A stretch of 64,000 nucleotides of DNA, from positions 187,645-251,644 of the forward strand of contig DEYP01000028.1 of the NCBI GenBank assembly GCA_002364615.1, read 5' to 3'. A program made the translations under genes and the position numbers. The notes under the pieces were generated by a model that was not told the origin of the DNA, did no database searches, and saw only the letters and a list, made by a program, of their open reading frames with translations. Source of the DNA: Arsukibacterium sp. UBA3155 (GTDB lineage Bacteria > Pseudomonadota > Gammaproteobacteria > Enterobacterales > Alteromonadaceae). Positions 1 through 64,000 of this stretch are shown here, piece after piece. Numbering within the stretch: the stretch's first letter is position 1; each line of letters opens with the position of its first letter.

Positions 1-1
1 G

Positions 2-112
<111 letters not shown>

Positions 113-114
113 AT

Positions 115-1308
115 ATGATTGCCGCGTCGCTGTCGCCTGCCGTACGCCAGTATTTGCTGGTAACGGCTAACTACTGGGCATTTACCTTAACCGACGGCGC
201 GCTGCGCATGTTGGTGGTATTGCACTTTTACAGCCTGGGCTACAGCGGGCTGAGCATTGCCATGCTGTTTGTGTTTTATGAAGTATTCGGGGTAGTCACC
301 AACCTGGTCGGCGGTTGGCTTGGTGCCCGTATCGGCTTAAATAAAACCATGAATATTGGTTTATTTTTACAAGTTATCGCGTTGTCGATGTTACTGCTGC
401 CCGCAGCGTATCTTATTGTTCCCTGGGTAATGGCAGCCCAGGCGCTGTCCGGCATTGCCAAAGATTTAAACAAAATGAGCGCCAAAAGCAGCATTAAAAT
501 GCTGGTATCGAGCAAGGCTCAGGGTACTTTGTTTAAATGGGTGGCGCTGCTAACCGGTTCCAAAAATGCGTTAAAAGGCCTGGGCTTTTTTATCGGAGGG
601 TTATTGTTAACCCTGGTTGGCTTTCAGCTGGCCATTTTGTGTATGGTGATAATGTTACTGCTGGTCTGGACCTTAAGTTTAATTAAACTAAAGCAGGATT
701 TAGGTAAAAGCAGCACCAGGCCTAAATTTCGGGAAATATTGTCGAAAAGCCGGGCGATAAATATTCTGTCGGCTGCCCGTCTGTTGTTATTTGGTGCCCG
801 TGATGTCTGGTTTGTCATCGCGTTGCCGCTGTATCTGGCCAGCCAGCTCGGCTGGGATCACTGGAGTGTCGGCAGCTTTTTAGCGATATGGGTAATTGGT
901 TACGGTGGTGTGCAAAGTATTGCGCCATTATTGCTGGGAAAAAACAGCATACCAGACGCGAAAACTATCACATTATGGGCCTTGTTGTTATGTGCCATTC
1001 CCGCGCTGATTGCCATAGCATTAACCGTTAACTGGCAGCCTGAACTTGCCCTTCTGGGCGGTTTAATGCTGTTCGGTGCCGTGTTTGCGATAAACTCCTC
1101 GGTACACAGTTATTTAATTGTCAGCTATGCCAAAAGCGATGGCGTGTCGATGGATGTCGGTTTTTACTATATGGCCAATGCACTCGGCCGGTTACTGGGA
1201 ACCGTGCTTTCAGGCTGGTTGTATCAGAGTGCGGGGCTGACAACCTGCTTATGGGTATCCAGCACAATGTTAATTTTAGCCGTATTAATTTCCAAGCGGC
1301 TGAACTGA
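115..1308 (+). CDS. arsJ: ArsJ, organoarsenical efflux MFS permease
   Basis: A 397-residue, roughly 12-TM major facilitator protein. The N-terminus (NYWAFTLTDGALRMLVVLHF), the VTNLVGGWLGARIGLN segment near residues 60-75 and the AAQALSGIAKDLNKMSAKS segment near residues 107-125 match ArsJ as I know it. The family exports 1-arseno-3-phosphoglycerate, which breaks down outside the cell, giving arsenate resistance. It follows the GAPDH stop by 2 bases, the canonical partner arrangement. The usual ars repressor would lie upstream, outside the window. Length is normal and nothing looks damaged. Confidence 0.93.
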   Translation: MIAASLSPAVRQYLLVTANYWAFTLTDGALRMLVVLHFYSLGYSGLSIAMLFVFYEVFGVVTNLVGGWLGARIGLNKTMNIGLFLQVIALSMLLLPAAYLIVPWVMAAQALSGIAKDLNKMSAKSSIKMLVSSKAQGTLFKWVALLTGSKNALKGLGFFIGGLLLTLVGFQLAILCMVIMLLLVWTLSLIKLKQDLGKSSTRPKFREILSKSRAINILSAARLLLFGARDVWFVIALPLYLASQLGWDHWSVGSFLAIWVIGYGGVQSIAPLLLGKNSIPDAKTITLWALLLCAIPALIAIALTVNWQPELALLGGLMLFGAVFAINSSVHSYLIVSYAKSDGVSMDVGFYYMANALGRLLGTVLSGWLYQSAGLTTCLWVSSTMLILAVLISKRLN

Positions 1309-1454
1309 TAGCCGCCTGATTTTTGAACCCGACTTATACAAAAGTAATATTTACAGAATTAATATTGAGGGTGATAAAACGCGAAGGTCATTCGCACAAC
1401 CAGAAAAAAGCGGCTACAGTAAACTAACCCGATTAATTCGCAGTATCGACTTGA

Positions 1455-3356
1455 ATGCCGAATAGCTTAGAACATAGCCAAAATTCCGTTGTTAATTACC
1501 CTAACCAGCTGCATAAGCTGCGCACCAAACGTTTATTACAAATAATAGGCCTGACCTTATTCGGCCTGGTACTGGCAGTAGCGGTTGCCAGCGGTACAAC
1601 AAAATGGGTACTGGTAGCAGGCTGTTTTACCCTGGCATTAGCGGGCATCTTTGCCTATCAACGGAAAATTATTACAGCAACCGTAGTGTTACTATGGGCC
1701 ATGTGCCTGATGTTGTCAGCCTTGGCTTTTATTTCTGGCGGGATCCGCGATCTCGCTTTGCTGGGTTACCCTGGCGTACTGGTGTTTGCTGCCATGCTGG
1801 GCAATAGCAGGCTGTTTTTCTCTCTAATTGCCTTCATGCTGGCCTTTTGCGCCTCACTTACCTATCTGGCAGTTAATGGCATGGTTGTCCCGGTTATACC
1901 GACGATCAGCGCAGCACACTTTGTGTTTGTAGCGGCAATTTTACTGGTAACCGGTGTCAGCGTGTATTTGCTATATCGTGATCAACAACGTTTAATGAGT
2001 AACCTGCACGCTGAAAATCACCGGGTAAAGCAAAGCCAGGCACACATCGAGCATTTAGTCCTGCATGACCCCCTAACCGCACTGCCTAACCGCATATCCT
2101 GTCAACAACATTTTCAGCAGTTGTACAATCAGTGTTTAACCAAGGCGCAGCCACTGGCCGTGCTATTTCTTGATTTAGACAACTTTAAACCGGTAAATGA
2201 TTCGCTTGGTCATGCCGCAGGTGATTTATTACTACAGCAGTTAGCCAGAAGACTGGAAAATTTATTGTCAGAGCATGACATTCTGTGTCGGTTCGGAGGC
2301 GATGAATTTTTATTACTGGCCCCCGGTTTTGCCAGCGACGAAGCGTTAGCGGCCAAAGCAGAAGCCCTGCTGCAACAAACAACCGCGCCGTTTTATATAA
2401 TGCAAAATCAGATAGAGATCTCAGGCTCCGTGGGTATTGCCGTTGCGCCACAGGATGGCATTGAATTCAGCGAAATTTGTAAGCATGCCGATATGGCGAT
2501 GTTTCAGGCAAAAGCGGATGGCCGTAACGTTTACCGGTTTTATCATGACGAGCTGAACAAGGCCAGTATCGACAAGTTCAATATGTTGCAATTAATGCGT
2601 AAGGCAATAAAACAACAGGAGTTCCAACTTTATTTTCAAGCAAAACTGCAGCTAAGCGACAAAAAAGTCATTGGCGCCGAAGCGTTGCTGCGCTGGCCGC
2701 AACCTGATGGAAGTATGATTAGCCCTGATGACTTTATTCCACTGGCTGAAAGCAGTGGTTTAATAGTGGAAATTGGCGAGTGGGTGCTGCAGCAAGCTTG
2801 TCTGGCGTGCAGTCGCTGGCATCAGCAAGGTTATGATGATCTTACCGTCGCCGTTAATTTATCCTATGTCCAGTTTCGTGATGGCAAGCTGGAGCAACAA
2901 GTGCAACAAGCGCTTAGTGCTGCCGCTTTGCCAGCACATGCTCTGGAATTGGAATTAACCGAATCATTACTGATTGGTGAAGGTGATAATATTGCTCAGC
3001 AACTGGCTGCGCTGCATCAGTTGGGTATTCGTTTCTCCATAGATGATTTTGGCACCGGCTACTCCAATCTGGGGTATTTGCGCCGATTTAATGCCAGTAG
3101 GTTGAAAATAGACAAGTCCTTTATTTTGTCGCTGTGCTTATCGGAGCGGGATGAGCCGTTGGTGCGGGCGATTATTCAAATGAGTAAGAGCCTCGGCCTT
3201 AAAACCGTGGCTGAAGGCATTGAGGACAGCGCAACCGCGGCGCAACTGGCCTTACTTGGCTGCGATGAAGGCCAGGGTTTCTATTGGGCAAAACCGTTGC
3301 CAGAGAGTGATTTTCTGGGTTTTGTCAGTGCCACACTACTTAACGAAAGCCAATAA
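1455..3356 (+). CDS. Membrane-bound GGDEF-EAL bifunctional c-di-GMP protein
   Basis: A 633-residue protein with an N-terminal membrane region (about six hydrophobic segments, residues 25-175), a GGDEF domain (about 197-365) and an EAL domain (about 375-625). The GGDEF motif is intact at about 281-285, but the RxxD inhibitory site upstream is absent (SEHD in its place). In the EAL domain the key residues are all present: EAL at about 409-411, the VNLSY Asn, the LELTES Glu, the IDDFGTGYS Asp pair, the LKIDKSF Lys and AEGIED. It could therefore make and degrade c-di-GMP; which activity dominates cannot be read from sequence. The sensory membrane part is not a family I recognise. No clear Shine-Dalgarno precedes the ATG. 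Confidence 0.9.
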   Translation: MPNSLEHSQNSVVNYPNQLHKLRTKRLLQIIGLTLFGLVLAVAVASGTTKWVLVAGCFTLALAGIFAYQRKIITATVVLLWAMCLMLSALAFISGGIRDLALLGYPGVLVFAAMLGNSRLFFSLIAFMLAFCASLTYLAVNGMVVPVIPTISAAHFVFVAAILLVTGVSVYLLYRDQQRLMSNLHAENHRVKQSQAHIEHLVLHDPLTALPNRISCQQHFQQLYNQCLTKAQPLAVLFLDLDNFKPVNDSLGHAAGDLLLQQLARRLENLLSEHDILCRFGGDEFLLLAPGFASDEALAAKAEALLQQTTAPFYIMQNQIEISGSVGIAVAPQDGIEFSEICKHADMAMFQAKADGRNVYRFYHDELNKASIDKFNMLQLMRKAIKQQEFQLYFQAKLQLSDKKVIGAEALLRWPQPDGSMISPDDFIPLAESSGLIVEIGEWVLQQACLACSRWHQQGYDDLTVAVNLSYVQFRDGKLEQQVQQALSAAALPAHALELELTESLLIGEGDNIAQQLAALHQLGIRFSIDDFGTGYSNLGYLRRFNASRLKIDKSFILSLCLSERDEPLVRAIIQMSKSLGLKTVAEGIEDSATAAQLALLGCDEGQGFYWAKPLPESDFLGFVSATLLNESQ

Positions 3357-3439
3357 CTTTGTTACTGAAAAACACAGAGCACTGAACCTGTTGCGACGAC
3401 GTTGCGTAACGATAATATTATTCCTCAACAGTAATTATT

Positions 3440-4207
3440 ATGCCTGGGTTAACAGCAAATAAGGGTGTCATTATTATCACCGGTGCGGGCCAGCGGGTCG
3501 GTCTGCATTGTGCATTAGCGCTGCAGCAACAAGGCTATCAGCTGGTCGTCAGTTATCGCACACAGACCAGTAGCATTGCAGCATTGCAACAAGCTGGGGT
3601 GCATTGTGTCAGAGCAGATTTTAATCAGCTAACTGATATCGCCGCTTTCGTTGAAGCAATGGCGGCTTACCCGGCTATACGGGCCATTATTCATAATGCC
3701 TCCAGCTGGCAGCCCGACATCCCTCTGGCTCAGCAAAACGGTCAGCATGATGTGCTAAATCAGCTGCAGCAGGATGCAGCGGTATTTGATGCCATGCACC
3801 AGGTACATGCCAAAGTACCTTACCTGTTAAACCGTGCTTTGCTGCCTAAGTTGTTAGCGGCAGATGATACAGCTGATATTATTCATTTAACCGACTTTGT
3901 CGCCAGTGTCGGTAGCAGTAAGCATCAGGCCTACGCGGCCTCGAAGGCCTCGCTGGAAAACCTGACACTGTCATTGGCACGGCAGTTGGCACCGAACGTT
4001 AAAGTGAATGCTATTGCCCCCGCACTGGTTATGTTTAACGAGCATGACGATGAGGCTTACCGGCAAAAAGCGCTGGCGAAGTCTTTAATGGCAGTAGCAC
4101 CCGGACCAGACGAGGTGTTACAGACTGTGTTGTATTTACTGCATAGTCATTATATAACCGGTCGGATCTTAGCGTTGGACGGCGGCAGGCATTTAAAGCT
4201 GCCCTGA
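3440..4207 (+). CDS. folM: Dihydromonapterin reductase FolM (SDR family)
   Basis: A short-chain dehydrogenase of 255 residues. It has the nucleotide-binding glycine motif TGAGQRVG near the N-terminus and the YAASKAS catalytic Tyr-x-x-x-Lys. The segments IIHLTDF, VKVNAIAPALVMFNEHDD and LDGGRHLK match E. coli FolM closely from memory. FolM reduces dihydromonapterin to tetrahydromonapterin with NADPH and has weak dihydrofolate reductase activity. The FolM-specific FNEHDD segment separates it from general SDRs such as FabG. A strong bidirectional terminator follows. Confidence 0.88.
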   Translation: MPGLTANKGVIIITGAGQRVGLHCALALQQQGYQLVVSYRTQTSSIAALQQAGVHCVRADFNQLTDIAAFVEAMAAYPAIRAIIHNASSWQPDIPLAQQNGQHDVLNQLQQDAAVFDAMHQVHAKVPYLLNRALLPKLLAADDTADIIHLTDFVASVGSSKHQAYAASKASLENLTLSLARQLAPNVKVNAIAPALVMFNEHDDEAYRQKALAKSLMAVAPGPDEVLQTVLYLLHSHYITGRILALDGGRHLKLP

Positions 4208-4231
4208 ACAATATTATCCTGCGCGATAAGT

Positions 4232-4257
4232 AAAAAACGGCCGACCGGCCGTTTTTT
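4232..4257. terminator. Bidirectional rho-independent terminator
   Basis: A perfect 11-bp inverted repeat (AAAAAACGGCC, loop GACC, GGCCGTTTTTT) lies between the convergent folM and HiPIP genes. The G/C core is flanked by an A-run on one side and a T-run on the other, so it can act for both strands. Confidence 0.9.
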
Positions 4258-4272
4258 CATACACTGAATGTG

Positions 4273-4569
4273 TTACGCCGCAATTTTTTTAACCCAGGCT
4301 GCACACCAACCTTCATTAGCTACCAACTTCCCCGGGAAAATGGCGCAAGGCCGCCATTCCTGACCCGCTTCACCCTGAACCAAATTACAGTTTTCACATT
4401 TCTGACCTGCCACTTCTGATTTATGGGTATAACGCATGGCGGCTGCCAGTGGGTCATCCAGCTTCAGTTGTTCTGCGGCCAGCGCGTTTAAACTGATGCC
4501 ACCTGCGGTCAGGCCAATGATGGTGCCAGCAGACACTTTAAAAAAAGTTCGACGATTGAAGTTGCTCAT
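4273..4569 (-). CDS. High-potential iron-sulfur protein (HiPIP)
   Basis: A 98-residue protein with a twin-arginine signal (RRTFFKVSAG then a hydrophobic stretch ending ALAAE) and four cysteines in HiPIP arrangement: CENC, then PCAIFPGK, then GWCAAW. These ligate a single [4Fe-4S] cluster; HiPIPs are small periplasmic electron carriers, and Tat export of the folded cluster protein fits. It stands alone, with no cytochrome or reaction-centre gene nearby, so its redox partner is unknown. The start ATG is preceded by GGAGAG. Confidence 0.93.
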   Translation of the reverse strand: MSNFNRRTFFKVSAGTIIGLTAGGISLNALAAEQLKLDDPLAAAMRYTHKSEVAGQKCENCNLVQGEAGQEWRPCAIFPGKLVANEGWCAAWVKKIAA

Positions 4570-4842
4570 ACCTACTCTCCTGCATTATGTAGTTAGTATA
4601 ATACTGGTTAAACCGGCCAATGGTTTTGACGAACATCAATAAATTAGTTCAAAAAACCGCCAGGCCATAACGGCAGTATCATAGACAATACGTTAGCGGC
4701 CTATGATTTTTGCCTCAGTACTTAATAGTAGTGCATATTGCTAAGTTCATATCCGGCATTTACCAGTGAGTTGTCAATTCCCGATCATGCAGCAGCTAAG
4801 GCCAAAGTGCCGGGCTTTGCGTCTGCTTGCAGCGCTCTGGCA

Positions 4843-5853
4843 TTAAGGCGCTATTAGTGCAATTCGCAGCAAGTAGTTTGTGGCGGTAATATATAAATAG
4901 CGATTATCTGGCGTCAGCGCAACATTCGCTGCAGCCACCCCTGTGTGAATAGTGCCTAAGTGAGTACCCTCTGCAGTAAATACCCATACCCCACCGGGGC
5001 CGGTAGCCAGAAGGTGACCGCTTGGCAATACTTTTAAACCATCGGGCAAACCACGGCTGGTTTTGGTATGGCCTGTGGCATCAAAAAACAGTTGTGCTGG
5101 CCCAAGGCTGCCATCTGAAGCAACCGCAGAGCGCCACCACTGGGCGGCACTCGCGTCTGAGTTTGCAACATAGAGCCATTTCTCATCTGGCGAAAAGGCC
5201 AGGCCGTTTGGTCGGTTCAGGTGTGTTATCTGCGCGGTTAGCGTGCCATCTGCAGCCAGCCGGTAAACGGCATTTGCCGTCAGCTGCTTCTGATCAGCCT
5301 TATCTCCGCCCCTTAAACCGTATGGCGGATCAGTAAAGTAATATGCACCGCTGCTGTGCTGCACCAGATCATTCGGACTATTGAGCAACTTGCCCTGATA
5401 ATAATTCACCAACGTTTGATATTGTGGCTGACCGTCTTGAATCTCAGTCAATATGGCTAAACGCCGGTCGCCATGTTGTGCCAGCACCAACTGCTGTTTA
5501 TGGTTAAAAATAAGGCCATTGGCACCTTGTTGTCGGTTGTAATCCGGATATAAGCCGGTATAGCCTGATGGCGCCAGATAAACTGTTAGCCCGTCTTTTA
5601 GATTCCAGCGATACACTTTATTGGCCGGCACATCTGAAAACAATACATCCCCGGTGTCGGGTTCAACAACCGGTCCTTCTGACCAACGAAACCCCTCGGC
5701 CAGTATCTCAAGTTGGGCATCGGCTGCCACCAGTTGCAACATTTCTGGCTGCTGCACTAAAACCGGTTGTGCAGGTAACTGGCCAAAAACATTGGCGCTA
5801 CTGACAGCACACAACACACCGCATAGCAAACTTAACACCCGTAATACTCTCAT
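4843..5853 (-). CDS. Secreted SMP-30/gluconolactonase-like beta-propeller protein
   Basis: A 336-residue protein with an N-terminal signal peptide (hydrophobic residues 5-22) and an SMP-30/gluconolactonase/LRE-like propeller. The metal-site motifs of the family are visible: FRWSEGPV (Glu), LLNSPNDLV (Asn), RPNGLAFSPD and RGLPDGLKV (Asp). Family members hydrolyse sugar lactones or related esters with a divalent metal. The natural substrate cannot be told from sequence. It is monocistronic. The 273 bp between it and the HiPIP gene show no gene or clear signal. Confidence 0.85.
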   Translation of the reverse strand: MRVLRVLSLLCGVLCAVSSANVFGQLPAQPVLVQQPEMLQLVAADAQLEILAEGFRWSEGPVVEPDTGDVLFSDVPANKVYRWNLKDGLTVYLAPSGYTGLYPDYNRQQGANGLIFNHKQQLVLAQHGDRRLAILTEIQDGQPQYQTLVNYYQGKLLNSPNDLVQHSSGAYYFTDPPYGLRGGDKADQKQLTANAVYRLAADGTLTAQITHLNRPNGLAFSPDEKWLYVANSDASAAQWWRSAVASDGSLGPAQLFFDATGHTKTSRGLPDGLKVLPSGHLLATGPGGVWVFTAEGTHLGTIHTGVAAANVALTPDNRYLYITATNYLLRIALIAP

Positions 5854-6000
5854 TTACTTACTCCTTATCGCTTGTCGCATAACCCACACCTTACCTTGGA
5901 TCTGCAACAAAGCACTACCCCTTAATAAACCGCATGACATTTACCAATGTATCGCGCTTTGTTAGCATGCTTAGCATTCATCCTGCTACGATTAATTGCT

Positions 6001-6624
6001 ATGTCTGATGACCTTATTACTACCTGGTACCTGCAATACCAGGGAGCAACGCCAACACTGCCCGACTGGCCGGCTAACTGTTTATTAATGGAAGCGACCA
6101 TCCCCAGCCCGGAGCTAAGCCAGTTTTTATTTTGCGCGGTAGGTCATCATTGGCGCTGGTTCAGCCGGCTAAGCTGGAATTATCAGCAATGGCTTGATTA
6201 TTTGAGCAAAGATTCCGTCCGCACCTGGGTGTTGTATCAGGCTGGGACCATCGCTGGCTTTGTCGAGCTGAATTATCACCCTGTTACTGCCCATATGGAG
6301 CAGAGCCCAGGTGTTGAGTTAAAGTTTTTTGGTTTATTGCCAGCTTTTACAGGTCAAGGTCTGGGGCCTAAACTGGCTCAGGCAGCTATTGCTCTGGCCC
6401 AGCAATGGCTTGATTGTAAAGTACCCACAACAGATAAACAGATACCGGTCTGGCTGCATACCTGCTCGGCCGATCATCCGGCCGCACTTGCCACGTACCA
6501 GAAAGCGGGGTTTGCGATCTACCAAACTTCACAGGAACCCGCCGACATTCCCAGCGATTATGCCGAAGCGATGTTGTGTCGCAATTTTGTTTATTCCCGC
6601 TTGTCTCATTTCACGGCGAATTAG
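6001..6624 (+). CDS. GNAT-family N-acetyltransferase
   Basis: About 207 residues from the chosen ATG. The GNAT acetyl-CoA region is visible as GVELKFFGLLPAFTGQGLGP, with a QGLG form of the Q/RxxGxG/A pyrophosphate loop, followed by HPAALATYQKAGF, the usual C-terminal GNAT strand-helix. The frame stays open to an ATG at 5947, but the extra 18 residues are hydrophobic and precede a typical soluble N-terminus, so 6001 is preferred. Neither start has a good ribosome site. The acceptor substrate is unknown. Confidence 0.8.
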   Translation: MSDDLITTWYLQYQGATPTLPDWPANCLLMEATIPSPELSQFLFCAVGHHWRWFSRLSWNYQQWLDYLSKDSVRTWVLYQAGTIAGFVELNYHPVTAHMEQSPGVELKFFGLLPAFTGQGLGPKLAQAAIALAQQWLDCKVPTTDKQIPVWLHTCSADHPAALATYQKAGFAIYQTSQEPADIPSDYAEAMLCRNFVYSRLSHFTAN

Positions 6625-6751
6625 CCCATAGTTGCTTTTCGCGGCCTACTGGTCTCATCCTTGCATGTTCCTGCTTATTCAAAATACTAATCAGCCATAT
6701 TATTTATACGTTCTGACAGCAGAACTGCCGGCTTTTTAACGAGGAGACATT

Positions 6752-7210
6752 ATGAAAGTAGATTCAATTCGTGGATTACTCGACTGGACAGCTGGCTACC
6801 ATCAACACTTATCAAATTGTTTTGCGAAATCCGCTGAAAAACAACAAAACGACCGTTCGCAGATGCTGCTGAACTACCTTGCTGATAAGGAAATGGATTT
6901 AGCAACCCGGGTTCGTGCCTTTAAAGACGTTGGCGAAGACAAGGCATTAAATACCTGGTGTACCGAGCACATTGATAAGCATCCCTTGATGGCAGAGGCC
7001 GCCTGTGATGATGCCTATACAACAATGGATAGCAACGCCATTATTACTGAGGTAGAACAGCAGCATCAAATCATCATTCTGCTTTATGAGAACCTGTATG
7101 ATCGCAGCCCCAAGGAAGAAATTAAGGAACTATTGGCGAAGGTACGTGATTTGCAACAACAGGAAGCTCAGCAAATGATGCAAGGCGCTAACCGGTTAGA
7201 GGATATTTAA
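6752..7210 (+). CDS. Hypothetical all-helical protein (ferritin-like bundle?)
   Basis: A 152-residue soluble protein preceded by an excellent ribosome site (GAGGAGA). It is predicted to be almost entirely helical with scattered His and Glu (YHQHL, EHIDKHPLMAE, EVEQQHQ), which suggests a four-helix bundle of the ferritin/rubrerythrin style. No complete ExxH metal-site pair can be assigned with confidence. The following gene encodes a PfpI/DJ-1 protein with a similar ribosome site, so a shared stress role is plausible but unproven. I do not recognise a named family. Confidence 0.7.
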   Translation: MKVDSIRGLLDWTAGYHQHLSNCFAKSAEKQQNDRSQMLLNYLADKEMDLATRVRAFKDVGEDKALNTWCTEHIDKHPLMAEAACDDAYTTMDSNAIITEVEQQHQIIILLYENLYDRSPKEEIKELLAKVRDLQQQEAQQMMQGANRLEDI

Positions 7211-7355
7211 AGCCTGTTACTCAGTTAACACCACAGGTAAGTTTTACCGCTGGGTCTGTAGAAGTTTTACAGCGTGACCATAGCGCTTGGGTGCGCCAGG
7301 CCCTTACTTAACTTCACCGTCTACTTAACATACTTTAGTTAAAAGGAGACCCATT

Positions 7356-7922
7356 ATGAATGAACCAAAACCCCTTCTGGGCAAGAAAGTAGCAATCTTA
7401 GCAACCGATGGTTTTGAGCAGAGCGAATTAACCTCTCCGCTTCATGCCCTGCGCAACGCCGGAGCAGAAGTGGATATTGTGTCACAGCGAGCGGGTGAAA
7501 TTACCGGCTGGTCCGGTAAAAACTGGGCTGATGAAGTCAAAGTTGATAAAACCCTGGATGAGGTAAAAGCAGAGTATTATGACGGCCTGGTATTGCCGGG
7601 TGGCCTGATTAACCCCGATACCTTAAGGCAGGATGAGGGTGCCATAGCGTTTATTCAGGGCTTTTTCAGTGACACTGCTAATAAACCGGTGGCCGCTATC
7701 TGCCATGGACCGTGGTTGCTGGCAGAAGCTGGCGTGTTAGATGGACGAAAAGTTACCTCATTCGGTAGTATTCGTACCGATTTAAAAAATGCCGGGGCGA
7801 ACTGGGTAGATGAACCGGTAGTGGTCGATAACGGACTGGTTACCAGCCGCAATCCTGACGATTTGCCCGCATTTAACAAAAAGTTGTTAGAGGAAATACG
7901 TGAAGGTCGCCATCATGCATAG
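7356..7922 (+). CDS. PfpI/DJ-1 family protein (type 1 glutamine amidotransferase-like)
   Basis: A 188-residue protein of the PfpI/YhbO subgroup of the DJ-1 superfamily. The conserved acidic residue lies in GFEQSE (Glu21) and the nucleophile Cys116 in the elbow AAICHGPW, followed by His117. The LVLPGG segment near residues 78-83 and the C-terminal TSRNPDDLPAF match the subgroup. Members have been described as proteases, chaperones or glyoxalase/deglycase-type stress proteins; sequence cannot decide. It has an AAGGAGA ribosome site. A 20-bp tandem repeat begins at its stop. Confidence 0.88.
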   Translation: MNEPKPLLGKKVAILATDGFEQSELTSPLHALRNAGAEVDIVSQRAGEITGWSGKNWADEVKVDKTLDEVKAEYYDGLVLPGGLINPDTLRQDEGAIAFIQGFFSDTANKPVAAICHGPWLLAEAGVLDGRKVTSFGSIRTDLKNAGANWVDEPVVVDNGLVTSRNPDDLPAFNKKLLEEIREGRHHA

Positions 7923-7974
7923 TGTCGAACGGAAATAAAAGGTGTCGAACGGAAATAAAAGGTGTCGAACGGCA
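7922..7974. repeat. 20-bp direct tandem repeat, about 2.6 copies
   Basis: The unit GTGTCGAACGGAAATAAAAG occurs twice in full at 7922-7941 and 7942-7961, then a partial third copy runs to about 7974. It begins at the PfpI stop codon. The remaining bases to the next gene at 8171 show nothing further that I can identify. Confidence 0.9.
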
Positions 7975-8170
7975 ACAACTGGCGGCGGTATCACGACGGC
8001 TCAGTGTGCATCACTAAGGTTTGACTGCAGCACTCTGGCCAATCGGATCGGTTCAACTATTATTTTCTCTCTTTTCAAATCAGCGTAGTCATCTATAATC
8101 GAGTTAAATACTGCGTCGTGTGACTAACCCTGTTAGTAGTAATGGCAAGATAACCAGCTAAGAGACTTTA

Positions 8171-9433
8171 TTGAGCGCTATTAAACCCCGCCATTCATTG
8201 GTTCGCAAACTAACCCGGCAAAACCTGACCGTTTTGCTGGGCAGTATGCTCATCAGTTTTATGCTGATTGCCGTAATGCTGTGGTTGACGGCCCGGGACC
8301 GCCAGGGCAGCGCCGCAGAACTGGCCGCTATTCAGCTTGCCAGCAATGTGTCAGCCATGCTGGTATTTAATGACCCGGACGCTGCCGAGCACGAGCTGGC
8401 TGTGCTGGCAAGCAATCGTGATTTAAGTGGTATTGCGCTGTATAACGCCAAGGGGGTGTTGTTTGCCGATTTAGCCGATGTGGCAACCTTGCCCTGGCAG
8501 ACAACGCCAGCCTCCCAAGAGCTGCATCGGCGCTACCATGGCCTGGAAATTGAGCTTGTCGTGCCGGTAAAAGTAAAAGATAAAATCGAAGGTGTGCTGT
8601 ATGTCCGGGAAAATATGGATCAGCTGATGAGCTGGTTCTTACGTGGCTTACTGATGATCTCAGCATTAATGGTGATCATTTATTGGTTTGCCGCCAGGCT
8701 GCTGATTAGAATTCAGCGCAAAGCGCTATCACCACTGGTAGCCTTATCGGCGCTTGCTGAACAAGTGGCCAGTGAACGCAACTTCGCTTTGCGGGCAGCG
8801 GTAGTCGACAATAACGAAATTGGCAGCTTAACCCTACGCTTTAATGAACTGCTAAAACGGGCTGAAATCTGGCAGGCTGAATTGAGCAGCCAACTGCAAC
8901 AGCAAGCTGCCAGGGGTGATCAGTTAGAACATCTTGCGTTAAAAGACAGCCTGACCCAGCTGCCAAACCGACACAGCTTCACGGAGCTGTTAAACCAGAT
9001 GGTGCAAACCAGTATTAGTAACAATACCATGTCGGCGCTGATGTTTATTGATCTGGACAACTTTAAGTTTGTTAATGATAATTACGGCCATGATGCCGGC
9101 GATGACGTGCTAATTGAAGTCAGCAGCAGGATCCAGGCAGCAATTCGTACCGGCGATACGCTGTGCAGGCTGGGCGGGGACGAATTCGCCCTGCTGCTAC
9201 CCGAACAGGTAACACCGCAACTAACCGAACAAGTTTGTAAAAGGTTAGTACAAAAGATCAACCAACCCATCTGGGTTAAAAATGCAAAAATGCCGGTAAC
9301 ATTAAGTATTGGTGTTGCATTGTGTCCGCAGCATAGTAGCAGCGCCGCCACATTACTGCAGTTGGCCGATGAAGCCATGTATCAGGCGAAAAGGGCGGGG
9401 AAAAATGGTTATCAGATATACAGTGCTGCTTAA
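8171..9433 (+). CDS. DgcN (YfiN)-like diguanylate cyclase: CHASE8-like, HAMP, GGDEF
   Basis: A 420-residue inner-membrane protein: TM1 about 19-40, a periplasmic domain about 45-150 of CHASE8 type, TM2 about 155-175, HAMP about 177-235, GGDEF about 250-420. The active-site GGDEF is intact at about 335-339 and the RTGD inhibitory site is present at about 326-329. The layout matches YfiN/DgcN, which is held inactive by periplasmic YfiR. A YfiR-like gene lies two genes downstream in the same overlapping operon. The start is a TTG preceded by AAGAGA; the next ATG would cut into TM1. The 3' end overlaps the receptor gene by 29 bases. Confidence 0.88.
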   Translation: MSAIKPRHSLVRKLTRQNLTVLLGSMLISFMLIAVMLWLTARDRQGSAAELAAIQLASNVSAMLVFNDPDAAEHELAVLASNRDLSGIALYNAKGVLFADLADVATLPWQTTPASQELHRRYHGLEIELVVPVKVKDKIEGVLYVRENMDQLMSWFLRGLLMISALMVIIYWFAARLLIRIQRKALSPLVALSALAEQVASERNFALRAAVVDNNEIGSLTLRFNELLKRAEIWQAELSSQLQQQAARGDQLEHLALKDSLTQLPNRHSFTELLNQMVQTSISNNTMSALMFIDLDNFKFVNDNYGHDAGDDVLIEVSSRIQAAIRTGDTLCRLGGDEFALLLPEQVTPQLTEQVCKRLVQKINQPIWVKNAKMPVTLSIGVALCPQHSSSAATLLQLADEAMYQAKRAGKNGYQIYSAA

Positions 9434-11372
9434 CGCGCTGGTTCTTTGTTTAAGCAGCACACAGCTGCAGGCCCAACAGGTGCCAAGCCTGGAAGAACTG
9501 CTTAAACAGCCTACCGCAACAGATCCAACCCGGATTGAGGTGTCAACTTCAGCGCGTCATGCTCAAAGTGCCGGTAAGTCGGCGCAAGTCACCCATATTG
9601 TAACCGATGAAGATATCAGACGGTTCAGCCTGAGAAATCTGATTGAAATACTCAGCTTCTTCCCGGGACTGTACGTTAGTTCTGACACCAGCTACGGCTA
9701 TCTGAGTGCCCGCGGTATTGGCCGGCCCGGCGACTATAATGCAAGGGTTCTGCTGCTGGTTGATGGCACCAGAGTCAATGACAATATTTATGATGCTGGC
9801 ATGATCGGCAATAATTTTTATATCGATCCGCAACTGATTGATCGGGTTGAATACAGTCCGGGCAGCGGTTCAGCATTATATGGCAATAACGCGTTTCTGG
9901 GCGTGGTCAATGTGATAACTAAACGTGGCAATAAACTGCAAGGTGGTCAGTTAGCCCTGGCTGCCAGCCAACGCGATCAGCTTGACCTGTCACTTTCCTA
10001 TGGCCTTCGCCATGCCAGTGGCCATGAAGGCTGGGTGTCGCTCAGCCGCAGCGAGCAGGACGATATTGCTTTTGCCGATATCAATGCACCTGAGCCTGTG
10101 TTGTCGCAGCAAACCCTGAATAACGATCTTAACCATAAACTGGCTGCCAGCTATCGCTATCGCCGGCTGCAAGTGCAGATGGCGGGCGTGTCACGCTCCA
10201 GGGAAGAGCCCGTAGCGCTGGTAGCGGATCCTAACAGAAGCGACATTTTTAAAATAAAGAACCGTAATTATTTTATTTCGCTGCAGCATGGCCATAGCCT
10301 GAGCGATCAGGTTGAGTTGTACACCCATTTATCAACCAATGGCTTCGACATTACCACTTTTACGCCTTTTATTTTTCCTACCGGCGAGATTCGCCGCTAC
10401 CACTTTGATGTTACCGGCAGATGGACTAACCTCGATTTACGCTTAAGCTATACGCCAGAACCGTCTCATCATTTGCTGTTTGGGATTGATGGCCAGCACG
10501 ATCAGCATCAGAGTTATCAATTTAGTATTGATGATGTTATTCCGGTGCTTGGCGTCAGCAGTAAAAACAACCGAATTGGGCTTTATCTGCAGCATGGCTG
10601 GCAGTTTAATGATAATCATAAATTTATCAGTGGTTTTCGCTACGACTATACCGAACAGAATGTTCGTGAATTCAGCCCTAAGCTTGGTTGGATATGGCAG
10701 CTGACTAATCAGCAGAGCATCAGACTCAGTTATGGTACGGCATTTCGCGCGCCCAACGAATATGAGCGGGAAAGTAATATCTATAACGAGCTGCCTGTGC
10801 CTGAGTCGGAGTTAATCAACACGCTGGAGGCGAACTGGCAAGCTCAGCTTGCGCATAGCTGGTCGGTTAGCGCCACCGTATATCATTCTAAGGTACGCAA
10901 CCTGATCACCGGTAATTATGGTGCAAGCGCCATAGTGCAATTTTTTAATGACCGCGCCGTCGAAGCCTATGGTTTTGAAACAACAGCCACCAAAACCTGG
11001 CAAAGCGGCGCAACGTTGCAGCTGTCTGCCAGCACCCAGCGTGCCCGCTATAAAAACGACCAGATGGGCTTAACTAACTCGCCGGAACATTTGTTTAAAA
11101 CCCAGTACAGCCAACCGCTCTGGCATGACGATCTTCATCTGAACTGGCACTTGTTTGCAACATCAGCACGAACCAGCCCCCGCGGCCAAATGCCCGGCTA
11201 TGCCCGGCACGATCTGTTGTTATCCTGGCAGCTCAACCCCAAATTACATATTGTGCTGGGTTTGAAAAATGTATTTGATAAAACATACGTCGACGCCCCG
11301 CTACCAACAGGGCTGCCGCTGCAACAGCCCGAACGCAGTGCTGAATTGTCCATTAACTGGAATTTCCTGTAA
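9405..11372 (+). CDS. TonB-dependent outer-membrane receptor
   Basis: A 655-residue receptor with a signal peptide (residues 1-24, ending LQAQ), a plug domain (about 45-165, with RVLLLVDGTRVND and GSGSALYGNNAFLGVVNVIT) and a C-terminal beta-barrel ending in an aromatic-rich strand (SINWNFL). The ATG at 9405 gives the signal peptide directly at the start and is preceded by GGGCGGGG; it overlaps the diguanylate cyclase gene. Its stop overlaps the next start (TAATG). The size is that of vitamin B12, colicin-I or small siderophore receptors. The ligand is unknown. Confidence 0.9.
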   Translation: MVIRYTVLLNALVLCLSSTQLQAQQVPSLEELLKQPTATDPTRIEVSTSARHAQSAGKSAQVTHIVTDEDIRRFSLRNLIEILSFFPGLYVSSDTSYGYLSARGIGRPGDYNARVLLLVDGTRVNDNIYDAGMIGNNFYIDPQLIDRVEYSPGSGSALYGNNAFLGVVNVITKRGNKLQGGQLALAASQRDQLDLSLSYGLRHASGHEGWVSLSRSEQDDIAFADINAPEPVLSQQTLNNDLNHKLAASYRYRRLQVQMAGVSRSREEPVALVADPNRSDIFKIKNRNYFISLQHGHSLSDQVELYTHLSTNGFDITTFTPFIFPTGEIRRYHFDVTGRWTNLDLRLSYTPEPSHHLLFGIDGQHDQHQSYQFSIDDVIPVLGVSSKNNRIGLYLQHGWQFNDNHKFISGFRYDYTEQNVREFSPKLGWIWQLTNQQSIRLSYGTAFRAPNEYERESNIYNELPVPESELINTLEANWQAQLAHSWSVSATVYHSKVRNLITGNYGASAIVQFFNDRAVEAYGFETTATKTWQSGATLQLSASTQRARYKNDQMGLTNSPEHLFKTQYSQPLWHDDLHLNWHLFATSARTSPRGQMPGYARHDLLLSWQLNPKLHIVLGLKNVFDKTYVDAPLPTGLPLQQPERSAELSINWNFL

Positions 11373-11866
11373 TGCGCAGGTTGTTGACGGTACTTATCGG
11401 GGCGACGCTCATTTTCTTTATGTCGCCGGTCCGGGCTCAGCCGGCACAGGCATCATTAAAAGCAGCGTTGTTATTCCGGTTTGTGCAATACAGTGAATGG
11501 TCAGATAAACCGCCGGCACAGCAAAACTATTGCATCGCCCAGGATGCCGGGGTTTTTAATGCGCTAACCAGCATTTTGCCACAAAATACTCAGGCTTCAT
11601 TGATAACTGCAGCTAATCAGGCGGCAACATGCACTGTTTTGTATTTAAACGCAGAACTCGCCTCAAAACCAGAGTGGTCACAATTACTGCAAACGACGGG
11701 GCGTCTTACCGTAGTAGAAGGTGCAGAGTTATTTCGGCAGGGTGCCATGTTTGGCTTGATCGCCGAACCAAACCGGATATCGTTCCGGGTTAATCTGACA
11801 TTAGCACGGCAACAGGGCTTTCATCTTAGTGCGCAGATGCTGAAGCTGGCGAAAGAAATTCATTAA
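11372..11866 (+). CDS. YfiR family (DUF4154) periplasmic protein
   Basis: A 164-residue protein with a signal peptide (about 1-22) and the DUF4154/YfiR fold signature: KAALLFRFVQYSEW near the mature N-terminus, the central TCTVLYL strand, and the C-terminal ISFRVNLTLARQQGFHLSA. Two cysteines (about 54 and 87) could form the disulfide known from YfiR. YfiR represses the cyclase YfiN from the periplasm. Here it is translationally coupled to a TonB receptor and a DgcN-like cyclase, so it probably regulates that cyclase. It is not close enough to P. aeruginosa YfiR for me to assign the name. Confidence 0.87.
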   Translation: MRRLLTVLIGATLIFFMSPVRAQPAQASLKAALLFRFVQYSEWSDKPPAQQNYCIAQDAGVFNALTSILPQNTQASLITAANQAATCTVLYLNAELASKPEWSQLLQTTGRLTVVEGAELFRQGAMFGLIAEPNRISFRVNLTLARQQGFHLSAQMLKLAKEIH

Positions 11867-11979
11867 TCCAGCGCGCAAAACTCATTATTTTTCTGTTTTT
11901 TTCCTTTTTCGAAAACATTGTCTGCTAATGTCAACTAAGCTTAATCGTCAATAATAAATATGAAGAACGAGCCTAGAAA

Positions 11980-12951
11980 TTGGAATTCATTCAGGAATTG
12001 CTTAATGGCGATTTTATGCCGCACGGCCATTGTTTGTTATGGCGCACCGACCTCCTGATCCTGCATGTGGGTGGCGACCTTCTCACCTTTATTGCTTACA
12101 TGCTGATCCCCATTGCCTTGATTCGGCTGGTACGGGCAAGAGATGACTTACGCTTTGACTGGATGTTTTTAATGTTTGCCGGCTTTATTTTTTTCTGCGG
12201 CGCCACTCACTTACTCGGCGTCATTAATATTTGGCATGGTTATTACTATATTCATGGCATCATTAAATCTGCCACAGGTCTTATTTCAATTGCTACCGCC
12301 ATTTTACTCTGGTATCTGTTACCGCAGGTCATAAGTATTCCCAGCAAGCGCAATATGCAGCAGAAAATTACCGAACTTACCCAGGCTGAAAAACAACTTG
12401 CAGAATCGAATCAACGCTTGGAAACCGAGGTAAAAAAGCGCACAGCGCAACTGGAAAAAATGGCGACTACAGATGAATTGACCGACTTAATTAACCGCCG
12501 CGAAACCATGCGGGTACTGGACATCGAAATATCACGTGCCACCCGTCAACTGGCACCACTTAGCATTATGATGCTGGACCTGGACGAATTTAAAGCGGTT
12601 AACGACACCTTTGGCCATCACGTTGGCGATCAAACATTAAAAGTTGCCGCAGAATGTTGTCAGCAGCAGCTTAGAAAAACAGATTATGTTGGAAGAATTG
12701 GCGGCGAAGAGTTTTTAATTATCCTTCCCGATACAGCTATTGACAGCGCAGCCGAGTTAGCCGAGCGGATCCGTATCTCGCTGCAACAATATACCTCAGC
12801 GCAAAAAAATATTCCGCTGTGTACTGCCAGCATCGGCGTGGCTCAGTGCCGGAAAAACGATAGCTCCGTTAGCCTCATGCAACATGCTGATGACGCACTT
12901 TATAAAGCAAAAACATCGGGGCGAAACCGGGTGCGGCAGGCCGCAACCTGA
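11980..12951 (+). CDS. Diguanylate cyclase with ethylene-receptor-like 3-TM sensor domain
   Basis: A 323-residue protein: three TM helices (about 27-120), a coiled coil (about 128-157) and a GGDEF domain with GGEEF at about 241-245 and an RKTD inhibitory site. The N-terminus resembles the ethylene-binding domain of plant ETR1 and cyanobacterial Slr1212. Asp33, Tyr40, Pro44, Ile70, Cys73 and His77 keep the exact spacing of ETR1 Asp25, Tyr32, Pro36, Ile62, Cys65 and His69, including the copper ligands in FCGATHL. The start is a TTG; the alternative ATG at 12016 would remove only 12 residues. Ethylene or copper binding is inference. Confidence 0.88.
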   Translation: MEFIQELLNGDFMPHGHCLLWRTDLLILHVGGDLLTFIAYMLIPIALIRLVRARDDLRFDWMFLMFAGFIFFCGATHLLGVINIWHGYYYIHGIIKSATGLISIATAILLWYLLPQVISIPSKRNMQQKITELTQAEKQLAESNQRLETEVKKRTAQLEKMATTDELTDLINRRETMRVLDIEISRATRQLAPLSIMMLDLDEFKAVNDTFGHHVGDQTLKVAAECCQQQLRKTDYVGRIGGEEFLIILPDTAIDSAAELAERIRISLQQYTSAQKNIPLCTASIGVAQCRKNDSSVSLMQHADDALYKAKTSGRNRVRQAAT

Positions 12952-13080
12952 AAAGCCGCCAACTACGGAACAGCAATATGTCAGCAATGGCAGTCGTAAA
13001 CCGCGTTAAAAGTGCCCCGTACAACTGAAAACCTCGTACTAAAATGATACACTTTAGCGACCAGCAAGTATCCGGTAAGA

Positions 13081-13788
13081 ATGATGCGTATAATGTGGTT
13101 GCTGTTTATGTTGTCCTGGCACCTGTGCGCAGAGCCAAAAACACTTAAGGTGGCCGTTAATATCGGTCCGCCATGGGCGTTTTATCAGGAAGGAAAGGGC
13201 ATTACCGGTATAGATGTGGAAATTATCCGGCAGATATTAACTAAAATGGGTTACAGCAGTGAATTTCATCTGCTGGCTTATAATCGTCTGATCAAAGAGT
13301 TTAATGAAGGCAAATTTGATGTTGCCAGTCCTGCTGCATTTCCCTCAGAGAACGGCTATTTAACCACACCCTATTTGCCCTTTGAAGACGTTGTTGTGTC
13401 GCTCAAATATAATAAATTGGACATCAATACGCTGGCCGATTTAAAAGGTAAAAATATTATTGCCTATCAGTTTGCTAACGCTGTGCTAGGTGCTGAGTTT
13501 GCAGAGACGGTAAAGCAGGAAAACTATTTAGAAATTGCCGAACGGGAGCTTCAGCTTAAGTTATTGGTGAATGCCAGAACAGATGTGGTGATTGGCGAAC
13601 GGCGGCTATTAACCCACATTATGCAAAAAAATCACCCTAACATAAGCCTGACAATCCACCCGATATTTATTACCCAACCTTATGGTGCCATTTTCAAGGA
13701 ACAGCAGTTACAGCAGCAGTTTGATCAAGAGCTCGAAAAGCTGCAACAGTCTGGTGTGTATCAAGACATTTTAAACAACTGGCCCTGA
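13081..13788 (+). CDS. Periplasmic solute-binding protein, family 3
   Basis: A 235-residue protein with a short signal peptide (about 1-17) and a PBPb-type fold: LKVAVNIGPPWAF at the start, GIDVEIIRQIL, FDVASPAAF, the LADLKGKNIIAYQ hinge and a C-terminal GVYQDILNNW. The family usually binds amino acids for ABC transporters, but no permease or ATPase gene is adjacent, so it may be an orphan receptor. Orphans of this size are common in Alteromonadales. Two ATG codons start the frame; either is possible. Confidence 0.85.
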   Translation: MMRIMWLLFMLSWHLCAEPKTLKVAVNIGPPWAFYQEGKGITGIDVEIIRQILTKMGYSSEFHLLAYNRLIKEFNEGKFDVASPAAFPSENGYLTTPYLPFEDVVVSLKYNKLDINTLADLKGKNIIAYQFANAVLGAEFAETVKQENYLEIAERELQLKLLVNARTDVVIGERRLLTHIMQKNHPNISLTIHPIFITQPYGAIFKEQQLQQQFDQELEKLQQSGVYQDILNNWP

Positions 13789-13872
13789 TCGAACTGCAGT
13801 GGCTGCGGATTAAATTTAACGGCGCCATGCACGTTTAAAAACAACCATGCATTCCATAAACCCATTTAGCAG

Positions 13873-15180
13873 CTAACGCACCGCGGCCAGTGCGGCCAGG
13901 GTTTGGGTTATTTCCTGCTCGTTGTTAATCAGGCTTGGCGCAAAGCGGGCATAAGACTTCCGGTACGGTGTGCTACTCATAATGATGCCTTTACTGTGCA
14001 TGGCTTTAACCACATCATCCGCAGCCATATCGTTGTAATCAAAACAGACCAGACCTGAAGAGAGCTCGGCATTAAGCGGAGTGTGCAATTTAACCCCTTT
14101 CAGCTGACTGAGGCCCTGCTTCGTCAGGCTGTTTAACTGATGAATGCGCTGCTGGACGTTAGCTTTACCTAATTGTAAGTGCAATTTAAACGCCTCAGGC
14201 AAAGCCCAGCGATGTTCAAACGAGTGAAAACCGCCCGGTGTCATATGCTCACCAATTGGTACCTGGTCATAAGTACTGCCGCCGAGCCAGACGTCATAGG
14301 AACGACTAAAGCTGGGAATAACTGCCGTACATTGTGCCCAGCCCTTATCACTCCCCCACACCACACCCGTACCGCGGGGGCCGAAAATCCATTTATGGGT
14401 ACCGGCAATAAAAAAATCGCAACCCAATGTTGTTACATCCTCATTTTCAATGCCAAAGCCATGGACGCCATCAACACAGAACAAAATTTGATCGGACTCT
14501 GTCCGCTGGTTGTTCAGTGCTTTGAGCATTTCACCAATAGCCCGGATAGGGAGTTTGACACCGGTAGAGGAATGCACCCAGGTAAGGGCGACTACTTTAG
14601 TATTAGCTCCAATCGCTGTTTTTAAGCGGCTGACAATCTCATCAACACTAACCGTTGAGGGGTCATCATACAGGGCAACTTGCCGCACCTTTGCGCCGGT
14701 GCGCTCGGCCCGTAGCTGCAGCGATAAATCGGTTGAGTAATGGTCGTGTACTGTTTGCAGGACTTCATCACCCGGGCGTAACGTCAGCCCGCTGTATACC
14801 AGTGCTAAGCCCATGGTGGTGCTGTCGGTCAGCGCGATTTGAGACGCATCGCCGCCCATGTAGCTGGCTGCGGCAGCAGAGATTTCCTGATCAATCGTCA
14901 TAAAGTGTTCATGCCAGTAATCGGCCGGGTTAACGTCGAAAGCCCGACGATGTCGATCAATGGCATCCGCTACCGGTTTAGGATGGGATGCCAGGAGAAA
15001 TGTCGCCAGATGAATATAATCATGGCTTAGCGCAAACAGCTTACGCAACCCTTGCCAGTCTGCAGTTTTGACCACAACATTGTTGCTTTGCTCCGAACCC
15101 GCCTGCAGCAAAGCAGGAAAAGACAGCATGCTACTGCCCACAACCAAAGTAGATTTACTCAAAAACTCCCTGCGTTTCAT
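13873..15180 (-). CDS. Class V aminotransferase-fold PLP enzyme with Tat-like signal
   Basis: A 435-residue protein. The N-terminus KRREFLSKSTLVVGSSMLSF is a likely twin-arginine signal. The body is a fold-type I, class V PLP enzyme: LTDSTTMGL (phosphate-binding region), LTWVHSSTGV, FCVDGVHGFG (Asp for the pyridine nitrogen, His) and AGTHKWIFGPRGTG (Schiff-base Lys). It resembles the isopenicillin-N-epimerase/cysteine-desulfurase-like group. The reaction is unknown. A periplasmic PLP enzyme would need to be exported with its cofactor, which fits Tat. It appears monocistronic. Confidence 0.86.
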   Translation of the reverse strand: MKRREFLSKSTLVVGSSMLSFPALLQAGSEQSNNVVVKTADWQGLRKLFALSHDYIHLATFLLASHPKPVADAIDRHRRAFDVNPADYWHEHFMTIDQEISAAAASYMGGDASQIALTDSTTMGLALVYSGLTLRPGDEVLQTVHDHYSTDLSLQLRAERTGAKVRQVALYDDPSTVSVDEIVSRLKTAIGANTKVVALTWVHSSTGVKLPIRAIGEMLKALNNQRTESDQILFCVDGVHGFGIENEDVTTLGCDFFIAGTHKWIFGPRGTGVVWGSDKGWAQCTAVIPSFSRSYDVWLGGSTYDQVPIGEHMTPGGFHSFEHRWALPEAFKLHLQLGKANVQQRIHQLNSLTKQGLSQLKGVKLHTPLNAELSSGLVCFDYNDMAADDVVKAMHSKGIIMSSTPYRKSYARFAPSLINNEQEITQTLAALAAVR

Positions 15181-15521
15181 CTCAATCTTCCTGATTAAAT
15201 TTTAAACAGTTTAGTTGAAGATTTTGAAAACTGTTAGCGGGCCACCGGATGGCTTATGTTCAAGCCAGACATCGAACAGCACCGCATACAATGCTTTGGC
15301 AACCAATTTAAATTAATTTATTTAATTAAAAGTTGCTAACTTCTGAAATTGTACAATATTTAATCAGCAAGGGTAATAAATGGTTCACTTTCCGTCGTAG
15401 CAGAGCAGGCTTGTTGCTAAGCCTCAGATAGTGGTCAATAAAAACCCTTTCAGATCCCTTTCAATCCTCCCCTTTTAATAGTTGCTGAAGTTTTGGTATG
15501 AAAACAGCGTAAGGAAAGATA
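15181..15521. other. 341-bp A/T-rich intergenic region between divergent genes
   Basis: No gene found. The centre (about 15300-15370) is strongly A/T-rich with TTTAAATTAATTTATTTAAT-like sequence, so promoters for both flanking genes are likely here, but no single -35/-10 pair stands out. A good ribosome site (AAGGAAAG) lies just before the 15522 start. Confidence 0.6.
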
Positions 15522-16031
15522 ATGAGCCAAAGTCAGATTGAAGATGTCGTAAGCACTTTACTCAGTGCCCCGGTAAAAGCAGCAACATACGCCAATCGTG
15601 AACAAATGTATATTTGGCGAGATTACTTAAAAACTATAGAAGCTGTAATAGGAACTGTCACAGATCCTGCTCAGAAAGTTGCATTGATCAGTCAGTACAT
15701 GAGCATGGCGCCGACATGGAAAGTCGCGGCTCAAATAGATGTGGGGATTACAATGCGCATTGCCTCAATTTCTAAGACAACGGTAGGTGGTTCGTTAGGC
15801 ATCGCGGTCGGTTTAGTGCAAACAGCAGGTCAATTCTCATCAGAGAAATCCACTTCAACTGAAAGTTTACTTACAGCGCGAGCGCTTTATTCACTTTCAA
15901 ATGATAACGAAATACAACTTGAAAATTTCTTGAGTAGCTTGGGGATAGATCTGGCACAGCCGGATCAAGTGGCAACAGCAGTTGGCAAGTTGGAAAGTAT
16001 TACAGCTCAAGTCCATACAGCCTCTCAGTAA
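15522..16031 (+). CDS. Unknown protein, first gene of a three-gene cassette (DUF2589-like?)
   Basis: A 169-residue protein of no family I can name. It has an amphipathic N-terminal helical part (about 4-60), a beta-rich middle (about 67-126) and a helical C-terminus, with no signal peptide. The middle (AQIDVGITMRIASI, GGSLGI, SSEKSTSTESLLTARALYSL) appears to match residues 34-79 of the third cassette protein. The N-terminal SAPVKAATYANREQMY segment and the Ser/Thr-rich stretch before a strand recall DUF2589 proteins, but this is from memory and unverified. The ribosome site is AAGGAAAG. Base composition is visibly more A/T-rich than flanking housekeeping genes. Confidence 0.75.
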   Translation: MSQSQIEDVVSTLLSAPVKAATYANREQMYIWRDYLKTIEAVIGTVTDPAQKVALISQYMSMAPTWKVAAQIDVGITMRIASISKTTVGGSLGIAVGLVQTAGQFSSEKSTSTESLLTARALYSLSNDNEIQLENFLSSLGIDLAQPDQVATAVGKLESITAQVHTASQ

Positions 16032-16052
16032 AATAACAAATGGATTTGATAT

Positions 16053-16643
16053 ATGGATAATCTGAATTCAGAGCAAAAAAATAAAGTGCACGAAGTGCTT
16101 GTTGCATTGCAAAAATCATTATCTCGCGTCAGTAGAGCCTCTGCCGATAAAAAAAAGGGCGATGCATATGCCCTTATTACTGGCGATGTTAATTTCTCTA
16201 TTACACTAAAATGCGATTTAGAAGATGGTCACAATTTAACCCTTCATAAAGATGGCGCTATTGAACTTCACCTTGATGGCTCTATAGCAACTGATATAGA
16301 TGTGCAAGATGTCTTGGCCGACTCAGGCCCCCAAGACACGCAAAACGCCAACCCAGGCACTACTGAAAAAGACAACAACAATCCGGCTACATCTACTTCA
16401 GCTGAGGAAACTTTATACACAGATCTTCATAAGCTATCTCCTGAAAAACTTAATGCAACGTTAGAGAAAATTGAATCCGAGCTTGAGAAAAAGCCTGCCG
16501 GTTTGAAAAGTACTGCAATCAATGCACTGCTCAATGCGCTAATAAACATAATCAAGAACAATGCGCTTAGTCCTGCTGGAGCGCCAGCTGCTGCAGAAAC
16601 ACAAGCAATAAAACCAATTAAAAGAAAAACAAGCCGAAAATAA
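16053..16643 (+). CDS. Unknown protein, second gene of the cassette
   Basis: A 196-residue protein, no recognised family. It has an N-terminal helix (about 5-35), a short beta-rich part (about 44-85, DVNFSITLKCDLEDGHNLTL and AIELHLDGSIATDIDV), a low-complexity Asn/Thr/Glu linker (about 95-125), a second helical part (about 128-175) and a Lys/Arg-rich tail (KPIKRKTSRK). The tail suggests contact with nucleic acid or an acidic membrane. The gene is 21 bases after the first cassette gene and 21 before the third, so the three are probably one transcript. No signal peptide or catalytic motif is visible. Confidence 0.72.
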   Translation: MDNLNSEQKNKVHEVLVALQKSLSRVSRASADKKKGDAYALITGDVNFSITLKCDLEDGHNLTLHKDGAIELHLDGSIATDIDVQDVLADSGPQDTQNANPGTTEKDNNNPATSTSAEETLYTDLHKLSPEKLNATLEKIESELEKKPAGLKSTAINALLNALINIIKNNALSPAGAPAAAETQAIKPIKRKTSRK

Positions 16644-16664
16644 CCAGCAAGTGACGGAGGATAA

Positions 16665-16922
16665 ATGTCAGGAAAAGCAGAGATACCAGCAGGTTCAGCT
16701 GAGAAAGTATTTATTGAGTCAATCAAAAGAGTTAAGCAGTTAGGTGCCGATAACAAAATCAACGCTGCCGTAGACCTGGGCGTAACGTTCAGCTCAGTGA
16801 TGATTGATGAAAAGGGTGGTCTACTTGCGTTATTCAAGGGAAAAAGTAGCAATCATCAATCTATAGAGCTGAAGCTTGCAACGCGTATTTATCTTGAGGC
16901 ATCACCTGACTCAGCAAAGTAG
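16665..16922 (+). CDS. Unknown small protein, third gene of the cassette
   Basis: An 85-residue protein with a good ribosome site (GACGGAGG). It has an amphipathic helix (about 11-27) followed by a beta-rich part (about 34-79): AAVDLGVTFSSVMI, GGLLAL, and SSNHQSIELKLATRIYLE. This order and spacing resemble the middle of the first cassette protein, so the two probably share a module. The layout (helix, strand, Gly turn, basic/Ser stretch, final amphipathic strand) also recalls Trypco2-type small proteins; that comparison is unverified. No catalytic residues are apparent. Confidence 0.7.
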   Translation: MSGKAEIPAGSAEKVFIESIKRVKQLGADNKINAAVDLGVTFSSVMIDEKGGLLALFKGKSSNHQSIELKLATRIYLEASPDSAK

Positions 16923-17031
16923 TCAAAGTTAAAGCACCTGAATTTTTGTTACAAAAAACGATTTACTAATGAGGGGCAGTTGTGTTTCTAAATTAGAGAG
17001 GAATGCTTAGTAAGCATAAAAAATTAAGCTT

Positions 17032-17118
17032 TGGTGCCTAGGGTCGGACTCGAACCGACACGGAGTTTCCCCCGGCGGATTTTGAATCCGCTGCGTCTAC
17101 CGATTTCGCCACCCAGGC
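17032..17118 (-). tRNA. tRNA-Leu (anticodon CAA)
   Basis: The reverse strand folds as a class II tRNA of 87 nt including an encoded CCA. The acceptor arms GCCTGGG and CCTAGGC pair with one G-U. The anticodon stem GCGGA/TCCGC holds the loop TTCAAAA, giving anticodon CAA (reads UUG). The long variable arm and the TTCGAGT T-loop are present. It lies 110 bases from the three-gene unknown cassette, with its 3' end facing the cassette. Confidence 0.95.
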
Positions 17119-17311
17119 ACTGAGGGAGTTTTTGAAGTAAACGCCTGCATTATACGGTGCTGCTAAAGCTTGGCAAGTGCTTTTATGACACTTTGTTTTA
17201 ATTAACTTTTAAATGCACAAAATTGCAGCAGTGCTGAAAAAAGCCGAACCTGGCATCGCAAAAAAATACGACCATGTTAAACTTGCCGCAGTTTACTGAC
17301 AGGACTTTACT

Positions 17312-17827
17312 ATGCTTGCCAATGCGCTAGCGAATGCCCCCCGTGCCGGTTTTGCCCGGCGTTTAGCGGCAATGATTTACGATATTCTGGTACTGGCGGC
17401 TCTGGTGATGCTAGCCGCTGGTGTTGCAATGTTATTGGTACAGGTCTTAGCCTGGAGCGCACTGGTAAACCTGAGTGGTTACAGCGATATCGCTGATTAT
17501 TTAAATACCGGGTGGCGTCGCTGGTTGTATTTTGTCTATCTGCTGGCGGTAGTTTTGGGTTTTTATGTGTATTTCTGGTGTAAAGCCGGCCAGACCCTTG
17601 GCATGCGCGCCTGGCGATTGGTGGTGGTAAAACAAAATGGTCTGCCATTAACACCATTGCAGGCACTGGCCCGGGCTTTACTGGCCTTATTTGGGGCAGG
17701 TAACTTCTGGCTGTGGCTACGCTGGGGTAAAGGCCTGACATTGCAAGACCAGCTTACCGCCAGCCAGATGGTGGTTATTACCAAAGAACACAGCAAAAGC
17801 CTGAATGTGCATCAGCGTGCCGGCTGA
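17312..17827 (+). CDS. RDD family membrane protein
   Basis: A 171-residue protein with about three TM segments. The RDD signature is visible: FARRLAAMIYDILVLA at residues 11-26 (Arg and Asp of TM1) and the later GQTLGMRAWRLVVV loop, followed by LQDQLTASQMVV near the end, where a second Asp lies. RDD proteins are membrane proteins, some reported as cation/proton antiporters; the function here is unknown. It is convergent with lptG, with a long perfect hairpin overlapping its stop. Confidence 0.9.
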   Translation: MLANALANAPRAGFARRLAAMIYDILVLAALVMLAAGVAMLLVQVLAWSALVNLSGYSDIADYLNTGWRRWLYFVYLLAVVLGFYVYFWCKAGQTLGMRAWRLVVVKQNGLPLTPLQALARALLALFGAGNFWLWLRWGKGLTLQDQLTASQMVVITKEHSKSLNVHQRAG

Positions 17828-17833
17828 TGCACA
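17806..17833. terminator. Perfect 11-bp hairpin between convergent genes (possible terminator)
   Basis: TGTGCATCAGC, a 6-base loop, then GCTGATGCACA. It overlaps the RDD stop codon and lies before the convergent lptG end. There is no T-run on either strand, so it is not a textbook intrinsic terminator; it may serve as an mRNA 3' end barrier. Confidence 0.5.
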
Positions 17834-17857
17834 AAATTAAAGACTATACGCTGCGGG

Positions 17858-18925
17858 CTACACTCTCTTTCGCATAAAATAGAGCGCCAGGCCCATAAAC
17901 AGCAAGCTGGGTAACATGGCACCTGCCAATGGCGGTAACTGGTAAACCAGCGCCAACGGGCCGAATAGCTCGTTGCTCATAAAGAAGCCAAAGCCGGTTA
18001 AAATTCCCAGCAATACCCGCGCCGCCATAGTAACACTTCGCAACGGCCCGAAAATAAAGCTAAGGGCCAGTAACAACATCGCAGCAACCGACAAGGGTTG
18101 CAGCACTTTACGCCAGAATGCCAGCTCATAGCGGCTGGCTTCCTGATCATTTTGCTCAAGATAATCAACGTATTGCGCCAACCCGGTCAGCGACAGCATT
18201 TCAGGCTTAATGGTAACTACCCCCAATTTGTCAGGGCTTAAACTGGAACGCCATTGCTGCTGTGCCAGATTATTTTGCAGTACCTGCTCGGCTGAAAAGG
18301 ATAACTCGGTAACATTTTGCAACTGCCAGCGATCATTACGATATACTGCGCTATCAGCGCTGGTAACGGTTTGTAATTGCAGATCACTGCCAAATTTGTA
18401 AATGGTTAAACCGGTTAAATTGCCAATATCATCGACTTCTTTAATATTAACAAAGCTATCGCCGTCTTTGGCCCAGACGCCTTGCCTGGCAGCAAACAGG
18501 TTACCATCTGAAATAGCTTTGATTCGAAGCTCACGCGCCGCTCTGTCGCTAACCGGGGCGCCCCACTCTGCCACTGCCATTACAACCAACACCATAACAA
18601 TCGCCGATTTCATTACTGAGCTGATGATATTTAAGCGAGACAACCCCGCCGCCTGCATTACCACCAGTTCACTGCTACTGGCCAGCATGCCCATACCAAT
18701 TAAACCACCGATTAACGCTGCCATTGGGAAAAACAACACCACATCGCCTGGCATACTATACAAAGTAAACAGCGCAGCATGCACCATATCGTAATAGCCA
18801 CGGCCAATAGAACGCATCTGGTCGATAAACCTGAACAGCGCTGATAACACGATTAACACGCTTAAGGTCAGGGCCGACGTAGCAAGAATAGTGCGGCCAA
18901 TGTACAGATCAAGAATTTTAAGCAT
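17858..18925 (-). CDS. lptG: LptG, LPS export ABC permease
   Basis: A 355-residue inner-membrane protein, six TM helices with a large periplasmic jellyroll between TM3 and TM4. The N-terminus MLKILDLYIGRTILATSAL and the FRFIDQMRSIGRGYYD loop match LptG (YjgQ/YjgP family). With LptF and the ATPase LptB it extracts LPS from the inner membrane. The ATG at 18925 is one base after the lptF stop; the frame extends 9 codons further, but that would overlap lptF and adds non-family residues. lptB is not in the window. Confidence 0.95.
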   Translation of the reverse strand: MLKILDLYIGRTILATSALTLSVLIVLSALFRFIDQMRSIGRGYYDMVHAALFTLYSMPGDVVLFFPMAALIGGLIGMGMLASSSELVVMQAAGLSRLNIISSVMKSAIVMVLVVMAVAEWGAPVSDRAARELRIKAISDGNLFAARQGVWAKDGDSFVNIKEVDDIGNLTGLTIYKFGSDLQLQTVTSADSAVYRNDRWQLQNVTELSFSAEQVLQNNLAQQQWRSSLSPDKLGVVTIKPEMLSLTGLAQYVDYLEQNDQEASRYELAFWRKVLQPLSVAAMLLLALSFIFGPLRSVTMAARVLLGILTGFGFFMSNELFGPLALVYQLPPLAGAMLPSLLFMGLALYFMRKRV

Positions 18926-18926
18926 A

Positions 18927-20033
18927 TCAGGCGCGCCTCGCAGCCCAGGCACGTAACCGCTGCGCGGAGGAACGGTTACGCATAATTAAAAACAACCCCA
19001 GCAGGAGGGCGCTGCCGTGCAGCCACCACATACCGGCTTCAGGCGGAATTTTGCCGTCTTCCAGGGCTGAGCGGCCAATAATGAGCAGCGCGTAATAACC
19101 CAAATATAGCAACAGGGCCGGTAGCAGACGACCGAATTTCCCCTGGCGCGGGTTTACCCGGCTAAGCGGCACGGCAATCAGGGTAAGGATAGGAATAGAT
19201 AGCGGAATGGCAATACGCCAGTGCCATTCTGCTGCCGCTTCAGCGCTTTGCTCTTGCAATAATAATGGCGTACTTAAACTACTGAGCTTACGCCGGCGCT
19301 GCTCAACCTGCTGCTCGCGCAATTGGATCTGGTAACGGCCAAACTCAGTCACTTCGTAAGCTGGGGAGCGGCCATCGCCGGCGTAGCGCCGACCGCGTTG
19401 CAATTCCAGCATCTGAGCGCCGGTTGCAGCATCCTCGGTAACGGCACCGGTTTCGGCATAAACGATAGCATGCTGCGACTGTTCGCCATGTAATTCAGTT
19501 TGCGCCACGAATACCCGGGATAAATTATTGCCTGAACGACTGATATCCTGTACAAAAATCACCGCTTTTTCATTAGCAGTGTGCTGAAAGCGACCCGGCA
19601 CCAGGGAGAATAGCCCTACATTGCTGTCAGCTTTTTCCAGCAGCTGATATTCACGCTCGGTAGCCCACGGGCTTAAATAAAGGGTCACGCTTGCGGCTAA
19701 AACAGCCATAAATACCGATAGCAACAAGGTTAAGCGGGTAACGTACCACTCACTGACGCCAGTGGAATGTAGCACGGTCATCTCACTGTCAGCATATATC
19801 CGGCCATATGCCACCAGAATGCCCAGAAACGCACTTAATGGCAGGATGATCACCGCAAGCTGTGGTAATTTTAATGCGACAATCCCCACCACCAGTTGTC
19901 CCGGCAAATCGCCTTCTGAAGCATCTGCCAGAATTTTCACAAAGCGCTGACTGATGATAATACTGGTCAGGATAACAAAAACGGCTAATTGGGCACGAAA
20001 CACTTCACCAATCAGATAACGAAAAATAATCAA
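18927..20033 (-). CDS. lptF: LptF, LPS export ABC permease
   Basis: A 368-residue partner of LptG with the same six-TM/jellyroll layout. The N-terminus IFRYLIGEVFRAQLAVFV and the ILPLSAFLGILVAYGRIYADSEMTVLHSTG stretch around residues 62-91 are characteristic (coupling helix region). The start is a TTG with AGGGGG upstream. It is divergent from pepA, as in E. coli, with 213 bp between that must hold both promoters. Confidence 0.95.
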   Translation of the reverse strand: MIIFRYLIGEVFRAQLAVFVILTSIIISQRFVKILADASEGDLPGQLVVGIVALKLPQLAVIILPLSAFLGILVAYGRIYADSEMTVLHSTGVSEWYVTRLTLLLSVFMAVLAASVTLYLSPWATEREYQLLEKADSNVGLFSLVPGRFQHTANEKAVIFVQDISRSGNNLSRVFVAQTELHGEQSQHAIVYAETGAVTEDAATGAQMLELQRGRRYAGDGRSPAYEVTEFGRYQIQLREQQVEQRRRKLSSLSTPLLLQEQSAEAAAEWHWRIAIPLSIPILTLIAVPLSRVNPRQGKFGRLLPALLLYLGYYALLIIGRSALEDGKIPPEAGMWWLHGSALLLGLFLIMRNRSSAQRLRAWAARRA

Positions 20034-20246
20034 AAATGCCCCCTAAAACCTGTCTTTTTGCTGGAAACCTGGCAATTTTTAAGTAAACTTGATATTTATT
20101 ACAATTATTATCAGGCAAAGTACCGTGAAAACCGAGCTTTTTTCTCAATTCACGGTAGAATTCAGCCATGTTTTTAGCTGGCGATATAGCGCAATGAAAA
20201 TTGGTAATGGCTATAGTAGCACAGTCTCTTAGAATCAGGAGTAAGT

Positions 20247-21755
20247 ATGGAGTTCAGCGTTAAGAGCGGAAGTCCGGAAAAACAACGCAGCGCATGCATT
20301 GTTGTTGGCGTTTACGAGCCACGTCGTCTTTCCGCAGTAGCAGAACAACTGGATAAAATCAGCGAAGGTTATATCAGCAATTTATTGCGTCGCGGTGATT
20401 TAGAAGGCAAACCCGGTCAGGTGCTGTTGTTACATCATGTCCCGAACGTGCTAAGCGAACGGGTATTGCTGGTGGGCTGCGGAAAAGAACGCGAATTAGA
20501 CGAGCGGCAGTATCGGCAGATTATTGCGAAAACCATTAGCACCCTGAACGAAACCGGATCAATGGAAGCAGTGTGCTTTTTATCTGAACTGCATGTTAAA
20601 AGCCGGGATACATACTGGAAAGTGCGGCATGCAGTGGAAACCACGCAAGATTGCCTGTATGTGTTTGACCGCTTAAAAAGTAAGAAAGACGAAACCCGCC
20701 GTCCGTTACGGAAAATTGTATTTAACGTACCAACCCGACGCGATCTGACCATTGGCGAGCGTGCTGTGGAGCAGGGTTTGGCGATTGCTGCCGGCATTAA
20801 GCAGTGTAAAGACGTTGGCAACATGCCTCCTAACATTTGCACCCCCGCTTATTTAGCTGAGCAGGCGCAGGCATTGGTAGAGTTATCCGATAAAGTCAGT
20901 GTTGAAGTGCTCGGCGCTGAAGAGCTGGCCAGCCATGGCATGAACTCATACCTTGCGGTGGGCCGGGGCTCGGTAAACGGCCCAAAAATGTCAGTGATTA
21001 AATATAATGGGGCTGGCAACGACAGTGCGCCGATGGTGTTAATTGGTAAAGGCCTGACCTTTGATTCAGGCGGTATCAGTTTAAAACCCGGCGATGGCAT
21101 GGATGAAATGAAATACGATATGTGCGGTGCTGCATCCGTACTTGGCACCATGCATTCGGTTATTGCACTTGGCTTACCCGTTAACCTCGTTGCTATACTG
21201 GCTGCTGCTGAGAATATGCCCGATGCCAACGCTTACCGGCCAGGGGATATTTTAACCACCATGTCTGGCCAGACAGTAGAAGTACTAAACACGGATGCCG
21301 AAGGCCGTTTAGTGCTGTGCGATGCCCTGACCTATGCCGAGCGGTTTGATCCCGAGCTGGTAATCGATGTCGCTACATTAACCGGCGCCTGTGTTATTGC
21401 CTTAGGCAAGCATGCCTCGGGTTTATTAAGTAACCATAACCCATTGGCTCACGAGATCCTCAATGCCTCAGAGCAAAGTGGTGATCGCGCCTGGCGTCTG
21501 CCACTATGGGACGATTATCAAGAGCAACTGGAAAGCCCCTTTGCTGATTTTAGCAACTTAGGTGGCCGCGCCGCGGGTACCATTACCGCAGCCTGCTTTT
21601 TGTCGCGCTTTACCCGCAAATATAATTGGGCTCACCTGGATATTGCCGGAACAGCCTGGCGCAGTGGTGGCAAAGACAAAGGCTCTACCGGCAGACCGGT
21701 AGCGTTGTTAACCCAGTTTTTAATTAACCGGGCTGGCCACAACCAGGATCACTAA
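20247..21755 (+). CDS. pepA: Leucyl aminopeptidase PepA
   Basis: A 502-residue M17 aminopeptidase. The catalytic C-terminal domain shows the metal and active-site motifs: [16 protein letters not shown] (Lys, Asp), [13 protein letters not shown] (Asp) and the M17 signature [10 protein letters not shown] (Asp, Glu, Arg). PepA removes N-terminal Leu and other residues as a hexamer; in E. coli it also binds DNA (Xer recombination, carAB control). It has an AGGAG ribosome site. The stop overlaps the holC start. Confidence 0.97.
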
Positions 21756-22204
21756 TGGCGGTTACCTTTTATGTGCTGGCTGAACCCCAGCACCCAACTG
21801 AAAATGAGCTGAGCACTACGCCAGCTCATTTTGCTTTAGCATGTCAGCTGTGCGCTAACTTTTACCGCGCTAACCAGCGGGTTTTTGTCTATACTGCCAG
21901 CCAGCAAGATGCTGAACTCATTGATCAATTATTATGGCAATTTGATGCCGACAGTTTTGTGCCACATAATTTATCTGGTGAAGGCCCGGCCAGAGGGGCG
22001 CCAGTAGAAATAAGCTGGCAGGCCCCCAGACAAAGCCGGCAGATCCTGATTAACCTGGCAACGGACATACCCGCCTTTGCCAGCCGTTTTAACGACATTA
22101 TCGAATTTGTTCCCTCGCAAGCCGCTGCCAAAGCGCAAGCACGGGAACGTTATAAGCAATATCGTCAGTCGGGTGTAACTCCTGCAACCATCAATGCCGA
22201 CTGA
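21755..22204 (+). CDS. holC: DNA polymerase III chi subunit HolC
   Basis: A 149-residue protein starting MAVTFYVL. It has the chi-subunit features: a central ACQLCANFYRANQRVFVYT segment, WQFDADSFVPHNL and the ILINLATDIPAFASRFNDIIEFVP core. Chi links the clamp loader to single-strand binding protein. Its ATG overlaps the pepA stop and it sits directly before valS, the conserved pepA-holC-valS order. Confidence 0.93.
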   Translation: MAVTFYVLAEPQHPTENELSTTPAHFALACQLCANFYRANQRVFVYTASQQDAELIDQLLWQFDADSFVPHNLSGEGPARGAPVEISWQAPRQSRQILINLATDIPAFASRFNDIIEFVPSQAAAKAQARERYKQYRQSGVTPATINAD

Positions 22205-22219
22205 ACAACAGGTACTCTC

Positions 22220-25075
22220 ATGGAAAAAACATTTAATCCCAGTCAGATAGAACAAGCCATGTACAGCGCATGGGAAAGTAAAGGTTATTTTAAACCTGCC
22301 GGCGATACCGGTGCCGGTAGTTACTGCATTATGATCCCGCCGCCAAATGTCACTGGCAGCCTGCACATGGGTCACGCCTTTCAGCAAACCATTATGGATG
22401 CCATGACTCGTTATCAGCGGATGCGGGGCAAAAACACCCTGTGGCAGGTTGGTAGTGACCACGCCGGTATTGCTACTCAAATGGTAGTAGAGCGGCAACT
22501 GGCCGCTGCCGGCTTACCAGGAAGGCATCAGCTGGGCCGCGAAGCGTTTATTGAAAAAGTATGGGACTGGAAAGCTGAGTCTGGTGGCACCATCACCGCA
22601 CAAATGCGCCGGCTAGGGAATTCAGTCGACTGGGAGCGCGAGCGCTTTACCATGGATAAAGGTTTATCTGAAGCCGTGCAGGAAGTGTTCGTCCGCCTTT
22701 ATCAGGATGATTTAATTTACCGCGGTAAGCGTCTGGTTAATTGGGACCCGAAACTACATACCGCCATTTCCGATTTAGAAGTAGAGAATAAAGAGCAGCA
22801 AGGCCATATGTGGCATTTGCGTTACCCACTTGCCGATGGTGCTGTCACTGCAGATGGCAAAGCCTATCTGGTGGTAGCAACCACCCGTCCGGAAACCATG
22901 TTAGGCGACACCGCTGTTGCCGTTAATCCGGACGATGAACGCTACCAGAGTTTAATTGGCAAAGACATATTACTGCCGCTAGTGAATCGTCGTATCCCGA
23001 TTATCAGCGATGAGCATGCCGATAAAGATAAAGGCACCGGCTGCGTTAAAATTACTCCCGCTCACGATTTTAATGATTATGAAGTGGGTAAACGTAATCA
23101 GCTGCCGATGATTAATGTGCTGACTCAGGATGCAACTATCCTCACTGATGGCGAATGCTTTCACAGTAATGGTGAACTTAACCCGTCCGCCACCGCAGCA
23201 ATCCCGGAAGCATTTCAGGGGTTAGATCGCTACGCTGCCCGCAAAGCCATTGTCGCCGCTTTTGAAGATGCAGGTTTACTCGACAAAGTTGATAGCCTGA
23301 CCAACACCCTGCCTTATGGTGATAGAAGTGGTGTGGTAATTGAACCGCTGCTGACAGATCAATGGTACGTTCGGGTGGCACCGCTGGCTAAAACTGCGGT
23401 AGAAGCAGTAGAAACCGGGCAAATTGAGTTTGTACCCAAGCAATATGAAAATATGTATTTTAGCTGGATGCGTGACATTCAGGATTGGTGTATCTCCCGT
23501 CAGCTCTGGTGGGGGCATCGCATTCCGGCCTGGTACGATAACGACGGCAAGGTTTATGTTGGCCGGACCGAGCAGGAAGTGCGCAGTACATATCAGCTGG
23601 CAGCTGATCTGGTGCTGCGTCAGGATGACGATGTGCTGGATACCTGGTTCAGCTCAGCGTTGTGGACATTCTCTACACTTGGCTGGCCCGAGCAGACAGA
23701 AGATTTGAAAACCTTCCATCCGACCGACGTCTTGGTTACCGGTTTTGACATTATTTTCTTCTGGGTTGCCCGGATGATCATGATGACCATGCATTTTATT
23801 AAAGATGATGATGGCAAACCTCAGGTACCGTTTAAAACGGTTTACGTTACCGGACTTATTCGCGATGAAAATGGCGATAAAATGTCAAAATCTAAGGGTA
23901 ACGTGATTGACCCGCTGGATATGATTGACGGCATTAGTCTGCCTGAGCTGCTGGCTAAACGCACCAGCAATCTGATGCAGCCTAAACTGGCTGAAAAAAT
24001 AGCAAAACAAACTGAACAACAATTCCCGGACGGTATCACGGCCAGCGGCACCGATGCAGTGCGATTTACGCTGGCATCACTTGCTTCAACAGGACGCGAT
24101 ATTAACTGGGATATGAAACGGCTGGAAGGGTATCGCAATTTTTGCAATAAACTATGGAATGCCAGTCGCTATGTCCTGATGAATACTGAAGACAAAGACT
24201 GTGGTTTTGGCAGTGAGCCAAAAGTGCTGTCACTGGCAGATAAGTGGATATTGGCGCAATACCAGCAAACAGTAAAACAGGTTACGCAGCATATCGACAA
24301 CTACCGTTTTGATTTAGCAGCCACAGCCCTGTATGAATTTACCTGGAACCAATTCTGCGATTGGTATTTAGAGCTGACTAAACCGGTATTATTTAAAGGT
24401 ACCGAAACAGAACAACGCGGCACCTTGCATACGTTGCTGACCGTGCTGGAAAGTTTATTGCGTTTAATGCACCCTATCATGCCCTTTATTACCGAAACCA
24501 TCTGGCAATCGGTGAAGCCACTTTGCAACATCAACGAGGATAGCATTATGTTACAAGCCTATCCGCAGTTTGATGAAAGCCTGGCGGATGACACAGCGAT
24601 GGCCGATTTAGAGTGGTTAAAAGCAGTGATTACTGCCATTCGGAATATTCGCGGTGAAATGAACATTGCACCCAGCAAGCCGATTAATGTGCTGCTGCGT
24701 AATCTGAATAACGAAGAGCAACGTCGTCTGCAGCAAAACCAGAACTTTTTAATGGTTATGGCAAAACTGGAAAGCGTTACGGTATTAGCGACAGATGAAA
24801 AAGCGCCGGCCAGCGCAACACAGTTAGTTGGCAATATGGATTTACTGATCCCGATGGCCGGTTTAATTGATAAAGACGCCGAACTGAGCCGGATTGGCAA
24901 GCAACTGGAGAAAACCAACCAGGAACTTGCCCGGGTTAGCGGCAAATTAAACAACCCCGGTTTTGTAGCAAAGGCCCCTGAGGCTGTGCTGGCAAAAGAA
25001 CGGGCAAAACAAGCTGAGTTAGAGCAGGCTGTGGTTAAGCTGAAGGCGCAGCAGGCAGAAATAGCAGCGCTGTAA
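22220..25075 (+). CDS. valS: Valyl-tRNA synthetase
   Basis: A 951-residue class I synthetase of normal length. The HIGH-type motif is HMGH at about 49-52 within [12 protein letters not shown], and KMSKS lies within [16 protein letters not shown]. The CP1 editing domain ([15 protein letters not shown]), the anticodon-binding domain and the C-terminal coiled coil (about 880-951, rich in Lys/Glu/Gln heptads) are all present. It charges tRNA-Val and edits mischarged Thr. A strong terminator follows. Confidence 0.98.
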
Positions 25076-25094
25076 CCTGGTTAGGCTGAATAGC

Positions 25095-25122
25095 AAAAGG
25101 CGACATGTTAGTCGCCTTTTTT
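25095..25122 (+). terminator. Rho-independent terminator after valS
   Basis: AAAAGGCGAC, loop ATGTTA, GTCGCCTTTTTT. A stable stem with a six-T run, 20 bases after the valS stop. Confidence 0.93.
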
Positions 25123-25133
25123 CATTGTTCAGA

Positions 25134-25162
25134 TAAAAAAACCGGAGCAAGATCCGGTTTTT
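25134..25162 (-). terminator. Rho-independent terminator of the first PEP-CTERM gene
   Basis: An ACCGGA/TCCGGT stem flanked by an A-run and T-run, sited 30 bases past the stop of the minus-strand gene at 25192. Nearly the same sequence recurs at 26271-26297 after the second paralogue. Confidence 0.88.
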
Positions 25163-25191
25163 ACCAGCTCAGCGGCAAAATACCGCATCGC

Positions 25192-25995
25192 TTATTTTTT
25201 AACTGAACGGCGGCGACCAAAAGCTCGCAAACCCAATAAACCCAGACCGAACAAACCTAACATAGCTGGTTCAGGCACATTTAGCGGGCGGGTGGTGATA
25301 AAGAAACCAAACTGAGCAGGCGTAAAGGTTTTCTCACGGGTTGTAAAACCTAAACAACCATTTGCTTTCCCTGCTCTTGCACACGTTGCATCAGGTAAGG
25401 GTGTTAAATTACCTGATAATTCCACAATACTTAGAAAGTAAGTCAGGCCGCCATAAACAAACTCAGTATTCAATGCTCCAAACTGAATAACAAAAATATC
25501 ATCACACACTGTCACTGATGGGAAATTACAGGGTGTTGTGTTTGGCGTTTCAATAAAATCAACAAAAAAGTTAGTCGTAAACTGAGGAACCGCAGGACCA
25601 ACCGGATTCACCGGCGTTAAATCCAGTGTGGTTAATATACTGGCACTGGTCAAGGTACTATAAGTGCTCGAAAGCGTATTGTTATAATGAGTAATAATAT
25701 TGGTAGGTGCTGGCAGCATACCATTAGTAAACACATTGCCCATTGCCGGTGAGTTACTAATAGCGATACCGCTGCGGGAATTTATAGCGCTTTGCGTTGG
25801 ATTAGTATGATCTCCGCCAGCCCGCCCCCAGCTTATCAGTGAGTCATTTACTATTTGATTAGCATTTGCACCACTGAATGTTGCACCCAACCATTCCGTT
25901 GTCACATTGTAAGACCACTCTACCACGGCAGCCTGACTAAATGGCGCTATTAATATCACGGCACCAACCAGCAAGCCTTTACATATTTTCTTCAT
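25192..25995 (-). CDS. PEP-CTERM sorting-domain secreted protein, paralogue 1
   Basis: A 267-residue exported protein: signal peptide about 1-22 (ending SQAA), a beta-rich body, and a C-terminal sorting signal of PEP (NVPEPAML), a hydrophobic helix and a basic tail (RRRSVKK). PEP-CTERM proteins are processed by exosortase and surface-exposed; no exosortase gene is in the window. Four Cys occur in two close pairs, likely disulfides. Start chosen at 25995 because AAGGAGTG precedes it and the signal peptide follows; the frame stays open 69 codons upstream, but that part mirrors the non-coding leader of the neighbour. The body has no family I recognise. Confidence 0.88.
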   Translation of the reverse strand: MKKICKGLLVGAVILIAPFSQAAVVEWSYNVTTEWLGATFSGANANQIVNDSLISWGRAGGDHTNPTQSAINSRSGIAISNSPAMGNVFTNGMLPAPTNIITHYNNTLSSTYSTLTSASILTTLDLTPVNPVGPAVPQFTTNFFVDFIETPNTTPCNFPSVTVCDDIFVIQFGALNTEFVYGGLTYFLSIVELSGNLTPLPDATCARAGKANGCLGFTTREKTFTPAQFGFFITTRPLNVPEPAMLGLFGLGLLGLRAFGRRRSVKK

Positions 25996-26270
25996 ACGAC
26001 ACTCCTTGTTAGAACAAAAAGACGGAATAACAGTTGTTGTCCGCGTCACTGCCTTAAACAAAGCATTTTCCAGGCCACTATTTAATTCATTGTTTTCATT
26101 TGTTATTTCCATCTGCGCAATTGAGAGGTGTAAAGTTTTCTGGTTAAAAAATAAACTACCAACAACTTCACGATACATTGCTTGGCTAATATTCATGGAC
26201 AAATGCCCGGCAGAAAAACCAGATAAATTTGAACCCAGGTAGAATTCGAAAAGCAGAGTGAAAGAACATA

Positions 26271-26297
26271 AAAAAACCGGAGCAAGCTCCGGTTTTA
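26271..26297 (-). terminator. Rho-independent terminator of the second PEP-CTERM gene
   Basis: An A-run, then ACCGGAGC/GCTCCGGT with a 2-base loop and a T-run, 28 bases past the stop of the 26325 gene. It is almost identical to the terminator at 25134-25162, showing it was duplicated with the gene. Confidence 0.88.
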
Positions 26298-26324
26298 TAT
26301 ACTTAACTATTAATATAGTTCAGG

Positions 26325-27128
26325 TTATTTCTTAGTTAAACGACGACGACCGAAAGCGCGTAAACCTAATAAACCTAAGCCAAATAAACCTAACATGGCT
26401 GGCTCTGGCACATTAACCGGGCGAGAGGTTATTAAGAAACCAAATTGCGCAGGTGTAAACGTACTCTCTTGTGTAGTAAAACCTAAACAACCATTAGCAA
26501 CACCCGCTGCTTCGCAGGTAGCATCTGGAAGTGGATTTAAGTTACCGGTTAGCTCAACTATGCTGATGAAATACGTTACACCATCATACTCAAACTCACT
26601 GTTTAACGCCCCGAACTGAATTACGAAGATATCGTCACACACACTGTCACTTGGATAACCACAAGGACTGCTGTTTGGTGTTTCAATAAAATCAACAAAG
26701 AAATCAGTCATAAAATCTGGCGCTGCAGGTCCAACAGGATCAACTGGCGTCAGCGTTAAAGTCGTTCTTACCTCAGCGCTAAGTAAAGTGGCGAAGCTGC
26801 TGGACAATATATTGTTAAAGTGAGTAATGGTGTTTGTTGGCGCAGGCATCATGTTGTTGGTGAACACATTACCCATTGCTGGTGAATTAGTAATTTCCAA
26901 ACCACTACGTGAATTAGAAGCGCTTTGGGTTGGATCAGTATGGTCACCGCCCGCACTGCCCCAACTAATCAACGAGCTATTTTCAATTTGAGTGCCACCG
27001 CCAGCGCTGAAATTGGCATCAAGCCATTCGGTTGTGACGTTATAAGACCACTCCACTACTGCTGCTTGGGTAAATGGCGCAGCTAATAACGCAGCGCCAA
27101 CTAACATCCCCTTGGTAAATTTGTTCAT
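26325..27128 (-). CDS. PEP-CTERM sorting-domain secreted protein, paralogue 2
   Basis: A 267-residue protein, exactly as long as its neighbour at 25192 and alike along the whole length (shared VVEWSYNVTTEWL, SPAMGNVFTN, VCDDIFVIQFGALN and the same PEP sorting tail). The signal peptide is about 1-22. Start chosen at 27128 (ribosome site AAGGAG, signal peptide immediately after); an open frame upstream is leader sequence. Synonymous differences between the copies are plentiful, so the duplication is not recent. Function unknown; presumably a surface or matrix protein. Confidence 0.88.
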   Translation of the reverse strand: MNKFTKGMLVGAALLAAPFTQAAVVEWSYNVTTEWLDANFSAGGGTQIENSSLISWGSAGGDHTDPTQSASNSRSGLEITNSPAMGNVFTNNMMPAPTNTITHFNNILSSSFATLLSAEVRTTLTLTPVDPVGPAAPDFMTDFFVDFIETPNSSPCGYPSDSVCDDIFVIQFGALNSEFEYDGVTYFISIVELTGNLNPLPDATCEAAGVANGCLGFTTQESTFTPAQFGFLITSRPVNVPEPAMLGLFGLGLLGLRAFGRRRLTKK

Positions 27129-27463
27129 ATCAATCTCCTTACTGGAACAAAAGGGCGAATTACCGCAAGTATCCGCGTTCTGTTTGTATAAAGCATTAAA
27201 TACGCCAACTTTTATAACGATGTTTTTACACGATTTTTTATCAACAAGAATCATTATTGTAAATTTTTATGACAGTTTAATCACAACTGCGTTGCCCGCA
27301 GTACAATTTTCTGGTGGAAACATATTTTTTTGATATTATTGCGCCGTGGTATTTCACACGCCCCGTTACGCCACAATGTATAGTGCGTTCCGTTGCTTTG
27401 GTTCCTGACGCGACGGTTTATTAACCTGGTTCCGGCTTGCCGGAATGTTACTTGAGAATAGCA
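27129..27463. other. 335-bp divergent intergenic region with leader homology and a hairpin
   Basis: The first 80 or so bases beside the PEP-CTERM gene align with the leader of the other paralogue (shared GAACAAAA, TCCGCGT and AAAGCATT blocks). The middle is A/T-rich and probably holds both promoters. Near the antiporter start a perfect 7-bp inverted repeat TTCCGGC-TT-GCCGGAA lies at 27430-27445. No gene is seen. Confidence 0.65.
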
Positions 27464-28969
27464 ATGTCAGCAGATAGTAATGTAGCAAACCTTGCCGAGC
27501 CTGTTGCTGCCGCCATTGAAGCGGCCTCTGTTACACCTTCTGCATTAAGTTTAATTCCTCCGTTAGTTGTATTAACTTTTGCTGTTTGGCTAAAGCGCCC
27601 CATTCTTGCGCTGATATTAGGTGCCGTGACCGGCTTACTGCTGATAAACCCTCTGGATGCGTTGTCAAACTTCTCTGAGATCTCTGTTAACGTGATGCAG
27701 GATGAAACCATCGGCTGGTTAATTTTGGTGTGCGCCGGGTTTGGCGCCCTGATTGGTTTGCTGATCCATACTGGTGGTGCTGTAGCCTTTGGCCGTTTTG
27801 GTGCCAGAAAAGCGAGCGGACCACGTTCATCGATGTTTATGACATTTTTACTGGGCTGTGTCATTTTTGTAGATGATTATCTGAATGCCCTTTCCGTTGG
27901 CGAAGCAATGAAACGGGTTACTGACAAGTTTAAAGTCTCAAGGCAAAAACTGGCTTACATCGTCGATTCAACTGCGGCGCCAATCTGTGTACTGGTACCG
28001 ATTTCCACCTGGGCGGTATTTTTTGGTGGTTTGCTCGAAGACAACAATGTTGCCGAGCAAGGCAAAGGCGTAGCCGTTTACATTGAGGCCATTCCTTACA
28101 TGCTGTACCCGATTATGGCCATTATTGTTGTTATGTTAGTGACGTTGAAACTGATGCCAGATATTGGGCCGATGAAAAAAGCGGAACAGGCTACGATGCA
28201 GGGTACACCTGTTGAATGTGAGTTGGCTGATAATCCTCAGGCCGGCGCGCGCCTGCAGAATTATGCGATGGACGAAATGCCCTACCATACCAGTGATGAG
28301 TACGCCGTGAACTCGATAGAAGAAGAATTTGAAACCAGCAATAAACACGGGAAAGTGCATAACTTTGTCATGCCGATGCTGGCGCTTATTGTGTTCACTA
28401 TGCTGCTTGGCGAATCTTTAAGTGAACCTGATATTTTAAAAGGAGTGATTGCCGCTCTGGTATTTTCATTTATTTATTATGGTGTGCAAAAGTTAATGTC
28501 CTTATCTGAAATGATGGACGTGATGATGAATGGCTTTAAGACCATGCTGCCAGCAATAAGTATTGTTATTGCCGCATTTATCTTTAAAGATGTCTGCGAT
28601 AAACTTGGCTTACCACTGTATATTATCGAAAACCTTGCTCCTTATATGAGCGCGCAGATGCTGCCGGCACTGGTATTTTTGTCAATGGCCATACTGGCCT
28701 TTGCCACCGGCTCAAGTTGGGGTATTTTTGCGGTGTCGATACCGATTGTTATGCCGCTGGCGTTTGCGGTGGATGCCAATATTCCACTGGTAATAGGCGC
28801 GCTGCTATCGGCCAGCTCTTTTGGCAGCCAGGCCTGTTTTTACAGTGACTCGACAGTACTGGCAGCGCAAGGCTCGGGCTGTAACCTGATGAGCCATGCC
28901 TTAACCCAGTTCCCCTATGCCTTAATCGCCGCCATAATAGCCTTTTTTGGCTTTATTGCGCTGGCTTGA
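27464..28969 (+). CDS. NhaC-family Na+/H+ antiporter-like transporter
   Basis: A 501-residue polytopic protein (about 11 TM). The conserved NhaC-type features are a central FVDDYLNALSVG segment with its Asp pair, IVDSTAAPICVLVPISTW, and the C-terminal ATGSSWGIFAVSIPIVMP and QACFYSDSTVLAAQGSGC. Members exchange Na+ for H+ or carry amino acids such as lysine or tyrosine; the substrate is not certain. Start taken at 27464, where MSADSN begins a typical N-terminus; the frame extends to 27437 through the hairpin, which is less likely. Confidence 0.88.
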   Translation: MSADSNVANLAEPVAAAIEAASVTPSALSLIPPLVVLTFAVWLKRPILALILGAVTGLLLINPLDALSNFSEISVNVMQDETIGWLILVCAGFGALIGLLIHTGGAVAFGRFGARKASGPRSSMFMTFLLGCVIFVDDYLNALSVGEAMKRVTDKFKVSRQKLAYIVDSTAAPICVLVPISTWAVFFGGLLEDNNVAEQGKGVAVYIEAIPYMLYPIMAIIVVMLVTLKLMPDIGPMKKAEQATMQGTPVECELADNPQAGARLQNYAMDEMPYHTSDEYAVNSIEEEFETSNKHGKVHNFVMPMLALIVFTMLLGESLSEPDILKGVIAALVFSFIYYGVQKLMSLSEMMDVMMNGFKTMLPAISIVIAAFIFKDVCDKLGLPLYIIENLAPYMSAQMLPALVFLSMAILAFATGSSWGIFAVSIPIVMPLAFAVDANIPLVIGALLSASSFGSQACFYSDSTVLAAQGSGCNLMSHALTQFPYALIAAIIAFFGFIALA

Positions 28970-28998
28970 TACTTGAAGCTATTTGGCAGGGGGCTTCA

Positions 28999-29094
28999 AA
29001 CCGGATTACCCACGCTGACACGCCGTGAACCCATCCCTGGGGGCTCGTTTCCGCCCGTCCAGGGCTTCAACTGTCGGCTTAGGGTAATCCGGTT
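28999..29094. repeat. Intergenic element with 13-bp inverted ends
   Basis: AACCGGATTACCC at 28999-29011 is matched exactly by GGGTAATCCGGTT at 29082-29094. The interior includes the string ACCCATCCCTGGGGGCTCG, which I recall as common in dispersed intergenic repeats of related gammaproteobacteria (unverified). No coding potential. Confidence 0.7.
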
Positions 29095-29132
29095 TTCGCT
29101 TTTGGGCTTAAGCGTGAGACTGGAAACCCGAT

Positions 29133-29263
29133 TTGGTTGCCACAGAGTGTTTGAGTGAGGGCGTCAGCCCGAACGACAAATTCGTCTGGAGCGAATTTGA
29201 ACAGCTTCAGCTGGCCGAAGGTACTGGGCAGGACAGCCCAGTATAGTTGCTGTGGCAAGCCAA
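29133..29263. repeat. Multi-stem-loop intergenic element
   Basis: Outer ends TTGG-TTGCCACAG (29133-29145) and CTGTGGCAAGCCAA (29250-29263) pair with a single bulged base. Inside lie two more perfect 8-bp inverted repeats: CAAATTCG/CGAATTTG (29177-29184 and 29192-29199) and TACTGGGC/GCCCAGTA (29222-29229 and 29236-29243). It could be a REP/MITE-like repeat or a structured RNA. It lies between the antiporter and the cusA end. Confidence 0.65.
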
Positions 29264-29287
29264 ATGGGGTATTGCAGTCGATTGCAT

Positions 29288-32200
29288 TTACTTACTCCGC
29301 AATTTCCTTTCCTCCACCGCGCAATACAACACCGGCACCATAAATACGCTTAGTAGTACAAATAACATCCCGCCAAAGGTTGGGATGGCCATTGGGATCA
29401 TTAAATCAGACCCGCGGCCGGTGGCACTTAACACCGGCAGTAACGCCAGAATAGTGGTGGCCGAGGTCATTAGACAGGGCCGGATCCGCTTTGCTGCCGC
29501 TGAAAGCACCAGGGTCCGCACCTCTGCTTTACTGCCCGGTTTGCTGTCAGTAAAGGCTTGCTTTAAGTAACTGGCCATCACAATACCGTCATCGACTGCG
29601 ATACCAAATAACGCCAGAAACCCCACCCAGACAGCAATACTCAGATTATACGGTTGCAGCTGAAACAGCTCGCGCAGGTTAGTGTCAAGCAAACTGACAT
29701 TTAAAAACCAGCTTTGGCCAAACCAGTCGAGCATAATAAAGCCGCCGGCCCAGGCGACAGCAATGCTGCTGAAGATCATCATTGTGGTACTAACCCGCCG
29801 AAACTGCAGGTACAGCAACATAAAAATAATGATAAGTGCCAGTGGTACCACCCACAGTAGGGTTGTCGCCGCCTGCTGCTGCTGCTCAAAACTGCCGGCA
29901 AAGCTGTAACTGACCCCGGCAGGCAACTGCCAGGCACCACTGCTGCGCTGTTGATCCAGATAAGCCGCGACAGCATTGACTACTTCTACCTCAGCCATGC
30001 CCGGCTTACCACCAAAGGTGACATAGGCCGTTAAAAAGGTATTTTCCGAGCGGATCATCTGCGGCCCACGCTGGTAGCGAATTTCCGCTAGCTGGGTTAA
30101 CGGCAGCGGATAACCAGCCGGAGTGTCGACTAATACATCAGCCAGTTGCTCCAGGGTATCGCGCCGCTCGCGCATATAACGCACGCGGATCGGATAACGC
30201 TCCCGGCCGTCAATGATCCGGCCGGCATCCATGCCGCCAATCGCAGTGGCAATGGTCTGTTGCACCTGCTGCATACTCAGGCCATGTCTGGCAATTTCAG
30301 CCCGGTCCGGATGAATTTCCAGATAAGGCTGGCCGACAACCCGCTCGGCATTCACTGTTTTTGCCAATACAGCAGGCGCTTGGCGCAGTATCTGCTCAAG
30401 TTGTAATGCAGTTTGCCCCAAGGTGGTCAAATCCGGCGCCGCCAGTTTGATGCCCATTGCTGCGCGCATCCCGGTTTGCAGCATCAGCTGGCGGGTTTCG
30501 ATCGGCTGTAATTTTGGCGCTGACGTGACGCCGGGCAACTGTGCGGCCTGAATAATCTCCAGCCAGATATCGTCCGGGCTGTTAATATGTTCCCGCCACT
30601 GCCGGTATGGCCGGCCATCGGGATCAGCGATAAGCTTGCCACTGCTGTCTCTGAAAAATTGCTCTTCGGCGCTGTCATAGCGAAAATACTGCCGGTTACC
30701 GGCGGCATCAGTTTTATACTCACTATGATACTGAATAAGGGTTTCAATCATGCCAAGCGGCGCCGGGTCAAGCGCGGTGTCGGCCCGGCCAACTTTACCC
30801 ACTACCGAGCGCACTTCAGGAATAGCTGCAATAGCCCTGTCCTGTTGTTGCAGCGCCGCCAGGGCTTCGGCTATGGAGGCATGCGGCATCAGGCTGGGCA
30901 TTAATAAAAACGCCCCTTCATCCAGAGCCGGCATAAATTCCCGCCCCATGCCGGGGTAACGCTGGGCTGTCGCGCTGTCGGCCTCTACCCAGGGCAATAC
31001 CCGCTCAGCACCCAACCAGATAGTCAGCCCGTGCAATACCAGCAGCAGCGGCAGCAGCATAAACAGCAGCTTCACCTTTAGAATCAGTCGCAGTAACGGC
31101 AGATAGCAGACTAAAAACAGCCAGAAACATACCAGTACTGTGCCAAGCAGTGTGGCAACCAGCAGAATATTGCTCAGCAAGCCGGCAGCCGGGCCCAGTG
31201 GCTGCCAGAAATAAGCCAGCAAGCCGATAACTGATAATAACAATACTAATAACAGTAATGCCCGCAGCCGGTTATTGAGATTGTCCGGCAGGGTTAAGCG
31301 GGGCCAGCGGCTAGTAAGCCCCTCAAAGGTGTTCTTAAACCGCTGCAGCCGTGGTGAGAACAGTAAAAACAGCATTACCGGTAATAATGTTAACGCCAGG
31401 AAGGCTGCCGCCAGTAACACCAGGGTTTTACTGTAAGCCAGCGGACCAAACAGCTTACCTTCGGCCCCCGTCATACTGAATACCGGTAAAAAGCTGACGA
31501 TAGTCGTGCTGATTGCCGTTACGATTGCCGGCCCGACTTCCTGCATCGCCCGTTGCACTGCAGCATAAGCTGTTAAATCCGGCTGCTGCCGGCGCTGCCG
31601 GATCAGGTTCTCACTGACAATGATCGCCATGTCGACAATAGTACCGATTGCGATAGCAATACCGGCCAGCGCTACGATATTTGCTTCTACCGCAAACAGT
31701 TTCATGCCGATAAAGCTCAGCAGCACCGCTAATGGCAGCATAATGCTGACGGCAAATACTGCCCGCAGGTGCCATAACAGCACCAGCACCACAATGATGG
31801 TAATCAGAATTTGCAGGCTCAGTGCCTGCTCAAGCGTACCCAGCGTTTCGTTAATCAGCTCTGAGCGATCATAAAACGGTACCACTGTCAGTTGACTTAA
31901 GGTCAGCCACTGCGGCCAGCTATCAGCCGGTTGCTGTTGTAAAAAGGTGGTCCATTGGCCGTTTTCGCTGCCCCAGGCGGTTAAGCCATTGGCCTTTGCA
32001 AAGTCGGCCACCTGGGAGGCGCTGGTGTGTTGCCAGTCGATAACCGCTTTGACAGGCAAACCGCGGCTAACCTGGTTGAGCTTAGCATAAATATTATCAA
32101 TAGCCTGACGCGGATTATAACCCTGGCGCACCGTTACCACGCCACCCACTGCTTCTGCCCCTGCCACATCCAGCGCACCGCGACGCTGCGCCGGGCCGGT

Positions 32201-33082
32201 ACTGACTTTTGCCACATCGGCTACCGTTATCGGCGTATTATCAGGCGCTAAGCGCACTACCGCCTGTTTAATATCACTGAGGTTTTTGACTAAACCAACA
32301 CCACGCAACAGATACTCAACACCATTAAGCTAGCGGCTGCCGGCGCTGACATCCAGATTTGCCGCCATCACGGCATTAGTGACATCGGCCAGGCTAACCT
32401 GATAAATCCGCAGTAAATCCGAATCAACCTCTATCTGATACTCGCGCTGATAGCCACCAATCGATGCGACTTCACTGATCCCTTCAGCAGCCAGTAAACC
32501 GCTGCGTAAATACCAGTCCTGAATGCTGCGCAGCTCGTCCAGATCCCAGCCAGAGGTTGTTTTACCTGATGGATCGCGGCCTTCTAACGTATACCAGAAC
32601 ACCTGGCCTAATGCCGTCGCATCGGGTCCCAGGCTGGGCTGTACCCCGACCGGCAATGTATCAGCCGGCAGACTGGCCAGTTTCTCCAGCAGGCGGCTGC
32701 GTGACCAGTAAAACTCCACACTGTCATCAAAAATAACGGCAATACTGGAAAAACCAAACATCGATAAAGTGCGGACATCTTTAACGCCGGCTACGCCCAT
32801 CAGGGCGACACTGAGCGGGTAACTGAGCTGATCTTCCACATCCTGGGGGGAGCGCCCCGGCCACTCGGTAAACACAATTTGCTGATTTTCTCCCAGGTTT
32901 GGAATGGCATCCACCGCCACCGGTTTAAGCGGTATGCCGGTCTGCCAGCCAAAAGGCGCGTAGCCAACGCCAACCACGACCAATAAAGCACTGATCAGTA
33001 GCACCAGCAGTTTCTGGCGCAGACAGGCACTAATCAGCTGTGAGAATAACGTTGTTTGTTGTCTTGCAGATTCAGTGGGCAT
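29288..33082 (-). pseudogene. cusA: CusA/CzcA-type heavy-metal RND efflux pump, interrupted by an in-frame TAG
   Basis: The gene would encode about 1264 residues, the long form of heavy-metal RND pumps. It reads as one frame broken by a TAG at 32330-32332. The N-terminal part (33082-32330, 250 residues) has TM1 and LGENQQIVFTEWPGRSPQDVE; it stops after NLDVSAGSR. The frame resumes at once with LNGVEYLLRG and continues to 29288 with all remaining TM segments (VALAGIAIAIGTIVDMAIIV; FGIAVDDGIVMASYL). Relatives have about two extra residues at the break (SRTxExNG as I recall), so a small in-frame deletion probably created the stop. The start overlaps the cusB end by 11 bases. No cusC is present. 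Confidence 0.88.
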
Positions 33083-34433
33083 GACCCGCCTCCTGTGCGC
33101 CGTCGGCAGAGAGCATACTGGGCAGGCCGCGGATTTGCAGCTCGCTGTCTAAGCGAAATGCCCCTTTACTTACAACCAGCTCGCCTTCGCTCAGCCCTTC
33201 CAGCACCTGATACTGATCAGCAAAACGCCGGCCCAGCACCACTTCGCGGCCAACATAGCTAGCCGGCTGGCCAGGTTGCTGCACGTATACCAAGGATCGC
33301 TTGCCGGTATGCAGTACCGCTGATGCTGACACCAGCAATACATTATCCTGACTGTCCAGCAGCCTGCCCCTGGCCAGCATACCGGGTAACAACCGGCCAT
33401 CCGGGTTATCCAGCACGGCCCTGACGGTTACGGTGCGCTGGTTGCTGTCAACCTGAGGTTCCAGCAGCAACACTGTGCTGCTGAATGTTTCTCCCGGCAG
33501 AGCCAGCAGTTCTACGCTGATAGTCTGGCCCGGCGTAATGGCGCCAAGCTGATGTTCAAAGACTTCCAGTTCCAGCCAGAGCTTATCTAACGCCAGCACA
33601 CTGAATAACGGCTGGCCAGCACTGACATAGGCACCTTCATTGACCATTTTATTCAATACCCGCCCAGATACCGGGGCACTAATCGTTACCGTATCTTGCA
33701 ATGTTTCACTTTGGAAAATAGTGTCAATCTGAGTAGCTGGCACCCCCAGCAAGCGCAGACGCCTGCGTGCCGCTGCCAGTGTAGTATCGGCGCTAAGGCT
33801 GGTGCTCTTAGCTGTGCCAAGCTGCTTGGCCTGCAGCAGTTCCTGCTGAATAACAATAAGATCAGGATTAAAAATCTCCACCATGGGCTGGCCGGCGGTG
33901 ACATCGACTCCGCTGCTTTCCAGATAAAACTTGTCAATCCGGCCGGAGGTCCAGGCACTGATGGTTTTCAGACGGCTCTGATCGGCAGCCAGTTTACCAA
34001 CCAGCGCCATACTATGCTGCGCTTGCTGTCGCCGCACCGGTGTTAACTCAGGCTGCAACAATGCCTGAGCCCGCGGGCTTAGCTGCACTGCACCTGCTGC
34101 ATTAAAAAATGGGTCAGAGTGATTTTCGGCTTCATCTGTAACAAGCGGAATAAGCGCCATGCCGCAAATGGGGCAGCGATCATCCGGATCAGTGGAGCGG
34201 ACATGCGGGTGCATTGAGCAGGTATAGACAGTGGCAGGTTTATCACCCGTTATCAGCTGCCGCAGCGAGCTTTGAGCTGGCTGCGGGCTTTGCAGGGCTT
34301 TTTCATGTTGGGCGCTTTTGTGCTGGGCATGATCATGCTGATGCTGCTGGGCAGGCTCGGCCAGCACCGCACTGCTAACGAAAAGTAACACTGGCACACT
34401 GGCCAGCAAGCTGCTTTTAACCGGGATAAACAT
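33072..34433 (-). CDS. cusB: CusB-type RND periplasmic adaptor with heavy-metal-binding domain
   Basis: A 453-residue membrane-fusion protein: signal peptide (about 1-25), a His-rich stretch (HQHDHAQHKSAQHEK), a heavy-metal-binding domain with YTCSMHPHV and CPICGMALIPL, then barrel-sandwich, alpha-hairpin (here short) and beta-barrel domains (SAPVSGRVLNKMVNEGAYVS; LPGMLARGRL). It links the RND pump to an outer-membrane channel and hands over Cu(I)/Ag(I) or similar metals. It looks intact even though its pump gene is broken. Confidence 0.92.
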   Translation of the reverse strand: MFIPVKSSLLASVPVLLFVSSAVLAEPAQQHQHDHAQHKSAQHEKALQSPQPAQSSLRQLITGDKPATVYTCSMHPHVRSTDPDDRCPICGMALIPLVTDEAENHSDPFFNAAGAVQLSPRAQALLQPELTPVRRQQAQHSMALVGKLAADQSRLKTISAWTSGRIDKFYLESSGVDVTAGQPMVEIFNPDLIVIQQELLQAKQLGTAKSTSLSADTTLAAARRRLRLLGVPATQIDTIFQSETLQDTVTISAPVSGRVLNKMVNEGAYVSAGQPLFSVLALDKLWLELEVFEHQLGAITPGQTISVELLALPGETFSSTVLLLEPQVDSNQRTVTVRAVLDNPDGRLLPGMLARGRLLDSQDNVLLVSASAVLHTGKRSLVYVQQPGQPASYVGREVVLGRRFADQYQVLEGLSEGELVVSKGAFRLDSELQIRGLPSMLSADGAQEAGHAH

Positions 34434-34488
34434 AGTAAAACCTCTGCTTTTAACATACCGAAAATAACCGTAGGCAAAACGGCCGGTA

Positions 34489-34914
34489 TCAAATCAGCAG
34501 CAGGTTTTTACGTAAATATAACGGAACAGAGGGTCTTGGCGGAGGCGCCAGGACAAAGTTGTCAACAGCACGCACCGTGCCGGGCCATAGTTCAGTAACC
34601 TGCAGCCAGCTTACAGCTAATACTACTGCCGGCAGCGATAACGGATCGAGCTGGGTTGCCTGGCTATCGCAGCCGGAACAGTTATCGTGAGTGCTGCTAA
34701 GGGGCTGTGAGCCGTTTTCTGGGGCATCATTTAAGCTGGTAACACCATGACAAGGCGGCGTTGTTGTCGCAGCGGCTGCATGTTGCGGGGAGTCAGCGAC
34801 AGCGTAAGCCTGATTAACCAGACCATTACACAGCAGTAAACACCAGGACAAAGCAAGGCTGACCATCAAAGGGATAGTCCAGTATTTTTGCTGTTGTACC
34901 AGGTTACTCAACAT
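34489..34914 (-). CDS. Small Cys-containing exported protein of the cus operon
   Basis: A 141-residue protein with an N-terminal hydrophobic signal or anchor (about 13-38), CHGV and NCSGC motifs that could bind a soft metal, a second hydrophobic stretch (about 92-107), and a Pro/Arg-rich tail APPPRPSVPLYLRKN. Proteins with this tail commonly precede cusB in related bacteria (DUF2946-like group, from memory). A likely role is metal binding or relay. It is first in the cus operon and has a GGAGAC ribosome site. The precise family is uncertain. Confidence 0.75.
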   Translation of the reverse strand: MLSNLVQQQKYWTIPLMVSLALSWCLLLCNGLVNQAYAVADSPQHAAAATTTPPCHGVTSLNDAPENGSQPLSSTHDNCSGCDSQATQLDPLSLPAVVLAVSWLQVTELWPGTVRAVDNFVLAPPPRPSVPLYLRKNLLLI

Positions 34915-34974
34915 AGTTGGGTGGTCGTCTCCATATCAGTTTTGGCTAACAATACTGGTTGGCCATTGCCGCCA

Positions 34975-35003
34975 AGATTACGCTCTGACGGCAAATAAGT
35001 CAA
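34975..35003 (-). promoter_or_regulatory. Predicted sigma-70 promoter of the cus operon
   Basis: On the minus strand, TTGACT (35003-34998) and TAATCT (34980-34975) are separated by 17 bases, about 60 bases upstream of the first cus-operon start. This is a near-consensus pair in the right place. No clear CueR/CusR operator was recognised. Confidence 0.5.
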
Positions 35004-35017
35004 AACCGCAACCTGCA

Positions 35018-36607
35018 TTAATTAGTACGTTCAGCCACGAAACCGGGCCGCTGATACGCCGCTAACCGCTGCTCAAGTAAAGCCGCCAGCGCTAATAACT
35101 CAGGTTCAGTCCAGGGTAAACCGACCAGACTAATACCCAGTGGTAACATGCCACTGTATCCTGCCGGAATCGTGATCGACGGGTAACCGGCTACTGCCGC
35201 TGCGGTAGAAGTGCCAAAATTGAAGTCATCACCTTTAATATGATCAATCGGCCAGGCCGGACCATACGAGGGCAAAATAATGGCATCGACTCCCTGGTCA
35301 CGTAAATACTGATCTAAGGCGGCTTCAGCCAGTTTGCGACTGTCAGTCAACGCTTGCTGATATTTTGCTTTATCGACATCAAGGTCAATCGCGGCCGCTT
35401 GCTCTAAATACTCCTGACCAAAAAAGGCCAGTGCCTTCTCGCCCTGCTGGCGGTTAAATGCCACGATCTCGGCAATAGTATCCAGCGCGGCGGGCGCCTG
35501 ATAGGTCTGTAGCCACGCTTCTAAATCACGTTTAAATTCATACACCAACACCGTCAGCTCAGCACTGTATAACTCCGGCGGCAGTTGCCACTTATCAGTG
35601 CTAATCACTTCAATTCCTGCCTTTTCAAGCTCTTTCGCCAGCTTATCCAGCATTGGCGCCAGTGTGACATCCTGCTGGTCGTAAGCGCGCACTAGCAATA
35701 CTTTTTTTGCCGAGGTCTTATTTAAGGCCGCTTCATTTAGCGGGCTGTTATAGCGGCTTTTTGCTGCAGGGCTTAACATCTGCTCGAGCAACAGTGCCGC
35801 GCCAAAAACGGTCCTGGCCATCGGCCCGGCAATATCCTGCGCCGCGGCAATCGGAATAATACCCTCTCCAGATACGGCAGAGCGGCTGGGTTTTATGCCG
35901 ACAATACCGTTAATTGCGGCCGGACACATAATAGAGCCGTCAGTTTCGGTGCCCACGGCCAGTAAGGTGAAATCCGCAGCAACCGCCACTGCAGAGCCGG
36001 AGCTTGAACCACAGGGGCTGTGGCTGAGTAAATGCGGATTTCGAACCTGCCCCCCCAGGGCTGACCAGCCGCTGGCTGAGTTTTCACCACGAAAATTAGC
36101 CCATTCCGACAGGTTAGCCTTTGCCAGAATAATCGCACCAGCAGCACGCAACTGAGTAACCAATGCGGCATCTGCCGGGGTAAGGTGCCCTTTTAATGCC
36201 AGGGCGCCGGCCGTTGTCGGCATGCTGTCCAGCGTCGCGATATTGGCTTTTAACACCACCGGCAACCCATGCAGTGCTGAGCGTACCTTGCCGGCGCGGC
36301 GCTCAGCATCCAGCTCCCGGGCCTGACTTAGCGCATCAGGGTTAATATCGCTAATTGCCGCCAGCTGATGGCCGCTGTTGTTATTGCTGGCGATTTGCTG
36401 CAGGTAATAGCTGACCAGCTGCTCTGAGCTCAGCTTGCCATCGGCTAAGGCCTGCTGTGCGGCAGCGGTTGACAGCCAAGCCGGGTTAATCGTGCTTTGG
36501 ACCGTGTCCGGACGGGTGACAGGTGACTGAGGGGTTGCGGATTGATTACTGCAAGCGCTTAGCGTCAGCAGCAGGCCAAAACCCAAACCTAAAACAAAAT
36601 GGCGCAT
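35018..36607 (-). CDS. Lipoprotein amidase (amidase signature family)
   Basis: A 529-residue protein with a lipoprotein signal (LGLGFGLLLTLSAC; Cys19 is the likely lipidation site). The amidase signature family triad is visible: Lys in VVLKANIAT, and two Ser in CGSSSGSAVAVAA with GTETDGSIMCPA. Such enzymes hydrolyse amides using a Ser-cisSer-Lys triad; the extracytoplasmic lipoprotein form may act on peptides or xenobiotic amides, but the substrate is unknown. The ATG at 36607 begins the signal peptide; the 15 upstream in-frame codons are rejected. It is unrelated in function to the flanking metal genes as far as can be seen. Confidence 0.9.
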   Translation of the reverse strand: MRHFVLGLGFGLLLTLSACSNQSATPQSPVTRPDTVQSTINPAWLSTAAAQQALADGKLSSEQLVSYYLQQIASNNNSGHQLAAISDINPDALSQARELDAERRAGKVRSALHGLPVVLKANIATLDSMPTTAGALALKGHLTPADAALVTQLRAAGAIILAKANLSEWANFRGENSASGWSALGGQVRNPHLLSHSPCGSSSGSAVAVAADFTLLAVGTETDGSIMCPAAINGIVGIKPSRSAVSGEGIIPIAAAQDIAGPMARTVFGAALLLEQMLSPAAKSRYNSPLNEAALNKTSAKKVLLVRAYDQQDVTLAPMLDKLAKELEKAGIEVISTDKWQLPPELYSAELTVLVYEFKRDLEAWLQTYQAPAALDTIAEIVAFNRQQGEKALAFFGQEYLEQAAAIDLDVDKAKYQQALTDSRKLAEAALDQYLRDQGVDAIILPSYGPAWPIDHIKGDDFNFGTSTAAAVAGYPSITIPAGYSGMLPLGISLVGLPWTEPELLALAALLEQRLAAYQRPGFVAERTN

Positions 36608-36743
36608 TAGTGTTCCCTGTTTATCAACAATATTTATTTTGCAATAACCCATCGTAACCGTTTTATCGTGGTTCCCGGCACCTTTCTATCGCACCCTGCC
36701 GGCTGTTGTTCGCAAAAGCAACCATAATCATTTTTAAAGCTTC

Positions 36744-36775
36744 TTGACTCTGGAGTAAGCTCAAGGGTTTATACT
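36744..36775 (+). promoter_or_regulatory. MerR-type promoter/operator with 20-bp spacer
   Basis: TTGACT (36744-36749) and TATACT (36770-36775) are 20 bases apart, the overlong spacing used by MerR-family activators. Between and across them is an imperfect dyad, ACTCTGGAG ... CTCAAGGGT, typical of ZntR/CueR-like operators. It lies about 40 bases before the merR start, so the regulator controls its own operon with the permease. Confidence 0.85.
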
Positions 36776-36815
36776 GTACCCATAGTCGTTGCCAGCTGAT
36801 AACAGGAGCAGACAG

Positions 36816-37268
36816 ATGAAAATTGGTGAGTTAGTGAAACGCCATGGCATCAGTGTGGATACCATTCGCTTTTATGAGAAACAGCAGCTGTTAAGGCCAA
36901 GCGCCCGCTCTGATGCAGGCTACCGCCTGTACAGCGAAACGGACAGCCAGCGTCTGGCTTTTATTCTGCGCGCGAAAAGTGTCGGTTTCAGTTTGCAGCA
37001 AATTAACGAACTGCTGCAAATTGAAGATAACAAAAGCCAGTGGCAATGCAGTGATGTGAAAGACAAGGTACAACAAAAGCTTCGGGAAATTGCCAGACAA
37101 CTCGCGGAACTCAGCCAGTTTCAGCAGGCACTGCAACAGCTTGATGAGGCCTGTTGTGGTGGCAGCATCAGTGCCAATGAATGCTCGATTCTGACAGCGC
37201 TGGAGCAAGACTCCACGGTTAAACCCGAACAGCATGCTGGTGAGCAACATAATAAGGAGCATAACTAA
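36816..37268 (+). CDS. MerR-family metal-responsive regulator (ZntR-like)
   Basis: A 150-residue regulator with an N-terminal winged helix (MKIGELVKRHGISVDTIRFY), coiled coil, and metal-binding C-terminus. Cysteines sit at the ZntR positions: WQCSD, EACCGG and NECSILTALE. ZntR uses these to bind Zn(II); CadR/PbrR proteins are similar, so Zn, Cd or Pb response is likely. The tail is His-rich (EQHAGEQHNKEHN). The start at 36816 has AGGAG upstream; a longer frame to 36789 is unlikely. It overlaps the permease start (TAATG). Confidence 0.88.
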   Translation: MKIGELVKRHGISVDTIRFYEKQQLLRPSARSDAGYRLYSETDSQRLAFILRAKSVGFSLQQINELLQIEDNKSQWQCSDVKDKVQQKLREIARQLAELSQFQQALQQLDEACCGGSISANECSILTALEQDSTVKPEQHAGEQHNKEHN

Positions 37269-38392
37269 TGCTAAGTTTTATCGACAATTTCTGGCAGTTG
37301 TTTGCGCTGTCAGCCCCCTGGCTGCTGGTCGGGTTAGTGGTGGCCGCAATAATGAAAGTCTGGATCCCGATGAGCTGGCTGCAGCAGCAACTGGGCGGTG
37401 ATGGTATAAAACCCGTGATAAAAGGTGCATTACTGGGCGCGCCTTTGCCGCTGTGCAGTTGCGGGGTGATCCCGGCCGCTATGCAGTTGCGCCGCGGCGG
37501 TGCCGGCAAAGGGGCAACCGTTGCTTTTTTAAGTGCTACCCCGGAAACCGGCGTCGACTCGATTTCTGTGTCCTATGTGTTGCTCGGGCCGGTGATGGCG
37601 ATAGTGCGGCCGGTTGCAGCGATAATAAGCGCCATTGTCTCGGGTTTATTAGTCGGTAAGGCCAGTGAACCAGCAACCGCGGTCACAGAGCCAGCGCCAG
37701 CCCCTGCTCTGCCAACAGCAAAAAGTTGCTGCGCCGGCAAAGCAGCGGTAACCAGCGAACCGGTTAAAGCGTCATGTTGTGCCACTGATAAAACCAAAGC
37801 TGCAAAATTAACGCTGTGGCAGCAGGCAAAACAAGGCCTTGAGTACAGCAGCGGCAAACTGCTCAGCGACTTTTACCTGTGGCTGCTGTTGGGCTTATTT
37901 TTTGCGGCGCTGGTGCAAACCCTGGTACCAATGGATTATTTAACGCAGTACGGCAGCAGCATCTGGACCATGTTGTTAATGGTACTGATTTCGGTACCCA
38001 TGTATGTCTGCGCCACCGCATCAACCCCTATTGCAGCGGCAATGATGCTGGTGGGCATCTCGCCCGGTGCAGCACTGGTGTTTATGCAGGCTGGCCCGGC
38101 AACTAATATTGCTACTATCAGTGTGGTGTATAAAGAGCTAGGGAGCAGAGCGCTGGCCGCCTATCTGTTCGGCGTTATCGTCATGTCAGTGCTATTTGGC
38201 TGGTTACTGGATCAGGGCCTCGCCTATTTTGATATCTCAGTGCAGGGCGCAATGCAACACCAGCACTCGGTATTACCCGGCTGGCTGGAACTCGCGGCAG
38301 CCCTGTTGTTGGCAGGCATAATCCTGCGCATTATCTGGCGCCAGCTTAATCAACGCCGGCAGCGTCATCAGCTGCAATCACGACGCGGCTAA
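37268..38392 (+). CDS. SO_0444-family Cu/Zn efflux permease
   Basis: A 374-residue membrane protein of the permease family including Shewanella SO_0444. It has two homologous halves of about four TM each; the first contains GAPLPLCSCGVIPAAMQLR and the second SVPMYVCATASTPIAAAMM. The loop between them (about 137-175) is Cys-rich with two CC motifs (KSCCAGK, ASCCATDK), probably metal-binding. It is translationally coupled to the ZntR-like regulator, supporting Zn/Cu efflux. Transport direction and ion are inferred from family and context. Confidence 0.9.
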   Translation: MLSFIDNFWQLFALSAPWLLVGLVVAAIMKVWIPMSWLQQQLGGDGIKPVIKGALLGAPLPLCSCGVIPAAMQLRRGGAGKGATVAFLSATPETGVDSISVSYVLLGPVMAIVRPVAAIISAIVSGLLVGKASEPATAVTEPAPAPALPTAKSCCAGKAAVTSEPVKASCCATDKTKAAKLTLWQQAKQGLEYSSGKLLSDFYLWLLLGLFFAALVQTLVPMDYLTQYGSSIWTMLLMVLISVPMYVCATASTPIAAAMMLVGISPGAALVFMQAGPATNIATISVVYKELGSRALAAYLFGVIVMSVLFGWLLDQGLAYFDISVQGAMQHQHSVLPGWLELAAALLLAGIILRIIWRQLNQRRQRHQLQSRRG

Positions 38393-38492
38393 AATCTTCA
38401 GATAAATCCTTGTTTTAGCCACCGGCAGCTGACAAACGCCGGTGCGCCTGTTACCTTATATACAGCAATGATTGCGACTATAAGGATGTCCT

Positions 38493-38984
38493 ATGCTAAC
38501 GCTGTTCGCCCGAATTCTTAAAGTACTGAACTCCGAAGCATCCCCCTGGCAAATTGGCTGGGCTATCGGCCTGGGTCTGTTAGCAGGTTTACTGCCATTT
38601 GGCATACTCACGCTGCTTATTATTCTTTTGGTGTGCCTGTTTACCGTCAATCTGGCTACTTTTATTCTGGTTTGGGGCCTGTGCAGCGGTCTGATGTTCA
38701 TTTTTGGTGATTCGCTGGAAGCGTTAACCTGGCAATATGCGCAAAGCCCTGCCCTGTTGCAGCTGTTGGCTCAAAGTGAAACGCTGCAAATGTTGCACTT
38801 ACATCACACCCTGGTGCTGGGCGCTTTTGTACTGGGCATGCTGTTGCTCGTTCCGGTTGCCTGGTTGGGTACCATACTGGTTAAACAGTACCGCGGCCGG
38901 GTGATGAGCAAACTGCAACAATGGAAAGTAGTGCAGATGTTAAAAGCCAGCAAGCTGGTTCAGCTGTATGAAAATTTAAATTAA
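38493..38984 (+). CDS. TIGR03546 family membrane protein
   Basis: A 163-residue protein with about three TM segments, beginning LTLFARILKVLNSEASPWQI and GWAIGLGLLAGLLPFG, which mark the TIGR03546 family (DUF2062-like). It has an AAGGATG ribosome site and is followed after 10 bases by its regular partner, TIGR03545. The pair is widespread in marine gammaproteobacteria and its role is unknown. Confidence 0.88.
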   Translation: MLTLFARILKVLNSEASPWQIGWAIGLGLLAGLLPFGILTLLIILLVCLFTVNLATFILVWGLCSGLMFIFGDSLEALTWQYAQSPALLQLLAQSETLQMLHLHHTLVLGAFVLGMLLLVPVAWLGTILVKQYRGRVMSKLQQWKVVQMLKASKLVQLYENLN

Positions 38985-38994
38985 GGAGCGAGCA

Positions 38995-40749
38995 ATGATC
39001 CGTAAATCCGGTTGGTTAATTTTTCTTGCGATGCTCGCCGCTATTCTGGCGCTGGTTTATTTGTTTCTTGGCACGGCTATCCGGCTCGGTATGGTTTATA
39101 CCCTGGAAAAAGCAGCAGGGGCAGAAGTTAATATTAGTAATGTCTCGGTAAGTCTGGCGCCAATTGCGCTGAACATCAGCGAATTGCAGATAACCGACAA
39201 TGCCAAACCCAGTCACAATACGATTAGTTTTGCTAATGCCAAGGCAGCAATAGAAGTCTGGCCAGCCTTACTCGGCTATTACGTTATTGACGATTTATCC
39301 GTCGACGGTCTGGCTTATGGTACCGAGCGCAGCAGTCCTGGCAAAGTATTTCGGGGCCCCAATGCGGATCCGGCCGATAAAGTCGACTTACAGCAATTAT
39401 TGCTACTGGACTTACCTAATGCTGATGAGTTACTCGCCCGGGCTGATTTGAAAACAGTTGCCCGCGGCGAAGAATTGCAACAGCTGGCCAAAAACCAGCA
39501 GCAAGTTCTGAAGGACTTACAGTCACAGCTGCCTGACAAAGCCAAACTGGAACAAATTCAGGCGCAGATCAAAGCGCTGACCGACAGTAAAATTGAAAAC
39601 CCCGCCGATTTAGCCAGTAAAGCTGCCGAGTTAAAGGAATTGCAAGACACTCTGCGGGCTGAACGCGATAAATTAAAAGCAGTACAACAGCAGCTAAGCC
39701 AGAGCCGGCAGCAGCTACAACAGGCGGTTAGCGCAGTGCGTGAAGCCAGCAGCAGCGATTGGAAAAAGCTGCAAGATTTGGCCAATATCGGTGAGGGCGG
39801 GCTGGCGCCTATCAGCCAAATTTTATTAGGCGACTTCTGGGGTGAGCGAATTGGCCAGCTAGAAGCCGTGTACCGCCTGGCAAAACCCTATATCCCGGCT
39901 AATTTACCAAATAGCGACGAAGTGCCTGATCCAGAAATCGTAATGCCTAACCGTATTTTACCTTTGCCCAGCCAACCTTATCCGGATTTCTGGATCAAAA
40001 ATGCCCGGGTAAACTGGTTAATTGGCGGTGGCGAAGCATTAATAGAGCTGCGGGATATTACTGCCCAGCACGACATTATCAACGCCGCCACTCGTTTTAA
40101 TGCCCAGGTCACCGGCTTGCCTCAGCTATCATTGCTGAAACTGGACGGTGACTTCGCCGTGCTTGAGCAAATGGTGACGAACGTGAACTGGCAACTGCAA
40201 GGCATCAATGTCGACAGCATGGATATTGGCCGGGGCGAGACCCTGCTGCAACTTGCTAGCGCCAAACTCAGTACCACAGGTAAACTGAATCTGGTTAATA
40301 ATCAGGTTAAACAACAGGCTCAGCTGGTATTGCAACAGCCTGAGTTTAACGCCAGCGACAATAAATACATCCAGCAACTGGCGACACTACTGAACCAGCA
40401 AGCAGAAATTCCATTGAATTTAAATGCCACCGGGCTAATCAGTGCACCAGACGTCAGTATTCGCTCACCGTTAGATAAACTGCTGGCAGATGCCGTGATG
40501 GGTGAGGCAAAAGCGAAAATAGCGGCGCTGCAATCCGATTTACGCAGCAAGCTCGACACCAAACTGCAACAACAGCTTGGTGGCCAGAGTGAATGGCTGA
40601 GCATGCTAAACCAGCAAGACAGTGCCGCTGAGTCGATGGAAGGCAATATTGAGCAAATGCTTAATGCCAAACTGGCTGGTGTAAAAGATCAGGCTAAAGA
40701 TAAATTAAAAGATAAGCTACGGGACCGTCTTGGTGGCGGGGGCGGCTAA
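38995..40749 (+). CDS. TIGR03545 family protein (AsmA-like envelope protein)
   Basis: A 584-residue protein with one N-terminal TM (about 7-28), an AsmA/DUF748-like beta segment (GAEVNISNVSVSLAPIALNI), a central coiled coil (about 150-260, rich in Gln/Leu/Lys), a second beta region with FWIKNARVNWLIGGGEA, and a C-terminal Lys/Asp/Gly tail (DKLRDRLGGGGG). By architecture it may bridge the periplasm or handle lipid; this is inferred from AsmA-like relatives. Its 3' end overlaps the convergent beta-amylase gene by 33 bases. Confidence 0.85.
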   Translation: MIRKSGWLIFLAMLAAILALVYLFLGTAIRLGMVYTLEKAAGAEVNISNVSVSLAPIALNISELQITDNAKPSHNTISFANAKAAIEVWPALLGYYVIDDLSVDGLAYGTERSSPGKVFRGPNADPADKVDLQQLLLLDLPNADELLARADLKTVARGEELQQLAKNQQQVLKDLQSQLPDKAKLEQIQAQIKALTDSKIENPADLASKAAELKELQDTLRAERDKLKAVQQQLSQSRQQLQQAVSAVREASSSDWKKLQDLANIGEGGLAPISQILLGDFWGERIGQLEAVYRLAKPYIPANLPNSDEVPDPEIVMPNRILPLPSQPYPDFWIKNARVNWLIGGGEALIELRDITAQHDIINAATRFNAQVTGLPQLSLLKLDGDFAVLEQMVTNVNWQLQGINVDSMDIGRGETLLQLASAKLSTTGKLNLVNNQVKQQAQLVLQQPEFNASDNKYIQQLATLLNQQAEIPLNLNATGLISAPDVSIRSPLDKLLADAVMGEAKAKIAALQSDLRSKLDTKLQQQLGGQSEWLSMLNQQDSAAESMEGNIEQMLNAKLAGVKDQAKDKLKDKLRDRLGGGGG

Positions 40750-42123
40750 TAAAAAAGGCTGTTTCAAACGCTGAATTAATTGCTGATAGCGGCGCTGCCC
40801 CAGGCCGCCGTCTGTTACCTGCGAAAGCCTTAGCACCGTCATGCCCTGATAATGACCCCGGCTAAATACCGCGTCAATATTATCCCAACCCTGGTGATGT
40901 GTTACTCCAGCAGCCAGGGCATTTTCCCCTTTTAACACTACCTGCTGGCGGGTTGCTTCAGCGCCCAGCCAGCTAACCAGGGTTTTGGCCAGCGACTGAC
41001 TGCTGCTATCTGGCAAATCGTCCATTTCCAGCGCGGTAAAGTGCAATACAATGCCGCGCGGTTCATTGCCAAACGCCGCTGCTAAGCCAACAATACCGGC
41101 ATAACCAAAACCATTGTCAGCACTGAATAGCAATGCACTAGTGATTAGCCCGGCAGCCAGCTCGGCACTGCGTCTGCTGTTATCGGTAGCAGCCATTTTC
41201 CAGTGAATGCCCGGAATTTTAAAACCCAGTTCTATGGTCGCTAATTTATGACTAAAAGCAGTTAGTGCCGCATCCAGCATTCGCCTGCCATGGCCCAGCA
41301 GCGCCATATGGTACCAATCAATAAAATCCCGGCCATAAGCACTGTTAAACGCCACACCACTGGCGATAAAGCTATCGCCATCAGCGGGCGGCGATAGCTG
41401 GTTAAATGCGCTGAAATGAGTTTGCCAACTCTTATTCATTGCCTCTACGGTCTGATACTTGTGCTGCATGGCGGCTTGAAAATCGGCAATCGCTAACGTT
41501 GAATAAGCCTGAAAACCACCGCGACTGGGGTAAGCTGTTCTGCCACCATCGTGGCTGTTGTAAGAGGGGTAACGCAATTCACCAGCCGGCCCCATAGAGA
41601 TATTAATTTCACTGATACTCGGTGCCATTGCCGCATATTGGCTGGCAAACGCCTGCATAAACTCGATATATTGCGGCAGCACCCATTGGTCGGCCCACAA
41701 TGCGACCGTTTCAGTGGAATGGTTGCCAAATTCGCTTTTATACTGCAGATCCGTGTCCGCAACGCCTTGCTGCTGATAATGCTGCCAAATCCAGGGTGGC
41801 AGCGGAATATCACAATCATCCCCGACATTACCACCACACTGGTGAAATGCCATTATCGGCACAACTCTCAGGCCGGAAGCCACAATATCGCTGAAAATAG
41901 CGTCATAATAACGCCAGTCGAATTGCTGATCGCCGGCTTTCTCCACCAGCCCCCACCAGATATCAACCGATACCCCATCCACACCAATCTGCTTAGCTAC
42001 GGCCAGCTGCTGTTGAAACTCAGCGCGATCGGTCACTTGCAAAGGTGCCATGACATTGGCAGTAAATGCAAGACAACGTGCTGAGCACAGCAGCAGCACA
42101 CAACCGAATACTATAAATCGCAT
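40717..42123 (-). CDS. Secreted beta-amylase, glycoside hydrolase family 14
   Basis: A 468-residue protein with a signal peptide (about 1-19). GH14 hallmarks are clear: GVDGVSVDIWWGLVE (about 48-61), FHQCGGNVGDDCDIPLPPW (about 93-111), and MGPAGELRYPSY with catalytic acid Glu182, plus LHFTALEMDD with catalytic base Glu366. These correspond to Glu186 and Glu380 of soybean beta-amylase. It releases maltose from the non-reducing ends of starch or glycogen. There is no C-terminal starch-binding domain. The ATG at 42123 starts the signal peptide. No maltose-uptake genes are adjacent. Confidence 0.92.
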   Translation of the reverse strand: MRFIVFGCVLLLCSARCLAFTANVMAPLQVTDRAEFQQQLAVAKQIGVDGVSVDIWWGLVEKAGDQQFDWRYYDAIFSDIVASGLRVVPIMAFHQCGGNVGDDCDIPLPPWIWQHYQQQGVADTDLQYKSEFGNHSTETVALWADQWVLPQYIEFMQAFASQYAAMAPSISEINISMGPAGELRYPSYNSHDGGRTAYPSRGGFQAYSTLAIADFQAAMQHKYQTVEAMNKSWQTHFSAFNQLSPPADGDSFIASGVAFNSAYGRDFIDWYHMALLGHGRRMLDAALTAFSHKLATIELGFKIPGIHWKMAATDNSRRSAELAAGLITSALLFSADNGFGYAGIVGLAAAFGNEPRGIVLHFTALEMDDLPDSSSQSLAKTLVSWLGAEATRQQVVLKGENALAAGVTHHQGWDNIDAVFSRGHYQGMTVLRLSQVTDGGLGQRRYQQLIQRLKQPFLLAAPATKTVP

Positions 42124-42197
42124 CTTCAATATCCATATTTTAAAACAGGGAGCTATTAAAGCGTGCTTAGCCAGCAAAGTATTGTCCGGTTACGACA

Positions 42198-42224
42198 ATA
42201 AAAAAAGCCGCGGCAAGCGGCTTT
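42198..42224 (-). terminator. Rho-independent terminator after rraB
   Basis: On the minus strand AAAGCCGC, loop TTGCC, GCGGCTTTTTTATT: an 8-bp stem with a T-run, 28 bases past the rraB stop. Confidence 0.9.
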
Positions 42225-42251
42225 ATCTAAAACAAGGAAGTGGTTACATAA

Positions 42252-42623
42252 CTACTCTTCGTCGTCATCGAGCTCGAAGTCTTCTTCGTCGCCTTCAAAG
42301 TAAGTGCCCCAACCGTCATATTCTACGCCGTGTTTATGCGCCAGTTGTTCCAGCTTAATGGCATCGGCTACTATCGGGGCGATTTCCAACGCTTGCTCGC
42401 GAATGGCATCAAATACCCAGGCACTGCCGCCATCTTCAAACTCGACTTCTTCGGCATCGGTTACTTCGTAACCGAGCTTAAATAGCTCAACCGCCAGTTT
42501 TTCCAGCTTATTGAAATCTTTGTCGTAAAAGTGATGCTCAACGGTATATAGCGCGTCCGGATCGCTGCCATCCTCTAATAACGCACTAATGGTGTCTTCA
42601 GTAAATTCCTGCCAGTTTTCCAT
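42252..42623 (-). CDS. rraB: RraB, regulator of RNase E activity
   Basis: A 123-residue acidic protein. LLEDGSDPDALYTVEHHFYD, FKLGYEVTDAEE and VEYDGWGTYFE match E. coli RraB, and the C-terminus is the usual acidic tail. RraB binds the RNase E scaffold region and lowers mRNA decay. It lies 3 bases after the plsC stop in the parC-plsC-rraB string and is followed by a terminator. Confidence 0.95.
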   Translation of the reverse strand: MENWQEFTEDTISALLEDGSDPDALYTVEHHFYDKDFNKLEKLAVELFKLGYEVTDAEEVEFEDGGSAWVFDAIREQALEIAPIVADAIKLEQLAHKHGVEYDGWGTYFEGDEEDFELDDDEE

Positions 42624-42626
42624 TTT

Positions 42627-43370
42627 TTACTCTTCTGCTGAGATATTGCTGGCAGTGTAGTCGTTGCCAAGTTCAGTATCAAGTAGCCCGATTTGCCCGG
42701 CCATCAGCTGGCGGGTATTTTTGGCAAACTGACGAATACTGTCCTCTTTACTCAGGGTAATCGGGGCCATCATCTGAATAATCACCTTGCCGTTATTCCA
42801 GCGGTTTAGCTTAATTTGCTGATGGGTGGTACTCATACATACCGGCACCATTTGCACATTCGCTTCCAGCGCTATATGAAACGCGCCCATTTTAAACGGT
42901 AATAAACCCCGGCCATAACTGCGGGTACCTTCCGGAAACATCCAGACCGACAGGTTCTGCTGGGTTATCCGCTCGGCTGCAGCGAGCATGGTGCTAAGTG
43001 CTTTTTCTTTATTGTTGCGATCAATCATCAGATTACCGCTTAGCCAGTATAGCTGCCCAAAAAACGGAATATACTTCAGGCTTTTTTTGCCCAGGGTGAC
43101 CGTACCAGGCAACACTGAGCCGCTCATGGTAAACAGGTCGAGATTATTCTGATGGTTGGCAATAAAAACATAAGGGGTGTTCGCCTGGATAGCCGGGTCG
43201 CGACGGATCTCAACACTAATGCCTAAAATCCACGATACCCTGCCATACCAGTGTGAAAACAAGGCGACATTATTACGATGAAAAGGCCGCACCAGACATA
43301 CTGCAAGCCCCGCTATGGTACTGACGATAAAAAACAACGCCAGCAAAATGATCCGAACGACAGCTATCAA
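42627..43370 (-). CDS. plsC: 1-acyl-sn-glycerol-3-phosphate acyltransferase PlsC
   Basis: A 247-residue inner-membrane enzyme with TM segments at about 3-25, the acyltransferase HX4D motif NHQNNLD, GKKSLKYIPFFGQLYW and the FPEGTRSYGRG acyl-acceptor motif. It makes phosphatidic acid from lysophosphatidate. The start is a TTG, supported by alignment to E. coli PlsC and by AAGGGG upstream; that ribosome site lies in the 3' arm of a perfect 10-bp hairpin. Confidence 0.95.
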   Translation of the reverse strand: MIAVVRIILLALFFIVSTIAGLAVCLVRPFHRNNVALFSHWYGRVSWILGISVEIRRDPAIQANTPYVFIANHQNNLDLFTMSGSVLPGTVTLGKKSLKYIPFFGQLYWLSGNLMIDRNNKEKALSTMLAAAERITQQNLSVWMFPEGTRSYGRGLLPFKMGAFHIALEANVQMVPVCMSTTHQQIKLNRWNNGKVIIQMMAPITLSKEDSIRQFAKNTRQLMAGQIGLLDTELGNDYTASNISAEE

Positions 43371-43373
43371 CCT

Positions 43374-43401
43374 TATGCCCCTTCAGCAGAAAAGGGGCAT
43401 A
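43374..43401 (-). promoter_or_regulatory. Perfect 10-bp hairpin covering the plsC ribosome site
   Basis: TATGCCCCTT and AAGGGGCATA (8-base loop) lie between the parC stop and the TTG start of plsC. On the transcript the AAGGGG that would serve as ribosome site is paired. There is no T-run, so a translation-control or attenuating role is more likely than termination. Confidence 0.6.
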
Positions 43402-43412
43402 GTATAACGGGT

Positions 43413-45722
43413 TTAGCTGTCATTGCTGGTTGGATCACTGCCACTGTCGCCGGCCGTCGTATTTGGCGTGTTGCCAAGCTGCAGCTGCACTTCGTCAATG
43501 CGCTGCAAACCACGGGGCAATTTATTACCCCGACGACCGCGCTCGCCAACGTAATGCGCTAAATCAGCCATTTTCAAGGTAAGTTTACGCTTACCTGCAA
43601 CCAGCGTGACCCCACCATCGGCCGGCACAACCGCCAACTGACAGACATACTCTTCGCGACTTGCCGCGCGGGCTGTTGGTATCGACATTAATTTATTGCC
43701 CTTGCCCTTACTCAGCTTGGGTAATTCGCTGACCGGAAATACCAGCATTCTTCCTTCATTTGAAATACAGAGCAATAAATCAGTCTCGGGTTGTTTCACG
43801 ACAAGCGGCGGCAATACTTTGGCACCGGCTGGCAAACTCAGCACCGCCTTCCCTGCTTTATTACGACTAAGCAAATCACTGTATTCCGCGACAAAGCCAT
43901 AGCCTGCATCGCTGGCTAACAATAATGCCCGTTTTTCATCGCCCAATAACACATGGTCAACCGTTTCACCGGCCACGATGGTAAAGCGGCCGCTTAATGG
44001 CTCGCCCTGACCGCGGGCTGAAGGCAGTTCGTGGGCTTCGGTTGCATAACTGCGGCCACTGGAGTCGATAAACACCGCCTGCTGATTAGACCGGCCACTG
44101 GCCATGGCTTTAAATGCATCGCCCGCCTTATAGCTTAAGGCATTGCCGTCGACATCATGACCTTTAGCGCAGCGCACCCAGCCTTTTTCCGATAACACCA
44201 CGCTTACCGGCTCACTGGGGAGTAACTCTTTTTCACTAAGGGCCTTAGCTTCACCCCGTGTCACCAGCGGGCTGCGCCGATCATCGCCATATTTTTCCGC
44301 ATCGGCCAGCAATTCGTCGCGGATCAGTTTAGTCAGTTTTTTCTCTGAGCCTAAAATACTTTGCAGCTTGTCGCGTTCTTTGGCCAGCGCATCCTGCTCG
44401 CCCCGGATCTTCATTTCTTCCAATTTTGCCAGATGACGAAGCTTCAGCTCTAAAATGGCTTCGGCCTGGCGCTCGGTAATACCGAAAAAAGCAATCAGCT
44501 CAGGTTTAGGTTCGTCAAAGGTGCGGATAATGCGAATAACATCATCAATGTTTAAAAAGGCGATTAGTAAGCCTTCTAACACATGCAAACGGTCGAGTAC
44601 TTTATCTAAGCGGTATTGCAAGCGCCGACGCACCGTATCGCGACGGAAACTAAGCCACTCGTTCAGAATTTCCAGCAGGTTTTTTACCCGGGGCCGCTGG
44701 TCCAGTCCCAGAATATTTAAGTTAACCCGGTAACTGCGCTCTAAATCAGTGGTCGCAAATAAATGCTGCATCAGCTGGTCAATATCCACCCGGTTTGAGC
44801 GCGGCATAATGACTATGCGAGTTGGGTTTTCATGATCAGACTCATCACGCAGATCACTGACCATCGGCAACTTTTTCGCCTGCATCTGGCCGGCAATTTG
44901 TTCCAGAATTTTCGCCCCAGAGGTTTGATGCGGCAGTGCGGTCAGCACAATTTCACCATCCTCAAGCTGATACACTGCCCGCATTTTAATGCTGCCACGG
45001 CCGCTTTGATAAATGGCAGCAATGTCGCTGGCCGAACTGATAATTTCAGCATCGGTCGGGTAATCCGGACCTTTTACGTACTGCATTAAATCGGTAATGG
45101 AGCTTTGCGGATTGTCCAGTAAGGCGGCACAGGCATTGGCCACTTCACGCACATTATGCGGCGGAATATCTGTCGCCATGCCCACCGCAATACCGGTAAT
45201 ACCATTAAGCAGAATATGCGGCAAACGCGCCGGCAGCACTTTTGGCTCTTCCAGGGTACCGTCAAAGTTCGGCGCCCAGTCGGTAGTACCCGAGCCAAGT
45301 TCCGATAATAAGACTTCGCTAAAACGGGATAATTTCGCTTCGGTGTAACGCATGGCGGCAAATGATTTCGGATCATCCGGTGCACCCCAGTTACCCTGGC
45401 CATCTACCAGTGGATAGCGATAAGAGAACGGTTGCGCCATCAACACCATGGCTTCATAACAGGCACTGTCGCCGTGCGGATGAAACTTACCCAGTACATC
45501 ACCAACGGTTCTGGCTGACTTTTTATATTTTGCCAGATGCGACAGCCCCAGTTCTGACATGGCATACACTATTCGTCGTTGTACAGGCTTTAAGCCATCG
45601 CCAATATGCGGCAAAGCCCGGTCCATAATGACGTACATCGAATAATTTAAGTAGGCTTCTTCAGTAAAGCGGCGCAGCGGTAACTGCTCTACACCGTCGT
45701 GGGATAACACCGTTTCTGTCAT
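43413..45722 (-). CDS. parC: DNA topoisomerase IV subunit A
   Basis: A 769-residue type IIA topoisomerase subunit. The quinolone-determining region [12 protein letters not shown] keeps the wild-type Ser and Glu. The catalytic Tyr is in [11 protein letters not shown]. The C-terminal beta-pinwheel region (about 500-745) is present. With ParE it decatenates daughter chromosomes. It is followed by plsC as in E. coli. Confidence 0.97.
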
Positions 45723-45816
45723 GCCGGTTCCTGTTGTTATTTAGCTAAGTCGTGGTCAAATGTCGTTTTAACACTAGTTCTTACATTAGTTTTTACATTG
45801 GCACTTGCCTGGGTTG

Positions 45817-47211
45817 CTATAAGGGCACACCGTTGCTCTTACTCGCTGTTTTACTGGCACGGCGGCTGAATTGCCACAATACAATGCCAAGTAAGATAAG
45901 CGTGGTACAGCCAAGGATCCCCAGCCACAGTAGCTGAATTTGCCTTTTTCGCTCCACCTCCTGCAGCCGCAGAGCTTTTAATTCATTCTCAGCTTCGAGC
46001 AGATTGCTGCGTACCTGATGCCGCTCGCTGTCAAACTCCAGCCGGATCCGCTCCAATGCCAGTTCATTTTCTTTGTTACGTAGCAGCTGAAATCCATCTA
46101 CAAAGTCTTGCAACACCAGATACGCTTTCTGATATTGATCTTGCTGGGCCAATAATTCGGCCCGTAACAGTTTAATGGCCAAGGTGACATGTTCCACTTG
46201 TTCAGCCGGTTGATCTGCCGCCTGCTCTGCCAGCATCACATGTTGCATCGCCAGCGAAGTCTGCTCTAAGTCACGGTATATTAATGCTTTTTCATAATGA
46301 TGCGACTGCACATGATAACTCGATTGCAACCGCGGCAAATATTGCTCTGCCTTCTCAATATACCCAAGCGCGGCTTCTGTACGGCTCATTTCAGCGCTGG
46401 TAATCGCCAGCCCCAGATAGGCGTGATACAGATTAACCGCGTCATTGGCATTTAAACTGCGCTGCAGCATCTGGTTGAAATGATCTAACGCCTGCTGATA
46501 CTGTTCCTGATAGCTGTAGGTGCGGGCCAGGTTAAACAATACGGCGATTTCATTTTTCACCCAGCCCAATTGTTGATATAACACCAGAGCCCGCTGCAAA
46601 AACGCCACGGCATCATCTTCAAATGCCAGGGACGAATACATCAGACCAAGCTGGGCATTCACCTCGGCCAGGATCTGAGGATCTTGCAGCAGTTCAGCTC
46701 GCTGATAAACCGTTTTAAGCAATGACAATGCCTGCTTATCATCATTCTGATCGCTTAAAACAGCGGCCTGATTAATCTGCCCCCGTAAAATCAGTTTCTC
46801 GTTATCCAACAACGTGGCTAACGCCGTGCCCTGCTGATAATGCTTCATGGCCTCGGTTAGCTGCACCTGCATTTCCAGGGCGTAACCCAGTTCGTACCAT
46901 ACTTCTACCTTTAACGCTGACTCGGTATCTTTAAGTAACTCCAGAGCCTGGCGCGCCGCCTGCTGTTGTTGCTGATGCCGGCCCAGTGCACTGTATACCG
47001 CCGCTTGCTGGCGCAACCAATACGCTTGCACCGCTGCAGGCTGAGTGGCAAATTCCGGCTGGTGTTGGTTAAGAATGGTCAGACTTTGCTCAGGCTGCTG
47101 GTGTTTCATATCATCCAGCTGCAACAGCCAGTCCGGTATCGGCTGAGCCTGTAAGCCAAACGCCAGACACAGCCATGACAGCGCGCAAAAGTAGTGGCAG
47201 ATTCTCTTCAA
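45817..47211 (-). CDS. TPR-repeat membrane protein lacking an output domain
   Basis: A 464-residue protein: signal peptide (about 1-22), about seven tetratricopeptide repeats (about 75-360), a coiled coil (about 375-425) and one TM (about 427-448), ending in a short basic tail. This is the sensor half of the TPR-coil-TM proteins that normally continue into a GGDEF or histidine kinase domain; here it stops at the inner face. Whether this is a natural short form or a truncation is unclear; the 94 bases after the stop carry no remnant. Start is a TTG with AAGGA upstream. It sits between parE and parC. Confidence 0.8.
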   Translation of the reverse strand: MKRICHYFCALSWLCLAFGLQAQPIPDWLLQLDDMKHQQPEQSLTILNQHQPEFATQPAAVQAYWLRQQAAVYSALGRHQQQQQAARQALELLKDTESALKVEVWYELGYALEMQVQLTEAMKHYQQGTALATLLDNEKLILRGQINQAAVLSDQNDDKQALSLLKTVYQRAELLQDPQILAEVNAQLGLMYSSLAFEDDAVAFLQRALVLYQQLGWVKNEIAVLFNLARTYSYQEQYQQALDHFNQMLQRSLNANDAVNLYHAYLGLAITSAEMSRTEAALGYIEKAEQYLPRLQSSYHVQSHHYEKALIYRDLEQTSLAMQHVMLAEQAADQPAEQVEHVTLAIKLLRAELLAQQDQYQKAYLVLQDFVDGFQLLRNKENELALERIRLEFDSERHQVRSNLLEAENELKALRLQEVERKRQIQLLWLGILGCTTLILLGIVLWQFSRRASKTASKSNGVPL

Positions 47212-47259
47212 AACGGTATCACATCCTTAATCAGTGGTGTTGCCAAACCCGTCTTCTGA

Positions 47260-49152
47260 CTAGGCAATTAATGCCCGGTCACCTTTTAGTTCCAACCAGT
47301 CACGCCGATCGGTCGCCCGTTTTTTCGCCAGCAACATATCCATCAGTTCCATGGTCTGAGCAACATCGTCAATGGTTAACTGCACTAAACGGCGGGTGTT
47401 CGGATCCATTGTCGTTTCCCTTAGCTGCAATGGGTTCATCTCACCCAAACCTTTGAAACGCTGCACATTAACCTTGCCGCGTTTCTTTTCCGCTTCTATC
47501 CGGTCCAGCACACCGTTTTTCTCATCTTCATCCAGCGCATAGTAAACGTCTTTACCAATATCAATCCGATACAGCGGCGGCATGGCAACATAGATGTGAC
47601 CCGCCGCGACCAGCGCACTGAAATGACGCATAAATAATGCACATAGCAAAGTGGCAATATGTAAACCATCAGAATCCGCATCGGCCAGAATACATATTTT
47701 GCCGTAGCGTAACCCCGATAGATCCTGACTGTCGGGATCAATACCGATAGCCACTGAAATATCATGGACTTCCTGCGAGGCCAGAATTTGTCCCGAATCC
47801 ACTTCCCAGGTATTTAATATTTTACCCCGCAGTGGCATTACCGCCTGAAACTCGCGATCCCGTGCCTGTTTGGCACTACCGCCCGCCGAGTCACCCTCTA
47901 CAAAAAACAATTCTGTCTGGCTGAGATCCTGCGCTGAACAATCCGTTAACTTGCCCGGTAACGCTGGGCCCGAGGTCACTTTTTTGCGGATAACTTTTTT
48001 CGCAGCTTTTAAACGTTTCTGGGCATTGTTAATACAAAAATCGGCCAGCGCCAGCGCAATATCGGTATGTTCATTTAACCACAAACTAAAAGCGTCTTTA
48101 ACTATGCCGGACACAAAGGCAGCACATTGGCGCGACGATAGCCGCTCTTTGGTTTGACCGGCGAATTGCGGGTCTTGCATTTTGACGCTGAGCACATAGC
48201 TACAGCGATCCCAGACATCCTCTGGTGAGAGTTTTATGCCACGGGGTAATAAGGTTCGAAACTCACAAAACTCGCGCAGTGCTTCCAGCAACCCCTGGCG
48301 TAAGCCATTAACATGGGTGCCGCCCTGAGCGGTAGGAATTAAATTGACGTAACTTTCGGTAACTAACTCGCCGCCTTCAGGCAGCCATAGCAAGGCCCAT
48401 TCCACGGCTTCTTGTGAGCCACTGAAATTACCAACAAAAGGTTGCTCGGGCAACGCGATGTAGTTTTGAACCGCTTCAGCCAGATAATCGCGGATCCCTG
48501 CCTGATAACACCAGCTGTATTGTTGCTGGTTTACTTTATCATCAAATTTTACCGTCAATCCCGGACACAGCACCGCTTTGGCTTTTAATACATGTAACAG
48601 CCGACTGACCGAAAATTTTGGAGAGTCAAAATAACTGGGGGTGGGCCAGAAACGCAGCCGGGTACCGGTGTTGCGTTTGCCCACCGTGCCACTAATGGTC
48701 AGTTCACTGACTTTGTTGCCATGTTCAAAGGCGATATCGTATACATTACCGTCGCGCCGGATGCTGACATCAACCCGGCTGGATAAGGCGTTTACCACTG
48801 AAATACCTACCCCATGCAAGCCACCGGAGAACTGATAATTCTTGTTGGAGAACTTACCACCAGCATGCAGCCGACACATAATCAGCTCAACACCTGACAC
48901 GCCCTCTTCCGGATGAATATCCACTGGCATGCCCCGGCCGTTATCAATAACTTCCAGTGACTGATCATCATGTAAGATCACCTGCACCAGATCCGCATGC
49001 CCCGCCAGCGCTTCATCCACACTGTTATCAATAACTTCCTGCGCCAGGTGGTTCGGTCGGGTTGTATCGGTATACATTCCGGGCCGGCGCTGCACCGGCT
49101 CAAGCCCGGTTAATACTTCAATCGATTCGGCATTGTAGAGTTGTTCTGTCAT
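47260..49152 (-). CDS. parE: DNA topoisomerase IV subunit B
   Basis: A 630-residue GHKL-type ATPase subunit, the E. coli length. ATP-site motifs EVIDNSVDEALAG, IDNGRGMPVD and GGLHGVGISVVNALS are intact, as are the TOPRIM residues in FFVEGDSAGGSAKQ and LADADSDGLHI. An in-frame GTG lies four codons upstream (49164), but the ATG at 49152 fits family starts. It is 19 bases after yqiA. Confidence 0.97.
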   Translation of the reverse strand: MTEQLYNAESIEVLTGLEPVQRRPGMYTDTTRPNHLAQEVIDNSVDEALAGHADLVQVILHDDQSLEVIDNGRGMPVDIHPEEGVSGVELIMCRLHAGGKFSNKNYQFSGGLHGVGISVVNALSSRVDVSIRRDGNVYDIAFEHGNKVSELTISGTVGKRNTGTRLRFWPTPSYFDSPKFSVSRLLHVLKAKAVLCPGLTVKFDDKVNQQQYSWCYQAGIRDYLAEAVQNYIALPEQPFVGNFSGSQEAVEWALLWLPEGGELVTESYVNLIPTAQGGTHVNGLRQGLLEALREFCEFRTLLPRGIKLSPEDVWDRCSYVLSVKMQDPQFAGQTKERLSSRQCAAFVSGIVKDAFSLWLNEHTDIALALADFCINNAQKRLKAAKKVIRKKVTSGPALPGKLTDCSAQDLSQTELFFVEGDSAGGSAKQARDREFQAVMPLRGKILNTWEVDSGQILASQEVHDISVAIGIDPDSQDLSGLRYGKICILADADSDGLHIATLLCALFMRHFSALVAAGHIYVAMPPLYRIDIGKDVYYALDEDEKNGVLDRIEAEKKRGKVNVQRFKGLGEMNPLQLRETTMDPNTRRLVQLTIDDVAQTMELMDMLLAKKRATDRRDWLELKGDRALIA

Positions 49153-49171
49153 AGTTGTTGTCACTGTCTGG

Positions 49172-49774
49172 TTACTTTCTGCTCATGGGGCCCTGGGGGT
49201 GGCTTGCGGTACTAAGCTGGCAAAATTCGGCAATTACCGGCAAATATCCGGCAAAATTGATAAAACTGTGATCGCCACCACAAATCACCTGCTGCCGGGC
49301 GCCCTGATAATAGCTAACGGCGTTGCGGTAATCTAACACTTCATCACCGCTTTGCAACAGTACTAAATAGTTTGCCGGTTGGCGCAACCGGACAGGCATC
49401 AATTGCTCCAGCTCTGCCATATGGCTCGGTTGCACCCTGAACTTTTGCTGCAGCACCGGATGATAATACTCTCCCAGATACTCAGCCAGCACCTGATGAG
49501 GTGCCACCGCCGGGTTAATTAAACAGGCACGGCACTGATAGCGTTCGGCCATCACCGTAGCCAGAAAACCACCGAGCGAGCTACCAATAATCGCCTGTGG
49601 CGGGGCCTTACCCATCACCTGCTTTAACTGTGCCATCGCTTCTGCCGGGGTGTAGGCTAAATCCAGCGCTACAAAGGGTTGCTGCGGGTAATGCTGGCTA
49701 AAATACTGCCGGGCCTGCACCGCTTTAACTGACTGCGATGAGCTGGCAAAGCCATGTAAATAGTAAAGCGTCAA
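49172..49774 (-). CDS. yqiA: YqiA-family esterase
   Basis: A 200-residue alpha/beta hydrolase: LYYLHGFASSSQS at the N-terminus, nucleophile Ser in IIGSSLGGFLA, Asp in LLQSGDEVLDY and His in CGGDHSFINF. E. coli YqiA is an esterase of palmitoyl- and p-nitrophenyl-type substrates; its physiological role is unknown. The start is TTG with an AGGAGA ribosome site. It lies between cpdA and parE as in E. coli. Confidence 0.93.
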   Translation of the reverse strand: MTLYYLHGFASSSQSVKAVQARQYFSQHYPQQPFVALDLAYTPAEAMAQLKQVMGKAPPQAIIGSSLGGFLATVMAERYQCRACLINPAVAPHQVLAEYLGEYYHPVLQQKFRVQPSHMAELEQLMPVRLRQPANYLVLLQSGDEVLDYRNAVSYYQGARQQVICGGDHSFINFAGYLPVIAEFCQLSTASHPQGPMSRK

Positions 49775-49799
49775 ACGCGCTCTCCTGTTATTGGTGCTT

Positions 49800-50576
49800 T
49801 TAACTTACTGTAACAAACTGCCAGCTTACCTGACCATCGGCCGCAAACTGCCAATGACAATACATCGGGCCGTGATCGAGGGTTTGCCAGGCGTTCTGCT
49901 GGCAAAACTGTACTGAGCTGGCCGGACAACCCACCAGCTGAATGGCTTGATGCTCTTTTGTGTAAGCATGATGGCAATGGCCATGCGCCAGGCCTTTTAC
50001 CCTGGGCTCTGTTGCCAGTAGCTGCCAGAACGGTTCTGCATTCTGCCAGCCATGTTTATCAATGGCGCTGCCTAACGGTAACGGGTGGTGATGACTAAAC
50101 AGCCAGAAGCCCTCTGCGTCACTGCTGGCGAATTGACGGACCAGCCGCTCACGGCGCCTCGCATTAAAAAAACCCGCCGGCGTGTCGCCTTTCGTATCCA
50201 GCAACAATAACTGCCAGCCGGGCAGCTGCACACTGCTGGCCGCAACCACAGGAGTCTGACCGGTTAACCAGTTAAGATGCTCATAATTATCGTGATTGCC
50301 TGGCAGCACCAGCACCGGACAGCTTAACGGTGCCAGTATTTGTACCAGCAATTGATAAGAGGCACGGCTATGGTCCTGACTTAAATCCCCACTGAGAATA
50401 ACTGCATCTGGCTGACAGGGATTATCCATCACGGCCCGGATGGCCTGCTGCAGATAGCGTCCGGGTTTAACCCCCTGATACTCGTCATCAATATCTGCTA
50501 ATAAATGACAATCACTTATCTGCACAATCTGGTAGGGACAATCTGGCGCTTTAGCCGCTAACTGCAATATGGCCAT
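49800..50576 (-). CDS. cpdA: 3',5'-cyclic AMP phosphodiesterase CpdA
   Basis: A 258-residue class III phosphodiesterase with all metallophosphoesterase motifs: QISDCHL, LSGDLSQD, LPGNHDN, SHHHPLP and HGHCHHA. It hydrolyses cAMP and so damps CRP-dependent regulation. Its ATG overlaps the yqiB stop (TAATG). Confidence 0.95.
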   Translation of the reverse strand: MAILQLAAKAPDCPYQIVQISDCHLLADIDDEYQGVKPGRYLQQAIRAVMDNPCQPDAVILSGDLSQDHSRASYQLLVQILAPLSCPVLVLPGNHDNYEHLNWLTGQTPVVAASSVQLPGWQLLLLDTKGDTPAGFFNARRRERLVRQFASSDAEGFWLFSHHHPLPLGSAIDKHGWQNAEPFWQLLATEPRVKGLAHGHCHHAYTKEHQAIQLVGCPASSVQFCQQNAWQTLDHGPMYCHWQFAADGQVSWQFVTVS

Positions 50577-51034
50577 TACTTAAGGTCCAGCTCGGTCGCA
50601 TTATAGCCCTGAGCAATACATAATTTCAGCCAGTCTGCCAGTAACAGGTTTATCTGCCGTTTTTCGTCCGGTTGCATCATTTGCGGGTTGGGGTAAGGAT
50701 AACGCGCAGCAAATTTGCGGTGGCGGGCCATCCGCACCACTTCTGCCAACTGGGCATCGTGGTACAGCTGCACATCAAAACTTGGGCTAAACAGATTATT
50801 ACCCGCTGCTAACGTTGTTGCACTTAGCAGTTCAATTTGCAGCCGGGTGGTAAAGGGCCCGCATTCGAGCACGCTAAGCTGATAGTGCTGCTGCGAACTG
50901 ATGGCAATAGTCCACTGCAATCCCGGTGCATATTTTGCCGGCAACAAACGGTTTAAGCGGGCATAATTGCGCTCGCATAAACTCAGAAAATCAGGTAACT
51001 GCGGCTGATATTGCCGCGCTTTAGTCAACAGCAT
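50576..51034 (-). CDS. yqiB: YqiB family protein (DUF1249)
   Basis: About 152 residues, matching YqiB with LCERNYARLNRLLP near the N-terminus and VQLYHDAQLAEVVR, RYPYPNPQMMQ and DEKRQINLLLADWL later. The function is unknown. An in-frame GTG lies one codon before the ATG at 51034. It overlaps nudF by 14 bases and cpdA by one. Confidence 0.93.
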   Translation of the reverse strand: MLLTKARQYQPQLPDFLSLCERNYARLNRLLPAKYAPGLQWTIAISSQQHYQLSVLECGPFTTRLQIELLSATTLAAGNNLFSPSFDVQLYHDAQLAEVVRMARHRKFAARYPYPNPQMMQPDEKRQINLLLADWLKLCIAQGYNATELDLK

Positions 51035-51668
51035 CACTACTCCAGGCGCGGCGCACCTCGGTTAAATGTAAAGTCAGCCACTGCAGTGCTATTACCGTAG
51101 CAGCATTGTCAATCTTACCTTTAGTCAGCAAGTGCATTGCATCAGCGCGTGGTAGCAGCTGAACTTTGATATCTTCATGCTCCTGCTCCAAACCATAAAT
51201 ACCCGGCAACACAGGCCTGGTTAGCTGGCCAAGAAATAATTGCACCCGCTCGGTAGTGCCACCGGGGCTGGAAAAATAACTAAGCATAGGCCATAACGCG
51301 CCAAGCTCAAGACCGGCTTCTTCCAGCGCTTCACGCCTTGCGGTTTGCTCGCCAGTCTGCTGGTGGTCTATCATACCGGCAATTATTTCCAGCAACCAGG
51401 GGCTGCGGTTTCCAATCATCGCACCGGGCCGGAACTGCTCGATTAAAACCAGCTCATCGGTTTGCGCATTGTACGGTAGCACTGCGGCAGCATGGCCGCG
51501 TTCAAATATCTCCCGCACCATAGGGCTGCTCCAGCCACCCGCGTAAAGTTTATGGCGCAGCCGGCAGCGTTCAATCTGAAAAAAACCCTGAAAAACCGTG
51601 CTTTTGTCGATTATCTCTACATCATCTGCGGTAAATGATGGATAATCGACGTTATTGACTTCAGACAT
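51021..51668 (-). CDS. nudF: ADP-ribose pyrophosphatase NudF
   Basis: A 215-residue Nudix hydrolase splitting ADP-ribose to AMP and ribose 5-phosphate. The Nudix box is IIAGMIDHQQTGE followed by RREALEEAG; the first Glu of the consensus GX5EX7REUXEEXGU is a Gln here, while the catalytic REXXEE core is intact. ATG at 51668; a GTG four codons upstream is the alternative. Divergent from tolC, as in E. coli. Confidence 0.93.
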   Translation of the reverse strand: MSEVNNVDYPSFTADDVEIIDKSTVFQGFFQIERCRLRHKLYAGGWSSPMVREIFERGHAAAVLPYNAQTDELVLIEQFRPGAMIGNRSPWLLEIIAGMIDHQQTGEQTARREALEEAGLELGALWPMLSYFSSPGGTTERVQLFLGQLTRPVLPGIYGLEQEHEDIKVQLLPRADAMHLLTKGKIDNAATVIALQWLTLHLTEVRRAWSSDAVD

Positions 51669-51784
51669 GTCTGCCCTCACATTTTGTTACACTCTTGACG
51701 GTAACTTTACGGTTTAATCCTGACTTAGTTTACCGTAACAGGTTATCATTTATTCAATTTCCGTTAAGCCAGGACTTGGTGATT

Positions 51785-53143
51785 ATGAAAAAAACGTTTT
51801 TAAGTACTCTGATTTTGTCTTCGCTAACCGTATTCAGCGTTAGCGCTCTTGCTGCAGATTTAACCACAGTGTATCAACTGGCTATCCAGAAAGATCCTCA
51901 GTTACTCAAAGCAGAAGCCGTTCGTAATGCTGCCAGAGAGCGGATTGATATTTCTAAAGCTCGCTTATTGCCGCAGGTGAATTTAACTGCGGGCTACAGC
52001 AAAAGTATTAACGAGCGCCAGGGATTCGTCGGCGATGAACTGACGATTATTGAATCGGACACTACCGGCTGGAGCGCTGAAGTTGGCCTAAGTCAGTCGG
52101 TATTTGACTGGACCAACTGGAAAAACCTGAACACAGCTGAAAAATTGGCTATGCAAAGTCAGACTATTCTGGATGCAGAAATACAGGGACTGATTGTCCG
52201 GGTGTCACAGGCGTATTTTAATGTACTCGAAGCCGTAGACGGCTTAAGCTTTGCTGAAGCAGAAAAGCGGGCAATTGAGCGCCAGTTAGAGCAAACCAAG
52301 CAACGTTTTGCAGTAGGCTTAACCGCCATTACCGATGTCCATGAAGCACAGGCTCAGTTTGACAGTGCGGTAGCCCGCGAAATTGCCGCACAGAATTTGG
52401 TAGAGACCGCCCGCGAAACGCTGCGTGAAATAACCGGGCAGTACCACAGCGAACTGGCCAGTTTAGATACTGATAAATTTGATACCGTGCAACCTTCGCC
52501 GACTACCGCCGATGCCTGGGTGCAACTAGCAGAACAGTTGAATCTGAATATCAAAGCCAATAAGCTAGCATTGGAAATTGCCCAGAATGATATTGAAAAT
52601 GCGAAAGCCGGTCACTATCCAACGCTGAGCCTGGATGCAGCCTACGGGACTGGGGATGATGAATCGACGAGTACCTTTCTTGGTACCTCCCTGCCCACTA
52701 ATCCCCCACGATTGGATAATAAGCGAATTGGCCTGAATTTACGGGTTCCGCTATACAGTGGTGGTGGTACCGTTGCTGCGACTGACGTGGCCAAGGCTAA
52801 TTACGTTGCGGCCAGCCAGGATTTAGAACAAAGCTACCGCACTGCGGTACGTCAGGTACGGGTGTCGTTTAATGATATTAACGCCAATATCGCGACCATC
52901 CGCGCTTTAGAGCAAGCGGTCATCTCTGCTGACAGCGCGTTAAATGCCACTGACGCTGGCTTTGAAGTTGGCACCCGGACCATTGTTGATGTATTGCAAA
53001 GCACCCGTAACCTGTTTGAAGCCCGCCGCAATTTATCGGCAGCCCGCTACAACTATGTCATTGCTATTTTGTCGTTAAAACAGGCGGCAGGTAACTTGTC
53101 AGAACAGGATTTACTGGCAATTAACCAGGCATTGGTCGAGTAA
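51785..53143 (+). CDS. tolC: Outer-membrane channel TolC
   Basis: A 452-residue protein with a signal peptide (MKKTFLSTLIL to ALAAD, about 24 residues) and the duplicated OEP repeat (LLPQVNLTAGYSK and GHYPTLSLDAAYG). The C-terminal helix contains VDVLQSTRNLFEARRNLSAA. It forms the trimeric exit duct for RND, ABC and MFS exporters, and could also serve the CusB-type adaptor since no cusC is present. The frame opens 30 codons earlier, but the signal peptide at 51785 decides the start. Confidence 0.95.
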   Translation: MKKTFLSTLILSSLTVFSVSALAADLTTVYQLAIQKDPQLLKAEAVRNAARERIDISKARLLPQVNLTAGYSKSINERQGFVGDELTIIESDTTGWSAEVGLSQSVFDWTNWKNLNTAEKLAMQSQTILDAEIQGLIVRVSQAYFNVLEAVDGLSFAEAEKRAIERQLEQTKQRFAVGLTAITDVHEAQAQFDSAVAREIAAQNLVETARETLREITGQYHSELASLDTDKFDTVQPSPTTADAWVQLAEQLNLNIKANKLALEIAQNDIENAKAGHYPTLSLDAAYGTGDDESTSTFLGTSLPTNPPRLDNKRIGLNLRVPLYSGGGTVAATDVAKANYVAASQDLEQSYRTAVRQVRVSFNDINANIATIRALEQAVISADSALNATDAGFEVGTRTIVDVLQSTRNLFEARRNLSAARYNYVIAILSLKQAAGNLSEQDLLAINQALVE

Positions 53144-53153
53144 TATTGCTTAA

Positions 53154-53177
53154 GGTTCACCGCATTTGCGGTGAACC
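53154..53177. terminator. Perfect 10-bp hairpin after tolC
   Basis: GGTTCACCGC, loop ATTT, GCGGTGAACC, starting 11 bases after the tolC stop. It lacks a T-run, so it is either a weak terminator or a 3'-end stabiliser. Confidence 0.6.
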
Positions 53178-53252
53178 TCCTACCAGTTTGGTCTGTTCTG
53201 ACCGGTTTTTTTCGTTACAATAGCCACATTACTTACTTTTGAGACAGCCACT

Positions 53253-54212
53253 GTGGTTAATGCTCCCCAATTTAGCTGGCGTTTTTTACTTCCTCAATAC
53301 TGGCTGTTATGGCTGGGTGTTGCCCTGATGTGGCTGATAAGCTGGTTGCCCTATCGGCTGTTAATGCTAATGGGCAGTGGTGTCGGCGCCTTGCTATATA
53401 AACTTATGGGCTCGAGGCGTAAAGTCGCCGCCCGTAATATTGCCTTATGTTTTCCTGACATGCCCCCAACTGAGCAACACAAATTACTTAAAGCAAACTT
53501 TGCCGAATCGGGTAAAGCCCTGTTTGAAACGATTATTGGCTGGTGGTGGCCCAACTGGCGGGTGCGAAAACTGGCCCACTTTTCAGGTTACGAACATATT
53601 GAAGCCGCGCTGGCTCAGGGAAAAGGTGTGCTGCTGCTGGCAGGGCATTTTTTACATCTGGAAGCCGCATGTCGGGTGTTTGGCTTAACTCACCCCAGCG
53701 TGGGTTTTTACCGGCCACACAATAACCCACTGATGGACTACCTGCAGTATCATGGTCGCAGCCGTGCGAACAAATACATGATTGGCAAACGCGATGTGAA
53801 AGGGCTTATTCAGGCGCTTAATCAGCGGGAAGTCTGCTTTTACCTGCCGGATCAGGACTACGGCCGCAACCGCGCTGAATTTGTGCCTTTTTTCGCTGTG
53901 CCGCAAACCGCCACCACTACCGGCACATTACTGTTTGCCAATGCCGCCAATTGTGTGGTTATCCCGGTCTATACTTACCGTTTACCCGGGTATCAGGGCT
54001 ATCAGGTTGACGTGCTACCGGCCTATACGGCTTTCCCCAGCGGCGACGATAAAACGGACGTCACACGAGTTAATCAGTGGGTAGAGCAAGCCGTATTAAA
54101 GCACCCTGAACAGTACATGTGGTTGCACCGCCGCTTTAAAACCCGGCCGCAATCCGACGATCCATCACTTTACAAAACGGAAACAACAGCCGGCGCTGTT
54201 AGGGGGCAATAA
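53253..54212 (+). CDS. lpxL: Lipid A late acyltransferase LpxL
   Basis: A 319-residue inner-membrane enzyme of the LpxL/LpxM/LpxP family. It has the HX4E catalytic motif in AGHFLHLEAA, the VGFYRPHNNPLMDYLQ segment, a PDQDYGRN segment and the C-terminal WLHRRFKTRP, closest to LpxL. It adds a secondary acyl chain to Kdo2-lipid A. The start is GTG after a GAGAC; the nearby ATG is out of frame. A distinction between LpxL and LpxP is not firm. Confidence 0.88.
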   Translation: MVNAPQFSWRFLLPQYWLLWLGVALMWLISWLPYRLLMLMGSGVGALLYKLMGSRRKVAARNIALCFPDMPPTEQHKLLKANFAESGKALFETIIGWWWPNWRVRKLAHFSGYEHIEAALAQGKGVLLLAGHFLHLEAACRVFGLTHPSVGFYRPHNNPLMDYLQYHGRSRANKYMIGKRDVKGLIQALNQREVCFYLPDQDYGRNRAEFVPFFAVPQTATTTGTLLFANAANCVVIPVYTYRLPGYQGYQVDVLPAYTAFPSGDDKTDVTRVNQWVEQAVLKHPEQYMWLHRRFKTRPQSDDPSLYKTETTAGAVRGQ

Positions 54213-54214
54213 AC

Positions 54215-54787
54215 ATGGGGTATTGGGTTCGCACCATATTTATCCTGGCGTTACTGGTTATCGGTGGTTATTTTTTACTGACAAAATCAGAGCTGATTTT
54301 TGAGAAAGAAACCATGAACAAGGCAGCCCGTGGTTTCAGCGAGTTTTACAGTAAAATTCGCGGTAATCATGCGGGTAATAATGAACAAAGCGACTTTCAT
54401 ATTTCACTACCCGATACCAGCGGTCAGTTAAGCCGCAATCTGGCACAACGTGGCCGCGAAGTGCTGCCAGCTGAGGCCAACTGGCAAGGTCTGGTAACTG
54501 ATCGCCGTTTTCGTGCCGGAGAAACCTTAAAAACCACCCTCAGTAATTATGCGCAGCGTGAAGGCATTACCCTCTTCTGGACTTTGCCGCGGGATTACGT
54601 GGTAAAACAATATTTTCAAACTGACACCACCTTGCTAGGCACGGTATATAGCATCGGCAAGGCAATAGCCCCTGACTTTGCCGAGCCGGTGCTCACTTAT
54701 TTTTGCCCTAACGAACGCGCTGTAGTGATTACCAGCCGGCTTACGCCTTATCTGAAAGATCATTGCAAGCCCATCAATGCGGGCTAA
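54215..54787 (+). CDS. TcpQ-like (toxin co-regulated pilus Q) domain protein
   Basis: A 190-residue protein with an N-terminal TM anchor (about 6-23), an unstructured stretch, and a C-terminal TcpQ-like domain (about 100-175, FRAGETLKTTLSNYAQREGI, then LFW). In pilus and related systems this domain occurs in secretin-associated proteins. No pilus genes are nearby; it follows lpxL by 2 bases and has a GGGGG ribosome site. The role here is unknown and the family call is moderate. Confidence 0.72.
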   Translation: MGYWVRTIFILALLVIGGYFLLTKSELIFEKETMNKAARGFSEFYSKIRGNHAGNNEQSDFHISLPDTSGQLSRNLAQRGREVLPAEANWQGLVTDRRFRAGETLKTTLSNYAQREGITLFWTLPRDYVVKQYFQTDTTLLGTVYSIGKAIAPDFAEPVLTYFCPNERAVVITSRLTPYLKDHCKPINAG

Positions 54788-54823
54788 GCGCACCACGATG
54801 CCAGACTGAACCTGGCACGACGG

Positions 54824-57619
54824 TTACGGAAATAGTATCTGCCACACCTGATGCACAGCACTTCTGGCGTCTGCCAGCCGGCTTTCGGTTGGCACCCGGG
54901 CAGGCGCCAGAGTAAGCCGGTGACCCCAGCCGCGTAATAACTGATAGGCCTGTTGCAGCGCCGTAACCTGTTCCGCTGACAACAAACCGGCTTCACCAGC
55001 GGCATCCAGGATCCTGATATTATCACTGTATCGATACAGCGCCGGATAAGAGTGGCCATGCGCCAGAACCAGGTACTGGCTGATAAATTCCAGATCAACA
55101 ATGCCACCGGCACTGTATTTTACATCATCGTCGGCACTGCCATGATGCGTACGTAACTTTTGTCGCATCGCTGTCACATCGTTGCGCAGCTGAAGAGGGT
55201 CGCGCTGTTGCTGAATAATGTCTGCCCGTATTTTCCAGAAACAGCTCATCATCCGCTCAGAGCCGATAATTAAACGGGTTCTGACCAGCGCCTGATGTTC
55301 CCAGGTCCAGGCTTCCTGCTGTAAATATTGAAAATACGTATCAATATGGATCGCCAGCAAGCCAGAGTTGCCCGAGGGCCTGAGCCTGGTATCAATTTCG
55401 TATAATACGCCACTGTTGGTGCGGGTGGTTGCCAGATGCAATACCCTTTGTGCTAGTTTCAGGTAAAACTGACGCGAATCTATCGGCTTATCACCACTGG
55501 TGCTGTCCAGGCTGTCACACTGATGCAAAAATACCAGATCCAGATCGGAACCATAGCCAAGCTCAAGCCCACCCATTTTGCCATATGCCACCACCGCAAA
55601 ACCGCGGTCAGCATCAGTGGCACCCACTGGCAAGCCGTAACGCGCTGTCATTTGTTGCCAGGCCAGCGCAACCACCTGTTCCATCACCACTTCGGCTAAC
55701 CAGGTTAAGTGATCGCTTACCTGCATTAAGGGCAAGGCACCACTAATATCTGCCGCAGCAATGCGCAATTGCTGCGCCTGCTTATACTGGCGTAATATTT
55801 CCATTAGCAGCTCTAAGTCGTCTTCCGGTACCCGCAATAAATACTGGCGCAACCTATCCTGATAATCCGCTTTGTCAGCCACCCGGTATAACTGCTCCGG
55901 ATCAATCAGCTCATCGAGCAGCATCGGGTAACGTGCCAGTTGCTCAGCCAACCAGCCACTTTGAGTACATAATTTGACCAGCTGTTGCAGCGCTGGCGGA
56001 TTCTCATACAAGAGTTCAAGATAGGCCGTGCGGGTCATAATTTGCCTAAACACCCCAAGCACCCGGCCAAGCACCAAAGTGTCAGCCTGCTCTGTCTGAA
56101 TTAGGTGCAATAAAATAGGCACTAATTTACTGAGGAATTCATGGCCACGTGGGCCAACGCTTCGTTTCTGACAATCCTGCCGAAAGGCCTGTAAATCCGT
56201 GACAAGCGCTATCGCAGAAGCCGTATCCAACCACTCCAGTTGCTCCGCCAAATCAGCCGCGGCCAGCTGGCTGCCCCATAACAAGCGCCCCACGCCAAGC
56301 TCTTCCTGCTCCGGACTGTCTTCATGATCAATCACCAGCTTAAACTGCTGATGCACCCGGGCCATGGTATCCACAATCTGCTGATGCAAGGCTGGCCAGT
56401 CTGCTATATTCAGTGTCGCCAGCAGCTGAGCCCGGCCGCTGGGATCGGCTGGCAACGTTTGGGTTTGCTTATCGTCTATGCCTTGCAGCGCCTGCTCAAC
56501 CTTGCGCAGGAATAAGTAATCGGACTTTAATTCTGCTGCCTGATCCGGCGTTAACATCTCGTGCTCAACCAGCCCTTGCAAGGCTTTTAGCAAGCTTTGT
56601 TGCTGCAGCTGTGGGATGCGGCCACCACGGATTAACTGTAACGTCTGAACCACAAACTCCACTTCACGGATACCGCCGGCACCGAGCTTAATATTATCTA
56701 CCCGATTACGGCGCCGGTTTTCCTGCTCAATCAGTTGCTTCATTCGCCTTAGCGATTCAATTGCTGAAAAATCAATATATCGGCGGTAAATAAAGGGTTT
56801 CAGCAGTTGCTGTAATTCGGCCGCATGCTGCTGATCGGGGTTTAACACCCGGGCTTTGAGCAACGCATAACGCTCCCAGTCGCGGCCCTGCTCCTGATAA
56901 TAGTCTTCTAATGCCGCAAAACTCAGCACCAAAGGACCACTGTCACCAAAGGGCCGCAAGCGCATATCGACCCGATAGACAAAACCATCAGCGGTGGCCT
57001 GATGTAACGCCGCAATCAGTTTCTGACCCACTTTGGTAAAAAACTGCTGATGCTCAAGCGCGCGGCGGCCACCACGCGTTTCACCATGGCCGGGGTAGGT
57101 AAATATAAGATCGATATCTGACGAAAAGTTAAGCTCTGCTCCACCCAGTTTGCCCATGCCTAATATCAGCATCGGCATCGGCTTGTCATGCGCATCATAG
57201 GGGGTGCCATTTTGCTGTTGCTGCAGTTGATAGGCCCAATGATAGGCGCTATTAATTAAACAATCTGCCAGCGCCGATACCCGCGCCAGCCCCTGTTCCG
57301 TCGTTTGCAGCTGATAAATATCGGCCGTTAGCAACAATGCCAGTGCCCGGTTGCGGTAGCGTCTTAATTTACTGAAGATGGCCACCTCGTCAGTCAGTTC
57401 AATACGACTAAGAGGATCGTGACAGGGTTGGCTGATGGCTTGCACCACGGCGTCTTTATCCAGCACCAGCTGCAGTAACTCTGGCTGCTGGCAAAGGGTA
57501 CGGCCTAAAAACAGGCTGGCTTTTAGCAGGGCTGTAAGTTGTTGCTGGCTACCCGGGGCCAGCTCTGTGCCTTGCAGTTGTGCAAACGCTTCCTGCCAGT
57601 AATCGTTGGTCTGAGTCAT
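54824..57619 (-). CDS. glnE: Glutamine synthetase adenylyltransferase/adenylyl-removing enzyme
   Basis: A 931-residue two-headed nucleotidyltransferase. The N-terminal (adenylyl-removing) site is GGAELNFSSDIDLIF and the C-terminal (adenylylating) site is LELGYGSDLDLVF, each with the paired Asp. GlnE switches glutamine synthetase activity in response to PII proteins. Its start overlaps the ygiF end by 4 bases (ATGA), so the two are coupled, as in E. coli. Confidence 0.97.
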   Translation of the reverse strand: MTQTNDYWQEAFAQLQGTELAPGSQQQLTALLKASLFLGRTLCQQPELLQLVLDKDAVVQAISQPCHDPLSRIELTDEVAIFSKLRRYRNRALALLLTADIYQLQTTEQGLARVSALADCLINSAYHWAYQLQQQQNGTPYDAHDKPMPMLILGMGKLGGAELNFSSDIDLIFTYPGHGETRGGRRALEHQQFFTKVGQKLIAALHQATADGFVYRVDMRLRPFGDSGPLVLSFAALEDYYQEQGRDWERYALLKARVLNPDQQHAAELQQLLKPFIYRRYIDFSAIESLRRMKQLIEQENRRRNRVDNIKLGAGGIREVEFVVQTLQLIRGGRIPQLQQQSLLKALQGLVEHEMLTPDQAAELKSDYLFLRKVEQALQGIDDKQTQTLPADPSGRAQLLATLNIADWPALHQQIVDTMARVHQQFKLVIDHEDSPEQEELGVGRLLWGSQLAAADLAEQLEWLDTASAIALVTDLQAFRQDCQKRSVGPRGHEFLSKLVPILLHLIQTEQADTLVLGRVLGVFRQIMTRTAYLELLYENPPALQQLVKLCTQSGWLAEQLARYPMLLDELIDPEQLYRVADKADYQDRLRQYLLRVPEDDLELLMEILRQYKQAQQLRIAAADISGALPLMQVSDHLTWLAEVVMEQVVALAWQQMTARYGLPVGATDADRGFAVVAYGKMGGLELGYGSDLDLVFLHQCDSLDSTSGDKPIDSRQFYLKLAQRVLHLATTRTNSGVLYEIDTRLRPSGNSGLLAIHIDTYFQYLQQEAWTWEHQALVRTRLIIGSERMMSCFWKIRADIIQQQRDPLQLRNDVTAMRQKLRTHHGSADDDVKYSAGGIVDLEFISQYLVLAHGHSYPALYRYSDNIRILDAAGEAGLLSAEQVTALQQAYQLLRGWGHRLTLAPARVPTESRLADARSAVHQVWQILFP

Positions 57620-58605
57620 AACGGCTGCACACGCGTTGTGTCTAATGCCGGCGCTGCCACAGGAGGTAATAACAGAACTGCCAGCGACAGCAGCAAGCGG
57701 TTATAAGCACTGTGGTCAAATACCAGTACACCTTGCTGTAATTGCACTGCCAGTTGCCGCGCCTGTTCGCTGTAGCTGTCATATTGTAATACGGCAAGTT
57801 CAGCACTGATCGCCAGCAAAAAATCAGCGGCTTGCGCTAACAGGCCAGACTGGGCTGGCGGCACTGGCGGATAATTCACTGCCGAATTCGGCAGTTGCTG
57901 ATGTGGTGTGCTTCGGTAAAACAGCGCTTCAGTGCATTGTAATGCTTTCAGATTGGCAATTAAGCCCTGCTCAGAAGCATTTGGTGCGCCAAGCTGTTGT
58001 TTATCAGCTAATAAATAGCCTCTTGCCGCTTTGCTAAGCCAGCCTGTGCGCAGGGGCAACTGCTCAATAACATGCTCGGCCAGGGTAAAGAGCGGATTAA
58101 CACTGCCACTTAGCAGCTCAAGTTCCAGCTCGGCAATCGGTTCTGACTTATTGCCGGCAATCACCTCTCCGCTATCGTAAACCACATCAATTAAGGTACC
58201 ATCCGTGGTTAACTGCCAGCTTTGGCGGGTAAAGTCGGTGCGAAAAATCTCGGTAAGTTGTTGTTGCAGTAGGTTCAGATCGGTATTCTCAGGCCAGATT
58301 TCTGCCGGGAACGCGGTAAGGTCGGGCACAATACCAGTGGCAGGCCTATTAAATTCCGGCCTGGCTTGCAATGCACCATGTTGCTGCCCGGCCAGTTTAA
58401 TCGTTTGTTCAAAACGGCCGTTTTTCTGCCGGGTGCGCAGGCCCATATCGTGACGGCGAAACCAATTGTCCGGCGTATCAAAATAAGCATTCAGTAATGT
58501 TGCCGGGCCATGGTCGGTCAGCATGCCGAAAGAGGCCAGCAAGGTTGGTAGCTTTTGGCTCTCGGCTACCGCCAGTGAAAACTTTAATTCCAGCTCGATA
58601 CTCAT
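57616..58605 (-). CDS. ygiF: Inorganic triphosphatase YgiF (CYTH domain)
   Basis: A 329-residue CYTH protein. The N-terminal IELELKF provides the ExExK motif and the tunnel residues follow (LRTRQKNGRFEQTIK, AELELELLSG). It hydrolyses inorganic triphosphate. The C-terminal CHAD-like helical part (about 230-329) is shorter than in E. coli YgiF (433 residues). The ATG at 58605 starts the CYTH motif; the frame runs 27 codons further upstream without family residues. Confidence 0.9.
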   Translation of the reverse strand: MSIELELKFSLAVAESQKLPTLLASFGMLTDHGPATLLNAYFDTPDNWFRRHDMGLRTRQKNGRFEQTIKLAGQQHGALQARPEFNRPATGIVPDLTAFPAEIWPENTDLNLLQQQLTEIFRTDFTRQSWQLTTDGTLIDVVYDSGEVIAGNKSEPIAELELELLSGSVNPLFTLAEHVIEQLPLRTGWLSKAARGYLLADKQQLGAPNASEQGLIANLKALQCTEALFYRSTPHQQLPNSAVNYPPVPPAQSGLLAQAADFLLAISAELAVLQYDSYSEQARQLAVQLQQGVLVFDHSAYNRLLLSLAVLLLPPVAAPALDTTRVQPL

Positions 58606-58747
58606 GTCAGGCAATCCTCTGTTATCAGGCCGCGGCTTGTCCAGCCAACTTTTACACTTGTCAATTTGCTGACAACTCCCTATCATCCGGGTATCGTGTT
58701 AAGTCCAGCTCAAGCGTCATCATTGCTTAGAATAGATTAGGATACCT

Positions 58748-59365
58748 ATGTTTAGATTATTTCGCAGCTCTGTTTCCCGGATATTTTTCCTGTCAATTTT
58801 CCTGACAGCGTTCAGTCTGCCTGTTGCATCTCAGCAAGAAAGCGCTGAAAAAGCAGCGTTTATCAGCGATGCGTTGTTTGTATATCTGCACTCTGGTCCG
58901 GGCAATCAATACCGGATCGTCGGCACGATCAACGCCGGCCAGCCGGTAACGTTTATTAGTGAAGACGCCGACAGCGGCTATGCGCAAATACGCTATGAAG
59001 ACAATAAAACCGGCTGGTTACCTAAAGAATATGTTAGTTATACCCCGGGGTTGGTAACACAGTTAGAGACGCTGACCGAGAGTTTTAACAGTCAGCGCGA
59101 CCAGGTCCAGCAATTAGAGCAGGAGCGCAATGAGTTAAGCAGCCAGCTTAATAGCGCGATTGTTGAACGGGAGAAAGCACTGGAGCAGTTAGCTCAGGGT
59201 AACCGCTCGTATGAGCAACTTAAGGCACAGCTGGAGGCGACTCAGACCAGTATCTGGCAAAACCCGATGGTGATTGGTTCGGCGATTTTATTAATTGGCC
59301 TCATTTTCGGTTTAGTACTTCCTGCGCTGTGGCCGAAACGGCGCGACAGCGAGCGCTGGATGTAA
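58748..59365 (+). CDS. ygiM: TIGR04211 / YgiM family SH3-domain protein
   Basis: A 205-residue protein: signal peptide (about 1-28), bacterial SH3 domain (about 36-92, with LHSGPGNQYRIVGTINAGQP and GWLPKEYVS), coiled coil (about 100-165), C-terminal TM (about 177-197) and a basic tail. This is the YgiM layout; it is divergent from ygiF and upstream of cca, similar to E. coli. Its function is unknown, presumably at the cell envelope. Confidence 0.9.
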   Translation: MFRLFRSSVSRIFFLSIFLTAFSLPVASQQESAEKAAFISDALFVYLHSGPGNQYRIVGTINAGQPVTFISEDADSGYAQIRYEDNKTGWLPKEYVSYTPGLVTQLETLTESFNSQRDQVQQLEQERNELSSQLNSAIVEREKALEQLAQGNRSYEQLKAQLEATQTSIWQNPMVIGSAILLIGLIFGLVLPALWPKRRDSERWM

Positions 59366-59374
59366 ACCAGTTCA

Positions 59375-59872
59375 TTAGCCGAGGCTGTCGTTCGCTTTTA
59401 GCGGCAGCCCGGTATCCCGTTTAACCTGCTCAATTACCACATAGGTATGGTTTTTCACCACCCCCGGTAAATCAACAATTTGTTCCAGAATAATCCGGTA
59501 CGCATCCATATTAGGCAGCCTTAATTTCAGTAAATAATCAAAACCGCCCGCTACCATATGGCATTCCACCACATGCGGTACTTTCAGCACTTCATCTTTA
59601 AAGCGATCAAATACGGCGCTGGTGGTGTTATCCAGCGTGATCTCAATAAACACAGTGGTGCCAAAGCCAAGCATTGCTGCATTTAACCGCGCTCCGTAGC
59701 CCTCTATGTAGCCACTTTTTTCCAGCCTTTTTACCCGGTCGATACAGGGACTGGCACTCAAATTCACTTTTTTTGCCAAATCAACATTGGCAATCCGTCC
59801 TTCTTTTTGCAACGTATCCAGAATATTAAGATCAATCCGATCCAGATTTTTCGGTTTCAACGGTAAGCTCAT
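59375..59872 (-). CDS. Lrp/AsnC family transcriptional regulator
   Basis: A 165-residue protein with an N-terminal HTH (LDRIDLNILDTLQKEGRIAN; SPCIDRVKRLEKSGYIEGY) and a RAM ligand domain (ECHMVAGGFDYLLKLRLPNM). It is close to E. coli Lrp, but the gene neighbourhood differs from lrp (no ftsK or trxB), so it may be a specialised paralogue such as BkdR or AldR. It is divergent from the HD-GYP gene; the 273 bp between hold both promoters, but no certain site was identified. Confidence 0.9.
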   Translation of the reverse strand: MSLPLKPKNLDRIDLNILDTLQKEGRIANVDLAKKVNLSASPCIDRVKRLEKSGYIEGYGARLNAAMLGFGTTVFIEITLDNTTSAVFDRFKDEVLKVPHVVECHMVAGGFDYLLKLRLPNMDAYRIILEQIVDLPGVVKNHTYVVIEQVKRDTGLPLKANDSLG

Positions 59873-60145
59873 GATAGCTAATGCCAGACTCGGTAACAGG
59901 ATAGTCTGATTATATACTGATAATACTGAAAAATAACCAGCTCCAGCTCGACCGGGGCGGTAACAAACAAAAACAACAAAAGTGTCAGTATTTGCTATGC
60001 TTGAATGAAATAAATTATAAAGCGCGTATTCTGGCGATTTTACCGCAGGACAGATACACTTAGTCGACTGGTTAACGTCGGGTTAAGTCGTCAGGCATAT
60101 ACTCTTACCTCGTTATTTTGGCATTACGTTTAAACTGGCAATTGG

Positions 60146-61285
60146 ATGGCATATCAGAAAATACCGGTCACCGAGTTACAACCCGGCAGCTACGTTGTTG
60201 AAGTAGTTGAACAACGCGGTGATATTAGCGTTAAGCATGCTGGCTGGGTCCGCAGTGTGCAAGCCATTGCCCAATTGCAGGCCAAAGGGGTACTGACTGT
60301 TCTGGTTGACCCCAGCCGCTTTTTAGAGGCTGAAAAACCTGCCGCTTCATCCGAAAAAACCCCAGCGGATATTGCCGAGCCTGATGCCCCGCCGGTACGT
60401 CATTTATTTGCTGACGAATGGCCGCGAGCTGAAAAAGCCCTGATGCAAAGTCAGCGGGTGCAACAACTGGTGCTCGATGCCACCCGCAACCAGCAACCTA
60501 TCGACTTATCGCTGGTACACGAAGTTAGCGCCGGTTTATCTGACTCAGTCAGTCGCAATCAGGATGTGTTGCTTTGTTTAACGCGGATTGCCGAACAAAG
60601 CGATAGCTTGTTACAGCACAGCGTTAACTGCGCGGTTTATATTGCAGCCTATGCGAAATTTATCAATCTGCCGAGCGATCGCAGTAAAACGTTAATAACG
60701 GCGGCGCTGCTGCATGATGTTGGTAAGGCGCTGAAGCCAGAGTTAATACATCAACCCGACTCTGCCGCTATTGGCACCAGCCTGGCGGCGCTGCAACGTA
60801 ACAAAGATTTAGCTGGGCAGGTATCGCTGTGGATCAGTCAGCACTGTGCACTACTTGATGGCAGCGGTTCTCCCTCCATCAAAGGTAACCAAATCGCCAA
60901 AGGCAGTCAGATGCTGGCAATTGTGAATCAGTATGAGAAGCTAACCAACCCGGCCAACAGTAACCAGAGTCCGTTAGCCGCATCCCGTTATTTACTAAGC
61001 CTGACCCCATTGCAGCTGGATACCGAGCTGTTGCAGCTGTTTATCAAATGCATTGGCGTATACCCACCGGGCACAGTGGTGAAACTGACCACTGGTAAGT
61101 TAGCCTTGGTACTGGAAAATAATCCGAAAAAACCGACTCAGCCCAAAGTTAAATTGTTCTATCACAGCGTTCATCAACACCACATTATTCCAAAAGTCAT
61201 GGATTTGTCGCGTCAGCAGGAAGAACATATTGAAGGCTGTGTCGATTTAAAAAAATACGGCCTGGATGTGCGAAATTACTTGTAA
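60146..61285 (+). CDS. DUF3391/HD-GYP protein with degenerate GYP motif
   Basis: A 379-residue soluble protein: DUF3391 (about 1-65, VTELQPGSYVVEV), linker, then an HD-GYP-type domain (about 130-290). HD is present at about 190-191 within LLHDVGK and the preceding His158. The second half of the site has decayed: the usual HHExxDGxGYP reads HCALLDGSGSP (about 233-243), and the His between HD and this motif is missing. It may bind c-di-GMP without hydrolysing it, or be inactive. The start is an ATG with TTGG upstream and no strong ribosome site. Confidence 0.88.
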   Translation: MAYQKIPVTELQPGSYVVEVVEQRGDISVKHAGWVRSVQAIAQLQAKGVLTVLVDPSRFLEAEKPAASSEKTPADIAEPDAPPVRHLFADEWPRAEKALMQSQRVQQLVLDATRNQQPIDLSLVHEVSAGLSDSVSRNQDVLLCLTRIAEQSDSLLQHSVNCAVYIAAYAKFINLPSDRSKTLITAALLHDVGKALKPELIHQPDSAAIGTSLAALQRNKDLAGQVSLWISQHCALLDGSGSPSIKGNQIAKGSQMLAIVNQYEKLTNPANSNQSPLAASRYLLSLTPLQLDTELLQLFIKCIGVYPPGTVVKLTTGKLALVLENNPKKPTQPKVKLFYHSVHQHHIIPKVMDLSRQQEEHIEGCVDLKKYGLDVRNYL

Positions 61286-61351
61286 CGAAACGGTTTTCAA
61301 CACATTAAATACGATGAGTATTGCAGAATCAGTCAGTTAAAATAACTAAAC

Positions 61352-61383
61352 TAAAATCAGTTAAAATCAGTTAAAATCAGTTA
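61352..61383. repeat. 10-bp tandem repeat overlapping the gspB end
   Basis: The unit TTAAAATCAG occurs about three times (61352-61383), and a related AGTCAGTTAAAATAAC lies just before. The gspB stop codon falls within the repeat, so copy number change could alter the reading end. Confidence 0.85.
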
Positions 61384-62167
61384 GCGCGGGCATACTGAAT
61401 AACTCATTGCCCATTTCCAGCAACACAAACTGCGGTGTAATTTCTTTTAAGCGGATATCGGCCGTTACCCATTGCCCTTCCTGCAAACTCTTGCCATTCA
61501 CTTTCACCCAGCGCTGCGAGCTCTGTGTGGCATAAACATGGGCTTCAAAGCGCAGTGGCGGAATTTGCCGCTGTAATTGCGCAGCCAGCTCATTGATATC
61601 TTTAGCAGGCGCAGCAGAACCGCGCTGCGCTGCGCGGGGCTGTCGGGATACGCCCTCACTGGCCGCCATGGCTGAGGCAAAACGCTGGCGCAGTTCATCC
61701 GATACTTCAACTTCGGACAGTACTGCTGATGGATCGGTAGCACTGCCTGATTGCTCAGCCGGGCGAACTGTTGGTTCGGCTGCTGCGCTTGGCGCAGTGA
61801 CACTGCCAACACGCCGCTCCGGCTCAAACTGCTGTTGCTCAGACTGCTGCCCGGGCTGTTGTTCAGACGAAACGGCTGCCGCCTCCTTGTTAGCAAGCTC
61901 AGGTGCGTTGTTTATCAGTGCCGCCACAATACTGGCACTACTGGCAAGTTCAGGTTCAACCTGCTGGACTACCGCAGCGCTGGCTGTTGGCTCTGTATGG
62001 TTTGCCTTTTGCCACCAACTGGCCAGCGTAAAGCCCAGCGCCAATGCCAGCAAAAACCCCAATATTAACGCCAGGTTCCGCCAGCCGTTCGCAGCCTGAG
62101 GCCTGACGAGAGGTGAAGGCGCCGGCGCGACTTGTTGCTTCAGGGCATCCATTAAAATTGACAACAT
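61367..62167 (-). CDS. gspB: GspB-type general secretion pathway protein
   Basis: A 266-residue protein: MLSILMDALKQQ start typical of GspB, a single TM (about 30-50), a long Glu/Gln/Ser/Ala-rich periplasmic linker (about 60-185), and a C-terminal GspB domain (about 190-266; LRFEAHVYATQSSQRWVKVN and WVTADIRLKEI). With GspA it is thought to help place the secretin through the peptidoglycan. The ATG overlaps the gspA stop; an upstream frame extension lies inside gspA and is rejected. Confidence 0.87.
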   Translation of the reverse strand: MLSILMDALKQQVAPAPSPLVRPQAANGWRNLALILGFLLALALGFTLASWWQKANHTEPTASAAVVQQVEPELASSASIVAALINNAPELANKEAAAVSSEQQPGQQSEQQQFEPERRVGSVTAPSAAAEPTVRPAEQSGSATDPSAVLSEVEVSDELRQRFASAMAASEGVSRQPRAAQRGSAAPAKDINELAAQLQRQIPPLRFEAHVYATQSSQRWVKVNGKSLQEGQWVTADIRLKEITPQFVLLEMGNELFSMPALTDFN

Positions 62168-63102
62168 TAACCTCGCAGTATAGGCATTAGCACCATTGCT
62201 AATAAAAACCCGACAACTATACCAGTGGCGGTCAATAACGGCCACAACCAGCCTGGCAATGTCTGGCTGGGCCTGACAACGGCGTGTTGCTGGTTTGGCG
62301 GCAGCACTTCAGTTGCCGCCAGCTGTACCTGTGCCAGCTCTACCGTGGCTTGCTGCTGACTATATGCCGCCAGCATAGCCCGATCGGCCAGTAAATTAAG
62401 CAATCGTGGAATACCACCACTGTGCTGATAAAGCGCAGTAATCGCTTTGCTACTAAATACCGGCCGGCTGCAACCCGCTACGTGCAGCCGGTATTTTAAA
62501 TAGTGCTCAACGTCCGTTACAGCCAACGGTAACAAGTGATAGCGGGCAGTAATGCGCTGCGCTAACTGACGTAAGTCATTGCGCTGCAGTAACTGCTGCA
62601 ATTCAGGCTGCCCAATTAAAATAACCTGCAGCAATTTTTTGGTATTGGTTTCCAGGTTGGTCAACAAACGCAGCTGCTCCAGCACCGCTGGCTGTAAATG
62701 CTGTGCTTCGTCTATTATCAGAATAGTTTTTTTACCTGCCTGATGATTTTTCTGCAGGCGCTGGGTAATTTTATCGCCCAACAGTTTTAAACTGGCATCC
62801 GCTTTTTTATAGCGAATTTTCAGCTCATCACAAATTGCAGCCAGCAGTTCCAATGCAGATAACGTAGGATTTAAAATAAAGGCAACATCGGTATTGCTAT
62901 CCAGTTCCTGTAACAGGGTGCGAGAGACGGTAGTTTTCCCGGTACCCACTTCACCGGTTAACAGCACAAAACCGCCAGCATCGCCCAGACCATAGCGTAA
63001 ATGCGCTAATGCCTCAGTATGACGCGCGCCCAGATACATAAAATCCGGGTTAGGGGCAATTGAAAAGGGCGGACTGGTTAAACCGAAAAAACCGGTATAC
63101 AT
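62167..63102 (-). CDS. gspA: GspA/ExeA-type AAA ATPase
   Basis: A 311-residue protein starting MYTGFFGLTSPPFSIAPNP, the ExeA hallmark. Walker A is GEVGTGKT (about 50-57), Walker B LIIDEAQHL, followed by TNLETNTKKLLQVILIGQPEL sensor elements. A C-terminal TM (about 285-308) ends the protein; the periplasmic peptidoglycan-binding domain of long ExeA forms is absent. The start is ATG with AGGA upstream; a TTG one codon earlier is also possible. It is divergent from cca. Confidence 0.87.
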   Translation of the reverse strand: MYTGFFGLTSPPFSIAPNPDFMYLGARHTEALAHLRYGLGDAGGFVLLTGEVGTGKTTVSRTLLQELDSNTDVAFILNPTLSALELLAAICDELKIRYKKADASLKLLGDKITQRLQKNHQAGKKTILIIDEAQHLQPAVLEQLRLLTNLETNTKKLLQVILIGQPELQQLLQRNDLRQLAQRITARYHLLPLAVTDVEHYLKYRLHVAGCSRPVFSSKAITALYQHSGGIPRLLNLLADRAMLAAYSQQQATVELAQVQLAATEVLPPNQQHAVVRPSQTLPGWLWPLLTATGIVVGFLLAMVLMPILRG

Positions 63103-63181
63103 CAAAGCATCCTGCGTTAATAGCGCTGCAAATTAGACTGACGGCGCTATAATGGCAAAAAATAAGCAATCAGGAAAGCAT

Positions 63182-64000
63182 GTGCAAAGATATCTTGTAG
63201 GTGGTGCAGTACGTGATGAGCTGCTGGGCTATCCCTTTCATGAACATGATTGGGTGGTCGTGGGCGCCACGCCTGAGCAAATGCTGGGGGCAGGCTACCA
63301 ACAGGTCGGCAAAGATTTCCCGGTGTTTCTGCATCCACAAACCAAGGAAGAGCACGCGCTGGCACGGACCGAGCGTAAAAATGGTAAGGGTTACACCGGC
63401 TTTAGCGTTTATGCTGCGCCCGACGTTACCCTGGAGCAGGACTTACAACGGCGTGATTTAACCATCAATGCGATTGCCAGAGACGACAACGGCAATTATA
63501 TCGACCCATTTAACGGCCGGGCTGACATTGAGCAGAGAGTTTTGCGCCATGTCTCAGCAGCATTTGCTGAAGACCCACTGCGCGTGCTGCGGGTTGCCCG
63601 TTTTTATGCCCGCTACGCCCACCTGGGCTTTAGGGTAGCCGATGACACCATGGCGTTAATGCGCCAGCTAAGCCATAGTGGTGAGTTACAAACCTTAAGC
63701 CCGGAGCGGGTGTGGCAGGAAACCGCTAAAGCATTAAACAGCCAAAGCCCGGCCGCTTATTTTCAGCTGCTTTATCATTGCGGTGCGCTGCAGGCGTTAA
63801 TGCCTGAATTGGCAGCGTTATGGGGAGTGCCGCAGCCAGAAAAGTGGCATCCGGAAATTGATACTGGTGTTCACACCCTGCTGGTGCTTGGCCAGGCCGC
63901 AACGATGTCTGATCGGCTGGATATCCGTTTTGCCTCCCTGGTGCATGACTTAGGCAAAGGCGTCACCAAAGCCGAGCTGTTGCCGTCCCACCATGGTCAC
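63182..64000 (+). CDS. cca: Multifunctional CCA-adding tRNA nucleotidyltransferase, N-terminal part
   Basis: The first 273 codons; the gene runs off the window end. The class II nucleotidyltransferase head is present: [13 protein letters not shown], with the Asp pair shape altered to HEHDWVVVG as in E. coli Cca-type proteins (DRDWVVVG), then [26 protein letters not shown] and [20 protein letters not shown] of the HD domain. It adds or repairs CCA on tRNA. The start is GTG with AGGAAA upstream; the overlapping ATG is in another frame that stops after six codons. Confidence 0.93.

What the first reader, a model, noticed from the sequence alone, without database searches (positions are those of the whole stretch)
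15522..16922. Three-gene cassette of unrecognised proteins, with a module apparently shared by genes 1 and 3
Three closely spaced genes (21-base gaps, each with a ribosome site) match no family I can name. They are more A/T-rich than their neighbours and sit beside a tRNA-Leu gene, a common insertion site. By eye, residues 70-125 of the first protein align with residues 34-79 of the third (AQIDVGITM with AAVDLGVTF, GGSLGI with GGLLAL, TARALYSL with ATRIYLE). All three combine an amphipathic helix with a beta-rich part; the middle one has a basic tail. The layout recalls DUF2589 and Trypco2 proteins, which have been linked to prokaryotic conflict systems, but this is memory-based and unverified. 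It is my best candidate for an undescribed system.
Basis: partly seen in the sequence, partly recalled or inferred. Interest (0 to 1): 0.7.

Follow-up and report, generated by a model that had tools for sequence, protein, structure and literature searches.

The report
Mobile three-gene cassette resembling DUF2589
Three small uncharacterised genes travel together between distantly related bacteria; the first protein looks like a very distant cousin of the unstudied DUF2589 family, but what the set does is not known.

Summary
The three genes are real and form a conserved module. All three, in one order and strand, occur in 8 records from six lineages and three phyla. They are under purifying selection and match no family above a cut-off. 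In the window they lie in a variable slot at the 3' end of tRNA-Leu: DNA similarity to 22 of 29 relatives starts at 17023-17032, never further left. Protein 1 is probably a remote DUF2589 (PF11655) relative: collinear profile alignment over 116-138 columns, reciprocal HMM AUC 0.990 and 0.995 against real background proteins. But HHalign probability is only 16% and Pfam does not recognise it, so membership is not claimed. Genuine DUF2589 cassettes had cell-wall hydrolases nearby in 7 of 21 loci (no background rate measured). All three Ideonella triplets follow a GH19/peptidoglycan-binding gene by 21 bases; the other lineages show none. Likeliest reading: a mobile, non-enzymatic three-protein complex of DUF2589 style. 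A conflict or lysis role is inference.

The parts
15522..16031 (+). Gene 1 (P1, 169 aa), DUF2589-like by remote profile similarity
16053..16643 (+). Gene 2 (P2, 196 aa): conserved N-terminal helix-plus-beta part (ALQK..SR, GDV.F, G...L.L.G.I..D)
16323..16640 (+). C-terminal extension of P2 (about residues 91-196: linker, helical part, basic tail), without counterpart in the other five aligned P2 sequences
   Evidence: alignment; for the basic tail
16665..16922 (+). Gene 3 (P3, 85 aa), helix then beta strands
17032..17118 (-). tRNA-Leu (caa); its 3' end at 17032 is the edge of DNA similarity to same-genus relatives
13785..17031 (.). Variable slot between the SBP gene and tRNA-Leu; here a class-V aminotransferase (13873-15180, minus) and the triplet
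   Evidence: seen bounded on both sides in 3 of the 7 longer relative regions

Best explanation
The three genes are one mobile accessory module encoding three small, soluble, non-enzymatic helix-plus-beta proteins that act together as a complex. Shown: the genes travel together in one order, closely spaced or overlapping, under purifying selection, across three phyla, and here sit in a tRNA-adjacent variable slot. Supported, not proven: protein 1 is a remote relative of DUF2589 proteins, which also occur in small multi-gene cassettes on chromosomes, plasmids and phages. Inferred: the module is a scaffold or adaptor for an effector encoded beside it or elsewhere; the best guess is a cell-wall hydrolase. 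Whether it serves phage defence, competition or lysis is open.
For: Three genes together in 8 of 8 records; genes 2 and 3 overlap in 6 of 8; purifying selection; variable slot. P1 vs DUF2589: hhalign score rises with DUF2589 depth, 23.8 with 9 sequences, 25.7 with 12, 27.1 with 24; 0 of 200 column shuffles reach it; HMM AUC 0.990 and reciprocal 0.995 against 172 background proteins; 20 of 24 DUF2589 and, reciprocally, 5 of 7 P1 beat all 20 of their own shuffles. No membrane-like segment (highest 19-residue hydropathy 1.27). Cell-wall hydrolases near DUF2589 in 7 of 21 loci; GH19/peptidoglycan-binding gene 21 bases before gene 1 in 3 of 3 Ideonella records.
Against: HHalign probability is at most 16.2; 5 of 200 and 1 of 100 block shuffles reach the score, though none with as many columns; AUC against reversed DUF2589 is 0.859; Pfam lists PF11655 for none of 7 P1 proteins at E<=1. 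P2 and P3 show no clear DUF2589 kinship (P3 18 of 60 column shuffles reach the score, P2 2 of 60 column and 10 of 60 block). GH19 is found in one of six lineages only; tblastn finds none in L004-L007 or the window, some of whose contigs end close by. No complex was modelled or measured. DUF2589-related genes of Archaeoglobus respond to lactate (PMC3949148, passage), which does not suggest conflict.
Confidence: 0.4

Rival explanations
1. The triplet is its own family, unrelated to DUF2589; the likeness reflects a common helix-plus-beta layout and similar local structure.
For: No Pfam hit; low HHalign probability; some block shuffles reach the score.
Against: Collinear alignment across most of the protein; reciprocal HMM separation from real proteins and from shuffles.
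Confidence: 0.25
2. A stress or metabolic accessory module spread by transfer, with no conflict role.
For: DUF2589-related genes up-regulated on lactate in Archaeoglobus (PMC3949148, passage read); no PADLOC hit; most lineages have no hydrolase beside the triplet.
Against: Patchy distribution: apart from centre genomes only 1 further genome in searches of 98, 369, 398, 198, 200, 198 and 144 genomes (sets may overlap); mobile slot.
Confidence: 0.2
3. A remnant of a phage or satellite: structural or lysis proteins retained by hosts.
For: DUF2589 pairs occur inside phage structural runs (L087 between SU10-type capsid and adaptor, L090 before SU10-type portal) and next to phage lysozymes.
Against: No triplet relative in 50,697 phage records or in five IMG/VR scans; no phage genes seen beside it.
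Confidence: 0.1
4. Genes 1 and 3 share a duplicated module.
For: Same register found independently; 1 of 200 column and 1 of 100 block shuffles reach the score. P3 HMM puts 5 of 7 P1 above their own shuffles, reciprocal 3 of 6.
Against: Only 33 columns, probability 4.8-7.1; other pairs of these small beta proteins score about as well.
Confidence: 0.2

Closest known systems
DUF2589 (PF11655) cassettes
   Same: Small multi-gene cassettes on chromosomes, plasmids and phage contigs; P1 aligns collinearly to DUF2589 including its N-terminal LIGGPL.AA-type helix and a G.....SG......S part; a small third gene of about 90 aa in several DUF2589 cassettes
   Different: P1 has no Pfam match and is shorter; DUF2589 typically comes as a tandem pair (partner also PF11655), whereas P2 is not recognised; P3 does not match the small DUF2589-cassette gene
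Trypco2 (PF19631)
   Same: Size and helix-then-beta order of P3; one Ideonella P3 at E 0.051
   Different: Below cut-off; profile comparison within the null. A trypsin-like gene stood beside Trypco2 in the 7 of 8 loci read (by eye); none was seen beside the triplets
VMAP/MoxR-vWA conflict systems (PMC7159879, passages read)
   Same: The setting in which Trypco domains were described
   Different: No such partner seen near the triplets; DUF2589 is not mentioned in that paper's main text

Membership tests
DUF2589 (PF11655) | Pfam model match above the curated cut-off | tested here: not met
   0 of 7 P1 proteins list PF11655 at E<=1; P2 and P3 of the window neither
DUF2589 (PF11655) | Profile similarity over the domain | tested here: inconclusive
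   Collinear, probability 16.2, 0 of 200 column and 5 of 200 block shuffles reach the score; AUC 0.990 and 0.995
DUF2589 (PF11655) | Tandem pair of DUF2589 genes | tested here: not met
   P2 does not match PF11655; P2 against partner proteins within the null, 8 of 100
DUF2589 (PF11655) | Same three-dimensional fold | not testable with these tools
   Structure prediction switched off; no PDB sequence relative of DUF2589
Trypco2 (PF19631) | Pfam model match of P3 above cut-off | tested here: not met
   Best of 6 members E 0.051, 14.3 bits against cut-off 24.2
Trypco2 (PF19631) | Neighbouring trypsin-like peptidase | tested here: inconclusive
   None among the neighbours read by eye or scanned, but several contigs end near the triplet
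Known anti-phage defence systems (PADLOC-DB 2.0.0) | Match of a component model | tested here: not met
   0 families for the three proteins at E<=10; neighbours not scanned

The most novel reading that the evidence does not exclude
The triplet is the minimal, divergent form of an undescribed class of mobile conflict or lysis machinery built on DUF2589-type proteins: a soluble three-subunit assembly that holds, activates or delivers cell-wall hydrolases, shared between phages, plasmids and chromosomes.
Probability: 0.17. Interest if true: 0.8.

Novelty: new variant of a known kind. Interest (0 to 1): 0.45.

Why it matters
It turns three orphan ORFs into a testable unit with relatives in three phyla, and gives a first pointer (remote DUF2589 kinship; cell-wall hydrolases recurring beside DUF2589) to what an uncharacterised, phage- and plasmid-borne family may do. 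In the held library one paper names DUF2589 and none names PF11655 or pfam11655.

Tried and rejected
Rejected: chance ORFs (purifying selection); enzymes (no catalytic-looking set among invariant residues; no PDB sequence match, best E 1, 0.19 and 0.62 for P1, P2, P3); P3 as a proper Trypco2. P1-P2 and P2-P3 were at chance in hhalign (38 and 53 of 200 shuffles reach the score).

Led nowhere: genome-contig scan with P1 alone; IMG/VR scans with triplet proteins; phage records (and 70 with DUF2589); plasmid searches with other members found only Ideonella or nothing; promoter and terminator scan at chance level; no second copy of the tRNA 3' end in the window.

Dropped rows: DUF2589 hits L089, L093, L095, L097 and L099 were left out of the neighbour census, L098 and L100 as near-copies of L092. 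Of 163 listed neighbour ORFs 128 were scanned; one search shows 25 of 60 families. The DUF2589 profile used 12 of 16 IMG/VR hits. The hydrolases were first noticed by eye before the census. Some profile alignments held L009 with a start three bases off (only). An earlier count said 11 same-genus DUF2589 genomes; the table gives 10. A first form of this report said 6 of 7 Trypco2 loci; one search shows 7 of 7 read.

Full report
Observation. The three ORFs exist as described: 169, 196 and 85 aa, gaps of 21 bases, clear ribosome-site-like sequence before genes 1 and 3 and a weak one before gene 2. They are low in G+C for this genome (0.435, 0.404, 0.426 against 0.492, sd 0.036, in 362 background ORFs), but so is the SBP gene just outside the slot (0.425). 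No family in Pfam or NCBIfam reaches a cut-off, PADLOC gives nothing and PHROGs only weak hits.

Conservation. tblastn of P1 found one plasmid of Ideonella dechloratans (31%, E 3e-11), whose next two genes proved to be P2 and P3. A class-level search of 369 genomes found the own genome and one more, again with all three genes. A genome-contig scan with a P2 profile gave 6 loci, one of them that same contig; all six carry the three genes in order. In sum 8 records, six lineages, three phyla (Pseudomonadota, Thermodesulfobacteriota, Balneolota). Identity of P1 to the window is 26-41%. The six genomes reached through loci each have one P1. Elsewhere it is rare: only the own genome matched in 98 relatives and 398 phylum-level genomes, and only the centre genome in 198, 200, 198 and 144 genomes around four of the loci; the sets may overlap. 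Genes 2 and 3 overlap by 4-35 bases in 6 of 8 records (the L004 start of gene 3 is a guess). Selection is purifying.

Genomic setting. The gene beyond the tRNA (RDD-type by eye) is present in 31 of 31 same-genus genomes. Around it, 22 of 29 relatives show DNA similarity to window 15181-17311; it starts at 17030-17032 in 21 of them and at 17023 in one, never further left. In the longer regions of 7 relatives similarity resumes at the SBP gene, 13784 or just below, in 3 (L079, L080, L081); in the other 4 it does not within the stretch held. Between SBP and tRNA relatives carry other things: an RND-transporter-like fragment in L079 (by eye), a ParDE module in L080 between the tRNA and a 68-base, 94% copy of its 3' part; L082 and L083 hold 58-base (84%) and 57-base (100%) copies. 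The window slot holds a class-V aminotransferase and the triplet, with no second tRNA copy and no integrase-like ORF recognised by eye. So the triplet is cargo in a variable site.

Kinship. DUF2589 (PF11655) was collected from 13 of 60 relatives (10 of 31 in the genus, not the own genome), 2 of 110 phylum genomes, plasmids and 16 IMG/VR contigs. P1 aligns to it collinearly: P1 11-163 with DUF2589 16-189 using 9 sequences, P1 10-127 with 13-163 using 24. The score rises with depth (23.8, 25.7, 27.1; probability 5.9, 10.4, 16.2). No column shuffle of 200 reaches it; 5 of 200 block shuffles do, none with as many columns; 1 of 100. HMM searches separate DUF2589 from 172 real proteins with the P1 model (AUC 0.990) and P1 with the DUF2589 model (0.995), and from shuffles (0.990, 0.949); against reversed sequences the values are 0.859 and 1.000. 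As a positive control DUF2589 and its cassette partner align at probability 97.3, and the partners scanned are themselves PF11655. P1-P3 similarity is short and weak; P1-P2 and P2-P3 are at chance in hhalign; P2-Trypco2 and P3-Trypco2 are within the null (67 and 19 of 100). I therefore call P1 DUF2589-like, not DUF2589.

Neighbours of DUF2589. In 21 loci, 128 of 163 listed nearby ORFs were scanned. 17 are DUF2589; the recurring enzyme class is cell-wall hydrolases (Phage_lysozyme 3, SLT 2, Muramidase 1, Hydrolase_2 1; Amidase_3 1), in 7 loci: L030, L035, L044, L045, L046, L048, L086 (L044 and L045 are 78% alike). No background rate was measured. Some pairs lie in phage structural runs (L087, L090). 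For the triplet only Ideonella shows this: a GH19 and peptidoglycan-binding gene 21 bases before gene 1 in 3 of 3 records, itself under purifying selection; tblastn finds no such gene in L004-L007 or the window. Downstream of the L005 triplet lie an IS-type transposase, a PDDEXK_13, an Mrr-like (below cut-off) and a TIR gene.

Mechanism. Shown: a mobile three-gene unit kept together. Inferred from the lack of membrane-like segments and of catalytic-looking invariant residues: soluble structural or adaptor proteins acting together. Inferred by analogy with DUF2589: partner of an effector, perhaps a cell-wall hydrolase. The Trypco and conflict link rests on passages of PMC7159879 and PMC10907252; DUF2589 has 0 occurrences in the main text of the former. 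PMC3949148 (passage) mentions a cluster of short DUF2589-related genes up-regulated on lactate, which points away from conflict.

Limits. Structure prediction was off; P1, P2 and P3 alignments hold 6-7 sequences; several contigs end near the triplet; the genus of the window is not told to me.

Noticed in passing
L080 1844-2755: ParDE toxin-antitoxin genes lie between tRNA-Leu and a 68-base copy of its 3' part: what looks like a tiny integrase-less element at the same site.
   Followed up: partly
L087 6532-9547; L090 307-4045: DUF2589 tandem pairs sit inside SU10-type phage structural gene runs (capsid, adaptor, portal); the DUF2589 proteins given to PHROGs matched no family convincingly, the best being E 0.0056 to a tail protein.
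   Followed up: partly
L019 146-2100: Another three-gene DUF2589 cassette (DUF2589, 247-aa and 188-aa reading frames), of a type seen in several same-genus genomes; the second and third proteins have no Pfam match above cut-off.
   Followed up: no
L005 1814-7593: Downstream of the Cellvibrionaceae triplet: IS-type transposase, PDDEXK_13 nuclease, Mrr-like and TIR-domain genes, as in a defence island.
   Followed up: no
L028 1872-2327 and 5019-6695: A same-genus DUF2589 cassette is flanked by a protein with a caspase-like HG...DAC pattern (by eye, no Pfam hit) and one with a weak alpha/beta hydrolase match.
   Followed up: no
window 16323-16640: The window's P2 alone has a roughly 100-residue C-terminal extension with a basic tail.
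   Followed up: no
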